Source of the DNA: Hericium rajendrae
Taxonomy: Eukaryota; Basidiomycota; Agaricomycetes; Russulales; Hericiaceae
NCBI GenBank assembly: GCA_033439255.1
Contig: CM065886.1
Coordinates: forward strand, 124,001 to 188,000
Direction of reading: 5' to 3'
DNA: 64,000 bases
The notes beneath the pieces are model-generated. The model was not told where the DNA came from. It saw nothing but the letters and a program-made list of their open reading frames with translations, and made no database searches. The position numbers and the translations under genes were made by a program. The first letter of the stretch is position 1. Every line of letters starts with the position of its first letter. This document shows, one piece after another, positions 1 through 64,000 of the stretch.

Positions 1-2
1 CG

Positions 3-923
3 CACGGCGCCGGAAACCCCGATGAGAACATATTCAATGAAGACTTCTTGCTGAATGCAAAGAGCATATTGTTCGTCCTACAAACCCTCCTGGGCGACAG
101 CGTCAACGTAAGCACGCCTGCCCCACCATCAAAGTATACCCCAATCAAAGGCCATCCTGACACCGGGCTGCTTCTAACAGATCTGGCGATTCTATGTGAT
201 CTACCACAGAACGTTCAAGCACATTATCGCCCCATGCATCATGATGATCTCCGGCTTTGGTCAGTCTCCGGCGCTCTGCATCTTCCGCCCTCACTGACCG
301 CCCACAGTCTGCGGCTGCATAACAGTCTCCGGCCCCGCACACATGGCCTCGCTCTTCACCTCCATCGGCCACTGGGCCGAAGCCTACGAGTCCCTCATGA
401 TGCTCACAAACATCTACTGCACCGGTGCGCACCCGCCCGCCCGCCCATCCCACCCCGCCTAACGCGCCGCAGTGGCGGTATCATACAAGATCTCCCGCGC
501 GCCGCACTTCCGCGCCCGCGACAGCCCCGCGCGCGCCGCATTTGTGCTCATCGCGGAGACGGGGCTGCTCTACACCTCCAACCTCGCGGTCTGCCTCGCG
601 CTCTACGTCGCGCGCTCCCCCGCGGCGCTCATCGCGATCGACCTCGTCCCGCCCCTCGTCGTGCGTCCGCTTCCCGTCTCCGCGTGCATGCTTGCTGACG
701 CTGTGGGCAGCCGTGTATATTCTGCTTCATGATCCTGCAGGCGCAGCTCGGTCGCGCGGCGGCGCCCGACGCGGAGGCGGCGGTGTTCTCGATCGACACG
801 CTACGTGCAGGGGCAGGCGACGACGCGGGCGCAGTGTGGTCGGGAATGGCGTGCGCGCTGATGAAGGACAGCGCGTCTCTCTCGTCGGCGAACGCGCAAG
901 GATGCGATATTCACCCGACGTGA
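3..923 (+). CDS. Seven-TM membrane protein, paralog A (5' partial)
   Basis: Integral membrane protein of a basidiomycete family of unknown function, cut by the window edge. The reading frame runs from base 3 through NAKSILFVLQTLLGD, then a GT-AG intron, then an exon at about 181-258 giving IWRFYVIYHRTFKHII, which matches IWRFYVIYDRKFKHII in the minus-strand gene at 17.5-18.8 kb. Later exons give a helix ending NIYCT, a block ARAAFVLIAETGLLYTSNL, and a last exon starting PCIFCFMILQAQL. The stop is at 921-923, after a soluble tail without recognisable motif. Exon order and helix pattern match the paralog, so the model rests on comparison as well as splice signals. The xRxYV block after a helix is typical of fungal seven-TM proteins. 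Ligand and role are unknown. Confidence 0.7.
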
Positions 924-2383
924 AGGCCCGGTACGCATGCCCGTTGCGGACACGAAGATACAAGCACGAGGGTTTCGCCAGGAGCGCATGTCGGCGAGGC
1001 GACGACGGCGCCGTCGGGTGAAGGCCGAGCACAATTTCGCCCTCCCAGGTCAAGGCCGCCCGGCTCTGCACGATCTGGCTTTCCAGCTCCAACGAGGACG
1101 ACGGCGACAGCGACAGCGGTGGATAGAATCCCGGCTGTGTCGCAAGGAGCTGGTCGGGCACGGACCCCTTGTGCTTGATTTATAGGTTATCCATTTCGCG
1201 GTCCCCAACTAACTAACACAGTGTCTTTCCGCTAACGGGTAGCACTGCATAGCCATATTCTCAGAAAGGCCCTGTTGAAATGCATACCACCGTTATTTAT
1301 GGCCAACGAAACGTCTCATGCTGCAGCTTCGTTCTCACAAGTGATGAATAGCTATGCGCTGCCGCAGCGCGCCTTGCGCGACATTCAACCGTTTTCCCAC
1401 TGCACGTACTGTTCAGCAGCGCCAGTCGTAGCCCTCATCACTGTATCACGTCTCCCAACGCGTACTGTAAGTGCCCACGACCGTCTAAGACCGACAGGAA
1501 CGACGCATGCCGCGTTTCATCGCCGACCGAAGACGAGGCGGGCGGGATGGTGCTCAGAGCGCGACGGCATCCCGCCTGGCCGCCAGACACGTCGGTCGGC
1601 TTGCACGCAACTCCGCCCACCGCGCGGATGCTAGGTAGGCACATACGACCGTCTACCCCGCAGCGCGAACGATGAGGAAAGACGTGCTCGTCTGCACATG
1701 CACGCCAGGACGGCACACGCAGCCGCCCACCCGTGCGCTCGAGACAGCACGGCCCTGGCGTGCTCGAAATCGCGCGCGTCCTCACGCCGGATGCGGGCGC
1801 AACGAGATGTGGGCGCATACGGGTAGAGGCGTTGTGCACGCTCGGGCTGTCAGTGCGCGGGTGCTTGCGCTTACCGCAGAAGGCGCGCGAGGACGGCCAC
1901 TGCCAACCGAAAACAAGACGGGGAGGAGCTGGCCTTGTCGGAGAGCTGGACATGTGCGGATGTAAAGGAACGAGCCAAGCGCATTGCGCCTCAGGATCGT
2001 CCGCCTCGAGAGACGCAGCCCGCGATATCGGCAAGGCATCCATCTGCATACTGTATTGACATGTACAAACGACGACCTTGCTAGTCCTCTGCATTTCTCA
2101 GCAGCGGGATCTCAGGCGAACTGTGTGCCCTGTCTGCGTTATACTCGCCGTGAGGGATGAGATAGAGAACGCTGGGCTGCATTCCCGTCACACTCGGCGC
2201 TGCGTCCCGCCCAACGCCCGATGCGTGCGGACTCGATTGTGTCAATACAGTCGCGCTCTCGATTCCGCCCACGCAGATTCTGAGCCCAAAACGCGATCCG
2301 AATCTCCAGACGCAGCGCCGCATACCATAAACACCCGCCCTTTCACATACACCAAAAACCCAACCCCACCCTCCCCCCACCCA
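924..2383. other. Intergenic, no supported gene
   Basis: Long open frames occur on both strands here because the sequence is GC-rich, but none shows a family motif, a consistent intron pattern or similarity to other genes in the window. It probably holds 3' flanks of the genes on either side. Confidence 0.5.
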
Positions 2384-3945
2384 CTACGGCTCAACATCAT
2401 CCACCAAATCCCACTCCTCCTCCTCCACAATCCGCGCCGCGCGACCACCACTACTACGCTTCGGGCGCGCGCGCGCAGGGGGCGACGCGGCCGTCGCCTG
2501 CAGGAGCTGCGCAAAGTCGAGGCCGAACGCGGGCGGCGTCGGCGGCGGCAGCTGCGGCGCCGTCGCGTGCGACCGCCTGGCGTGTGTCAGCACGCACAGC
2601 ACGAATCGTCAGCCTGTGAACGAAAGGAAAGGGAGGGGAAAGGGAGGGGAAAGGGAGGGAGGGAGAGATGGGGAAGGGAGGACGCACCGGCCGAGCTCGG
2701 GGCTGCAGCAGACGGCCCAGAGCGTGGGGAGGACGTCGCCGGCCTGTGACAGCGGGACGTCGACGGCCTGCGTGTGCGCGAGGTACGCGACGTCGAAGAG
2801 CAGCATTGCGTATGCGGTCGTGAAGGACGACGACGAGCGCGCGGGCTCGTCGGGCGCGGGCGCGGGCGCGTCGGGCGTCGCGGAGACGTGCAGGCTGTGC
2901 TTCGACGTCCACCTGCGTACTATACGTGAGCAGAGAGGGGGGAGGGGAGGGGGGAGCGCACTTGGCCCAGCTGCCGGCCTCGGAGCCCTTGACGGCGCGG
3001 ATCCACGGCTGCCCGACGCCGAGCCTACCGCCGCCGCCGCCGCCGCTCCAGCTGATCTCGAACGGCAGCTTCACGCCGAGGTAGAACGCGAGCAGCCCGA
3101 GGAAGTGCACCGTGTGCGTGAGCACCGCGTTCACGTGCACCGGCGGGTACCCTTTCACACCACCAACATCAGCGCGCGGAGAGAAAGAGGGAGGGGGGGA
3201 CGCACGGCGGATGTCGCCGGGGACGGGGAGGACGAGGTCGCCGATGGTCCACTCGCCGCGGGCGCCGGCTTTGCCGCCGAGGGGCGGGCGGCCGCCGACC
3301 TCGACGACGTGGAAGACGTCGACGAGCTCGGCGACGAGGCCGGCGCGCGCGCGGGCGAGGGTGTCGGCGCGGGCGGCGAGGGCGGGGAGGAGGGCGTCGG
3401 GGGCGGGTGTCGGGGCGGGGAGGAGGCGCGCGTGGGAGAGCGTGCGGCGGCGGGTGGCGAGGGTCTCGCGGAGGGTGCGGAGGCGCTGGCGGGCTGTGGA
3501 GGGTGTGCGGGCAGGTCAGGGTGGGTCAGCAAGGGCGAGATGGGCAGATGGGTCAGTGGTAGCGAGCCAGCGACAGATAGGCAAACGGGCGGTGGATAAA
3601 TAGATAAGCAAATGAGTCAACTGTGGATAGGCAGACGGCGCACCCTTGTCGTTCTCCTTGCGCAGGCGCTGCAGCGCGCCCTGCACCTCCTCAAGGCGCG
3701 CCTGACCGCGCGCAATCTCGGCGCGGCGCTCACGCGGGCCGCGGACAGTATCAAGGGCGGAGTTCGCGCGTTGGACGTAGTCGTCGCGCTCAGCGGCGGC
3801 GTGCTGCAGCTGCGCGCGCAGGTCGCGCAGGCTGGGCGTGTGTCAGCGGTCAGCGGGCGCGGGGCGGGAGAGAGACGCACTGGGCGCGGAGACAGTTCTG
3901 GCAGTAGAAGTGGCGCTGGCTCAGATCGCAGTTCGGACAGTCCAT
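2384..3945 (-). CDS. ATG14: ATG14/Vps38-like autophagy PI3K subunit
   Basis: Likely subunit of the class III phosphatidylinositol 3-kinase (Vps34) complex, acting at the pre-autophagosomal or endosomal membrane. The chosen start (3945) gives MDCPNCDLSQRHFYCQNCL, a paired CxxC motif like the N-terminal cysteine motif of Atg14. The next exon (about 3640-3830) is a charged coiled coil beginning LRDLRAQLQHAAAERDDYV and ending LRKEND. An exon at 3210-3500 gives RQRLRTLRETLATRRRTLS, then VDVFHVVEVGG and EWTIGDLVLP. The following exon has VNAVLTHTVHFLGLLAFYLGV and LPFEISW, the hydrophobic block usual in UVRAG/ATG14 proteins. The C-terminus is acidic (EEEEWDLVDDVEP) and the stop is at 2384-2386. At least six exons with short introns are inferred. 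The family call is firm; the choice of Atg14 over Vps38/UVRAG is less so. Confidence 0.75.
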
Positions 3946-4089
3946 CGCATGCTGCAGGGCAGAGCTGTGGTGGTCGACTTGCAGGCTCAGAACGCGACAG
4001 CCACAAAGTCGCCGCGTCACGTGCAGCATTATTGGTTCAGGGCTCGGCGGCGGGGCTGCAGCTCGTCCGCTCACGCTCACCGATCTGCC
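3946..4089. promoter_or_regulatory. Bidirectional promoter, ATG14-like / Roadblock
   Basis: Only 144 bp separate the divergent start codons at 3945 (minus) and 4090 (plus), so the two genes must share promoter DNA. No TATA box is evident. The assignment depends on both start choices being right. Confidence 0.5.
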
Positions 4090-4617
4090 ATGGTCAGTCC
4101 GTCTGCTCGATCCAGTGACCGCACACACTGACGCCCCGCAGGCCCTCCGCGCCATCCCCGCCTCCTCGCCCGCCGCACCCGCGCCCTCCGCGCCCACGCT
4201 CCCCACGCCCCCCGAGCTCGAAGCGACCCTCGCGCTCCTCTCCGCCCACCGCTCCGTCCTCGGCTACCTCCTGCTCTCGCGCGGCCACCCCGTCAGCATC
4301 ATCCGCCACTCCGGCGTCGTCTTCGAGGGCGACAGCGGCCGCCGCTACGCCACCGCCATCGGCCGCATGGTCGAGGGCGCACAGGCCGCGCTCGCCGAGG
4401 CGTCCGACGAGCAGAACGACGGCGTGAGTAAGTCTTTGCTGTGTGTGGCGCTGGGCTGACGCGCCGCAGGACGATATCCGGTTTATGCGCATCCGCACGC
4501 GGAGACACGAGATTATGATTTCGCCAGGTGCGCTGCCTGCTCCTCCGTGTCGTGCGCGACTGACCGTGCGCAGACAGGAGATACCTCCTCGCGGTGCTGC
4601 ACGATCCCACGACATGA
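4090..4617 (+). CDS. Roadblock/LC7-type dynein light chain
   Basis: Small Roadblock/LC7-fold protein, the family of dynein intermediate-chain-binding light chains (cytoplasmic motor). The first exon appears to be just the ATG at 4090-4092, followed by GTCAGT and an acceptor near 4140, giving MALRAIPASS. The main exon holds PPELEATLALLSAHRSVLGY, then GHPVSIIRHSGVVFEG and the helix YATAIGRMVEGAQAALAEA. After an intron with GTGAGT comes DDIRFMRIRTRRHEIMISP, the hallmark of the family, and after a further intron RRYLLAVLHDPTT and the stop at 4615-4617. Domain order and length of about 130 residues fit. It is divergent from the ATG14-like gene. Confidence 0.8.
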
Positions 4618-5539
4618 GCGGCCTCTTTTTTCGCTGTATACATACCCACGTGTCATTGGTACCCTGTACAACCCGCTCATTCATGCCATTCCAGCTGCAG
4701 TTCCATCTGAAGCAGCGCACCGTTTCTTAAGGCCGACTGACCGCACCTCCGAGCCACACATCTCACGCAATCTTGCGGGAGCGTCTGTTCAGAAGCGTGC
4801 CAGACTGCTGATCATCTATACAGATGTCGGCCCGCCTTACTGATCTCGCACGCGGCAGCTCCATGGGGTGGCACTCCGGTGAGCATGCAGTCCGACATCG
4901 GGCTCCCGACTCCAGACCGCGAATATCTCTCGTCTCTAGACGGCATCGCGGTCCCAACCCGCCCATGCAGCCGTCAGCGCTTCCCACCGCCGCCGTCCTT
5001 CCCTTCCAACCGTCGGCGACCATCTCCATCGCTGTGTCCTTTTCTCCAGCCTCATGCACAGTACCCGCGCACCTCTCCGTCCGCCTCCAGGCACCGAGTT
5101 CGTCTCACGCGCGTCGCATCCAATCCACGGTCGCCGAGGCCACACGCGCGCCATATCATACCGGACGCACACAGCGCCGTCCGCTTCTCGCGCACTCACG
5201 ACCGCAGATCTGTACCCACTCCCCGCCGAGTGCACCCCTTCTCTGCGCAGCAGTCTTCCTCCTGGCTTCGTACGAGCAGAATACGTGATCGCCGTGCGCG
5301 GGCCATTGTGCACCAGCGGACAGGGCTGCGCCATTTTGCGCCGTTCAGTGGAGCACAACGCGCAGGCATCGTCGCCATTTCCGCTGCAGAAGGCGCAGGA
5401 GCCATAAGTTATCAATCGTACATGTATATTATACGGCGATTATGTATGGTATAGATATACAGCCCCCGCAGCGCATTTCTATCGTCGCTGCGCATTACAT
5501 CTAAGTTACAGACAAACCCTCCAACTCGCAGCCCGCAAG
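4618..5539. other. Intergenic, no supported gene
   Basis: GC-rich frames are open on both strands. One minus-strand frame around 5320-5400 has a CAFC-x8-CALC cysteine pattern but no in-frame ATG before it and no recognisable continuation. I see no gene I can support. Confidence 0.4.
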
Positions 5540-7438
5540 CTACGAGCTGCGCGGGACAAAGTCGACGGGAAACACCTCGATATGGCTATCCAGAACCACC
5601 GCATGAGCACGAAACCGCATACACACCAGAACCAGCGCACCTCGTAATCCCCGTCGTAAATCTTACCTCCCCCGGCAGCGGCGGGCCCACACTTGGCACG
5701 ATCGCAAACCTTGCCAGAATCCCCACCATCGCAGCGCGCATGCTCGCCTCCGCAAACGCCGTCCCTACCACCACACACACACACGCAATCAGCCTCGCAA
5801 CACCACACACACAACACAAAAGGGCACGTACCGGGGCACACGCGGCGCCCGAAGCCGAAGGCCACGGCGCGCGGATCGGGTTGTGCGCGCGGGGCGCTGA
5901 AGCGTGCGGGGATGAAGACGAAGGGGTCTGGGTATGCGTGTGGGTCGTGTAGGATTGCCCTGCTCCGCTTCACACATCAGCTGTATTCTAGATTTAGTGT
6001 ATGAGGGCGGGCGGGCGGCGCACCAGACGTTCGCGAAGACGGTCGCGTCCTTCGGGATGCGGAAGCCGCGGTAGACGTCGTCTGCGGCGGCGCTGTGCGG
6101 CAGGGCTGTCTCGAGCGTGAGTGGGGTGGGGTGAGGTGGGTAAAAGGGTGGAAAGGGCGCACCGAGAGGCCCGACGGGCGCGAAGCGCAGGACCTCCTGC
6201 AGGACACAGATCAGGTACGGCAGCTGCGCCGCATCCCCACCCGCGGCGGCAGCAGCAGCGATCTCGTCCTGCGCGGTGCGCTGCACGTCCGGGTGCAGCG
6301 CCATGAGCATCACGAACGATAGCATCGCGCTGATAGTCTGGCGCGTCTCTGTCAGAGCAGCGACACGCAGGGCGAGGTGAGTACACACGCACCGTGTCGG
6401 CCGCGCCGGCGTACAGCCCGGCCGCGGCCCACTTGACGATGTCGTCCTCTTCTCCACCCGGCGAGCTGAGCAGGCGCGAGGTGAACGACTCGGCGTGCTT
6501 TCCCGCAGCCTGCACGCGCGTCAGCGCCGTCGTCCGCAGAGACAAAGACACTTACCATCTGCTCTTTGACCCACTCGTGCGGCAGGTCCGTCAGCGCGTC
6601 CAGGCGGCGGCGCCACGCGGCCGCCTGGCGCTGGAACCCCGCGCCCGGGACCCACGCGGGCACATAGCGCACTGCACACGACGAAAGTGAGATTGATAAC
6701 GGCGGGCGTAGGGCGGGGACGGACGGAGGGGGTAGTAGTCGACGAGCCAGCGGCCGGGCGCCATCGCCCGCCCGGAGATCTGCGCGGACTCTTCTGCGGA
6801 GCGGATGAAATAGTCGTGCTCCTCGCTGACGGTGTAGCCGAACGCGAGCTTCATGATGATGGCGCCGGCGTGCCTTCGAATGTGCGTCTCCAGATGTTCT
6901 GGTGCCTGCTCAAGTCGCTGAAGGAGCAGATTCGTCTCGTCTTCGAGCAGCGCGGCGTACGCCCGCGTCGCGCGCGCGTTGAGCCCCGCGTGCAGCGCGC
7001 GCCTGTACTTCGCGTGGCGCGCGTCCGAGGCGGGGATGTTGAACACGGCGCTGCCGCGCCCGACGAGGTCGAAGAACATCCGGGCGCGCGGGCGGTTGCT
7101 GTAGAGCGCGGCGCGCGTGTTGAGCAGCGCGTGTGCCGCTTCTGCGGTGTTGAGCACTACGAAGCGGCGGGTGAAGACGCGGAAGGAGATGATGGAGCCT
7201 GGGAGGGGGTTAGCTCGGTGGGGGTGGATGAGGTGGGGTGTGGGGTACCGTGGGTTTGGGACCAGGCTGCGTATTGTTTCCAGGGCTCTGTCCGCGAGAG
7301 CAGGGGTGCGACGCCGGCGTGCCAGCTTCCGCGGGGGCCGGGTGGTAAGGGAAGACGTGTGCGTCTGCGGACGAGGTAGGTAACAGCGAACAGCGCCAGT
7401 GCCACGGCGGCGAGACATAGTTGGATTACGAGGGTCAT
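5540..7438 (-). CDS. Cytochrome P450 monooxygenase
   Basis: Microsomal heme-thiolate monooxygenase of the fungal multi-exon type. The start at 7438 gives an N-terminal membrane anchor (VIQLCLAAVALALFAVTYLV) followed by the proline hinge RLPLPPGPRG. A long exon (about 6680-7190) carries FRVFTRRFVVLNT, NRPRARMFFDLVGRG and HAKYRRALHAGLNARA. The I-helix threonine region reads AGLYAGAADT, with TISAMLSFVMLMALHPDVQ after the intron. The ExxR motif is EVLRF. The PERF region is FIPARFSAP and the heme loop is FGFGRRVCPG with its cysteine present. The last exon gives HIEVFPVDFVPRSS and the stop at 5540-5542. All key motifs are present, so it looks functional. It resembles the large basidiomycete expansions of O-methylsterigmatocystin-oxidoreductase-like P450s; substrate unknown. 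Confidence 0.85.
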
Positions 7439-8825
7439 AGTGTGGGTTTGTGTTTGTGAGTACCCTCATCGACAAGGACTTGCACTTTATGTATCGCCCA
7501 TGGCTAGCACCATGCGTCATCAGCCGTGGCGGAGCTACGTAGAGACCCTTCAAGTCAAATTTTCCAAGGAGATACTCACTTGCGTTCACGATGCCAATGC
7601 AGAAGTATGAGCGGTCAGGACCGGATGTCCCTGGGCTGGACCGCCTAGGATATGGGCCGTGGGGCTATGGGCATATAACTATCCTCAAGGGTAAAGTACG
7701 GCGCGGGTGTGTCGGGTCGCGGTGTATTGTTTCACTCCCGTGTGGCGAGCGTCGAGCGATGTGATGAAGCGTACAGCGCTTGCGTCGTCCGGGCATGGCG
7801 GAGCAGCCCACGATCACCGAGAAGAAGCCTGATGCCATGATGTCCTGGACTCGCCGTACGGGCTTGTACCGACTCTGGGGCAGGGGAAAGGGTATAGGAG
7901 AGACTATCCCACTGGAGCGCGGAGGATCGAGTTCCGTGCTGACTTGGCCGCATCGGGTAGCACTCCGCGTTCGGCCCACAGCATTGTGAAGCGCTCCGGG
8001 GAGACGCTCGATGCCAGGATGCTCCGGTAACATATCTGCAGAGGCGTAGATGGCCGATGATATGACCTTGCCGTACGCTGGCCGGGGTTGGCAGGGCGGG
8101 GTTGAGAGCACAGCTTCGGAAGGTGCCAAATTGATACTGCGGAGAGGAACTGCAGCTTTTCAGCAGGACAAGGTGGATTGTGACGCTTGCGAGAAACGCC
8201 ACGAAGGTTGCCACGTGTTGTAAATTTGTCGGATAGAAGAATGGAGAGGCACATGCTGCACGGCAGAAAATGTCTGGTGTACCAGGGCGTCAGTCGTACA
8301 CTGTCGTGCTTCAGCAGAGTCGTCAGGAACAAATGGAGAGACATTACGATCATCAAACCGGGACACAGCTGTCGATCGTTTCCAAGGAGGTCCGGGGGTA
8401 AATATCGCGACTACTTTATGCGTCAAGGTCCAGGTCGACGTTACTTCGCCATCGCATGCGAATGGGGGTATGAAGTGGTCCTGGATGACTATGTAGGATG
8501 GAAGTCAAAAGCCTCATGTCGATCAGAAATCAGCCTGATGAGCTTGAAGTGGGTAAGCTCACCCTTCAAACACGGAGTCAAGACATTCGCCACCCGTAAT
8601 GATCAGTAAGATCGAAGCTGATAATGAGGAAAGGAAGGAGCAACACCGTATCACCTTCGCTCGTCGCGAATACGTCCATGGAGGCAGGAAGCAAGGAGCG
8701 GCTGAGGCTGGAGCGCCGGGAACAGACGCGTTACACGTGACCGCGCCAGGCGCGCCTTCTGCTGCCGCTCAGCTTGCCTTCGTCCTTCCTTCCACGACGT
8801 CGACCAGCGACCACATTACAACGAA
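7439..8825. other. Intergenic, no supported gene
   Basis: Several minus-strand frames between 7665 and 8430 are open for 150 codons or fewer. One begins with a hydrophobic stretch (FVAFLASVTIHLVLLKSC, near 8210), but I recognise no family and no consistent exon chain. It may be a decayed membrane-protein gene. Confidence 0.4.
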
Positions 8826-9747
8826 ATGCAAGCCGGAACTTCAAAGGGCGGCCCCCAACCCACCGTACCCTCCGTCCTCCTCCCCGAAATCCTGTCATTC
8901 TCGCCCCACTTTCTGCTCGATGACATCGTCAACATAGCCAACCATGCGGCAGGAGACACGGTAGACGCCATGGAGAAGTTTATCGTCCGCTGGGCGGACG
9001 AACGGACGAACGAAGAGTGGGATAGCACGCAAGATCTCGAGCAGGGTCTGGTCGCGTTTCAGACTCTGCTGGAGTTCCACACCGACATCGCATTCGACTT
9101 CTTCGAGGCGTGGTCGCTGCGCAACATCTTCGCCATCCCCGCCGACCTCCCCATCGTCGTCCCACATCAGGCGGGACTGGATCTGGAACAGCCTCCAGGG
9201 AAAGAGGCAGAGCTGCTGGGAGAGATCGAGGAGCTCCGGCGGAGGATCGACAACGTATGTCCTCGTCGCGCCTGACCACCCAACTCATACACACAGACAA
9301 ACGCAGTCGCGCCGTCTAGAACGCCTGTACTCGCGCGCGGTCCGCACATCAGCACGCCAAGCCGACAAATCGCAACGCCGCCTCGACCGCCTCCCCTTCC
9401 TCCAGAACCCGCAGCTGGACGCCCTCAAATCGCTCCCGCACGAGCTCTCCGACCTCTTCGCGTCCATATCAGCCCACCCCGACCTCGACTTCTCCAACAC
9501 GGACCTGCCCATCCAGGATCCAGGCAAGCGCACGTGGGAGACGGGCAAGGCGGGCTACATCGGCTGGGCGGTCGCGCAGCTCGTTGCGCGCTCGAAGCGC
9601 GCGGACGCGAAGGGCGGCGAGGCGAATGCGGCTGTGGGCGCGGTTGTCGGAGAGATGGAGCGCGTCGCGAAGACGGAGGATGTCAAGGGCGCGTTGGAGG
9701 CGGCGAGAGACGCGGCGGGCAGTTCGTCGATGGATGTGGATGCGTAG
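8826..9747 (+). CDS. MIS12: MIS12 kinetochore (centromere) protein
   Basis: Subunit of the MIND/Mis12 complex that links centromeric chromatin to microtubule-binding kinetochore proteins in the nucleus. Residues about 17-60 read LLPEILSFSPHFLLDDIVNI then ANHAAGDTVDAMEKFI, the conserved N-terminal Mis12 signature. Exon 1 ends EELRRRIDN. The intron opens GTATGTCC and closes at CGCAG before SRRLERLYS near 9312. The C-terminal half is helical, with LDALKSLPHELSDLFAS and TWETGKAGYIGWAVAQLVA, and ends SSSMDVDA at 9745-9747. Total about 290 residues, in the family range. It is a single-copy housekeeping gene and looks intact. Confidence 0.85.
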
Positions 9748-11868
9748 TATGCTGCTTATCTGTAACTTATTTACTCGTCCATTTACCTGTACTCTATGCT
9801 CGCGTTATCGCACCGGACTCGAATAAAATCGATGATACAATTGCAACGACCGAATGACGATGTAGCGATCACAAATGCAGGAATACAGCTAAATAGCAGA
9901 TAGATAATTGCGACGGAAGAGAAACCAGCGCGCTCGTCTAGCAGCCAGACGGCACCGTCGCGTCGTCCTTATGGTTCGCTGCATTGACACCAAGCCCGCG
10001 ACTCGCGAACGCCTTCCACAGCAGACACTTGTTCGCGCCGTTGTAGCGGTTCGCGTCCGCCTGGATGATCGCGTCGCGCGCGGTAAGGACTGCACACACG
10101 GTCAGCACATGGCCTGCAACGCGAAAAGGCGCACTCACAAGTGGGGTTGCACGGCTGGATCGGGAGCGCGTCGATGAAGAGGTGCAGGAAGACGATGTTG
10201 CCCTCGGTGCCGCTGTGCGCAGGTCGTTAGTGATGTGTTGGCTTCTACAATAGGCGGGGTACGCACTCGGGGTTCGTCTTGGCCGTCGATGAGAAGCCGT
10301 GCTCGTCGACGAGCGCCGCTTGCACGTTGTGCAGGATGTTCGCCCAGACCTCGCCGATGTCTGATAATCGTCAGCGACAGTACGTGCATCACAAGAGATG
10401 AATTATGCACTGTGAACTTCGTTCAAAGAGCCGACGGAGGCGTAGGTCAGCGGGTTCACCGATCTATGAAGGACCACTCGTCAGCAACTCAACACGATGA
10501 GGAGGGCATAAAATATACTTGGACGTCGAGTACGGATGACTCCTGATGCCCGCGGAGTCGTCTGTGACGTACTGGCCCAACACATAGTCAGCTAACGGGA
10601 CGCCCTTGGCCTCGGACCAGCTGAAGAGAACGTAGGTCAGCCTGCGAGAAGATGACTGAAAAGAAGTACACACTCGGCCATGGCGTCCGACCAGCCTTCG
10701 CCCATGCCGCCAGCCTCTGTGGTCTGCAGGCAGCGCCCGGTGCCTCCGCCCGTCATGCGGTTCGTGATTCCGTGCGTGTTTTCGTGGACCACGATGTCGT
10801 TTTCGAGAGCGCCATCGCGCTCCGGCTGGGTAATAGACGTCAATGTCAGGCAGCATCAGGATCACTAAGAATAAACCTACGCTCGTCTCGTCCCACAAGA
10901 ACATGCGCATGTGTCCGGACTGACCGCTGAATCACTGAGGTTAGATACAGAGCCTCCGCGAGCCGAACACGACCCACTCAGGCGGCGTCGAGAAGTCCGC
11001 GTTGTCCGTGCCCGCGCTGTCCTGCACACTGACCGTAACACGATCATTGCCAGCACCGCCGTTCCCGAGGTTGTTGTTCTGGAAGTTGAACGCGGCCTCG
11101 GTGAAGCCGTAGCGGTACGACCAGTCGTGCACCGAGTTGACGACGTAGAACGCATTGACGGTCGCTGCGTGCACGTTGTCGGCCGTCGTCGGCGCCTGGT
11201 TCGGGTTCTGCGTGTAGACGAAGTTCAGGCCGGACGAGGACTCGGCTGTGGTGGAGGACTGCGAGCCTTTGTAGGCGATCGCGTTGTTTCCGCTGGATAT
11301 CGCATTAGTTAGACGACAAGAAAACTGAGGCTCTGTGGCACTCACGCGGTCGCAGTGGTACTCGTCGTGCCGTCGCTGTGCCAGCCGTTGGGAGAAGCAG
11401 TGGTGTCCTGAGGATCAGTAACAACCTCGAGCCCGTCAGTCAAAATCTCCTTATTGACAGGCAGCACGCGGTACTGCAACCCATGATCCATTCAGCATCA
11501 GTTGCAAAATGTATGGAAGGCCCACTTACGGACGCCTTGGCGACGAAGTCCGTCACGGAAAGCAGTTTGTTCTCGTGCGCGTCGACAAAGGCTTCATACC
11601 ATGCGCCGGTCTCCTCGTTCTGGATCTGAACCACATGCGTGAGGGCCGCGCTTCCATCCGGCTGCGCGAAGAACTCGAGCGTGGCCGGGAGGCAGTTCAG
11701 TTAGACAGAATTAATCTGCGGCTGTAGTAAGGCCTGACAGAACTAATCTGTCACCTTTAGAATCAGCCACATTACGGTTCAAACCGTAACACGATCTCCC
11801 ACAGTAGTACAGATCAACTCGTAATGAAAGGTCCTGAGCCGCGTAGTCTAGCAAAACAATGCAGAGAC

Positions 11869-11935
11869 CGAGAATTGAACCTAGGACAATTCACCAGTTC
11901 ATCATGAACGTAGACACAACTAACCACTGAGCCAA
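11869..11935 (-). other. tRNA-like Pol III boxes, left arm
   Basis: Minus-strand reading gives an A-box-like TTGGCTCAGTGGTTAG (11920-11935) and a B-box-like GGTTCAATTCTCG (11869-11881) at tRNA-like spacing. It mirrors the copy in the right arm. I do not see a foldable acceptor stem, so this is tRNA-derived at most and not a tRNA gene. Confidence 0.5.
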
Positions 11936-12364
11936 TGTGTTGTTGAAGTGAACATAAATCTATATTTAATGAGTCGTTATTTCGCGAAAATTTCGACTTA
12001 GCAACATTTCCATGGGTCATAACCTGGACGGATACACTTGTAATTACAGCTTTATCTGTAAATATCAAGTTAGTGAAATTATAATCAACAAACAATAATA
12101 ATGAAGAAAGCCTATGGACACAACTTTCAAAGCTAATACTGACAGATACATCTGTTCTTACAGATATACCTGTCTTGACAGATGTATCTGTAATTTATGC
12201 CTTTATTGCTCATCACATATAATTCACTAACTTGATATTTACAGATAAAGCTGTAATTACGAGTGTATCCGTCCAGGTTATGACCCATGGAAATGTTGCT
12301 AAGTCGAAATTTTCGCGAAATAACGACTCATTAAATATAGATTTATGTTCACTTCAACAACACA

Positions 12365-12431
12365 TTGGCTCAGTGGTTAGTTGTGTCTACGTTCATGATG
12401 AACTGGTGAATTGTCCTAGGTTCAATTCTCG
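12365..12431 (+). other. tRNA-like Pol III boxes, right arm
   Basis: Plus-strand A-box-like TTGGCTCAGTGGTTAG (12365-12380) and B-box-like GGTTCAATTCTCG (12419-12431), the inverted twin of the left-arm pair. Both would drive transcription outward from the centre of the element. Confidence 0.5.
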
Positions 12432-13326
12432 GTCTCTGCATTGTTTTGCTAGACTACGCGGCTCAGGACCTTTCATTACGAGTTGATCTGTACTACTGTG
12501 GGAGATCGTGTTACAGTTTGAACCGTAATGTGGCTGATCCTAAAGGTGACAGATTAATTCTGTCAGGCCTTACTACAGCTGCAGATTAATTCTGTCTAAC
12601 TGAATATCTACTGGCCGGATGGTTGTTGTATTTGCCGTCCAGCGCCTGCTCGGCGGTCTTGATAGCATCGGACAGTGCGACGGCGGGTGTGGACGACGCA
12701 ATCTTTTCTAGTGCGCGTCGACAGGGTTAGATCAATTCAAAAATCCACATGCGAGTGCGGATATCACCTGTCTTCACGAAGGAAGAACCAAAGGCAACGA
12801 CCTTGCCGTCGCGGTTGAAAGCGACGTTGGCCACAGCATTTGCGAATGGAACGCCAGCCTGGTCAGACGAGAGTGTTCAGTCATATTGCCAGAATACCTT
12901 AGGGCCGATGAAAGCTTACATGCTGCTGCTTGACGTAGGCGTGCTTGGTCACGGCAGCCTCGTAGCCAGACTTGAACGTCACGGCGTTCTGGTCGACACC
13001 GAGCTTCGACTGGACAAAGGACACAGCAGCGCCTTTGAGGTCGAAGTTATCCCGTTTCGCGTGTGCGTGATCAAGGCCATCCACTCCGAAAGTCTGTTCG
13101 GGACGCACACACGTCAGCATCATGGAAAGAAAGTAAGAATATGATGACCGACCTCATAGGTAGACTCCGGGTGGAAAGCCTCGACTTTTAAGCTCGCGTC
13201 TCTGCCGACCAAGCGCGTGCGGTGCGTAGCATACTTGACAGACGGCGCGTACGGAGCAGCTACAGCCGCTGACGAGCAGAGCAGAGCAAGGAAGACGGAG
13301 GTGAAGAGCTTGCTGAACGAAGTCAT

Positions 13327-14908
13327 TGTCTGCGAGTGCTGTATCTGGAGGTAGGGAGCTACAGACTGCCGATGTACTAGACGGGAGAGTTGAACGAGCC
13401 AACGCCTGGTCCATCCTGCTGCGAGGCCTAGTCAATTTATACGCAAGGTGAAGGACTCTGGTCGGTGTTGCATATGCAGATACGACGTTGTGCCGGTGGT
13501 TGCATGCGTCGCCACTGGGACCATCTGGAGGTTCCACATGATATGCGGGGCGATGCGAATCTGTGCACAAAGATCCAGTCCAGATACATACTGCTGAACG
13601 TCGCGTTGAGGCACGGAGCCAAGTCTAGGAAGTGCATGGCTCCGTCGACAAGTCGGAGTGAAGCTCAGTTCCGTTGATGCCAAGCGAAGTCATCATGCGT
13701 CCGGCAGCTTCCATCGGATAGCCAGCAACGGCGGTTCATATGGCACAACGCCAAAGGGGCCTGCGCGGCACACGACCAAAGCTCGATATCGTAGGATGAG
13801 ATGATGCACGCATCGAATGATGCACGCCATAGCCTGAGGCTAAGGCGGATAATCGCATGGAAAATCTGCACTGATAGAGCGTATATCCATGCGGTTCACG
13901 CCCATACATTGCTGACGATGCTCTAGATATTCAGCATTCACAAAACATACCACATTAGTCTAATAAGTACCTCTTGGCGTATCTGAAAGAGGCCGGTATC
14001 TCCGAACGAGTCGTGGCGTCATACTTACACGCGCGTGTGGGCCAAAGATGTCACCGTCAGTGTGTCGTCGTCCATCAAGCTGAATGATGAGTTTGTACCA
14101 CACTGCAAAATGCCAAAAAGTGTTCATCACAGGAAGCAACGTACCCTTTCTACGAAAAGCAGTTTCAAGGAGGAGCCGAAGGGGCGCATAGATAGTGACA
14201 GAGTTCCCAGCTCTACAGCCTGAGCCATATGGGAGCGGCCACGTTACATCTTGGCGGCGATAGCAAGAAAAGCGGAAACCGACATGATCCAGTTGCCCAT
14301 AATGGATCCGATACAATCCCAGTACTAGTTGAGAAGATACTGTCTGCTGAACAGTGAAGATGATATTGCGATATTGACCAAGTGGCTCGCTGGCAAGCGC
14401 TGCGCGGTGAGAGTAAAGTGGAAAGAATCGTGGGAGTCACGGTTTGATCTATCGATTCAGCCATTGGTCGATTCGTCAATTTGACTCCGCCTGACGGTGG
14501 TCGTCGACTACAACGACGACAGGCTCGTCCATCGATCTCGACAATTCGTCTACATTATCGGAAGAGGGACTTTTAGACCACCGTTCTATGGCCAAGCTGT
14601 ACCTTTTCTTTTACCAGTCTCATGATCAGATGTGCTTCTGCCTCCGGTCTAAGTATAACCGTCGAGGACTCGAATAGCACCAAGCTCTTATCTGCGCAGG
14701 GCGACTGCGCTCTGAATACTCCCATTCTGCGTTCCATTCTGCCGGCGTTCTCCAGAATAAGTGGCTGCAGGTCGAGCGCACTCTCCGTAGACCCGCAGCG
14801 GCTTGTTTGTAAGGAGCACTTCATGCAGTTAGCACTCGTCTCTTTTGCTTGCGTCTTTTCTCCTTCCCCACCCATCACCACGGCTTCTCAAAATACGACC
14901 GGAAGACC
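13327..14908. other. Intergenic, no supported gene
   Basis: Upstream DNA of the fungalysin gene and of the P450 at 14.9 kb. Only short open frames without recognisable motifs. Confidence 0.5.
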
Positions 14909-17177
14909 ATGGGAGCTTTTCTTTCCACCTTTTCGAGCTTGTTGCCTGTTATCGTCGCCGGCGTTGTCGGGATTCGTCTATCCCGATACGCGCGGCGCGC
15001 ACGCAGCTTGAATCACCTACCGGGCCCACCTACTCCAAGCTATCTCTGGGGCCACTCAGCCGATATACGCGCAGCGTCTGTAGAGACGCGGTATAACGTA
15101 TTCATGAGGGAGTACGGGAACACCTATCGACTGTTCGGACCTTTGTTGGTAGGTGACAACACCGGTTATAGAGATGGGAGATATTGAGATCGAACCCCAG
15201 GAGCCCATACTTGCACTTGGGGACCCGAAAGGCATTTCGTATATCTTGAATAATGTATCCAAGTACGCGCGTCCCGAAGCCGATAATTATTTCTTGGAAT
15301 TAATGGTCAGTGACTAATTGATTTATTTCGATGCTCTGAAATTCACCTTCAGATCAGTTTGGAGCAAGCGTCCTGACTGCAAATGGTTCGTATCACCTAC
15401 ATGCAATGTATACATTTCTTCATTCAATCGTAGGCGACCAGCATAAAAAGATGAGAAGGCAATTGAACCCCGCATTCACGTGAGTTCATTTCCAGCTAGC
15501 GCAGTGATTATGCTTATATTCGCAATTGCCTCAAGTCTTCAGTCCGTGCAGGATGTTTCACATGTGTTTTATGATCTTACTCATCGAGTACGCTCGCCCA
15601 TCGTTTTCCAATGACTAGTTGCTTATGTGCTTATGTACTCATAGCTTATTGCCGCCTGGGAGGAGGAGGTCGGAGGTAATGACTCCGCCGTTCTCAACGT
15701 CTCTCAGGCCTTGCATACTTTCAGGTAATGTCCTTCTCAGTCTCAGCCCCGTTAAAACTCAACTCAAATGCTTTGTTCAAATCCAGCTTGGATGCGATAT
15801 CAATGACCATGTTCGCTCACGATCTCAGTGCCTCGTCAGGGCCACTACCCGCTCTTCTCAAGAGCGCCGCCAACGGACCCGATATGGAATCATTCAGCGC
15901 GCGTCTGGCTGCGCTCTGCATCGATAAATTTCCACAGATACTTGCGTTGCCGAATCCCACGAAGAAGTGGTCAGATCAGCTGCGCGGCGAGCTTGGCAAG
16001 ATTGCCCGTGCAGTCTGGGACGAAAACCGCGAGAATATAGGCATGGAAGCCAAAGTTATTGGTGCATTGAGTGCGGCACGCCTCCGTTTCTTATCCCATA
16101 AGCTGATGCTGATGCAACGTTACAGAAGACACCAAGGCGGGTGAATCTGTCTCGGAGCGCGACGCTGTGCCGCAGGTGAGCACCTCTCCATTCGTGCTCA
16201 TCGGCGTCCTGACACCAGTAGATCGTCGCACTGCTCTTTGCAGGCTCAGAGACTGTCGCCACTATGATGGGCGTGCGTGCTCTCATGCCTTGACCCTTGA
16301 CGCATCTCACAAGAAATTATCTTGTAGGAATTCTTATATGAGATGGCGATCCAACCTGATATCCAGGACAGGGTACGATCGGAGCTCATTGCCTTCCAGC
16401 GTACTTACGGGCGTGCACCCGACTACCAGGACCTGATGAAGTCGAACAACGATTCGCTGCGTTACTTCGACGCAGTCACTCGCGAGACCTTGCGCTCAAA
16501 AGCTGTGATCATGAATCTGGGTCGTACAGTACGCTCTATCCACGATTCGACCTGCTTATGGAGAATGCTAAACCTGTAACAGGCAGTCGATGACGATGTC
16601 ATACCACTCTCGACGCCCATTCGAGGGACGGGCATTACACAACTCAAGGTCCAAGCCGGCACGCTCATCACCATGCCGATCCGTGACGGCATCCATCGTG
16701 ATCCAGAAATATGGGCAATGATGCCGAGGAGTTCCGTCCGGAGCGGTGGCTTGACGAGGGCGGGCTGCCGGAAAGCGTCAAACATACGTGCGCTGGGGAA
16801 CCTTCTGACGTTTGGGGACGGATGAGCACGCAGAGCATTTCGTTCATCTCAAGGCAGCATGCTGAAGGGCCTATCGCAGACCGAAGATGCGCCTTGGCCC
16901 TGTATTTGGTGCAACATTTCTGCGTTGAAGTTTTCAGCGTATTGATTTACGACTTTCGTATCAGCCATCGCTGCATTCACCGATCATTCAAACTGCAGCA
17001 TTTGCGCTCACGCCATGTCTGCAGATTGTCGCATCCACCGTCATCCGGCACTTCGCCTTCGAGTCTGATGGGTCGATTCTAGATTTCTATCATATGGGCA
17101 ACAATATTGTGAAGCCAAAGATTCGAGACGAAAAAGCCAAGGGTGTCTTACTGCCACTTCGAGTATGCCACATCTGA
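14909..17177 (+). pseudogene. Cytochrome P450, decayed heme-binding exon
   Basis: Start at 14909 gives MGAFLSTFSSLLPVIVAGVV, an anchor, then RSLNHLPGPPTPSYLWGH. Exons continue with EPILALGDPKGISYILNN, DQHKKMRRQLNPAFT (C-helix), LNVSQALHTFSLDAISMTMF, the I-helix LLFAGSETVATMM, ExxR within ETLRSK, and FRPERWLDEGG. The last exon reads IVASTVIRHFAFESDG and ends LLPLRVCHI at 17175-17177. The heme region is damaged: LLTFGDG at about 16801 runs into a stop. If the paralog-expected intron is assumed, its donor reads ATGAGC instead of GTGAGC and the exon after it gives PKMRLG, an arginine where the heme-ligand cysteine belongs, followed soon by another stop. The rest is well preserved, so decay is recent. 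It differs in exon layout from the P450 at 5.5-7.4 kb. Confidence 0.75.
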
Positions 17178-17494
17178 CAGGATAAGACTACGACGTCTCA
17201 AATAAATAGGTTGACGACCATCCTGTGTATGTGTGTACTGTAGGAACGTGTTCGAAAGAGTACAGTATGTTCCTTCTCTCGTTTTTTCGTCCATCCCGAA
17301 CTCGATGATGCGCTGCGATGATAGATTGATGTCTCTTAGAAGCACATACAGACTGCTTTGAGACGATCTATATCGCTTGCGCAGAAAATCAAGTACGTGC
17401 TTGCCGATGTTAATTAGGCGACAATAAATACAGGTTCCGGAGGTTCAGATACGGTCTCACCAGATGAAACACTAAGACTTGCATCTATACTTCG

Positions 17495-18831
17495 TCAGGA
17501 TCCCCCAAAGGACCCGCCATCGTTCTTCTGCACGAGAATCACATCTTGGCCCGGGCAATGCCCTTCTTTCTCTCTCGAGATCTTGACCTGGACAGGCTGC
17601 GGCGTCGAAATCGAGATGATGCTGCCATGGTCCAGCATGCGACGCGTTCGCGCCCACGAGGGCGTGGGATCCGATGAAGGCGGGGGCAGCATCTGGATGG
17701 CATATGCCTCTGCGGGAGGAGCGTTACGATGATTGAGCCGCGCCTGCAGGATCATGAAACAGAAGATGCACGGCTTCGGAGGCATAGCAAACAAGGTCAG
17801 ACACAAGAGGCTGTCAAATGCTGAACCGCCACTCACCACCAAGGGCGGCATTAAGTCCAAGGCGATGGTCATTCCTTCGGATTGTGCGATGTAAAGAGCC
17901 AAACAGACGATGAGGCTGGACATATACAACACCCCGGTCTCCGCGATGACGATGAAGGCCGAGCGGGTGCGGCTATTGCTGACGTGGAACTGTGTAGTCC
18001 TGTGTATTTTCCATGCAACGGCGACTGAGATGCCTATGAGATGCTGTCCTGTCGAGCGGCCACAGCGACCCACCTGTGCAGTACATGTTTGTTGCAACCA
18101 TGATCGCTTCGCATGCTTGGCCCAATTCGCTGCCTGTGGAGTTGTAGAGTGACTCGGCAGATCTCAGGTGAGCATACGAGTTGATTAACAGGCAAGCACA
18201 GACTATAGCATTAGTCAGAAAACGAAGATGCAGATGGTCCTTCCACTCGCCGGCGCCTGCAAGCATCATGACACAGGGGACGATGATGTGTTTGAATTTT
18301 CTGTCGTAGATAACATAAAATCGCCAAATCTGTGGGAGAAGCAAGCCGAAATCAGATCGATTTCGATGATAGTGGGGACAGACCAACGTTAACACCATCC
18401 CCTAGGATGGTCTGTATGATAAACAACATGTTCTTCGCATTGAGCAAAGGATCAAATGCATCTTGGGAGATAAAGTTGTGCTCAGGCGAAAGAATGAAGA
18501 CGCGAAAGGCCCGAATAAATGAGATGACAGTATACTCAACGCAGGGAAGATGGTAGTCGGTTTTAATGACCAGCGTAGGAACTAATTGTGCTCACTGATG
18601 TCGCCACCATCAACATCAGACACAATACCAAGATGAGCTGGCGATGTGGAATCCTGTCTCCCGATTTCATTTTGGAAAGGACCGCTACCGTAGCACAGCC
18701 CAATGTCAATGCCGACCCTACAAATGCGGGCGTGAGATGAATCGAAGCGCAGTAATGGCGAACGCCATACCGTACATGACACTCTGAAGGAAAAGGCCGA
18801 TGAAAGCAGCCTCAGCGAAGGAGACAGCCAT
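17495..18831 (-). CDS. Seven-TM membrane protein, paralog B
   Basis: Most complete member of the three-copy membrane-protein family in this window. Start at 18831 gives MAVSFAEAAFIGLFLQSVMY then GMAFAITALRFIS (helix 1). An exon near 18310 reads IWRFYVIYDRKFKHIIVPCV, the next HLRFLTNAIVCACLLINSYA with AIMVATNMYCT, then FIVIAETGVLYMSSLIVCLA with IALDLMPPLV, and the last exon PCIFCFMILQARLNH plus a soluble tail ending NDGGSFGGS at 17495. The cytoplasmic tail contains a serine/proline-rich segment. Five or more short introns are inferred. The family is common in Agaricomycetes; its function is unknown to me. Confidence 0.7.
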
Positions 18832-19644
18832 CGTTGCCTGTAAGAAATGGTACCAGGCAGGGAGAAGAGCTCAACTCGTTAGAAGCTGCCCCATACGTAC
18901 GTTTAAATAGAAAGGGGTTTGCGATGCCGTCTAAACATCATGACATTCAAAGGCAATCTATCGGACGCAGCTTTCGCGGCATGGGGTTCGGAACATCAAA
19001 TGTCATTCCGCTCCAGGTTCTACGATCACCAGAGGAGTACCGTCTTGTCGAGCAGGAGTCTCCGACATCAGTAAGGCAGACCTGAGATCGTTCGCCCATC
19101 TCTATAAATGCTTGTTAGTTCACATGCAGACAGTGTGATCCTCAAAACGACTGAAACTTTATCATACCCGCACAAGTCGCATCAGATGAATAGCTCAGAG
19201 GCGCAGTCAGGCTGATAATCCAGGATGAGAAATGATACTGTGCCTCGGATGGGATTTCAAGCTCGTTATTGGGCACTTGAGGCGTGGGGAACAGGATTTG
19301 GCTAGGCAAAGCAGGTCGTGGTTTCACAGAGAAACAACGCCATCGATGGAGCGGCATATGAGCGCCCGATGACAGAACACTATTCCCAAAAAGCAATTCA
19401 CCTTCCTTCTTATCTGTGCATGTGCGGATTTCTTCTTGGTCGGCGCAGAAGCCAATGTTCTCGATTACACCTATCGAGGCTTAGTCTACATTGTCGCAAT
19501 TGAAGTTCGACAGGATGAGGGCCGTACCTGTATCAATTATTGTGAACACGACACGAGTGCTGGTCACGAAAACTCACTTCACATGCAATGACTCCAACGT
19601 AAAGCCCTCGCGCCGCCCATCCTGACATATGTCTGTTCTACAAT
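18832..19644. other. Intergenic, no supported gene
   Basis: Upstream flank of paralog B. A minus-strand frame near 19150-19300 (SEAQYHFSSWIISLTAPLSY) is hydrophobic in part but cannot be linked to other exons. Confidence 0.4.
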
Positions 19645-20250
19645 CTACAGCTCAGTTTCGTCAGTTGGCCCAAACGATCCGGCGTCGTCCCCACAAGGAC
19701 AACGTCCATGCCTGGGTGATGCTCCTCTTCCTCTCTCGAGATCTGAATCTGGAAAAAGACACGACGACAAGACTGAAGAGGTGCGGTTCTTCCCCAGCAC
19801 ACGACGCATGCGCACCCACAGGGAACCCATGCCATCCAAAGAAGGCGAGGATAGCGTCCCGATGATATACGTAGCGGTGCCAGGGATAATGCTGTGGTGG
19901 TGTTGTGCCTTCAGGATTATGAAGCAGAAGATATAGAGCTGCGAATCGGGTTGCATTGTCAGGTGCACGAGATTTGTGAAATTCTGACTACCAAGGGAAG
20001 GACCAGATCTATCGCGATGAAGAGAAAAGGGGACCATACGATGTAGAACGCCAGGCAGAGGGCGATGTTCCATGTATACAGCAGCCTCGTCTCGGTGATG
20101 ACGACGGAGGCGGGGGTGCGTGCCTGCCGCCGGCGTAGAAATGTGTGGTCTTGTGTATCTCCTACGACACAGCAACTGCGAAGCCCGACAGACTCTGCTC
20201 TGTGAGTTTAGCACAGAGACCTACCTGTGCAGTAGAGATTCGTTAGATCA
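19645..20250 (-). pseudogene. Seven-TM membrane protein, paralog C (remnant)
   Basis: Minus-strand fragments match the 3' exons of paralog B: TNLYCT near 20235, then ASVVITETRLLYTWNIALCL near 20080-20115 with IDLVLPLVV after it, then IFCFIILKAQHHH near 19930 and the tail motif WVRMRRVL. The tail near 19720-19760 also shares DNA with paralog B's tail (CTCTCTCGAGATCT). The 5' exons with the first helices are not recognisable upstream, so this looks like a partial, decayed duplicate in the same orientation as paralog B, about 2 kb away. Confidence 0.6.
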
Positions 20251-21419
<1,169 letters not shown>

Positions 21420-22439
21420 TCAGCTAGGTGCAGTGAAGCCACACGGACGGCTGCGGAATGCGCCCGGACAATCAGTGCGTTTGCACTTCACACAGGTCCG
21501 TCGCCGTCGCTTTGCTCCGCGATCGTCCCCATCTGCTGCAGAGCTGTCGCTCGTGGCAGGAGCCTTCCGTTTTCTGCTTGATGAGGCTGAACCTCCAGCG
21601 GGTGCACGTTCACCGTATACATGTTGGATCAATGACTGCCGCGTGCTGTGATGGCCGAGCAGCGCAGAGATGTGTCACGATGATGGCCCGGTCGTCTCGC
21701 TGGGCTCGGATGGGGCAATCTGCGAAGCCAGGGATGCTGGCTGGTCTGCCGGAAGGATTGGGAGGGACCTGACTTGTGCCGACAGAGCGGTGCGAATTCG
21801 TTCGTACGCCGCCCTGTTGTCTTCGATAGAATTCTGCTCATTGCAATTGACATGCCATGTCTTGAAGTATGTTTTCAGGTGCTCCGGAAGCTGCTCAGGT
21901 GTGTGCCAGATTGATTAGTCACTTGTATACAGAGATTTGCATGTTAAAAACAAACCTTATAGAAGATCTTTTGTCCATCGCAGTGGCCCGACCACTCCGC
22001 TGCGACAGCTACCCAATTCGGGCTCGCCTTGCCTGCAAAAAGGCCCTTTGTGTCACCAGCTAGCAGGCGAAACAGAGCACGCTCCTCTGCGGTGTGAACA
22101 GGCAGCACCGCATGCCGTGTCTGCTGAGCACTAGCTAACCACCGGTGACGAATCTTTTGATCTCGGCCGAAATCTGGATGGTAGTCGAGCATGCCCAGCG
22201 ACGCTCGTGTAGTTGGCGAAATTGGGAGGATGCCAAAGCTCTCCTCCGTTTCCTTATAGTCCCAGGTGTTCACCCAGTTAGACCGCAACTCTTCTGGGTG
22301 ATCAATGCTATCCTCGGTAAGATCCATGAGTTGCGCGATGCGGTTGCGCTGCCAGATGTCATAGGAGCCTTGATAAGGTGCTCCGGTCCGATTGTATGTC
22401 CCAACCTGCATGTCCCGATGTGAACACGATATGTGAATG

Positions 22440-22573
22440 CTAATCGAGCGCCTCACTTTTTAGTGGCTCCAGCGGGAGGCGCAGAGGGAGGCGTATAGGG
22501 CAAACCGGCGCCCCCCGAAGGGAGCGCCCGAACAACAAGACTCGATTCGGCAGGCGCGCGACAAGGGACCGTA
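22440..22573 (-). repeat. Ngaro split repeat B2
   Basis: 134 bp, apparently identical to B1 at 23160-23293; outer 3' end of the element. Confidence 0.9.
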
Positions 22574-22796
22574 CAAAAGCAGCGAGCTACAAACGGCAGA
22601 GACGGAGATAGCGAGAAAACATCAGAGGCGGGAAGCTGGAATACATCAGAGGCAGGAGAAAACAGCAGAGGCACGAAGCGCAAGCATGGAGGATGTATTA
22701 ACGATGATAGAAAAAGAAAAGTGTCCTCGCTGGTCCGAATACGTAAGAGACAAAATCGAAGAAGCGTTCGAGACGCGATAAGGGCGGGAGTGGTGG

Positions 22797-23159
22797 GTGC
22801 TCAAAAACAGCTGCTCTGGGAGGAGAGCAACGTCAGTAAGCACGCGGTGCAATCCTCAGCGAGAGGAGACTAACCTGGGAGGAGAGAAGAGAGGCTAGGG
22901 GGCTCGATGCCCCGCGCACAACTCTCTTTATCCTCCCGCGCCGTGGCAGCAGGTTCCGAGACAACACTGACCACCCACGGAATGCATCCGCGGTCAGTGC
23001 GTCACTCCCGCCAGAGGTTCGCGTCGTCAGCGAGACTAACTCGCGCGGCGAGCGAACGATGGTCGAGGACCAAAAAACCTAGGCGCGGCCTAAGGACGGC
23101 GAAGCGTCGCAAGAGAGATCACGCTCGATTAGCCTCGTGTAAACATCGTCTAAACACGA
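22797..23159 (-). repeat. Ngaro split repeat A2
   Basis: 363 bp, apparently identical to A1 at 27518-27880, and abutting B1 without a gap. Confidence 0.9.
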
Positions 23160-23293
23160 CTAATCGAGCGCCTCACTTTTTAGTGGCTCCAGCGGGAGGC
23201 GCAGAGGGAGGCGTATAGGGCAAACCGGCGCCCCCCGAAGGGAGCGCCCGAACAACAAGACTCGATTCGGCAGGCGCGCGACAAGGGACCGTA
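23160..23293 (-). repeat. Ngaro split repeat B1
   Basis: 134 bp copy of B2; lies just downstream of the recombinase coding region. Confidence 0.9.
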
Positions 23294-23355
23294 AAAGACG
23301 TAGTGTGGTGAAGGACGATGATGGGTGGCTGGTGGTGAATGGAAAATGAGAGCGG

Positions 23356-24407
23356 TCACGCGCTTGCCGTACGAGCATGCAGTAGAGCTTGCAGGATGAC
23401 CGGGTTCTTGCGGATGTACATTCTGAAAGCTTCAGATGTCCATCTGCCGAGAGCTTGAATGCGGTCATCGGGCCATCCCTGCGTTGCGAAGTAAGTAGCC
23501 CCGCCCGACCGCAAGGAATGCCCGCCAAAAGACTGGGACAAACGGGCATGCAAGCGGGACAGGAACCACGATCGCGAAGGTACGTTGCCATCGAGTTTGA
23601 GCCAAAGCGCGGGGGAGATGGGGAATTGATGATCCCGCGAGGCAAGGTAACGCGTGAAAATCGAGCGCGGATCGACTGGACCTTCGCGTTGCGCGATGAT
23701 GATAGTGCTTCCTTCGAAAAAGCGATCTGCCTTGTGCGCAGGCAGAGAGTAGCGGAACATCGAGTCATCCAGACGGACTGACGAGCGCATGATGACCTTG
23801 CGCCAGTCACGGGCTTGCACACGGTCGGGCCAAGTGAGTTCGCCGAGACGGTGAAGGCCAAAAAACCCGCAAGCGAGGATGGCGAGGAAGAGGAGGTCGT
23901 CATGCGTAGGCTGGGGCGCGGCCTGGAGGAAGCCTTGCAGGTCGTCGATGGCGAGGGGTTCCTTGCGACGTACAGCAGAACCGAGTCGCTTCGTGCAGCC
24001 TGTCAGCGTGCGCGAGACGAGAGCACTGTTCCGGTTGGCGCGGACATCAGGAAACAGGTGCTCGAGCTGGTTGGCGATTCCGGATAGATATTGCCCGACA
24101 GATCGAGGTTGTCAGGAAACAGGTGCTCGAGCTGGTTGGCGATTCCGGATAGATATTGCCCGACAGATCAAGGTTGTATGTGGTGGCACATGAACACGAC
24201 ATAAAAAGATAATGTGTCAGGGGTGGGGTCGATGGCGAAGCTATGAATTTTGCAAAAGGTGAGGTAAGATTGCAAGTGGGAGTTATACGTAACGTGCGAG
24301 GAGGGATCGATCGCGCTGCCGAGCGCGATTGCACGCTCCCGAAGGAGGTGCTCCATCGTCCAGGGCTGCCTCGCGGGTTGCCTGGACGAGGTGAGAATCT
24401 CTAACAT
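23356..24407 (-). CDS. Ngaro tyrosine recombinase region
   Basis: Tyrosine recombinase (phage-integrase fold), which would insert the circular DNA copy. The N-terminal part reads HVTYNSHLQSYLTFCKIHSF, a SAM-like core-binding region. The catalytic part has GGHSLRSGGATYFATQG (HxxR-type box) and LGRWTSEAFRMYIR with the candidate nucleophile tyrosine. Fossil element: coding spans more than one frame. Confidence 0.75.
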
Positions 24408-26230
24408 CCCTCCTCGGCCCCCAGCGTCAGTCGAGGGGGTTGAAAGAGATGGATGTCCAGGTCGGCCTCGTATTGAAGAGCGACTTGTAGAAGGTTCCTG
24501 GACAAGGCATCGGCGATGATGTTGACTTCACCGGCGATATGAAAAACGCGAAGGTCGACGTGGTGCAATAGAAGCTTGCGGCAGGTGAAAAGAAGGAGCT
24601 CATTGTAGGACGGGCGGGCTCGCATAGAGTTGAACATCTGAACCGTGTTGAGGCTGTCTGAAAAGATGGCGACTCGTTGCGGGGTCGGCGAGAGTGAGCA
24701 GGCCCAATCTAGGGCAGAAACTACAGTGAGGGCTTCATACCAAAAAATTGTGTCGGCATTGCTAGGGGCCGTGGGCAGTTCCGAAATGAAACCACGATGA
24801 TGCGCCGGGGACCAAAAAGCGAGGCCACCTGTCAAAGAAGCATCACAATAAATGATGAGGTCAGCCTGGGAGCTGTCCCATTCGCGTGACGTGATGATAT
24901 GGATGCCATCGAAGCGTTCGAATGCATCAGCAAACCAAAGAAAGTCGCGGATGACGGTGGCATTAAGATAGATGGGGGCATTGCGAATGCTACGACCTGC
25001 TGTCTTGTCATACGCACTTTGGAGAGCGGGGCGGAGTAGGGGCGCAACATTGAGTCCCCAGTTCATCCATCCGAGGACGCGTTGCCACTCGACAAGGCGA
25101 CGGCGGCGCCTTGGAGCAGCAAGGACGAAGTCGCGAACGCCGCGCACAAGGGCAGTACGGCGCTCATCAGAGAGCGTGATGCGCATGTGGCGGAGATCGA
25201 CGTCGAGTCCGATGATGGTGCAAGTCGGCCCGAACAATTGCTTCGGCTTCTCGTGAGGCAAATGAATCTCGTCCCAAAGAAGGAGCAAGGCTACCTGTTT
25301 TGGGGGCAAAAAATCCTCATAAGGCTCATAGAAGACCAAATGTTCGCTGGGGTCATCTGAAAAGCAATCATCGATGTAGGCTAGAAGCCCGTCAATACCC
25401 TTCTCATTGATCGCTATCCAGAGCACAAGGCTCATGAATGCACACCAAAGCTTCCCAGATGCACGACCACCGAAATTGTTACACCTGTCGATGCGCCGAA
25501 CTCCGTCAACGGTGATAACTTGTTTAACTTGCCAAAGAGGATGCATGGGCAAGCGACGATACGCCATGGAGACGTCTGACTTGAACAGCCAACGCGGGGT
25601 CTTCCCCGTCAGGCGGCGGCGGCGGAGAAGATTGTGGGCCAAGTGTTGCACGTTGTCCAGATCAACATGAACCTTGTCCTTGTCAATCATCGAATTTAGC
25701 GAAAAGTCTCCTGCTGAATGGTCAACTACCATTCGAAATTTGTCGGAATTGGGCTTGGGAACCGCATGGACGGGCACACAGTACATCCCAGGCAGAAGCG
25801 GACCGTGAGGTTCCCCAAACGGGGCCGAAAACCGACCGAGTCTCTCTTCCTCTTCGCACTGTGCCTTGAGAAAGGCTAGGTCCGCAGGTGAGTGGTCGCG
25901 TTCGGGAAAGTCACGTGTTGTAGGGTAGGCGTCATTGTCTGGCTCTGCGCAAGGCCAGAAACCATGCCGCAAACCGCGAAGAACGGACTCGACGAATGGC
26001 CGATTTGGGTGGTTGATAAGGAGAGATTCGAAGTGATCCACGTCGATCGGCGTGAAAATCCCGAACAGCTCAGGATTCTCAGCAATCGTGGTGAGTGCTG
26101 CCTCATTCAAAAATTCAGCAGATGGTGGATCAGGGAGGGGAGATGCGGTTTCAGAAGCCGACGCGGATGGCGTGAGGAACGCATCGATGATCCTCGGCCA
26201 TATCTGTCCACGTAGGAACGGGGGTGGCTT
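24401..26230 (-). CDS. Ngaro reverse transcriptase / RNase H region
   Basis: Reverse transcriptase of the DIRS order. Visible blocks are FRMVVDHSAGDFSLNSMIDK, LFKSDVSMAYRRLPMHP (catalytic aspartate), GLLAYIDDCF (YxDD box), and an RNase H part with IIYCDASLTGGLAFW and FSDSLNTVQMFNS. The frame is open well upstream, over the gag-like region, but recognisable homology starts near 26.1 kb. Confidence 0.85.
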   Translation of the reverse strand, partial: KPPPFLRGQIWPRIIDAFLTPSASASETASPLPDPPSAEFLNEAALTTIAENPELFGIFTPIDVDHFESLLINHPNRPFVESVLRGLRHGFWPCAEPDNDAYPTTRDFPERDHSPADLAFLKAQCEEEERLGRFSAPFGEPHGPLLPGMYCVPVHAVPKPNSDKFRMVVDHSAGDFSLNSMIDKDKVHVDLDNVQHLAHNLLRRRRLTGKTPRWLFKSDVSMAYRRLPMHPLWQVKQVITVDGVRRIDRCNNFGGRASGKLWCAFMSLVLWIAINEKGIDGLLAYIDDCFSDDPSEHLVFYEPYEDFLPPKQVALLLLWDEIHLPHEKPKQLFGPTCTIIGLDVDLRHMRITLSDERRTALVRGVRDFVLAAPRRRRRLVEWQRVLGWMNWGLNVAPLLRPALQSAYDKTAGRSIRNAPIYLNATVIRDFLWFADAFERFDGIHIITSREWDSSQADLIIYCDASLTGGLAFWSPAHHRGFISELPTAPSNADTIFWYEALTVVSALDWACSLSPTPQRVAIFSDSLNTVQMFNSMRARPSYNELLLFTCRKLLLHHVDLRVFHIAGEVNIIADALSRNLLQVALQYEADLDIHLFQPPRLTLGAEEGC

Positions 26231-27482
26231 ACTTGCGCTCAGACTTGGGCTGGAGGCCCGAGCCTGACGCTTTGCCGCAGGAACTTGCCCCGTGGTCGCG
26301 CGCTTTGCAGTTGAAGCAGCTGTGGCGGTACTTGCAGGTGCGACTGACACAGACTCCCTCGTTGAACCTGCGGCAGACGTCATTGCTTCGGTTTCCCGAA
26401 CCTGCCGTTTTCGGAGCAGGCTTGCTAGCTCCTGCTCCCGCACTCGAGAAGTGGCTGATGGAGAGATCGGAGAAGTTTCCGAGGTCCGACAAGAGGAGCT
26501 GATTTGACTTGGGGACGCGGGATCGTGCCGCACGGTCGAACTGGATGACACGATCGGCGAAGTCGAGGGTCGTCGCACAGAAAAGGCGTGTGATCTCCGC
26601 GGAATAAAGTCGGAGCTCTTTCTGCCTGTGGGGATAGGCAAAGAGTACGGCCTCTGTGTAGGACTCCCAGGCGATGGTCCACTCTCCGTGGGATCGGACC
26701 GCCTTGGAGGGTTTAAGGTCTCCGGCCATGAAAGCGTAGCCGGTGTCTCCGAACTTCTCAACGACCTTGGGGTCTCCAGTGGTACTGTATTCACCGGAGA
26801 GGACCTTATCGAGGTCGATGAAGTTGTTCGCGAGGACATCCTTCCAGAGCGCCTGAGGGAACTCAGGAACCTCGGGGTTCGAAATGACAAGCTGCTTCGC
26901 TGAGTCGAGGTTCCGTGTGTAGTTCTCTTTGAGTCGCAAGGTGTCTCGCAACTGCTTATTGAGTCGAGCCGAGGCTCCGTCGCGCATGAACGGAATGATG
27001 GATTCGTCGAGGCGACGCTTGCCGCCGTCGGCATGGTCTCCGAGTCCTTCGTCTTCGCGGGACCTCTTGCGCGAAACGGGCTGGACATTCGGGACAGAAG
27101 GCTCTTCTTCCTCGTCTGAGTCTGATCCATCACTGGACGGAGTGGCGGGTCGAGACTCGAGCTTCTTTCCTCGCTCTGCAGAGGCAGATGTGAGCTGAGC
27201 ATGTTGCTGGAGCAACTCGAAGAAGGACTTGTAGGCGGCCTTCTGCTGAGACTCGGTGATGCTGGTGTCACTGGCGAGTGCTTGGATGACCTCCAAGGAG
27301 GCTTCGGCCATGGAGAGTCTCGAGTTGCGGTAATCCTCGACAAAAGCGAGGCACGCTGCGTTGAGCTCGGAGTTGAAGCCGGAGGGCTGCTGGGCAGACC
27401 CCTGTCCCGCTGTAGAGGCTCCACCTCGCGTTGACGCTGGCGGCGACGAGGCGGTACCGGAATGTCCATTGTGCTCAGACAT
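26229..27482 (-). CDS. Ngaro gag-like protein
   Basis: 417-codon ORF starting MSEHNGHSGTASS. It has an acidic and basic low-complexity middle (SDSDEEEEPS, RKRSREDEGLGDH) and a C-terminal nucleic-acid-binding segment CRRFNEGVCVSRTCKYRH then CFNCKARDHGASSC, one CCCH-type and one knuckle-like cysteine cluster. Likely the structural, RNA-binding protein of the element. Confidence 0.75.
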   Translation of the reverse strand: MSEHNGHSGTASSPPASTRGGASTAGQGSAQQPSGFNSELNAACLAFVEDYRNSRLSMAEASLEVIQALASDTSITESQQKAAYKSFFELLQQHAQLTSASAERGKKLESRPATPSSDGSDSDEEEEPSVPNVQPVSRKRSREDEGLGDHADGGKRRLDESIIPFMRDGASARLNKQLRDTLRLKENYTRNLDSAKQLVISNPEVPEFPQALWKDVLANNFIDLDKVLSGEYSTTGDPKVVEKFGDTGYAFMAGDLKPSKAVRSHGEWTIAWESYTEAVLFAYPHRQKELRLYSAEITRLFCATTLDFADRVIQFDRAARSRVPKSNQLLLSDLGNFSDLSISHFSSAGAGASKPAPKTAGSGNRSNDVCRRFNEGVCVSRTCKYRHSCFNCKARDHGASSCGKASGSGLQPKSERK

Positions 27483-27517
27483 AAGTGATCCGATAGATGT
27501 GAGGAACGATATATAAT

Positions 27518-27880
27518 GTGCTCAAAAACAGCTGCTCTGGGAGGAGAGCAACGTCAGTAAGCACGCGGTGCAATCCTCAGCGAGAGGAGACTAACCTGGG
27601 AGGAGAGAAGAGAGGCTAGGGGGCTCGATGCCCCGCGCACAACTCTCTTTATCCTCCCGCGCCGTGGCAGCAGGTTCCGAGACAACACTGACCACCCACG
27701 GAATGCATCCGCGGTCAGTGCGTCACTCCCGCCAGAGGTTCGCGTCGTCAGCGAGACTAACTCGCGCGGCGAGCGAACGATGGTCGAGGACCAAAAAACC
27801 TAGGCGCGGCCTAAGGACGGCGAAGCGTCGCAAGAGAGATCACGCTCGATTAGCCTCGTGTAAACATCGTCTAAACACGA
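27518..27880 (-). repeat. Ngaro split repeat A1
   Basis: 363 bp, 5' terminal repeat of the element on the minus strand; outer end lies 18 bp inside the host intron. Confidence 0.9.
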
Positions 27881-27966
27881 ATAAATTGAATGGCTTACCC
27901 GGAGATTGTGACACAAGGAATAATCTCGAAGAAGATTGACGGCGAACTCGGGCGACGCGTTGTAAG

Positions 27967-27974
27967 CACTGAAG
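27967..27974. repeat. 8-bp target-site duplication, left
   Basis: CACTGAAG, repeated exactly at 34391-34398 immediately outside the other transposon end. The uninterrupted gene needs only one copy. Confidence 0.85.
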
Positions 27975-28180
27975 TAGTCTAGTTTCTGACGCGTCCTCTT
28001 AGTGGGGGGGGTCGATCCTGGGCGGCGCCTGAATGTCAACCGCACTGAGTTTAGACGAGGATGGGGCGGAGTGTCAAACCTGGTGGCGCATGAAGCGCGT
28101 CCTGTAGAGCCCGTAGATACCTATCGTACTTCGGTGAAGACTCCTACAAGACTCGTTTCTTGCGAGTCCCTCATAGAAAT

Positions 28181-31100
28181 ATGCCGCCATCAAAACCGCG
28201 CGATAAACCCCCCGATTCTAAACCCCCACACTACATTGATGAACCCCGTGCCAAAGACATCGACCTCGTACTTCGGGACCTCGAGAATCGCGGGTGGAAC
28301 TGTCTAGGCAGTTTTATCAAAGATGTGCTCGCACTTCCGAACCCAAAGAAGGGTGAGTGTCGTGAGCAATACCACATACAGAAGGTCGTCGCTTTTTTAG
28401 GGCCTACTGTGAACAAGCAGAGCTTGGTGAAAGCCGACGAAATCGCCGAAATCATGTATTCACACCGGTACAGCTCTCCCAAGGCGGCACGCAACTCAAA
28501 AAACCGTCTGGCAGCTGAGGCAAAGCGACCGGATAGGGCAAAGATGGCGCAAGGTCTTCTGGAGGAGTGGGCCGTCAAGAAAGTCGAGTCCGTCGTCTCT
28601 GCGGAAGCGGACTCGGCCTCATCCCAGGACAGCGGTTTTCACCTGCGAGATCGCTTCGCCACCTGGGATTCGATCCTCCATTTTTCCATGACAGGAATTC
28701 TCGCCGTTGTCGAGTCACGAGCACCTGTAATGCTACGCCTCCTGTTAAGCATTGCTTATCCCCGCAAGAGTCGTCCCCAGCCCCAGCTACAACTCCCTTA
28801 TGCCAGCATTCCCGAACCTGCGCACAATGGTGTTGCACCTATGGACATCGACAGCGAGATGACACAAAATTCTCCGACAGATGAACTTTCGGCAGCATCT
28901 ACACCCAATCATGCCGCTTCGAGTTCTCCGCCGCCATTGACATACGCGACTCACTTTTCCAAGCCGGCGCCCTCAGGTACGGGCAAAAATCGACGTAATC
29001 CATTTATCGTTAGTATTCAATGACTTCACCTGGTCCTATTGAACTAATGGCTCCTCACAGATCCTGCTTATTGCATTTATGCTCTTAATGAGCGCACGGA
29101 ACCTCCATTTCTCTGCGTTTCGGAAGATGATCGGTGTTTGGTTGTTTGCACATACTGCGCAGCATGGCGTGTATACCGTTCTCAGTCGGTTCGGACTCTC
29201 AGCTTCCTACACGTCGGTCCTCAGGTTTTTGCGCGCACTATCCAAGTCTGCCCAGTCCAAGCTCCGAGAAGTCGCTCGGTTGCGCGCATTCCTTCTCATC
29301 TATGACAATATCAATCGGATGTTCCGTGCATGGGATGCGGAACTCGGTCAACAAGATACCATCCACAACGGGACAGCAGCGACATTCGTCGAGCTCGAGG
29401 ATTGCGACCCTGAGAAGGCTTTCGACATCGACCCTTTACGGCGAGCACATCAAGAGAAGCGACGCGCTCAGCTTACAGACGAAACACTTCACCGTCGAAT
29501 CGATCATGCCAAGCTTAATTCACGGCTCGCGCTTCATTGCTTGCTGTTCCTCGTGGATGAAGTTCCGAGCCTTGAGCACCATCGCGCTTTCATTAAATTG
29601 CGCTTCCAGACAACACTAGCAGCACACCGCATGCGACGGGGACGCAAGACTAAATTCCATCCCATGGCGAGCTCGGATTTCAATGAAGGAAACACGGCCG
29701 AGAATGCAAAAGTCCTACATGATCTCCTTGTTACTCAGCTCGGGTTGCCAGAAGATGAAGTGGCAAATGTCCTAACTATCGTTGCCAGTGATCAGTCAAC
29801 CATCGAGAAGCTGCGTACGCTCAAGAAATTTCTGGCATCATGTCCGCATGGCTATAGGAATTATGGATGGGTGCTACCGCTGATTCAGCTTTGGCACATG
29901 GGTTGGTCCGATCTCGAGCGCATCATCAACACGCACTGGGGAAGTGAGGTGAACGACGTGTCATCTTTCTGCTCGACAAATGTGATCATGGGCCGAAACG
30001 TCAAGAATATCAAACGTCCTGATTATTATCCTGCCCAGCATCTGGTATTCGATAATCTCAAGGTGGAGATCCTCGACTGCTGGAGGTACGACTTCTGTTC
30101 TGCAGTCAATATCTCTACATGCTAATATATCCATATAGGAAGCTCTTGGGAAAGAAGGATCTAGATCATTACTTTGCGAGCAATCCAATGGCCATCGAGG
30201 ATTTGCTTAAGCATGTGCGAACACTGCTTGAACATTACTGCTCGACAGCTGCTTATACACAAGCCCTCTATCCTGATCAGTCTCTTCCAGAATTCTTCAG
30301 TGTCGGAAAGCCATGGACTCAATATGATGGAGGCAACCAGCCTGTTGTCAAAGGTGATCAGGTCCTAGCAAATGGAATATTGCGGCGGCGTGACAGTCTT
30401 GTTCACTACGAGTTTCAGTATGCAGTGGCAGATGGAGATATTGGCCGAGCAATAAATGTCATGGCGGTGAGTTTCCAATGTCGTTTTGCAACATTCGCTG
30501 ATGACAAATAGGTCTGGGTGTTTTCCTTTGCTGGCTCTGGGCGACACAAGTACACAAACGAGTTGCTTGAACTCACCTGCAATTTTGAGTTTGAATATTC
30601 TCCTGAGCTTTGCAAAGCAATACTCAACAATTGGCTCTGTAACATGTCAGGCATTGATGGGTGCTGGTTTCCCATGGACCTTCTCCAGGAAAAGCTGATC
30701 CGCCAACTCAAGAAAATGTCCGAGCAGAGTGACGCTACATTCGGAGGTCAATTTTACCGTGATGTTGTCTCCAGGAATGTTCGTGCATTGCTCGACACGA
30801 TGGCAGCTATGTTGGAAGCCATTGGATTAGCAGAACGAGGAGGGACTCATCACCGAGAGAAGAAAATTGCAGCGAGTAAAGAACTGCAAAGGAAAATCGA
30901 AGATGAAGAGCTTAACTTGTTTCGGGCGGGCCGTACATTAGGACACATTGCTCGAGATGATTGGGCAGCAGGTGACATTCGCCTCGGAGATGGAAAGAGA
31001 ATCAGAGAGTATATTGAGCAGACACTACGTGATGCAGGAGATATACAGGGTGATGAAGAAGCCTCAGCTGATGATGAGCATGATCTGGTGGAACAGGACA

Positions 31101-31255
31101 TTCCGTTGCCAAACATGCTAATCAATGGACAGCTCGTGGCAGGAGACGAAATTCATGGTGATCGGGAGCCCACCGAGCAGGAGAAGGAGCTCCTCGAATT
31201 CATCTGCAGTGGCGAGGATTTGGGATTAGGCCTCTCTGACAGTGATGAAGAATAG
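28181..31255 (+). CDS. DUF6589-type protein, candidate transposase (copy 1)
   Basis: Four exons with clean GT-AG introns: 28181-29008, 29061-30085, 30139-30466, 30512-31255. Start chosen at 28181 (MPPSKPRDKPPDSKPP), the first ATG of the frame. The N-terminal 270 residues are basic then Ser/Pro-rich. The core has LLIYDNINRMFRAWD, NGTAATFVEL, VASDQSTIEKLR, LIQLWHMGWSDLERIINTHW, DYYPAQHLVFD and LDCWR. The C-terminal part has FAGSGRHKYTNELLEL and MDLLQEKLIRQL, and ends in an acidic tail DLGLGLSDSDEE. These blocks recur in the same order in copy 2. The spaced conserved acids (YDN, SDQ, the final D/E) would suit a DD(E/D) nuclease, but this is inference; the family is annotated only as a domain of unknown function, to my knowledge. 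Confidence 0.75.
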
Positions 31256-31284
31256 TGTCCATACTGATATTTATTATGACGCAG

Positions 31285-34134
31285 CTACTCGCTTCGAACG
31301 ACGACGTGGGGCAGTTGTTTCGGTAATATTTTCCTTCCGCATGCTCTCCCCTTCCACAGACTTGGTCTGCAATGCAGAACGAGCCCCCTGGATGTCAGAT
31401 ATGTGAGTACATTGATTGAATGGGAATAGTAGGCATAGGGAACCTTGTGACCGAGCAATGTTTTCACCAATTTTGCTGGTGGCTGCTCGGACTCTGTACG
31501 TCCTGGGGATGCTGCACGTTTTCTTGCCTTGTGAGCATAGAAGCGTTCCGTGGGTATCGGTTGACTGAGGGTTTGATCGAGATGGAAGTGGGCGCGTGAT
31601 GAACTTGGGGCTCGATTTGACAGACTCAAAACTGGTGGCGCCAATCGCACGGGCATAGAATCAGGTGTGGTGGCACGCACGTTCACGGAGGTGGATGGTA
31701 ACGAAATAGAGGCGGGACTAGTGCTTGGCGCTGGCGCTGAGGTAGCTGTACTTTCCAGAGCTGCTGTAAGACCGCAAACCAATGAATAAAAACACACGGA
31801 TCATTCAAAGCCACTCACCGGTGCCGTTTTCGTCAGTAGCATCATTGTTGAGAGACGAGGCCGGAACAACCAGCCGCACTCGCTTGATATGGTCCAACCC
31901 TTTGGCAATGAGGTCGGCATGAACAATTTCTGCACCTCGCCTCTCGCGCGCCTTGCGCTGGTTATCGAGAGAGCTCTGATGTCGCTGCTCGGCTTTCTCG
32001 TGAAAGCGCTCGACCAGAACTGCCAGCTCTGACCATAATTCAGCACCAGCCCTTTCCCAGTACCGCCAATCGTGCCGAATACGACGTTCGAGATCCTGCA
32101 GTGAAGAAAGAAGGTGAAAGTCTATAGTTAAGCGCTTTGCAACGTCAGGGCGAAGGAAACTCGTGGGCCCAATCAACAAGGACTCTGGCCCATGAATTGT
32201 TTTCCTCCAGACCTTGCGTGCAATGCAGTCGAGCTCTTGAGAAAGCTCGTCGACCTCCGCACGCGAGAGTTTCATGTAGGCTGGGAGTCTCGCTGGATCC
32301 GGAACATCGTCTGCGCTTGGGGGAGTGGTCGACTCGGGTGTGTCGGGGATGGGTGTTGGCATCAGTCGGGGTGCAGGCAGGGGACAAGGTAGACACGAAC
32401 TGCAATGCCCGCAGTCATGATCAGTCCCAGGGTTGTCGTAGACGATGTTGATCTGGCGAGAAATACAGAGACCGCGTGCGTGTGCTGCGATGATAAGATG
32501 GCACGCGAAGCACGGGCGTTTGCCTTGTTCTGAAAGCGGCAATTCAGTTGTCTTCTTCCTTCCCACCACCTTCGTACTTTTTCCGCTTCCCTTGATCCCA
32601 GCCGTCGTTTTCTTCGGAGGCTTGACAGTTGGAAATGGTAGCGTACCATCTACATCATGTGCATTGTTAATTTCTACCCCGGCCGTTCCCGCTTGAATGA
32701 CGGCAGCACCCATCACATTGCTCTCCTTTGCAGCCATCTCTTGCCCCTCGCTTGCGACGTTTCGATTGGCCACCTCGCTACATACGTCGTTGATGACAGG
32801 CTGTGATTGTGCGCCATCCTGGGTCCCATTTGGTAGGCTTGCATGGCCAGGTAGATTTTTGGGGTCGAGAAGACGTGAATCTGGTGGGTCGCACCGTGTG
32901 TACTCCAACGCCGCTTCAATATCTGTTTTCTTGACATAGATGTACGCTTCTCCATGCATTCCAGGAGCGCGCGCTGGACGCCCTGCCCTCTGAACAATCG
33001 AGGAGGCACTCGTCGGTGCAGGAAAGAGTACGACGCTGTCGATATCCGGTACGTCGAGCCCCACCTCCCAGACAGCTGTCGCCACAAAGATCGCAGTCGT
33101 GCGCTCATTTGCTGCTGCATTCAGTGCTGCGAGACCCTCCTTTTTGCACTCTGGGCAGTTCATGGAATGCATATGGCGAATCAGACTATATCCATCGCTT
33201 TGGAGTTGGGTTGGGAGGAGTCTGCGAAGATATACGGCAATGCGATGCCCTATCTCGATGGTATCGCTGTAGACGATGCGCTTTGGGACATCCGCGGCGC
33301 ATGCCATGTCGGGTGGTACAAGCCAATCGAGGTCCCGAAACTCGAAGCCAGTACAGGTGAATTGCACAGTGCGAAAGATAAGGTCAACGTTGTGACGCTG
33401 ACAGTCGCGTTTATCCAGATGGTATGCGTCTTCACGGTAACCGAGGCGCTGTAGTATCCTTTTCATCTGGGCACCCTTCTCGACAGTAGCTGACATCGCG
33501 ACAAGCGTCAGATGCTCGGGCCGTGCGAGTGCAGGGTCCAGATGTCTGCGTAAGCCTTGCGAAAGTTGGTACCTCAGTGGTCAACAAGGTGGGCCTCATC
33601 AACGACGAGAACGCGCCAGCGCTGCCGAAAGTATGGATCGTCATTGAGCCTGGCGTATTCAGGTGACTTGAGCATCTCGGGGGATAGTGCGATGACTTGA
33701 TACTGCCCGTCCTTTGCCTCGTCCCATAGGTTGCGGCTTTTGGCCTTCGCGACCTCAATCTCTTCGGTATTTATCACTATGGAAGTGAGTCCTTTACTTT
33801 GTAGATTAGAAACCTAAAAGAACTGATTAGTATCTGAATCTCGTAGGATCTGGATACTGACCATATTGTTTTCGAGTGCATTAGTAGGTTCCACAACAAC
33901 GGTGATCATTTCCTTGCGCACCAAGGCCGGGATATATATCAATGCTGACTTCCCGTCACCCGTTGCAGATATGCAGAACACATCCTGCCCATTGAGGATA
34001 CATCCCGAATCATATGCCTGGAAGTCGCGAGGTTCAAAAGAGAGGTATGGTTCAATGAGTGACTTGATATTGTTGAGACCTGCCGTTGAGGTCCAGTTCT
34101 GTGTTGAGTCAAATGCAGGTATAATAGAGGACAT
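31285..34134 (-). CDS. RecQ-like DExH helicase (copy 1)
   Basis: SF2 helicase, presumed 3'-5' DNA unwinding. Start at 34134 (MSSIIPAFDSTQNW). Exon 1 has FQAYDSGCILNGQDVF and motif I ISATGDGKSALI, ending at GTCAGT near 33861. The next exon has VIALSPEMLK and motif II VLVVDEAHLVDH. After another intron come motif III LVAMSATVEKG, motif V VATAVWEVGLDVPDID and motif VI IVQRAGRPARAPG. A cysteine-rich segment follows (CFACHLIIAAHARGLC ... CGHCSSCLP), like a RecQ zinc-binding module, then a long C-terminal extension with DWRYWERAGAELWSEL. A last exon (about 31285-31780) ends LPHVVVRSE. No exonuclease or HRDC domain is seen. It faces the DUF6589 gene and is likely carried by the transposon, not a host RecQ. 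Confidence 0.8.
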
Positions 34135-34223
34135 TTTAAAAGCATTTTAAAGGAGTGTAGGCATTATAAGAAGCTTCAGAAGGGACGCAGGGATATAACG
34201 ATGAATATCTACAAGTCGACACG

Positions 34224-34229
34224 ACGCGT
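34224..34229. promoter_or_regulatory. ACGCGT box upstream of the copy-1 helicase
   Basis: The palindrome GACGCGTC lies about 90 bp upstream of the helicase start, within CACGACGCGTC, which recurs near the start of the copy-2 helicase. ACGCGT is the core of the fungal MBF (MluI cell-cycle box) site used for G1/S genes. Another lies at 27989-27994 by the left end. Function is inferred only. Confidence 0.3.
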
Positions 34230-34390
34230 CGAGCGTGAAGATGATACGGTACATGTGACCTGCCGAACAAGCCGATGTGGCTGAAACGACCCCTCCCGCT
34301 AAGACCCGGGTTATTGATAGCAGACGTCAGATACGACGATCCTGAGGCACGATGGTTGAGTCCAGTATCTACTCTGCCCCCGGGAGACTA

Positions 34391-34818
34391 CACTGAAGCG
34401 CTGAATGATATTTTGATGAATGCCGCCCTCAACGTGATTGGTGCCGCGCAAGCTGCGATAAAGCAATAGACTGTCTTTGTCACGGCCACGCACAAAGTAG
34501 AGAGACAGGCCAGGTGGATCTGAGTAGTAGCCACGACGGATGTTCTCAAGGACATTTCGAACTGTGTCCCAGGCTGCGTCGTTGAAGAGCGGCTGTCCGG
34601 TCTTGGCATCCTTGAGTGGCCCATATGTAAAGAGTACCTCAGAAACGCGAGACACTAATGTCTCGGGCTCAGGAACGTGGCGCTTCATTCGACGAAGGAT
34701 CCACTCGGGGTGCGAGAGAAACATGGCCTTGAATGACGTGCCACGCCGTTGTAACACATCCTCAATGGTCGCTTTGTCCTCTGGATCTGGAATAAAAATA
34801 GCATCTCTGAGGGCACGG
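34391..34818 (-). pseudogene. Stranded exon of the DUF6729/exonuclease gene
   Basis: A 428-bp coding island between the copy-1 transposon and the gypsy element. On the minus strand it reads ALRDAIFIPDPEDKATIEDV, RRGTSFKAMFLSHPEWILRR, GPLKDAKTGQPLFN, SDPPGLSLYFVRGRDKDSLL and GTNHVEGGIHQNIIQRF. No stops occur. Its 5' edge follows the exon ending RRPFAR at 52513 in frame, and its 3' edge continues in frame into AYNASPEFA at 27974, across one copy of each target duplication. This segment is the C-terminal region of the exonuclease protein; its own function is unknown. Confidence 0.8.
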
Positions 34819-35012
34819 TGTCACGCTCGCAACACGTTTCGAGCGCTAACATGAAGAAAAGGGCGGCGCATCACTCATTTCGCTTATAAAATGAGAAGAA
34901 GCAACGTCATGTAAGAATTTGCCAACCTGCATCAAAACCATCCCACAAACACCCTGCACCCTCCCTAAAGCCTTATTCACGCTCCCTCTTGACTCCGCCC
35001 CTCATGCTCCAA

Positions 35013-37756
35013 CATCTGAGAAAAGGACCAGTGGTATATGGCACTATGTAGCCTATATAGCTCTGATAGGGCCATAGGAGTCCCCTTTTCTACATAGCTA
35101 CTCCATAGTAGTGAGGTAATCTATATAGAGCTATCATAGCATAGAGTATGAGCTATCATAGTTATCATAGCTACTATAGTATATAATGACTATCATAGCT
35201 ATGTCAGCTATGTGGTATATCTCGATTATTATACCATGTCTAGCTAGTAAGGTTGCTATCTACTCTATGTCACCTCTGTCTTGTATACTGCTTAAGCATG
35301 CTCAAATTTTACAAAAATATAAAAATATATTATAAATTTCAATCTTCTTATATCTAAACATTCAAAACATCGAAAATTTAAGAGCATTATATTTCAAACA
35401 ATATTAAATTACAAAGGCTACAAGCATCACTACATATCTATGATATACTGTGGAGACTAACACTTCAAGATGAAATGACAAAACATACAAAGATAAGATA
35501 AGATAAGATTTAAAGATCAGATAAGATAGATAAAAAAATATAAGATAAGACTTACTTCATAGATAAGAAAAAGCGAAAATAATCTAAAGGCAAAGTCAAC
35601 AAATTAGTATACAATAGACAAATATAAAGAAACATAAGACTTACTTAAGATAATAAAAGCGAAAAAGTAAAAGTCTACAAAGAACAGTCGGGTTAATGAA
35701 TAATAAAACAATATAGTAACATCATAACAACATACCAAATATCAGAGAGTTGAGGCAGGAGAAAAGAGAGCGACGAAAGACGAGGGATGGTAGTGGTAGG
35801 GAAGAGAGAGAGAAAGCGCGTCGCGCACGCCTTATATAGACGTGGCGATCGGAGCGTCAAATATATCTTGCCGAGACCGGGCCGGGCATTGCTGGGCATC
35901 CCGCCAGAGGCTGGCCATTAGATTTTACTGAGTCAATTTTGACACCTCCGAGCGTATCATATAGTAGGTACATACATAGCTCATTCGTTGTATTCCCACC
36001 GACTATCTGTATCTTCTCACGTTTTTAATGAATTAAACCGATTTTATTTTATTTGATAGGGTCAAAACCGCCGAACGAGAGTCGAATACTGCTGTGGCTG
36101 AAGTCGTCGCGCGACTTGTGTCTTTGCAGCACTCCCTTCATCTTCTCCTTCGTTTCCCTCTCTCTCCATACATACGGCGTCTTCAACACTCGGAAGGACT
36201 TGATAGACGGCTTGAGAGGCTAATAGGTAAGTAAAAAAAGTCTCTTTCATTCGTTTCTTGTACTAACACAGCGAGTATCGCTCGTTCACCGAGCGATACT
36301 CGTGCTTTCGTTCTTGCAACCGCACGCACCACGCCCCCATCGCCTTCGACACCCCCACGCCCACGTCCGCGAGCCCGCTGCGGCCTCGCCCTTTCGACAA
36401 CACTGTCCGCGTCGGCATCGTCGGTGCCCCGTTGCCGCGGCAATAGGGCACGACACGTCATTCGCCCGACCTCGGGCCTCCCGCGCGCTCTGCACTCCAC
36501 ACGCCCTCAACAATCCCTGCGCACCCTCAAACAGATCCGTGCGAGTCCACCGTCTCACCACCCCCGTGCACCAACACCTCCGCATCGTCGGCGACGCGCC
36601 CGCGGCCACGACATGTAGCTGCGCGTGCACGGCCATGCATGCCCGTGCGAGCACGCGCATGGCCACGTACGGTGGCCCCGACTGCGTGCACGTTCCACTC
36701 ACGAGCCCGCCACGCCCATTTCCCCGATGTCACCAACGCTGCCGTCGCTGTCGCACCTCGTTGCTGTGGCAACGAGGCGCGACTATACGTCGTTGGCCCG
36801 CCCGTCGGCATCCCTCACTCGCCCACCGCAACTCCACGCGCCCATAGCGACCCCACGCGCCCTCAACAGTCCGCATATGACCCCGGATCAGCCCTACACA
36901 CCAGCACACCCACGACGTCGACAACGTGCTCGCGGCTACGCACGCGGACTGCGCCCCAACGCGAGCGCGTGGGGTTGTACATGTCACGCGAGTGCATGCA
37001 CGGCCACACACGGGGCGCAAGCCCATGCAAGACCCCGACTACGCGCGTACGCCCCGGACGACGAAGAATCGGCCATGCCAGCGTGTACACGCAGCGCACA
37101 ATCATGCACGGCCTGCGAGCGCGCGCACGGCGCTGCACGGCCCACATGGTGGTGCACAAGCCCTACAGGGCGTGCGCAGGCCACGGCATCGCGCGCACCC
37201 CTCGCACGCCCGACAGCGTGCGCCGATAGGCAACGCACATGTCCCAGACGACATGGGCATGGGCATGCCAGCGTGCACCTGCCCTCGCATGCCTCAGACG
37301 GTGCGGGGCCGCCCTTGCCCGCCATCTCACGCTCCTCAACAGCCTGCGTGTGACAGTGCTGTCACCATGTTGCTGCCATGCGGGATGCGGGATTCTGTAG
37401 GGACCTTTATTTACTAGTTAGTGCTGGATTTCGTAGCCTCATTGCCTGTAGTAGTCTACATTTTAATATAAGAAAATTTCGACTTGAATGTCTCAGCTAT
37501 CTAGGTGACTTATCTTAAGGTCTGTAGTAGCCATAGTAATCATAGCATCCCTTGGTAAGTATCATAGCCCTATATATGTGACACTTCTGACTATAGAGGC
37601 TATGACACACTATGTACTTGACATACCATGCTATGGGGCCTATCATAGCTCTCATAGCTCTCCATAGCTGGACAGTCCTGCCTCATAGCATCTATAGCAC
37701 ACTGATAGGATCCATAATAGGACTTGCTGCTATATAAATTTCTCTTTTCTCAGATG
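35013..37756. mobile_element. TIR DNA transposon nested in the left LTR
   Basis: Bounded by a perfect 13-bp inverted repeat CATCTGAGAAAAG ... CTTTTCTCAGATG, absent from the right LTR, with AA (or AAC, if the first C is flank) duplicated. Subtracting it makes the left LTR exactly 2,225 bp. Both ends (about 35030-35290 and 37480-37740) are packed with short motifs such as CTATCATAG and ATAGCTAT, typical subterminal repeats of CACTA-like elements. The middle changes from AT-rich with AGATAAGATAAG runs (35490-35560) to a GC-rich core (36280-37330). No transposase domain is recognised, so it is probably non-autonomous. Confidence 0.85.
36280..37330. other. GC-rich core of the nested transposon
   Basis: About 1 kb of sequence rich in CGCGC, CACGC and GCATG, open in several frames at once simply because stops are rare. 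No domain is recognisable. The composition break on both sides suggests a captured fragment from elsewhere in the genome. Confidence 0.4.
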
Positions 37757-37764
37757 AACGCATC

Positions 37765-39021
37765 ATGGCCTGGTTCGATTCTCTTCTTAATCCTGCTCCA
37801 GAACCTCGCCGGCCTGCTCCCACTGAGAATCTCCCTCCTCTCTTCCTAGCAGTTCATCATGATTCCCTGCGAAGCGTCACTACCGAGAGACTCAATTTTT
37901 ACCTCGGAAGGAATCTCATCACTGCCAACCCTAGATACTGTCTAACGGTTCTCGACGGGCCAGAGCCACCTGACCCTCGACGAATTCTTGAAGGTATGCA
38001 GGACATCGCCGACCAGATATCCATCGCTGCACATCGTCAGGAGCAGGAGATCGAGACCGAACTCGTCTTTGATGACCGTTCCTTTGTAACGTTGACTGAT
38101 ACGGATGTAGGGGACCTCCGACTGGAGGTAGAAAGGCATGAGAATGACGACATCCCCAGCATCATGGCCACTGCATTCCCTGCCACGCTCTCTGCTGCCC
38201 AATTCCCTCCTTCCATTCCGGCCACTCCGAGCGCTCCCGCGTTAGCTCCACCCCCGCCTACGCCAACACTTCCTGAGATCAGTACCGACCCGATGTTCCA
38301 TGCCCCCGGTATCATCACCATTATTCCCGAAGGGCTCTTCGGCCACGTCTATGCTCGACAGTTCCATCAGTGCACCGGCTACGTCTGGGCCCCCTCCTCT
38401 GTTGATCTCCCTTTTAACTTCATGACCATCCGGCTCATCACCGGAAACCTGCATTTCCCCTGGATCTCAGTTGTTAAGCCGATGATGCCCATTCGCAAAG
38501 GCCAGTTCATCTTGTTGATCTCGGACATCGAAGGATCCTGCGCCTATGGTGCTATCAAGGAACTCCTCTCAGTGACGGATACCTGGGCCGTTTGGAGAGT
38601 AAGACGTATGAAGGTTGTGGACGATCTCGGGCCTGATTGGGGGGAGGAGCCAGCCAGCCCTGATCCCGATTCCACTTATGGATCTGGGTGCATCACCATG
38701 GTCGTGCCACATCATTGGTGCATCGGAGAAGGAAGAGAGAGGCAGAGGCTTACCAGAGACGGAGGAGAGGCAAAGGATCGGCTCAAGCCTTACGATCCAC
38801 TGGACCTTTTCCACTGCGTATACGAGGCCTCCACATATGCGACATCCTACAGCGGCCACTGCGAGCCTGCAGTCTTTGATCACATGCGCAAGGCCTGTCA
38901 GATCAAGAAGATCGCCATCGAGGCTGGAACTGCAAGGATGGATGTCGATGTAAAGGAGTGGGTTCGGAACGAGCCTCCTCGGGCCGAGTTTCATCCGACC
39001 ATAGGAGACCCTTACGCCTAA
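37765..39021 (+). CDS. LTR-encoded 418-codon protein (left copy)
   Basis: Starts MAWFDSLLNPAPEPRRP and ends EFHPTIGDPYA. Visible features are a proline-rich middle (APALAPPPPTPTLPEI), then a more globular C-terminal half with GYVWAPSSVDLPFNFMTIRL, PIRKGQFILLISDIEGS and DLGPDWGEE. No signal peptide, membrane helix or known domain. It lies in U3, upstream of the LTR TATA box, so it would sit at the 3' end of the element's RNA. The long open frame in both LTR copies argues for selection, but the two copies are too young to prove it. Confidence 0.6.
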   Translation: MAWFDSLLNPAPEPRRPAPTENLPPLFLAVHHDSLRSVTTERLNFYLGRNLITANPRYCLTVLDGPEPPDPRRILEGMQDIADQISIAAHRQEQEIETELVFDDRSFVTLTDTDVGDLRLEVERHENDDIPSIMATAFPATLSAAQFPPSIPATPSAPALAPPPPTPTLPEISTDPMFHAPGIITIIPEGLFGHVYARQFHQCTGYVWAPSSVDLPFNFMTIRLITGNLHFPWISVVKPMMPIRKGQFILLISDIEGSCAYGAIKELLSVTDTWAVWRVRRMKVVDDLGPDWGEEPASPDPDSTYGSGCITMVVPHHWCIGEGRERQRLTRDGGEAKDRLKPYDPLDLFHCVYEASTYATSYSGHCEPAVFDHMRKACQIKKIAIEAGTARMDVDVKEWVRNEPPRAEFHPTIGDPYA

Positions 39022-39125
39022 AAGGGACTGGTCATGTTCTTTGTCGTATGTTTCCTGCACTCTGTCTTCGTTGTGATGCTACATCACCTATGTTCTCTCA
39101 TTTTCCTTTTGATTTGTTTGGTCTC

Positions 39126-39262
39126 TGACTCATACATCTGAGCGTTGACTCATTATGACTCTTACCTTCGTTTGACTCTTCCTGACTCACTATCCTGACC
39201 GACTCATCTCCTAGTCACCTACTTCGACTCACCCTTACTATACATGACTAGGAATGACTCAC
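39126..39262 (+). promoter_or_regulatory. TGACTCA cluster in U3 (left LTR)
   Basis: Four exact TGACTCA and at least four near matches (GACTCA, TGACTCT) within 140 bp, about 60 bp ahead of the TATA box. TGACTCA is the binding core of Gcn4/AP-1-type bZIP factors, which in fungi respond to amino-acid starvation. Likely the LTR enhancer; regulation by a Gcn4/Cpc1 homolog is inferred. Confidence 0.5.
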
Positions 39263-39322
39263 TCGTTTCATCTATCCCTTTTGATACATTTCATACCCGC
39301 GCAGCCATAGGAGCTCTTAGGG

Positions 39323-39330
39323 TATATAAA
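39323..39330 (+). promoter_or_regulatory. TATA box of the left LTR
   Basis: TATATAAA inside GGGTATATAAAGGCTGCTCC, with the same sequence at 52046-52053 in the right LTR. It sets the U3/R limit a little downstream. Confidence 0.6.
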
Positions 39331-40141
39331 GGCTGCTCCTGTAACACCAAATTCAAGTATCTTTGCCCCCAGTTTGTACATCAGAATCCTCTAAGGTTCT
39401 CATCTACAATCAAATCCTGGTCAAGTTGCTTCACAAGCACTTTCAATCCACGTTATTCTACGAATTCACGTTGACGTCCAATCCACGAAGATACGAATCC
39501 AAGCAGTTATCATTCCACGTATACGCACGTCCAGTCCAATCATCAATATTCACGTCCTACGAGTCATCGTACTTTTGATCATTGTCCATCAAGTGACAGT
39601 GTTCTACGAACTTCTTCATCGCATCGCATACCCTCGACCTCCGTCTCCCACAGCCATAATCCTTGGCAAGTCGGATTCACACCGGAAGTAGAAGACAAAT
39701 CCATCCCTCATCGAACAACTAGGAGTTCTCGGAAAAGTTACCAGAAAACCCAGACACCCCTAGGTCGGAAACCGCTTTTCCGCGCGACATCATTGGAGCC
39801 CACCGCGAGGGAGTCGGTTTGTTCTTCTGACTGGTAAACAATTCGAAAGCCAGGAACACGGCTTCATCATCGTTCAGCTTATACCGTGCCCCATCACCAT
39901 CTGGATCTTCTGATACCGAAGTCCCGTCCAGAAGATCGACTCCGACAACACTCGCATCAGATCTCATCAGTTCTCCAAGCTCTCTAAACCCAACGTCCGG
40001 CTCAAGTGAAGCAGGAATCAGTACCCTTCCATCATCAGGATCATCACCGAGTTCGGTACCTCTGAGTACCCTTTCAAACTCTCCACCATCTGCAGGAGCA
40101 TCAATCTCGCCAGTCGGGAGCCCTGCTTCTCATCCTAGTCC

Positions 40142-40270
40142 AGTCCAGAATCCACCCGATTTATCCCTAGTTACTCCACTACCGCCATCACCTCCGTCCA
40201 CACCCCTGATCCAGAATCCACCCGATTTATCCCTAGTTACTCCACTACCGCCATCACCTCCGCCTACACC
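40142..40270 (+). repeat. Tandem duplication before gag
   Basis: A unit of about 65 bp beginning CCAGAATCCACCCGATTTAT is repeated twice in tandem in the leader region of the gypsy element. Confidence 0.7.
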
Positions 40271-40286
40271 ACCGATCCTAGCCACA

Positions 40287-41264
40287 ATGAACGTGAATAT
40301 CCCAGCAGGACAGGGTATCGGTCCAGCAGTGAATCCAAATATAGGAGGTGCACCTGTAGCTCCAGCAGGACAAGGAGTCCAGCCACAAGCTGGGCAAGGT
40401 GCTCAAGCTCAGGTTGGCCAGGGAATGCAACCCCAAGCAGTAGCCCCAGTACCGTCAATCTTGACTCTCCCCCTTCCAGGAACGAAGAATGCCCCGATCA
40501 AATTCAAGGGAGAGTACAATTATGTGGAGAAGTTCGTAGACCACTTCGAGCGGCTGTGCAATCAGAACAATGTTGTCCTAGATGCTGAAAAATGTGTATC
40601 TATCACTCAGTACTGTTCACGAGAAGTCACCGAGTTCATCGAGGGTCTGGAGAGTTATCGAGCGAACAATTGGAACAATCTCAAGTCTGATCTGCTCAAA
40701 TATTATGACACAGACCTATATGACCAGCGATTTAAGAAGAGGGACCTAGCAAAGTACATCAGCCAAACTAAACGTAAGAGGATGGGGAACCTAGCCTCTT
40801 GGAAGAAGTACACCCGGGGATTCGTCAAGATTGCAGGATGGCTCCTCCAGAAAAACAAAATCACGCAAGCAGAGCATGCAGCATTCTTTTGGCGAGGGAT
40901 CGGACGGGAGTTTCGCAAAATAATAGAGGCGCGATATCTGTCTTCTCATCCAAATCACAACCGTTCCCAACCCTATGACATGCAGGCAGTCGAAGTTATC
41001 GCGGAAACCATGTTGACCCGAAATCGTTTTGATGACATCCTTGATGAAAGTAGTGATGAGGACCCCACAGACTGGAGTGGGAGCGACGACTCAGAAGATG
41101 AAGACTCATCAGATGAAGATAACCGCCTCAATGAGCGCTGGCGTGGCAAGAAAGCAAGGCACAATCGCAAGAAGATGACTCCTAAAAAGAAGAGAGTCAG
41201 ATATGCAGATGATGAAGAAGTGGAATACAAAGCTCCACGGTCGAACACGCTGCCTCCACCCTGA
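40287..41264 (+). CDS. gypsy gag (capsid-like)
   Basis: 325-codon ORF. A Gly/Gln/Pro-rich start is followed by a retrotransposon gag-type helical region with YNYVEKFVDHFERLC, SITQYCSREVTEFIEG and WNNLKSDLLKYYDTD, then an acidic stretch DESSDEDPTDWSGSDD and a basic tail. Part of a fossil element. Confidence 0.75.
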   Translation: MNVNIPAGQGIGPAVNPNIGGAPVAPAGQGVQPQAGQGAQAQVGQGMQPQAVAPVPSILTLPLPGTKNAPIKFKGEYNYVEKFVDHFERLCNQNNVVLDAEKCVSITQYCSREVTEFIEGLESYRANNWNNLKSDLLKYYDTDLYDQRFKKRDLAKYISQTKRKRMGNLASWKKYTRGFVKIAGWLLQKNKITQAEHAAFFWRGIGREFRKIIEARYLSSHPNHNRSQPYDMQAVEVIAETMLTRNRFDDILDESSDEDPTDWSGSDDSEDEDSSDEDNRLNERWRGKKARHNRKKMTPKKKRVRYADDEEVEYKAPRSNTLPPP

Positions 41265-41288
41265 CAAGCCCCAAATAATCAAGACACC

Positions 41289-42065
41289 ATGGAAGACCTG
41301 ATCCAGCAACTCAGTCAGCTCAGCATCAATGACCCTCAGTATGCAATGGTTTATTACAGGGCCTTACGGTTGGACAAGATCATAACTGAAATTATGCCAC
41401 CTCCAGCAGTAAAGGGCCAGGGGGCAGCTCTGAATGCTGAGCCCAGACGGCTACCCACTCCACCTCCAAGAACCCCATGGCCGAGAGACCCACCTCCACA
41501 CATGGGAAACAATAATTCAGGAGGATCTGGGAGCACCACATTCCCACCCAACCGCAGAAATGAGATGACTTGCTATGGATGCGGAGACCAAGGACATGGA
41601 CTGAATAACTGCAGAAGGTTGGAAGAATTAATCAGCCAAGGAACATTAGCCCGTGATGCTCAGAGAAGGATCACCCATGGGAACAGAGCCTTTATTAGAC
41701 GATTCCAAGATGAAACAATCATCGCAGCAGCAGCGCGAGAGCGGGCTGAACAACAAGCACCTGCGCAAAGCACACCGATCGCACGAACAAACCTGATTCA
41801 GGTGATCGAGTATGAGCGAGAATCTGATGATGAAGATGGAGGAGTGTTTTTGATGGCAGGAGATATCGATGAGGAAGACTATTTGGCCTATCCCGTGGAA
41901 CGATCCCCAAAGAGCACTTCACAAGCTCGGCGAACCACCTTTGATGGAGTATATCCTCCAAAGAGACCTGCAACAGTAAAACCCTCTGGGAAGGCTACGG
42001 GAAGTATGCCTACACCCAAGAATGTGCCTCGTACTTCTCAGGCCCCACGAATTCCAGGCGAATGA
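41289..42065 (+). CDS. gypsy zinc-knuckle region
   Basis: Contains one CCHC knuckle, CYGCGDQGHGLNNC, the nucleic-acid-binding motif of gag polyproteins, in a Pro/Arg-rich context. Confidence 0.7.
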   Translation: MEDLIQQLSQLSINDPQYAMVYYRALRLDKIITEIMPPPAVKGQGAALNAEPRRLPTPPPRTPWPRDPPPHMGNNNSGGSGSTTFPPNRRNEMTCYGCGDQGHGLNNCRRLEELISQGTLARDAQRRITHGNRAFIRRFQDETIIAAAARERAEQQAPAQSTPIARTNLIQVIEYERESDDEDGGVFLMAGDIDEEDYLAYPVERSPKSTSQARRTTFDGVYPPKRPATVKPSGKATGSMPTPKNVPRTSQAPRIPGE

Positions 42066-42155
42066 GTAGGACATCCAAGAAATGGTCCTATTACGCGAAG
42101 TTCAAGGAATGAGGAAAAGGGAAAGGCACCAGAGCCACGCACAGAACGTGAGGAT

Positions 42156-43060
42156 GTGCCAATGGACTGGCGAGCAACCAATGTGGATTCGGACTCTGAT
42201 GAAGAAGACCCATTGGACAAGAAGAGGAGAGAAATGAAAGGAAAGCCGCTCATCCCACGCGTCGAGCCGAGCCCTAGTAATCCGTCCGGACAGCAGCCCA
42301 TCGATACTCAGGATCGGCTGTTTGATCCTGGAGACGATGACCAGATCATGGAAGATGTAACTCCAGCCACTGCACAGTTGAAACGGGTCAAGCCATCAGC
42401 TAGTGCAAAAGGAGAAAATGAGAGGAGAAAGCCTGCACCTCGCAAATCCGCTATATCGGTGGATCCATCACAAGTAGTTAAACAAATGCTGCGTACGCCC
42501 ATTCAGCTCTCCATTGGTGACTTGTTAGGATCCTCATCGGAAATCCAATCTGTCTTGTCCGAAAGCATGAAAAAGCGAAATCAAACAATGAATACTACAA
42601 TAATGGGAGAAGGAGCTGGTGTACATTCGCTTTTTCGGCCACCCCGAGGACCTTTGATTAAGGTACAATTTCAATATCGGGAAAAGGACATAACAGGCAT
42701 CATCGACACTGGCTCTCAGCTCAATACTCTAAGTCTTGAAGCTTGGAGAAAAAAAGGTCCGTTTACCCATTGACTTGAACCAGAAGATAGAGATGCACGA
42801 TGCAAACGGGGGAACGGGTCAACTCATTGGCTTAGTCCGAAAAGTGCCCCTGTCTTTCGGCGAAGTAACAACTAAAGCGGACTTGTATATTGGGGAACAG
42901 GTACCATTCGAGATGCTGCTGGGAAGGCCATGGCAAAGAGGAAATTTAGTCTCGATTGATGAACGAGAAGACGGGACTTACCTCGTACAGAAAGATCCCG
43001 AGCAGCCCGACCGAGCCCTATGGGAAGTGCTAGTCGAAGAAGAAACAGCGCACTTTGGAC
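42156..43060 (+). CDS. gypsy aspartic protease region
   Basis: The active-site motif IIDTGSQLNTLS lies near 42705, and the flap/second half with VPFEMLLGRPWQRGN near 42900, together the usual retropepsin-like unit of gypsy elements. Confidence 0.7.
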
Positions 43061-46000
43061 CATTTTTGGTGGAGGCAAGTGACCCTCGAGAAAACACAGA
43101 CGTTAGGACCTACTTTGCGAGCATCGGGGGATCAACGTACCCTGTTGTCGGTGAAACAACTCAAACTCGACTTTGGAACGATGAAGACGAAGCTCTGAAT
43201 GCAGAGGTCATGGTCACTGAAAGTGATGGTACCGTCTCAGACACGAGAAACAGAGTTGCTGCTGATTTGCCTGATCCCGGCAAAGACTCGGCGCATGCGG
43301 TGGATCGAGTCAGAGGCGAAGTCGGCAGGACGAAAAACCATGGAAGAGCGTACCTTGGAATATCCAAAATTGGTGCCCCTGTCCGCGAAAGTGCACTTGA
43401 CAGCTTGAAGCATCGAGCACCTCTGGCGATCGGTGAAGTCGTGAGGATACAGCTCGAAAATCAAGGAATTAATGTGTCGAATAGTGAAAGCAAGACGCGA
43501 GACGAACGCACCTCGAAGGATAAAGAGATCGAAGATACTAAGGGGAGCGAGGGGACGCGCCATGCCACCGATGAACGCGGAAATGCGTTCACTCGGAAAA
43601 CAGTAATAGAAACGTGTTACGACGACTTAGGGGGGAAAACACGGCCCTTGAGTGATAAGGAAAGCGCCGCCCATCCAGAACAAAAGAGCGATGATCGCAG
43701 GACTATGGCGCGATCCTGCGAGGACGGAATCCACTCGCCAAATGGCGAAGGAGAACCATGGGCAGAATATAACTTGGGAAATGAGCCTGACAGGCTCGCT
43801 GACGCGAATAACTTGGCACGTTATAGCGCTAGTGACGCGAGCCATGCGCGAGATTGGGGAAACATCAGAAGGTCAGACTTCGAAGAATGGGAGAAGCAGG
43901 GACTCACCTTTGCGAACAACGTGTCCGCCGAAATGGGGAAAGTCGCAGATAGCCCGCCCGGGTCTCGAACCTGCGTTACCAAGGAGTCCTTGCAGAGGGT
44001 CGAAAGCCCAGTGAAAGGAAAGCATGTTTCGGGAAATATGAGCATGCTGCGCAATGTCGGAATCGAGTCAGCACAATGCGCCGCTCATGGAAAGACCTGC
44101 TCGCAAGACAGAAACGGCGAAGTTAGTCTCTCAGGACGCGGGAAAGAACGCCGCGGGATACTCACCGCGGACAGGGAGATCCGTCGTTTTGGTGGTACGA
44201 CGGGCGAAATAGGCTGTGTCGCGGGGATTGTGGGCAGGCCGCAAGGGCGTAGTGAGGAGGGTTACACCTCCGGGGCTGGGAAGAACCGAGAAAACGTGAT
44301 AATCCGAGCTGACAAGCTCGAGGTCTCCTCAAGCACGAGCAAGGAATTAGAAGACGACGTTCAGTATATAAAGGCGCGATCAAACAGAAAAACGTACTCA
44401 CCTCAGGTTCCAGCATCCTCATCGCTCCCGCGCCAACCATCACTCTTACTCCTCGAAACTCCATCCTCCCTATACGTGATGGGCAGCGAATTACGCGTAT
44501 GCCCCATCATGAGCAGCCCGCTTCGAGGTATTCTCCCCTCTGTCACGTCAGAGAACGTTCGAGGACTTACCCTAGAATCAGACGTGAATGGAGCGGACTA
44601 CCACGAGCTCCTTGGCGTCCTCCAGCGTGCGAAAGCACGATTTACTGAAATTCGTGACGCGGGAGATCTCCACGGCACGACCGTAGTCACCGACAAAGGT
44701 ATCGTTGCAGGGATGGGCACAGAAGGACATGCAGGCCTTCCCTACATCGACATGGCGCTCGTCAACAGCGAGCTCCGAGTCCACTTACCTGGAGTGGGGA
44801 ATTGTGCCCATTACATCGGCCACGGCATAATGCGGTATTACCTGGACGAGCTCATCACCGAAAGGACGCGGGAGCTCAAATCGGACGATGACGACGAAGC
44901 TCCGGACCGCGGACACGAGTGGTCCTTTCAAGACCTTCGGCCCTTTCGTGAGAGATCGGGTGTCGTCAGCGCCAGCACCCCTCCCGAGACGGATCCTGCA
45001 CCCTCTCTTAACTCCAGCCCCACGGGAGGTCTCACTTACCCTCCCGAACCCCTCAGAACTCCCGAAGCCTACGCCGCACTCGATCATTACCCCGCATCAG
45101 TGAATTTTTCTTTCGGCCTTCCTCCGGCGGGATCCCCTTCGCTCGACGGCACCTGCACGCAAGTTCCACCCCCGACTGGAAAGCTCGCTCACGCGCTCAC
45201 CTGGGCACAAGCTGCGCAAGATCAAGAGGAGGACGTTGAAGGCGCTGGAGCTGAGGGAGAGGATTTGGTGGAAAAGGGAGGACGGCTCAGTGGGTCCGAT
45301 TCCGCAGGATCGTCCTGCCCGTCTCTCGAGTCCATCGCGAGCGACGAGATCGACGCATTAGTATTCGGTCTAGGGCATCTTCGCGAAGGTACGCTCGAGA
45401 AGATTACTGAGCTATACCGCGACGCCGGTATCGCTATTCCCCCGCCCGACACCACCTACAAAGTCGAGTCAATGCTGGCTCTCCTCACCCCTACCATCCT
45501 CGATGAGATTCGACGCACGACCGCCGATTCTGACACCACGTCCGAGTCCTCTGCGAGCGACGACTCTCTGCCCCAGGTAGTCATACCTGTCACCCCGCCT
45601 TCTCCCGACACACGCTCCCGAATCGAGGCCTACATCGCGACTCACGTCGGATCGGATGCCGACATATCCGAAACGCAGTCCACTATGTCCATTGCCTCGA
45701 GCCGCGAATACAGGACGGCCATGGAGATCGACGCGCAGGACGATTCCGACGAGGAACGCGCTGTCGAACTAACGGAAGCCCTCGATCAGCAAACCGACGA
45801 CACCCCCAGCAGGTTCGACAGCGACCATGTCTATCCCGTCAACCCTCAGATCTCACTCCCAGGATTTCGTGCTCAAGCCGACGGGTCAGCGCGCGCAGAT
45901 TCGCTCACCTACCCCCACTCCTTCATGGGATTGAAGCCCACAACTTTCATCACCGGCGAGCTTCGCGACCGCTTTCTCGTACCCGACCTCATCGCGCTCG

Positions 46001-46485
46001 CTGACTCTCCATTCCATCCTTCGGCACTCGGGACTTACTACTATTGGCGCGGACTTTGCAGGATGGTCATCCTTTGTGTACGCGACAACGTCACGCTGAT
46101 CCGTCGACACTTCGACCGAGGAAACCCCGAGCTTCAAGATGCTCTCAACCATCCAGCCCTCAAGTTCATACGGGAGTACGCGGGATCCCCGGATGCGCCG
46201 CTAAGCCCACTCTTTCGCGACTCTGAGGCTCGGTTCCTACTCATCACCGTAGACTTTTTTCGATCCCAGAGGCGTCTTGAGTACGCCAACGCACTCGAGC
46301 AACTCGTATCGATTCACTTCGCTGACGATACACTTATTCGCAATGTCATCGAAAGCGGACTGGTCGACGGACTTCAACTCCCCATGCTCGCCAAGCTTTA
46401 CGATCGCGAATTCAAGGAGTGGTATGACATCGTCAAGGAATACCTCATCGATGAGCGTACTATCCTTGAAGCAAATGACGACTAA
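43060..46485 (+). CDS. Extra coding block between protease and RT
   Basis: About 3.4 kb of open frame continuous with the protease end. The first half is charged and low-complexity; the second half (from about 44560) has more folded-looking stretches such as YHELLGVLQRAKARFTEIRD, GLPYIDMALVNSELRVHLPG and FLVPDLIALADSPFHPSALG. No domain I recognise, no clear membrane anchor. Base composition is more GC-rich than gag or pol, which suggests a later acquisition. Confidence 0.5.
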   Translation, partial: PFLVEASDPRENTDVRTYFASIGGSTYPVVGETTQTRLWNDEDEALNAEVMVTESDGTVSDTRNRVAADLPDPGKDSAHAVDRVRGEVGRTKNHGRAYLGISKIGAPVRESALDSLKHRAPLAIGEVVRIQLENQGINVSNSESKTRDERTSKDKEIEDTKGSEGTRHATDERGNAFTRKTVIETCYDDLGGKTRPLSDKESAAHPEQKSDDRRTMARSCEDGIHSPNGEGEPWAEYNLGNEPDRLADANNLARYSASDASHARDWGNIRRSDFEEWEKQGLTFANNVSAEMGKVADSPPGSRTCVTKESLQRVESPVKGKHVSGNMSMLRNVGIESAQCAAHGKTCSQDRNGEVSLSGRGKERRGILTADREIRRFGGTTGEIGCVAGIVGRPQGRSEEGYTSGAGKNRENVIIRADKLEVSSSTSKELEDDVQYIKARSNRKTYSPQVPASSSLPRQPSLLLLETPSSLYVMGSELRVCPIMSSPLRGILPSVTSENVRGLTLESDVNGADYHELLGVLQRAKARFTEIRDAGDLHGTTVVTDKGIVAGMGTEGHAGLPYIDMALVNSELRVHLPGVGNCAHYIGHGIMRYYLDELITERTRELKSDDDDEAPDRGHEWSFQDLRPFRERSGVVSASTPPETDPAPSLNSSPTGGLTYPPEPLRTPEAYAALDHYPASVNFSFGLPPAGSPSLDGTCTQVPPPTGKLAHALTWAQAAQDQEEDVEGAGAEGEDLVEKGGRLSGSDSAGSSCPSLESIASDEIDALVFGLGHLREGTLEKITELYRDAGIAIPPPDTTYKVESMLALLTPTILDEIRRTTADSDTTSESSASDDSLPQVVIPVTPPSPDTRSRIEAYIATHVGSDADISETQSTMSIASSREYRTAMEIDAQDDSDEERAVELTEALDQQTDDTPSRFDSDHVYPVNPQISLPGFRAQADGSARADSLTYPHSFMGLKPTTFITGELRDRFLVPDLIALADSPFHPSALGTYYYWRGLCRMVILCVRDNVTLIRRHFDRGNPELQDALNHPALKFIREYAGSPDAPLSPLFRDSEARFLLITVDFFRSQRRLEYANALEQLVSIHFADDTLIRNVIESGLVDGLQLPMLAKLYDREFKEWYDIVKEYLIDERTILEANDD

Positions 46486-47029
46486 GGTGCGCGCCCGAAA
46501 TCTCTTCGAGCCGGACTCAATATTTAAGTTCCCCGCGGTCAGGCCTGTCTTGCCACTTTCCCCTATCCTCACCTATCGCTATGACTTTTCGCATCTGCTG
46601 GCGTCGATCGCTATCTCGGACCTGTCTGAATTTGTACATCTACGTTTGCCCCTTGCTTTTCGAATAATCTATAAAACCCAAAAACATCACTATAATCTAT
46701 ACTTAAAAATCCAAAAACATCTTCCTTTCAGTCTTCATTCCTCAGATCCTCTATATGATAACCTGTTGGTGCCTCTTCCCCTTCCCTATGCCTCTTCTTC
46801 TCCTACTATGAAACCCCTTGTGTTAACCTTGGACTCTCGGGCCTCGGACCTTTGTTTTATTTCTTTGTGTAGCGCCCCTTGCCATCGGATATCTGGGATC
46901 CCCAATGACATGTATTGCGCATCATTTGATTCACGTCCTGCGGCAACATGCCTCTTCGCATCGACCTCGCTCCATGGCAATAATAATCCTACTTGCACGA
47001 CAGGTGGAATAACTTCGGTGCTTCTGAAT

Positions 47030-50000
47030 TTGGTCGAAAATCATGCACAATCCTTCACCATGTACAAACGCGTTGACAAGAAGGTTAAACCAGTGCCTGG
47101 GACATTCCCGGAGTCTGCACGAGTCCATCGACGAATTCCCGAAGATCCACTCCTGACCCTGCCACATTTACCAAAGCTACCGCCTGACTTCCAGCCGACG
47201 GCACGTATCACCGAAGAACGTTGTAACATCCTAAAAATCAATACGGAGGGGTTCCTATGGCCAGAAGAGGAAAAACTCTTCACGCACATCATGGTGCTCA
47301 ATGAGGAGGCCCTTGCCTTTGAAGAGACTCAGCGCGGGACCCTCAAAGAATCCTATTTTATGCCATACATTATTCCCACTGTACCTCATAGTCCCTGGGA
47401 GTACCGAAACATACCGATCCCACCTGGAATAAAGGACAAGGTCATCACACTAATCAAAGAAAAAAATTGCAGCCGGAGTATATGAGCCATCTCAATCAGC
47501 TTATCGTTCCCGCTGGTTTTGCGTATTGAAGAAAAATAGCAAGCTCCGTATTGTACATGATCTTCAGCCACTCAACAAGGTGACCATCCGAGATTCAGGA
47601 GTCCCACCTATCTTGGATAACTTTGTTGAACCTTTTGCAGGGCGGGCATGTAACACCGTCTTTGATCTCTTCTGGGGATTCGATGCACGAAAAGTTCATC
47701 CCGAAAGCCATGATCTCACTGCATTTCTGATGCCGCTTGGACTTCTCCGCATCACATCAATGCCCATGGGCTTTACCAACTCCCCAGCTGAATTTCAGAA
47801 TTGCATGGTGTTCATCCTGCAGCCTGAAATCCCTGAACATGCCAACATCTTCATTGATGACTTGGCAGTTAGAGGGCCAAAGACTCAGTACCTCAATGAA
47901 AAGGGAGAACCAGAGGTGTTGTCGGAAAATCCAGGAATTCGGCGATTCATCTGGGAACATGCGCAGGATGTTCATTGGATTATGCACCGCATCAAACATG
48001 CTGGAGCGACGTTCGCACCCAACAAAGTTCAGATTTGCTGCCCGAGTGTGGATATTCTGGGGCAGACATGCACACAGGATGGACGCATACCAGAAGATAA
48101 AAAGGTTTCCAAAATTCTCAATTGGCCTCCACTAAAGACCCCAAAAGACGTGCGAGGATTTTTAGGTCTATGTGGCACAGTCCGCATCTGGATTCCTGGA
48201 TACTCCCAGATCATCCGACCACTCACTGAACTTACTCGAAAGGAAGCTGAGTTTATTTGGGATGAACGGCGGCAAAAAGCCTTTGATCAGCTGAAGAAGC
48301 TTATCACAACGGCACCTGCTTTACGAGCTATCGACTACTCATCGGACAAGCCTATCATATTATCAGTTGACTCAAGTAAGCATGCCGTCGGATTCATTCT
48401 CTCCCAGTTAGATGAAGAAGGCCGACGAAGACCTGCTCGGTATGGATCATTGCCCATGAGCGAAGTAGAGTCTCGTTACTCTCAGCCAAAGCTGGAATTA
48501 TTCGGGTTGTACCGAGCCCTCAAACATTACAGCATACATCTTATCGGTGCCACAGATCTTTACGTCGAGGTTGATGCCAAGTACATCAAGGGAATGTTAA
48601 ATGCCCCAGACCTTCAGCCGAATGCCGCTATCAATCGATGGATCCAAGGAATCCTCATGTTCGACTTCACCCTTGTCCATGTACCGGCGGATAAATTTAA
48701 AGGGCCAGATGCTTTGTCACATCGAGAACCCGCTGAAGGGGAACGCGAAGAGGAGGATGATGATTCATGGCTGGACAACATTGCGCTCTATGCCACGATC
48801 TCTAAAACATCCCCATCTGTTCCACATCACTATTCGGTTAGGAAATTGCCGTCATTCATATTTTCAGCCACCATTCGACTTGACCAGGAGCTGCAGGATA
48901 TTTTTAGATTTCTAAAGACTCTTCAGTATCCTGCCAAAGTCAAAACTGTACAGGATGATCGACGCTTTCTACAAAAGGTAGCTCGGTTTTTCGTCAAAGG
49001 AGATTCCATGTATCGGAGAAATGGAAATGAACACCCCTTCAAAGTGATCTTTGGTCATGATGAGCGTACAAAGTTGCTTACTGAAGCACATGAAGGACTT
49101 GGACATCGAGGGGAGCAATCTGTGTTCGAGACCCTTCGACTCCGATTCTATTGGCCACATATGAGGCACGATGTACGACACCATGTGCGCTCTTGTCACG
49201 AGTGCCAAATTCGAAGTCTAAAAAGAAAGGTCATTCCACCCACGATCTCGACACCCTCAAACTTATGGGTGAAGGTGTACCTTGACCTAATGGACTTACC
49301 ACAGGTAGGAGGAGACAATGGGTTTCAATACATAGTGGCAGCACGAGACGACCTTTCCCGAGCCTCGGAAGGGCGAGCCCTTCGCAACAAAAGATCTGAA
49401 AATCTTGCCAACTTCCTCTGGGAAGAAATATACTGCCGATACGGAGCAATTGGCCAGGTGGTCACAGACAACGGAAAGGAGTTCCTGGGCGCATTTCGCA
49501 AGCTGACAGAAGAAATGGGAACACCGCACGTTACCATCTCCCCTTATAATTCTCGAGCAAATGGAGTTGTAGAACGCGGGCACTTTATTATCCGAGAAGC
49601 CATTATCAAATCCTGTGAAGGAAAGATTCATAAATGGCCTCAAAAAGTCGCACAGGCATTCTTTGCTGACCGAATTACCGTTAGTCAATCAACAGGATTT
49701 TCCCCCTACTACCTCCTTCATGGATGTCATCCGGTACTTCCATTTGACCTCACCGAAGCCACATTCCTTGTCAAAGGATTTAAATCAGGAATGGAGGAAG
49801 CCGATCTTCTAGCACTTCGAATTCGCCAATTGGAGAAGCGGCCATCAGATGTAGCCAAAGCAGCTTTGACCCTCAAGCAGCATAGATTGGGGTCAAAAGA
49901 GAAGTTTGAACAACGATTTGCACGAAAAATGATAACAGAATACTATCAGCCCAGAGACCTAGTCCTGATGCGCAACACAGGCATAGAGCTTAGTGCTGAT

Positions 50001-50243
50001 CGAAAGGCAAAGCCTCGCTATCTTGGTCCATATGTCGTGGAAAGAAGGACAAAGGGAGGTTCATATGTGCTACGAGAACCAAGTGGAGCATACCTTAAAT
50101 ATGCAAGTGCAGCCTTTAGGCTCCTACCTTACATCGCTCGATCAGGATCAGAGCTTCCCAAGATAGGTCGAAAACTTGTGGAGGCCGAAAGTTCGGATTC
50201 TGAGAAATCTTCTTCCAAAGATGGATCTTCTCATGACGATTAG
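47030..50243 (+). CDS. gypsy pol: RT, RNase H, integrase
   Basis: The N-terminal lead-in near 47220-47440 (INTEGFLWPEEEKLFTHIM) precedes RT blocks KLRIVHDLQPLNKVTI, SMPMGFTNSPAEFQN and NIFIDDLAVRGP (an FIDD version of the YxDD box, as in a basidiomycete gypsy group). RNase H follows (PIILSVDSSKHAVGFILSQL). Integrase has the HHCC finger (HEGLGHRGEQSVFE ... CHECQ), the core aspartates in YLDLMDLPQ and VVTDNGKEF, the glutamate in VVERGHF, and a GPY-type C-terminal piece (RYLGPYVVERR). Confidence 0.85.
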
Positions 50244-50287
50244 GATGGTCGCAACTGGGGACAGTTGCCATTCAAGTTCCCCACGGA

Positions 50288-52512
50288 TGTCACGCTCGCA
50301 ACACGTTTCGAGCGCTAACATGAAGAAAAGGGCGGCGCATCACTCATTTCGCTTATAAAATGAGAAGAAGCAACGTCATGTAAGAATTTGCTAACCTGCA
50401 TCAAAACCATCCCACAAACACGCTGCACCCTCCCTAAAGCCTTATTCACGCTCCCTCTTGACTCCGCCCCTCATGCTCCAACGCATCATGGCCTGGTTCG
50501 ATTCTCTTCTTAATCCTGCTCCAGAACCTCGCCGGCCTGCTCCCACTGAGAATCTCCCTCCTCTCTTCCTAGCAGTTCATCATGATTCCCTGCGAAGCGT
50601 CACTACCGAGAGACTCAATTTTTACCTCGGAAGGAATCTCATCACTGCCAACCCTAGATACTGTCTAACGGTTCTCGACGGGCCAGAGCCACCTGACCCT
50701 CGACGAATTCTTGAAGGTATGCAGGACATCGCCGACCAGATATCCATTGCTGCACATCGTCAGGAGCAGGAGATCGAGACCGAACTCGTCTTTGATGACC
50801 GTTCCTTTGTAACGTTGACTGATACGGATGTAGGGGACCTCCGACTGGAGGTAGAAAGGCATGAGAATGACGACATCCCCAGCATCATGGCCACTGCATT
50901 CCCTGCCACGCTCTCTGCTGCCCAATTCCCTCCTTCCATTCCGGCCACTCCGAGCGCTCCCGCGTTAGCTCCACCCCCGCCTACGCCAACACTTCCTGAG
51001 ATCAGTACCGACCCGATGTTCCATGCCCCCGGTATCATCACCATTATTCCCGAAGGGCTCTTCGGCCACGTCTATGCTCGACAGTTCCATCAGTGCACCG
51101 GCTACGTCTGGGCCCCCTCCTCTGTTGATCTCCCTTTTAACTTCATGACCATCCGGCTCATCACCGGAAACCTGCATTTCCCCTGGATCTCAGTTGTTAA
51201 GCCGATGATGCCCATTCGCAAAGGCCAGTTCATCTTGTTGATCTCGGACATCGAAGGATCCTGCGCCTATGGTGCTATCAAGGAACTCCTCTCAGTGACG
51301 GATACCTGGGTCGTTTGGAGAGTAAGACGTATGAAGGTTGTGGACGATCTCGGGCCTGATTGGGGGGAGGAGCCAGCCAGCCCTGATCCCGATTCCACTT
51401 ATGGATCTGGGTGCATCACCATGGTCGTGCCACGTCATTGGTGCATCGGAGAAGGAAGAGAGAGGCAGAGGCTTACCAGAGACGGAGGAGAGGCAAAGGA
51501 TCGGCTCAAGCCTTACGATCCACTGGACCTTTTCCACTGCGTATACGAGGCCTCCACATATGCGACATCCTACAGCGGCCACTGCGAGCCTGCAGTCTTT
51601 GATCACATGCGCAAGGCCTGTCAGATCAAGAAGATCGCCATCGAGGCTGGAACTGCGAGGATGGATGTCGATGTAAAGGAGTGGGTTCGGAACGAGCCTC
51701 CTCGGGCCGAGTTTCATCCGACCATAGGAGACCCTTACGCCTAAAAGGGACTGGTCATGTTCTTTGTCGTATGTTTCCTGCACTCTGTCTTCATTGTGAT
51801 GCTACATCACCTATGTTCTCTCATTTTCCTTTTGATTTGTTTGGTCTCTGACTCATACATCTGAGCGTTGACTCATTATGACTCTTACCTTCGTTTGACT
51901 CTTCCTGACTCACTATCCTGACCGACTCATCTCCTAGTCACCTACTTCGACTCACCCTTACTATACATGACTAGGAATGACTCACTCGTTTCATCTATCC
52001 CTTTTGATACATTTCATACCCGCGCAGCCATAGGAGCTCTTAGGGTATATAAAGGCTGCTCCTGTAACACCAAATTCAAGTATCTTTGCCCCCAGTTTGT
52101 ACATCAGAATCCTCTAAGGTTCTCATCTACAATCAAATCCTGGTCAAGTTGCTTCACAAGCACTTTCAATCCACGTTATTCTACGAATTCACGTTGACGT
52201 CCAATCCACGAAGATACGAATCCAAGCAGTTATCATTCCACGTATACGCACGTCCAGTCCAATCATCAATATTCACGTCCTACGAGTCATCGTACTTTTG
52301 ATCATTGTCCATCAAGTGACAGTGTTCTACGAACTTCTTCATCGCATCGCATACCCTCGACCTCCGTCTCCCACAGCCATAATCCTTGGCAAGTCGGATT
52401 CACACCGGAAGTAGAAGACAAATCCATCCCTCATCGAACAACTAGGAGTTCTCGGAAAAGTTACCAGAAAACCCAGACACCCCTAGGTCGGAAACCGCTT
52501 TTCCGCGCGACA
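50288..52512 (+). repeat. Right LTR
   Basis: 2,225 bp, complete, with the 418-codon ORF at 50488-51744, the TGACTCA cluster at 51849-51985 and TATA box at 52046-52053. Nearly identical to the left LTR. Confidence 0.9.
50488..51744 (+). CDS. LTR-encoded 418-codon protein (right copy)
   Basis: Second copy of the U3 ORF, open over the full length and differing from the left copy by about two residues. In this copy the frame is also open for ten codons upstream of the MAWFDSLL start, a part displaced by the nested transposon in the left LTR. Confidence 0.6.
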   Translation: MAWFDSLLNPAPEPRRPAPTENLPPLFLAVHHDSLRSVTTERLNFYLGRNLITANPRYCLTVLDGPEPPDPRRILEGMQDIADQISIAAHRQEQEIETELVFDDRSFVTLTDTDVGDLRLEVERHENDDIPSIMATAFPATLSAAQFPPSIPATPSAPALAPPPPTPTLPEISTDPMFHAPGIITIIPEGLFGHVYARQFHQCTGYVWAPSSVDLPFNFMTIRLITGNLHFPWISVVKPMMPIRKGQFILLISDIEGSCAYGAIKELLSVTDTWVVWRVRRMKVVDDLGPDWGEEPASPDPDSTYGSGCITMVVPRHWCIGEGRERQRLTRDGGEAKDRLKPYDPLDLFHCVYEASTYATSYSGHCEPAVFDHMRKACQIKKIAIEAGTARMDVDVKEWVRNEPPRAEFHPTIGDPYA

Positions 52513-55500
52513 ACGGGCAAAAGGCCTGCGGAGTCCATGATTAACAGAGATCTTAAACTGGTCCATGAGATGCCATATGTCTCCGAGCACCCGTGATCGG
52601 ATGACAGAGGGTGTATCCAAGCTGTTTGGAGGATCGACCACACTGTGAAGCTGCACTGCTCGCTGAGCTGACGCCGCATCACTGCTTGATGCCTCTGGTG
52701 CTTGCTCGACTGCCGGATCATATTCAATATCTTCGCGCCAACTGCCGCCCACATCGTCATCGGTAACGGCAGCCCCCAGCGGCCCATCTCTGTGACTTTC
52801 GTCAAGCTCAGGCGTATGGGGCGCATTCCTCCGAGTCGCCGCCGAATTATCACTGGATGCTCCGACGGCGCAAGTGGACAAGACTGATGGTGGTGCTGAG
52901 ATCGTTCCGTGCTGCGGATGAGGCGGAGTTGAGGTATGCAGATGTGAAAGCTTGTAATACATTGTAAGCAGCAATGAATCTGCTCCCCGAAGGGCACCGA
53001 GTGAGATAGGCTCCTTTTCAGGTGATAAGTTCGCAGGAAGGCAGTATCCAGGAACCTCGATCTGTGTCCCTTTCACAAGCACCCGAGCCTTTGAGACAGG
53101 CACACCTCGACAGACTTTTGGGCGATCAGATAGCATGACCCCTCGGGCAATGACTTGAGTACAATCCCGGGCAAGCAAGTCGACAGGCGTGCCTTCAGGT
53201 GTGTCCATCGATACGGGTGCTCCAGGTTCAGGAGAGGAGTCCAGTACCTCAAAAACAGACCAACAAGCATAGACGTCAAGGGCGGCGTATTGCTCTTGTT
53301 GCTTCGTCAATACGGGAACACTCCACTGATTACTGATACGGATCGAGTCATCCTTGTCCAGATGACGGTGAAGCGTCCGAGCAACAAGATCAGCAAGGCC
53401 GACACTTGCTCTGTTGGCGATGTCCTTCATCTTCGCCAGCCCGCCCAGTTCGAGTGCACCGCTGAAGGGCTCATCTGAATTCAAATCCTGCCCGCAATCT
53501 TTGAACAGCCGTGTCAGATCTGCCTTGACGTGGACCCCAACTTTTCGAATGCGAGAGGACCGTAGAAACGTTAAAAGCGCACGAGGAAGGTGGAGGACAC
53601 CATTGCGAAGGAAGGTGCGAAGCTGAAATTTACATTGTCAGCTGTTTTATTATTGTCAGAAAGCGTGCAGAGCGAACATACCTGTAAGATGAAGATATCT
53701 TTTCCATATGAGATTTGAATTATTGCAACCTGGCCTTGAATTCCATTGATGCGATCGACGGGCCACTCCATGTCGAACCTGACTTTGAGTTCACCTGCAT
53801 CATCCAGCTTCGCGAGGTCATCCAGAATACATGTAATGCGTGCTCGGATTTGATACTCCAATGACAGGACCCACGTCGACCAATCTTGAGGGATCTCGAG
53901 AGGGGCAAGCGAAGAGTGATTAGGAACAGGATGAACATTGCGAAGAAGAGCAGGAAAAATGTGCTCGAGCTCAGCCTTATCTGCACGAGTGCTATCTGTG
54001 AAGACGAGCTCGATATCCCCGTGACCATAGTTGACCAGTGAGTCGGGCATCTGTCCCAGGGAAGGCATGAACTGATCATGCCCTTTCGTCGGTGTGAGTG
54101 TCATCTGGCGGATCTCGCCATATTCATTGACCGTTGTGTGCAAAGCACCGAATATGGTCTGTCCTGCAACTTTTGCCAGTCGCTTTGACAGCTAAATAAT
54201 GAAGCATAATCCTCAGTACTAGTCCCATCAAACAAAGATGATTTTGGGCTTACCTTGTGGCTATGATCTACTGCTAGATATTTCGCAGAGAGCATTGCCA
54301 TTCTCTTATTCATATCAACTGCCCACGGTGATAGATAATTTCCGTAGAAGAGCTGGAAATAATTGCGACTAGGAACACTCCCAGCATACCGGTTACGGTC
54401 ATCGAACTTGCCAAACCAGGGGAACTTGGAGTTTGCAATTCTGCCATATAGGCCACCGACAAGGCCTTGCTGTCGTGAGCGAACGTGCTCGAGATATCGG
54501 ATGTGCAGCTGTTCGTAATACCGATAATGGAAGCTGTTGATCATGTCCTTGAAGGCGGTTGGTCCGACACCATTCCGGAAGCTTGAGCGCAGCAGCGCAG
54601 CAAGGCGGTCGGTGAGCCCGCCGCGATAGGTCAGCGACAGTGTGAACTGTGCTGCAAGGGCAGGTGGCAAGATACCCAGGATCGCCGGGCTCCATGGTTG
54701 GTATGTCTTGTTGCAAGCCGGATGTCCGCAGCGGTACCGTTGTCCCACCAAATAAATATTGTACTCGAGGTCTGTCACTCGACGAGGAGAGTCCGGCCAT
54801 CCATTCAACTGTAGCGTCACGGGCTGGTTGTCTGATCGCCTAGTCCGTCGCACCTGGACACAAGCTGGGCATAAAATGCCATCTTTCAAGAACAGATGGG
54901 GTAGCCACACAAAAAAGAATGGCCGGTAGAAATCGGTCGGCGAGATAATCTTTTGGTTTGCATTGTAAAAGTTGATCGGACCTCCAACTTGGTACAAGCC
55001 CTGATCGTAGCAGGAAGGTCGACGCGATGCATTGGCCTTCATCTCCGAAATGAGGTGTTCTCGCACTTCCGCGTAGACACTCTTCAGCCATAGAGGCATT
55101 GTCGAATGGCTCTGCGTCTCACGGCGAGCATTACCGTGGTCCGCCGGCTGCTCTTTCCGTGTTGCAGTCTCTGCTGAAGCGAGCACAGGCTCGTCATCGT
55201 CTGGGATTGGGCGGAACTCTTCTTCTTCGTTTGCATCGTCTCCGGTCTCTCCGAGCAGATAGTCAATATCAATCTCGTCCATTCCACCAAAATCTGCAGC
55301 ATATCCATGGGAATGAGCTCGCTTTGAATGCTAATGTCAACCGCGTACTCACCTGATGGCCCAGGCACGTATTCGGGGCAGGGCTGTGCACCACACCCGC
55401 AATCTGCAAAATCCAAGCGTGAGTACAGTGGACGTCGATTGGCACATGCACGAGAGAACGCAGACCTTCTTCCCTTCGAGTGCCTGGCGTGTGCGAGTCT

Positions 55501-56398
55501 TGTGCTGGCCGGAGAGTACTTGAAGATGTTGCAGCAGTTGCAGATGCAGCTGTGACTCCAGATGGCGCAGAAGGTCCTGGGTCCAGTCTTGACGAGCTCG
55601 AGGCCGTCCCTGCGCCGGAAATCGCGCATGACCCGTTGTCTACAGGTATTAATGTAAACGTCAGTTCGAGTTGCATGAGTGTATGATCACATGGCCTACC
55701 TAGCAGTGCTGAGTCCGTCGTGATCGCGAGCTGCGGTAGGGCAGCAGCCGTCGCAGTCGAGCGATCTTGACATGTGGTCACGGCGGCGATGTCAGTGCCT
55801 GCACCGCCACGCCCAGCTGGAGCGTCTTCTGCAGCGTTCTGCACGGCGCTTTCTGCGGCATCCTGCTCTGGAACATCCGAGCCCGTCTTGCGAGGAGTGG
55901 CCTCTGTAGTGCGAGCCGCAGGCGCCGTGCTATTGTGGCCGTCCCGAGGCACGACAGACACATCTAGACAAATGGGCGCCCGAGTGAGAAATGAGCAAGT
56001 GTGCTGCAGGATGACACTTACCGGTCGCAATTGCACCGTCCGAATCCTGGGGCCGTTCTTGACTGTTTCGCGGTTCTCGCGCACCTGAGCCCTTTGCAGC
56101 CAGAACTGGTTGCCTGTATTAGCACTTCCTATCTACGGACTTGCAACAGCCTCGGCAAATGTTGATCTCACCGGTAAATGAGAGCTTCGTCTGCCTTAAA
56201 CGTGTGCCCGTCGACTCGCTGCTCTGGCCGGCGGGCTCGGCGGCAATGTCACTGCCCGACGACTGGTTCTTGCGGGGTGGACCGCCTCCTTTGGGCGGAC
56301 GGCCGACAGCCCCGGCGGTCGCTTTGTTCTTCGAACCCTTCGGTCTTCCGGGGCCCCGCTTCTGCGTCGGTGGGGATTCTGATGGCATGCTGAGCATG
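52513..56398 (-). pseudogene. AT-hook / DUF6729-like / 3'-5' exonuclease gene, 5' part
   Basis: Exon 1 (56172-56398) starts MLSMPSESPPTQKRG and holds two AT-hooks (KRGPGRPKGSKNK, AVGRPPKGG) and RLRQTKLSFTG. Several low-complexity exons follow, then FGGMDEIDIDYLLGETG. A large exon (to 54254) has the DUF6729-like block: FYRPFFFVWLPHLFL, ILCPACVQVRR, QRYRCGHPACNKTYQPW, LSLTYRGGLTDRLAALL. Exon 53682-54191 has VFTDSTRADKAELEHIFPAL and exonuclease motif I, VRFDMEWPVD with GQVAIIQISYG. Exon 52513-53622 has motif II KVGVHVKADLTRLFKDCG and motif III EQYAALDVYACWSVFEVL, so all DEDDy residues are present. It ends WHLMDQFKISVNHGLRRPFA at the gypsy insertion. Probable nuclear DNA-binding nuclease of WRN-exo/RNase D type. 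Whether it is a host gene or itself a multicopy mobile gene is open. Confidence 0.75.
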
Positions 56399-56580
56399 TG
56401 CTGATGATGATGGGGTCGACACATCAGGCGCTTGCGAGCAGCTGAGCGACTCGAACGAGCGGTGAACTCGGTGCACTCACGTGCGCGTGGCTGTGCCTTT
56501 GTTTGGCCAAATGTTACATCGAGTTCAAACTCAGATAAGTCGCTAGGTCCCACCAAGTATAGTGCAACCGCCCGACCAGA

Positions 56581-56607
56581 GTTTACGGTTTCCGGAAGTG
56601 TCTCGAC
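56581..56607 (+). repeat. Inverted repeat arm, left
   Basis: A 27-bp GTTTACGGTTTCYGGAAGTG-type sequence, matched in inverse orientation at 63307-63333 with two mismatches, so the pair encloses the minisatellite and the copy-2 transposon. A second pair (GAGTTCAAACTCAGAT) at 56521-56536 and 63645-63660 extends the symmetry. Confidence 0.6.
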
Positions 56608-56619
56608 GTTCCCACGCCT

Positions 56620-56980
56620 GAGACCGTCCCAACCGTCCCAACCGTCCAACCTGTCCAAGCCGACCGTCCCGCCGCGGGACAGTCTGGACAGTTGCCTTAT
56701 TCGGACACCTCTTCGAATTGTCCACCATGCAGTCCCTTTTTGCGCTCATGCCGGTTGGGGTTGGGATGGGTTGGGTTGGCGGTTGGGTTGGCGGTTGGGT
56801 TGGCGGTTGGGTTGGTTGGGTTGGCGGGTATATTGATTTTTCGAGGGATGTGAGATATTGAGTTTGGGTTAGGGTTGGACAGACCGACCGTCCCAACTGT
56901 CCCAACTGTCCACAATTGAATGGCTTACTTAAGCATTTCGGGACAGTTGAGACGGTTGAGACGGTTGAGACGGTTGAGAC
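56620..56980. repeat. Minisatellite upstream of the exonuclease gene
   Basis: Three related short arrays: CCGTCCCAA units (56626-56690), GGTTGGGTTGGC units of 12 bp repeated about five times (56755-56835), and GGTTGAGAC units of 9 bp repeated about four times (56945-56980). The first and last are roughly inverted relative to each other. The middle array is G-rich with runs of three G and could form quadruplexes. Confidence 0.75.
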
Positions 56981-57236
56981 TAGTCTCCAAAGCAGACCGT
57001 ATAACACGCTTTCCTTTTTGAGGTGAGAGGGGATGGCGTGATAACGGTCTGCTTTTAGACGCGGGGGTCTCATAGCGATGACCCATATCTTCAGCACGTG
57101 ATGTAGATTGTACTTTTCATAGCTCGTGGAGCTCCTTAATAAGGAAATGATGACTTGTTGACATCTGAGACATGTCGTCCGAAAGCATATCTCACATCTT
57201 GCCGTTGGTCAGGACAGTCCGCAAAGCTGTCAGATA

Positions 57237-60200
57237 ATGTCCGACAATCCAGACAACCCCTCTGAATTTTTATCAGCCAGTACACCACTTTCTTCGCTAG
57301 CTACAGAGACACCTCGCACAATCACCTTGGATGATATCCTCAACAGTCCTTTATTTCCTGTCGCCGTCCAAATGCTCGTTGATGTCCCAGGCCTGACCCA
57401 ACGGATATTCGGGACTTCGCCAGAATCTGCCTCTCGTGCCTCAATCGTGGAGATATCTGAGGAAGGTGCAGCAGAAGGTGGAGCCTCTCCAGAAAGTCAG
57501 GGAGACTCTGTTGGAGGCTCTCAAGAAGTCGAACACACTCAGATAGAAGGTATGAATTGATATCTAGTGATAGGATAGGTAGCTCACATCTGCGTAGACA
57601 ATATCGCCACCAATACAGTGGCTACATGCGAAAAACGGCAGTATCGGATGCCTGGCGACAAGCTCGATATTGTCAATGCCGCAATGGCCGATGTGGGTTG
57701 GACATTTGGCGAATACTTGTATTATGCATCGAAGGAGCATCTGACCGACAAGAACGGCCGAGATGTACATCGATCGCACTCTCACATACAACGAATCAGT
57801 CAATTTCTCAAAGGTGGCAAACCGGATGCTCGAAAGACTTACGGACCAGTCGACATCATTCGCGCATGGTTCGAAAGCTCATATGGCAGACCTGGAAGCG
57901 AAAACAGAGGCCTCATGTTCTCAACAACAACACGAGCTGATGCTATTCGGCCCGCACGTGCAGCAATAGCAACATTTGCAGTGGAGCTTGTTGAAGGGCA
58001 TCTTGTGCGCGAGATGGAGACAGCGGTTAAGCCGTCCAGCGGCCTTCATGTTGTGGTCAGTAGCAAGAGGGGAAAGGGTACCATGGAGTGGGGAAAAATA
58101 GGTGCACATACCTTAGCGAAGGTAAAGGGTACCTTCAAGAAGCACACCCCGCTTGCATTCCATTTGCTCTCAAAGATGGCAGCACGGCCACCCCGAAAGC
58201 TAAATGGTGTGGCCATTGTGCGAAAGAAGCGTCCTGTTGATGACGTGAGTACTCAATTCTTGTAATCGAGCATGCACTGACCTTAGCGCCAAGGTGGTCA
58301 CGCACATATTATCATCAGCAGCGTATTCACGCATGCAACGTGCGAAGCTCTTGCAAATGATGCGTGGTGTCGTTTACCTTGCGAGTGGTGCCCATTCGAA
58401 CCTCTACCGGTTGAATAATCGTGTCGGACTCCTTCCTTCATACATGACAATCCATCAATCACTTGTAGATGCCGGCAAAGAGGAGGCACTTACTGTCGAA
58501 GCACTCGGTCGAAGCGAAACGGAATGGCTTATGCTGCGCACTGATAACGTGCAGTACTACTCGAAACTCTGGGAGCCATCAATGGGACGGGAGTCTCAGA
58601 TGGTCAAAGGCATGGCCGCAACAGCGGTGAAGATGGTTGACTTTGATCCGAAGGCTTGGGACCTTGACGACAAGCTGGAGTGCCTTGCGAAGAACGAACG
58701 TCGCCTCGTTGACATCGATTGGTTCCTTGGATTGATCGACCAAGCACATATGGAGACCGTCAAGGTATTGCAGTGGTTGCAAACCCTCGTCCGCCATGTC
58801 CCGGAGCTCAATGGGTATCGCCGACATGTCAATGACTTATATAAAACCCGAGCAGCAAAATGCCTACCTTCGGAATGCAAGAAGACCGAGATTTATCCTC
58901 TCGCGGTCACGCAGAAGGATGAGAACCTGACGACGGAGCTTCGAGATGCCATTGTCGAGTTCCTTAGCCAGCTAGGCCAGAAGGATGGAGACTACGTGCG
59001 ACGACTGGTCCTGGCGGGTGGTGACGGCTTAACATATGAGAAGTTCCTTCAAATGAAAAAATACCTTCAATTCCATCCCGACGCTCTGCAATGTCTTGCT
59101 GTTCTCGAGCCATTGCTTGAGCTGTGGCACCTGGAATGGACTGATCTCAGCTGGATTTTCCAGGTCCATTGGGGCCAGAGCTCTGCAAAAGACCCATCGA
59201 CTCTTTCTCACAGCGCAGCCGCAATCGGCCAGAAGACGCCTACCGACTTGTCCAAAGTGGACTATTATCCTGCAGCGCGGCTCGCATATCTCGTTCTGGA
59301 TGCACGCCTGCTCGATTGTTGGAGGTCTGTCATCGCAATAATCACCACTTCAACTATAAAAATTAATTAACGCACCATGATTTTCAGGATTAATTATCGA
59401 GCGCATGACTTGTTCGAACATTTCAAGGCACTGGAACAACAGGATCAGTTGCCGTCATTCGAGGAGCTCGAAGGTACTGCCTTGCACTTACATCGCACAT
59501 ATACAACATCGAGGGCCTATGCTCGAGCACTGAGCGCCTCAGAGCGCGAGGCAGAGACTGTGTACCGAGTGCCGGAGGGTTCACCATGGAGGCCAGCAGC
59601 CCGCGCACATGCTGAGTCGACCACACTGTCATCCAGCCATACCGAGGAAGCCAGCGAATCTCAAGCTGCTTCGCAGAGTTCGTCTGCAGCACAAACTGGT
59701 CAGCAGCAGCAAGATAAGACAACAGAAGAGTTTACCGGAGATCATGCCTTAGCACGTTCCATGCGCTTTATGGAAGATGCAATGATATCACGCGAGGTGG
59801 CATACGCTGTCGCTGTAGGCGACACAGGGCGCGTTTACGAGGGAGTGAAGGTGAGCCAGCTTGTAACCACAGTATGGCGGGTGATATGACCTACATCACT
59901 AGTGCATGTTATTCACGTTTGTGGGTTCAATGCACTCAAAGTACACAACATACCTCCTCGAGCTCATAACATCACTCGAACTCGAGTGTAGTCCGAGCTT
60001 GCGGATCGCAAAATTCAAGAACTGGGTCGTTAATCTCTCCGGGATTCCAGGCCACTATATAGAAGGTGACTTAATGCAAGAACACTTGAACAAAGCACTA
60101 GAAGAGCTCCTTCAGCGCAAAGATCTAGACTTTGATAGCTCGTTCGTCAAAGATGTCATAACTCGGAACTTACATCACCTTAATCGCATTCGAAGGAGAT

Positions 60201-60675
60201 GGAAGAAGCTTTGAAGCTTAAGCCCCGCACTAAAGGGCATACTTCGCCGCATATGCGACCGGAGCTGAAACGCCTGCTTTGGGACTGTCGCCAAACGCAG
60301 CTTCATTCTTGGCGTCGTGGTCGCACGTATGGAAGCAGCGACGTTGATTTATTCAGCTGCGGATATGCCAGTCTTGAGAAGAAGATAGATCAGTGGAAAC
60401 ACGAAACGCTAGAAGACCGTGGACTTACCGAACTGCAGACTGACCTTGAAACACCTTCGACCGTGGAAAATCCAGAGATTGGTAATGAGATAGAGGATCA
60501 ACAGGACGAAGACGTACCAGCTCGCCCGCTGACTCGCGGATTCAAATGCATGGTAGATGGGGAATTAGAGATCGACTTCGACGGCATGGAAATCGAGTAT
60601 GAGAGTGACGGTGACAATGACGACAATGGTGAAGGAAATGTTGGCGGGATTGAGCAAGCTGCAGAAGATAATTAA
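57237..60675 (+). CDS. DUF6589-type protein, candidate transposase (copy 2)
   Basis: Start at 57237 (MSDNPDNPSEFLSAS). Exon 1 is acidic. Exon 2 (about 57597-58243) has YRMPGDKLDIVNAAMADVGW and HSHIQRISQFLKGG. Exon 3 (about 58292-59323) has MLRTDNVQYYSKLWE, VLAGGDGLTYEKFLQMKK, LLELWHLEWTDLSWIFQVHW, DYYPAARLAYLVLD and LLDCWR, aligning block for block with copy 1. Two further exons give YAVAVGDTGRVYEGVK and MLFTFVGSMHSKYTTYLLEL, LSGIPGHYIEGDLMQEHL. Near 60190 the frame ending HHLNRIRRR must shift to reach EEALKLKPRTKGH, a probable frameshift. The tail is acidic and ends EQAAEDN. An extra Ser/Gln-rich insert (about 59590-59720) is absent from copy 1. Confidence 0.7.
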
Positions 60676-61013
60676 ATTGAGTCTGGTCAACGTATCTACA
60701 GTCATCTGGTAAGAAAATTATCTATTCTCTTTATCCTAGAGTAATAATGAGCTCCTAAGCCACAGTTCGCAGGCCAGATATCAATAGCAACTCACCTGCG
60801 TACGTGTTCGCTTTGCGCTCCGAGGTTGCGCAATTTCGCTTTGAAGCACGTCGTTTTGGCGTTGCTGTTGTACTCTCCGAAGGCTCGCTATCCTGTGAAG
60901 GGGTTGCGCTGTGCGAGATGTCAGTTGATAAAGGAGAATCGTGGCAACTTGGACTCACCCGGTGTTTAATTGCCACGACACGATCATATGTGCAGGAATC
61001 CCTGTGAGACACA

Positions 61014-63215
61014 TCAAGGGATGAACTCCAGCACTGGAACGAATTCACAAACACGGTACGTACCTGTTCCAGTTCCTCGCGCTCGCGCTTGAGACGACGT
61101 TGCTTGCCTCGTCGACTCCGGCTCTACCGTCAGCTGGTCTGCTGGACTGCCGAGCCCTGGTTCGATTGCCAACACGGTTGGCGCGGATCCAGCACTCGCC
61201 GCTTCATCGGAACTCACCCGCGCCGTCGCGACTGATTCGACTTCCATCGTGTCCTCGGTTGCATTGTGGATGCTATTGTTGTTGTCAGAGGTTTCGCTAG
61301 GGGCTTGCGCTGGAGTCGGTGTGTCTTCAAGCAATCGGATTTCACATATGACCGACCACAAACGTGTGGCGTGTGGTTGCAAGTATCTTTTGGAAGCGAT
61401 GAGGGTGTTGAGGGTGTCGAGAGAGGTAAGCGATGTGAAGTTGTTGATGATGGAGGCGATGATGGAGTCTGGCAGGAAAGCGACCATGGGAATACTCCCA
61501 TGATCGCGTTTCGCTGGCCTCCCGCCATATCGCCGCACGGAGCGCCAGAAGTCGCGCCCGGGCTTCCCCCTTCAGGTCACTGCGGATCGGCTTGCCTACA
61601 AGGCCAGCTGGTGCACTAGACAATGGTTTGGGGATGGGAGGTAGCATCTCTGGGACGCAACGACTGCAGTTGCAAGTCGAGCGGCGGCTGGGCGGTGGAG
61701 AAATGGAACACGTCTTGCAGGAACATGCCGGATTTGTAGGTGGGTTTCCATAATACCGATCTTGTTCGGCTGTCAAACACGGCGCGCGGATCATCTGCGC
61801 CATTCCAAGTGACATCTCCGGACCTTTTCTCTTCGACTTCGACTTCTGAATGTCAACTCCCTCTCCCTCCAGCGTGTTTTGAGCTCCCTTGAGAATTGTG
61901 TCAGCCTTCTTGTTAACAGACCCGGTGAGATACATGATCCCTCTTGCATCTTTCACTTTCGCCCAGTCACGTCCGGCCCTACCCCAGCGCTGATGAGCCT
62001 CATCTGGGTCAGAAACCTCGCCAACAATGACCACGTCCTGGATATCTGGTGCGTCGATTCCTTCGGCCATAGCTGCTGTCGCGATCGTGATATTTGCTGA
62101 TGGGTTATCGTAGAGTATCTTTCTGGTCGCCTCGTTGTACGATGGCCAATTTAGGGCCGTGTACATGCGTATCCGTGTCGACAGATTGCTTTTGTCCGTC
62201 GCAGAGACCCACAGGTAGCATGTTACTCGGAAGGCGAGTGATATTGTTGCACAGTAAATGACAGTCTTGCGATTGCTTTCCAGGATCCATAGCAGCGCAG
62301 GAAACCGACGCCCATTGATCCCGCTCTCAAGGTAGCGCAGGAGAAGTTGCAAGCCTGGCCGAAAGTTGGATCGACGAATGCAATGAAATTGCCCCTCGCG
62401 CAACTCCAAGAACTTGCAAATGTCTTCGTAAGGTTTGCCAACTGCAATTGTAGCCGAGGTTCCGATAATGACGACATCCGCGGGCAGGCGCGCACGCATG
62501 AGTCCGATCTGCATGAATGCCTTGCGAAAAGACTTGCCCCACCATGAGAGGAGGTGCAGTTCGTCTATCCCCAAGCCAACGACTCTCTGCCAGAATACTG
62601 AGTTGTCGAGCAGATCTCCACAGGGCTTGCCAATCAGCTGCTCGGGTGACATCATCAGCATTGAGATGCCCGTGCGAGCCTTGGCCCATAGGTCTTCATC
62701 TTTCAGCCGGGCATTGTGCACAGTGATTGCATTAATGGCAAGCGTATCAAGCCCCAGTTTTCTCATCTTCTCTGCCTGTATGTACATCAGCTAATCATAG
62801 ACCTCAGAAAATACTGGAAACACACCATCTGCTCCTCTATTCCATTCGTCGGACACACAACAATGATTACTGGATCTGTTGGGTATGATCTGCCTTGTGG
62901 GCAGAGATGAGGATTATTTGCTAGGTGGATAGCCATTAGGATAAACATGTAGAAGTAGCCAGTTTTCCCATCGCCTGTCGCGGTAATCGCAATCAAGTCC
63001 ACGCCGTCGAGCGCGCTGCAGACACCTTGAAGCTGGTAGTCATGCGGGTCAAATGGAAGGAGCCTTCGGAGGCATTGGCGGACAAAGAGTTGGCCAGACG
63101 AAGACGAAAAATTATGGAATTGGCTTATAGTAGGCTGCTCGACATCTATGTCGGGCGCGGACATGTGTGGGGTGGTGTATCTCTGCAGCACTTCCGCACG
63201 ACGCGTCCTCAACAT
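61014..63215 (-). CDS. RecQ-like DExH helicase (copy 2)
   Basis: Start at 63215 (MLRTRRAEVLQRY) or the in-frame MSAPDIDVEQPT about 18 codons later. Motif I is ITATGDGKTGYF. A short intron near 62790-62825 joins VVCPTNGIEEQM to AEKMRKLGLDTLAINAITVH. Motif II is LGIDELHLLSWWG, motif III IIGTSATIAVG, motif V ATAAMAEGIDAPDIQDVV, motif VI AHQRWGRAGRD. A cysteine-rich segment (ACSCKTC ... CNCSRCVP) follows, like copy 1. Near 61510 the frame changes before FLPDSIIASIINNFTSL and LWSVICEIRLLED, which match the C-terminal extension of copy 1, so one frameshift is likely. Ends VPVLEFIP at 61014. DELH replaces DEAH in motif II. Confidence 0.75.
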
Positions 63216-63223
63216 GGACGCGT
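63201..63223. promoter_or_regulatory. Paired ACGCGT boxes at the copy-2 helicase start
   Basis: ACGCGT at 63201-63206 and 63218-63223, one on each side of the upstream ATG at 63213-63215. If transcription starts here the later ATG is more likely used and both boxes would be promoter sites. Same motif as upstream of the copy-1 helicase. Confidence 0.3.
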
Positions 63224-63305
63224 CGCGTTTGTTTATTGTTAATCACGATCACGTGCATTGCTTATCGACCGTCCCTATCACTACATCGCATCGCTATCCA
63301 GACTA

Positions 63306-64000
63306 GGTTGAGACACTTCCAGAAACCGTAAACCCTCCAGAGTTTACGGATGCACAAGGAAGGCGTCGCCCACTCCTTCCCAAAAAGGGACGCAACTTCT
63401 TTCCTACTACAAGTTCGCGGCGCCTCTGTGCTGGCATCTTTCGACGACGGCGACGACGTACCAATCAACATTCTCGCTTGTGGCCCTTCACAAAACATCA
63501 TCGCATCTATAGCTTCCATATGGGGCTGCTCAATTCTAGGATGAGTGCTAGCCGATAGATAGAGACGACTAGCCGATAGCCGGTGAAATAGTAAAGCCGG
63601 GTTTTCGACGCCGAGGAATTCTCGAGATGGATACCGAGTAAATGATCTGAGTTTGAACTCAACCCAAGCCTGCAGCGAGCCTCCGAATTTGAACATGAGA
63701 ATGCGTTAGTGAGAGAGTGAGAGGGACACACATCTACAAGGGTCGAGCCCGTATCTACCTGCCTCTAAAATGCTGCGGGAATCGATGGGGTGAGTATGTA
63801 CAGAAGATTCACGATTTAGCGGGCAACTGAACGTGCACGGCGTACGTTTCCCCAGTGCTCCCGGTGTGGGTTAGGGTTTTTAGGGTTTCCGCCGCAAGGC
63901 TTCGGCTACCTGGTCCTGGATTGTTGAACACATTGCTCGTGCACACAAGTCTCACTGTTCAGCAATTGAGAGATCCTTCGAATGCACATCTTCCTCGTGT
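63306..64000. other. Right flank, no supported gene
   Basis: Contains a short hairpin CCGTAAAC...GTTTACGG (63326-63350), a GTTAGGGTTTTTAGGG telomere-like fragment near 63870-63885, and an ATG followed by a GTGAGT donor at about 63769-63795. The palindromic relation to the exonuclease upstream region hints that a divergent gene could start here, but the window ends too soon. Confidence 0.35.
63307..63333 (-). repeat. Inverted repeat arm, right
   Basis: Partner of 56581-56607. Before copy 2 inserted, the two arms would have been only about 370 bp apart. Confidence 0.6.

Follow-up and report, generated by a model that had tools for sequence, protein, structure and literature searches.

AcademH is a lineage of the Academ superfamily of DNA transposons, reportedly described by Kojima in 2020. 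According to the accessible text of PMC10045372, AcademH elements have a helicase and target-site duplications of 9 or 10 bp, and AcademX elements have a nuclease and duplications of 3 or 4 bp. AcademH is given as a low-copy group in Basidiomycota, Ascomycota and Mucoromycota in the consulted part of PMC10799480. A second type of element with a helicase, KolobokH, is described in the available section of PMC9587614 as restricted to fungi and encoding a RecQ helicase located downstream of the transposase domain.

The stretch of DNA analysed here (the window, 64,000 nt) comes from Hericium rajendrae (GCA_033439255.1, contig CM065886.1, positions 124,001–188,000 of the forward strand), and further copies were searched for in the whole genome (46.8 Mb, 19 contigs). 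The window contains a real transposon that carries a DUF6589 gene and a helicase gene as one mobile unit, which is strongly supported by the two-ended copies and the gene linkage described below. The sequence-only reading had reported the ends TAGTCT/AGACTA, a perfect 8-bp duplication and the movement of both genes in one piece, and all three statements were borne out; its limits (27967..34398) took in both duplications, and the element proper lies between them (Table 1). The terminal inverted repeat is exactly 6 bp long. It had also been claimed that a host frame reopens when one copy of the duplication is kept, and fusion of the flanks in this way indeed gives an open minus-strand frame of 198 aa, from stop to stop, across the insertion site. 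For this interrupted ORF (34399–34820 and 27800–27974, minus strand), the right-hand part gave no match to Pfam, and the ORF is left unclassified. Another long minus-strand ORF (24401–27553) gave a weak reverse transcriptase match (RVT_1, E 0.0011, below the cut-off), and a second ORF overlapping it gave a weak zinc-finger match (E 0.048); this region is perhaps a retroelement adjoining the insertion site.

Table 1. Features of the two transposon copies in the window (positions within the window).
Feature	Position	Strand	Length or basis
Whole transposon	27975..34390	+	6,416 bp
Left copy of the target-site duplication, CACTGAAG	27967..27974		8 bp
Right copy of the duplication, CACTGAAG	34391..34398		8 bp
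B-end, terminal TAGTCT, DUF6589 side	27975..27980	+	
A-end, terminal AGACTA (minus strand: TAGTCTCC)	34385..34390	-	
Inner GTCTGC motif (plus strand: GCAGAC), bordering the A-end unit	34320..34325	-	
A-end unit, also occurring alone at other genomic sites, flanked by 8-bp duplications	34326..34390	-	65 bp
DUF6589 gene, four predicted exons, likely transposase	28181..31255	+	974 aa; Pfam PF20231 on three exon pieces; splice model
Apparently broken gene for a RecQ-like superfamily II helicase	31805..34146	-	Pfam Helicase_C and DEAD; RecQ models and structures (N-terminal piece); frames
Left duplication of the second copy, GGTTGAGAC	56972..56980		9 bp
Second, divergent full-length copy (DUF6589 on plus, helicase on minus strand; A-end on DUF6589 side)	56981..63305	+	6,325 bp
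Right duplication of the second copy	63306..63314		9 bp

Four splice models fitted the DUF6589 gene; the one chosen is free of stops and has a GTGAGT donor and predicted introns at 29009–29060, 30086–30138 and 30467–30511. In a Pfam scan, three exon pieces matched DUF6589 (PF20231) with E values of 9.7e-51, 2e-19 and 3.4e-37, and the first exon piece had no Pfam match. A comparison of 25 DUF6589 matches from the genome, including two parts of one locus (L020 and L027), revealed that the first Asp (of DN) was kept in 22/22 and the second Asp (of GDQ/GDG) in 24/24 of the matches covering these positions. Several loci have Tyr, Asn or Gln in place of the Glu of KY..E, and one has Asn in place of the Asp of GD.GR; the third acid of the candidate catalytic triad is not settled. 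Linkage, element ends and the two conserved Asp motifs indicate that DUF6589 is likely a DDE-type transposase, as had been suggested earlier; on the other side, a profile search of the PDB with DUF6589 gave no match at E up to 10. Using a divergent DUF6589 alignment as the query, six proteins were matched among 7999 scored candidates, five of them named and fungal, with no bridge to animal Academ. A separate search gave 56 DUF6589 relatives among 8000 scored candidates, and those carrying organism names are presumably all from Agaricomycetes. One DUF6589 copy (C7:1248936, L009) shares 88% identity over 91% with a Hericium alpestre protein.

The helicase gene gave matches to Helicase_C (E 6.7e-11) and DEAD (E 6.6e-07). 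The best matches of its N-terminal piece were RecQ models and structures, while those of the C-terminal piece were superfamily II helicases generally, the top ones including Cas3 and eIF4A-type chains; the latter piece also matched a Cas3-type helicase model in the Pfam scan. The helicase motifs listed in the sequence-only reading are present, but the reading frame is interrupted by an in-frame TGA after what we take to be motif II and by a frame change before what we take to be motif III. The gene thus appears to be broken in this copy, unless the TGA and the frame change are sequence errors.

Genome-wide, 35 DUF6589 loci and 26 helicase loci were listed. A helicase lay within 8 kb of 18 of the 35 DUF6589 loci, where about 0.35 would be expected for random positions, and a helicase of this type was absent within 8 kb at the other 17. 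The genes of all 18 linked pairs were on opposite strands (14 convergent, 4 divergent). Adding C9_959, where about 16 kb lie between DUF6589 and the helicase, brings the known pairs to 19, and 15 of these were examined for ends (C10_1794, C2_1764, C4_808 and C18_221 being left out). Both ends were found in 11 of the 15, the window copy included; no two-ended element was found at C2_1936, C16_267, C16_255 and C11_1231. It is worth adding that C16:255258–268923 holds two DUF6589–helicase pairs that closely resemble each other, are oppositely oriented and have a divergent gene order, possibly an inverted duplication. Perfect duplications flanked ten of the 11 two-ended copies, with a length of 8 bp in four (the window copy, C16_59, C11_695 and C2_506) and 9 bp in six (C7_1248, C9_959, C9_182, C9_1626, C6_3044 and C11_592), and C8_1872 had two ends and no duplication. 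Since 90 mismatched flank combinations from ten of the two-ended copies shared at most 3 bp, these duplications are not due to chance. The sequence-only reading had looked to further copies for the same ends and for 8-bp duplications; the duplication length turned out to be 8 bp in only four copies. It should be noted that the interiors of C9_959 (20.6 kb), C11_695 (9.6 kb) and C2_506 (31 kb) were not seen, and that the left end of C2_506 was paired through its 8-bp flank and end sequence.

Compared with the systems described in the literature, the best known match by published description is AcademH, owing to the helicase gene inside the transposon and the 9-bp duplications in six of ten copies, to which the fungal host can be added. 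Unlike the reported 9 or 10 bp, four of the ten copies, including the window copy, have 8-bp duplications, and a 10-bp duplication was found in none of the ten. The AcademH option raised earlier is retained with this discrepancy, and the other branch offered with it, a new class, is the less likely one. AcademX as presented in the text available differs from this element in both the nuclease and the 3–4 bp duplications. The consulted portions of PMC12730594, PMC12210899, PMC8290104, PMC9970103, PMC9674265 and PMC10051438 contained nothing deciding the membership.

If the element belonged to a distinct superfamily outside Academ, DUF6589 would represent a separate transposase lineage with an independently acquired RecQ-like helicase. 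The 8-bp duplications in four of ten copies and the 6-bp terminal repeat would fit this, as would the fact that DUF6589 was named in no paper found by our literature search; the helicase, the 9-bp duplications in six of ten and the fungal host match AcademH as far as its published description was seen, and we consider a separate superfamily unlikely. It is very improbable that DUF6589 is only carried along and that the actual transposase lies elsewhere. The 17 loci without a nearby helicase could be read in this way, and the copies were located via DUF6589 and the helicase, so that the presence of DUF6589 in all of them is not independent evidence; however, Pfam scans of the main ORFs of the element gave only DUF6589 and helicase domains above the cut-off. 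A KolobokH element, which would likewise be fungal and encode a RecQ helicase, can practically be dismissed, as Kolobok duplicates TTAA while the duplications here are 8–9 bp of varied sequence, and the helicase, placed downstream of the transposase domain in the KolobokH description available, is here on the opposite strand in 18/18 linked pairs.

The two ends of the element are not equivalent, and neither this asymmetry nor the solo pieces described below had been noted in the sequence-only reading. All 11 A-ends begin with TAGTCTCC, while none of ten B-ends do, and all 11 A-ends contain GTCTGC at position 50–88; nine of them have CAGA at positions 12–15. Two B-ends contain GTCTGC, that of C9_1626 at position 111 and that of C16_59 at position 3, where it belongs to the end itself. 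In three copies (window, C2_506 and C16_59) the gene on the side of the A-end is the helicase, and in the remaining eight it is DUF6589. The terminal sequence of C11_592 is TAGACT, its inverted repeat is longer, at 25 bp or more, and this copy falls outside the A/B type. In 8/8 copies compared, the common prefix of the A- and B-ends was limited to the outermost 6 bp. When the interior of each A-end was aligned with its own B-end, the best local alignment set the inner GTCTGC opposite the GTCT of the B-end in six of ten copies (C2_506, C8_1872, C7_1248, C11_695, C6_3044 and C9_1626), the aligned stretch of C11_695 beginning further in, at the expected offset. This alignment exceeded all 300 shuffles in three of the six; the window copy, C16_59, C9_182 and C9_959 gave none at the expected offset. 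Based on the alignment in several copies, the A-end looks doubled, with an inner end mirroring the B-end and an extra outer stretch with its own TAGTCT.

The stretch outside GTCTGC recurs throughout the genome as solo pieces, 47–73 bp long where the duplication is exact, between duplications of 8 or 9 bp. A search with the final 70 bp of the element in the window gave at least 41 matches (40 of 91 candidates scored). Leaving aside the A-end of the element itself and the complete C2 copy, 39 of them were taken as the window-type set. A duplication was sought 45–80 bp from the outer end. An exact 8-bp duplication was present in 18/39, at 58–73 bp, as against a proportion of 0.018 of 1482 in the control with flanks of other copies, and 13 of these 18 pieces begin with GTCAG, which immediately adjoins GTCTGC in the parents. 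In five more matches the two copies of the duplication differed at one position, and one of these five is a tandem artefact. The window A-end recurs without any change in four pieces, each at a different site. Two solo copies with common flanks (C12:1823386 and C7:2455096) may be one event. Four further window-type matches belong to longer, non-autonomous elements whose left end is TAGTCT and whose 8-bp duplication is exact; one of these elements is 663 bp long and three are 706 bp long (C13:1403019, C7:2071986, C6:3237885 and C1:4639936).

For three other A-end types, exact 9-bp duplications were found in 5/9, 5/10 and 1/3 matches (11/22 in total; control 2 of 462). These counts cover the short matches that were fetched (12/33 of the C6 type and 3/16 of the C11 type) and exclude two truncated C9_182-type matches as well as loci L138 and L139. 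By our reading, nine of the 11 pieces stop no more than about one base away from GTCTGC of the parent; the piece of the C11 type stops four bases before it, and one is shorter. Within the range searched, an exact duplication was absent from 21/39 window-type and 11/22 other matches, some being longer elements and some looking decayed. The inner border is common to several parent types (window, C2_506, 706-bp, C9_182 and C6), and the unusual borders are singletons, not families.

No solo B-end could be demonstrated among the matches of the three B-ends searched (window, C9_182 and C6). The window B-end had one non-self match, the left end of C2_506; the C9_182 B-end had three, each located at a known copy, and the one next to C2_1936 lacks the last 25 bp. 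The C6 B-end gave one short match (C1:1733105, L135; 66 bp at 88%) with no recognisable duplication in the 96 bp seen, and it is unexplained. Solo-TIRs of Galileo (PMC3573991) and Styx (PMC10853768) are similar in that single element ends remain in the genome; in the accessible descriptions a solo-TIR is defined by its missing partner, while a solo A-end is bordered by a recurrent motif and both target duplications. The literature seen, including parts of PMC1978519 and of the two papers just named, contained no duplication-flanked solo end, although one may still be in print, and solo ends are not mentioned for AcademH in the available text of PMC10045372 and PMC10799480.

Based on the above results, we consider it probable that the element is an AcademH-type DNA transposon with DUF6589 as a DDE-type transposase, a doubled A-end, and solo A-ends left behind after excision. 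The outer end of the solo pieces is fixed, their inner border is mostly fixed with an occasional shift or extra bases and lies at the counterpart of the B-end, and both sides have the parent's duplication length, all of which suggests excision scars. In this main reading, DUF6589 would join the TAGTCT ends to the target with an 8- or 9-bp stagger, with the helicase, encoded on the opposite strand, as its partner. On the A side, the outer end would be the one joined to the target, the inner GTCTGC lying 49–87 bp further in, and after many excisions the stretch outside GTCTGC would remain between both target duplications. As a tentative proposal, possible but still doubtful on these comparisons, transposition would be a semi-conservative cut-and-paste process, with insertion by the outer A-end, exit by the inner one, and one solo A-end left per jump. 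During excision, the cut in the transferred strand would fall at the outer TAGTCT and that in the other strand about 48–66 bp further inside, at GTCTGC, which is the counterpart of the B-end. The helicase would then part the strands of the stretch between the cuts, so that one departs together with the element and the other remains in place, and repair would make both double-stranded. Staggered cuts with strand separation would also answer how full copies keep their outer stretch. The helicase had earlier been assigned to excision, target opening or repair, and the solo A-ends may point to this more specific role.

It is rather doubtful that the solo A-ends are themselves mobile, being mini-elements from one-ended transposition and not scars. 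Each duplication-flanked piece has its own target sequence with the parent's duplication length, and the identity of four pieces to the window A-end is also consistent with this, but the pieces lack a second TAGTCT end, their inner borders vary beside a fixed outer end with the unusual ones not forming families, and the usual border falls at the internal GTCTGC, which resembles an end. It is rather improbable that the solo A-ends stem from gap repair that was aborted after an ordinary excision, with about 50–65 bp copied from the A side. Such repair would leave a piece of one side only, with a precise outer end and an end-like motif at the stop point; against it, several sequence types have an identical inner border, located at that motif, and partial B-ends were not demonstrable among those searched. 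Recombination between the two ends was rejected, since they are inverted to each other and would invert the DNA between them rather than delete it.

These results connect DUF6589, a family of fungal proteins whose function is unknown, with mobile DNA whose ends are defined. Very short copies of one element end appear to have been left by relatives of the element in the same genome and may hint at the function of the helicase, and the doubled A-end together with the solo pieces makes the question of helicases in cut-and-paste elements testable at the bench. If the proposal for excision outlined above is true, the semi-conservative mode would explain why such transposons carry a helicase.
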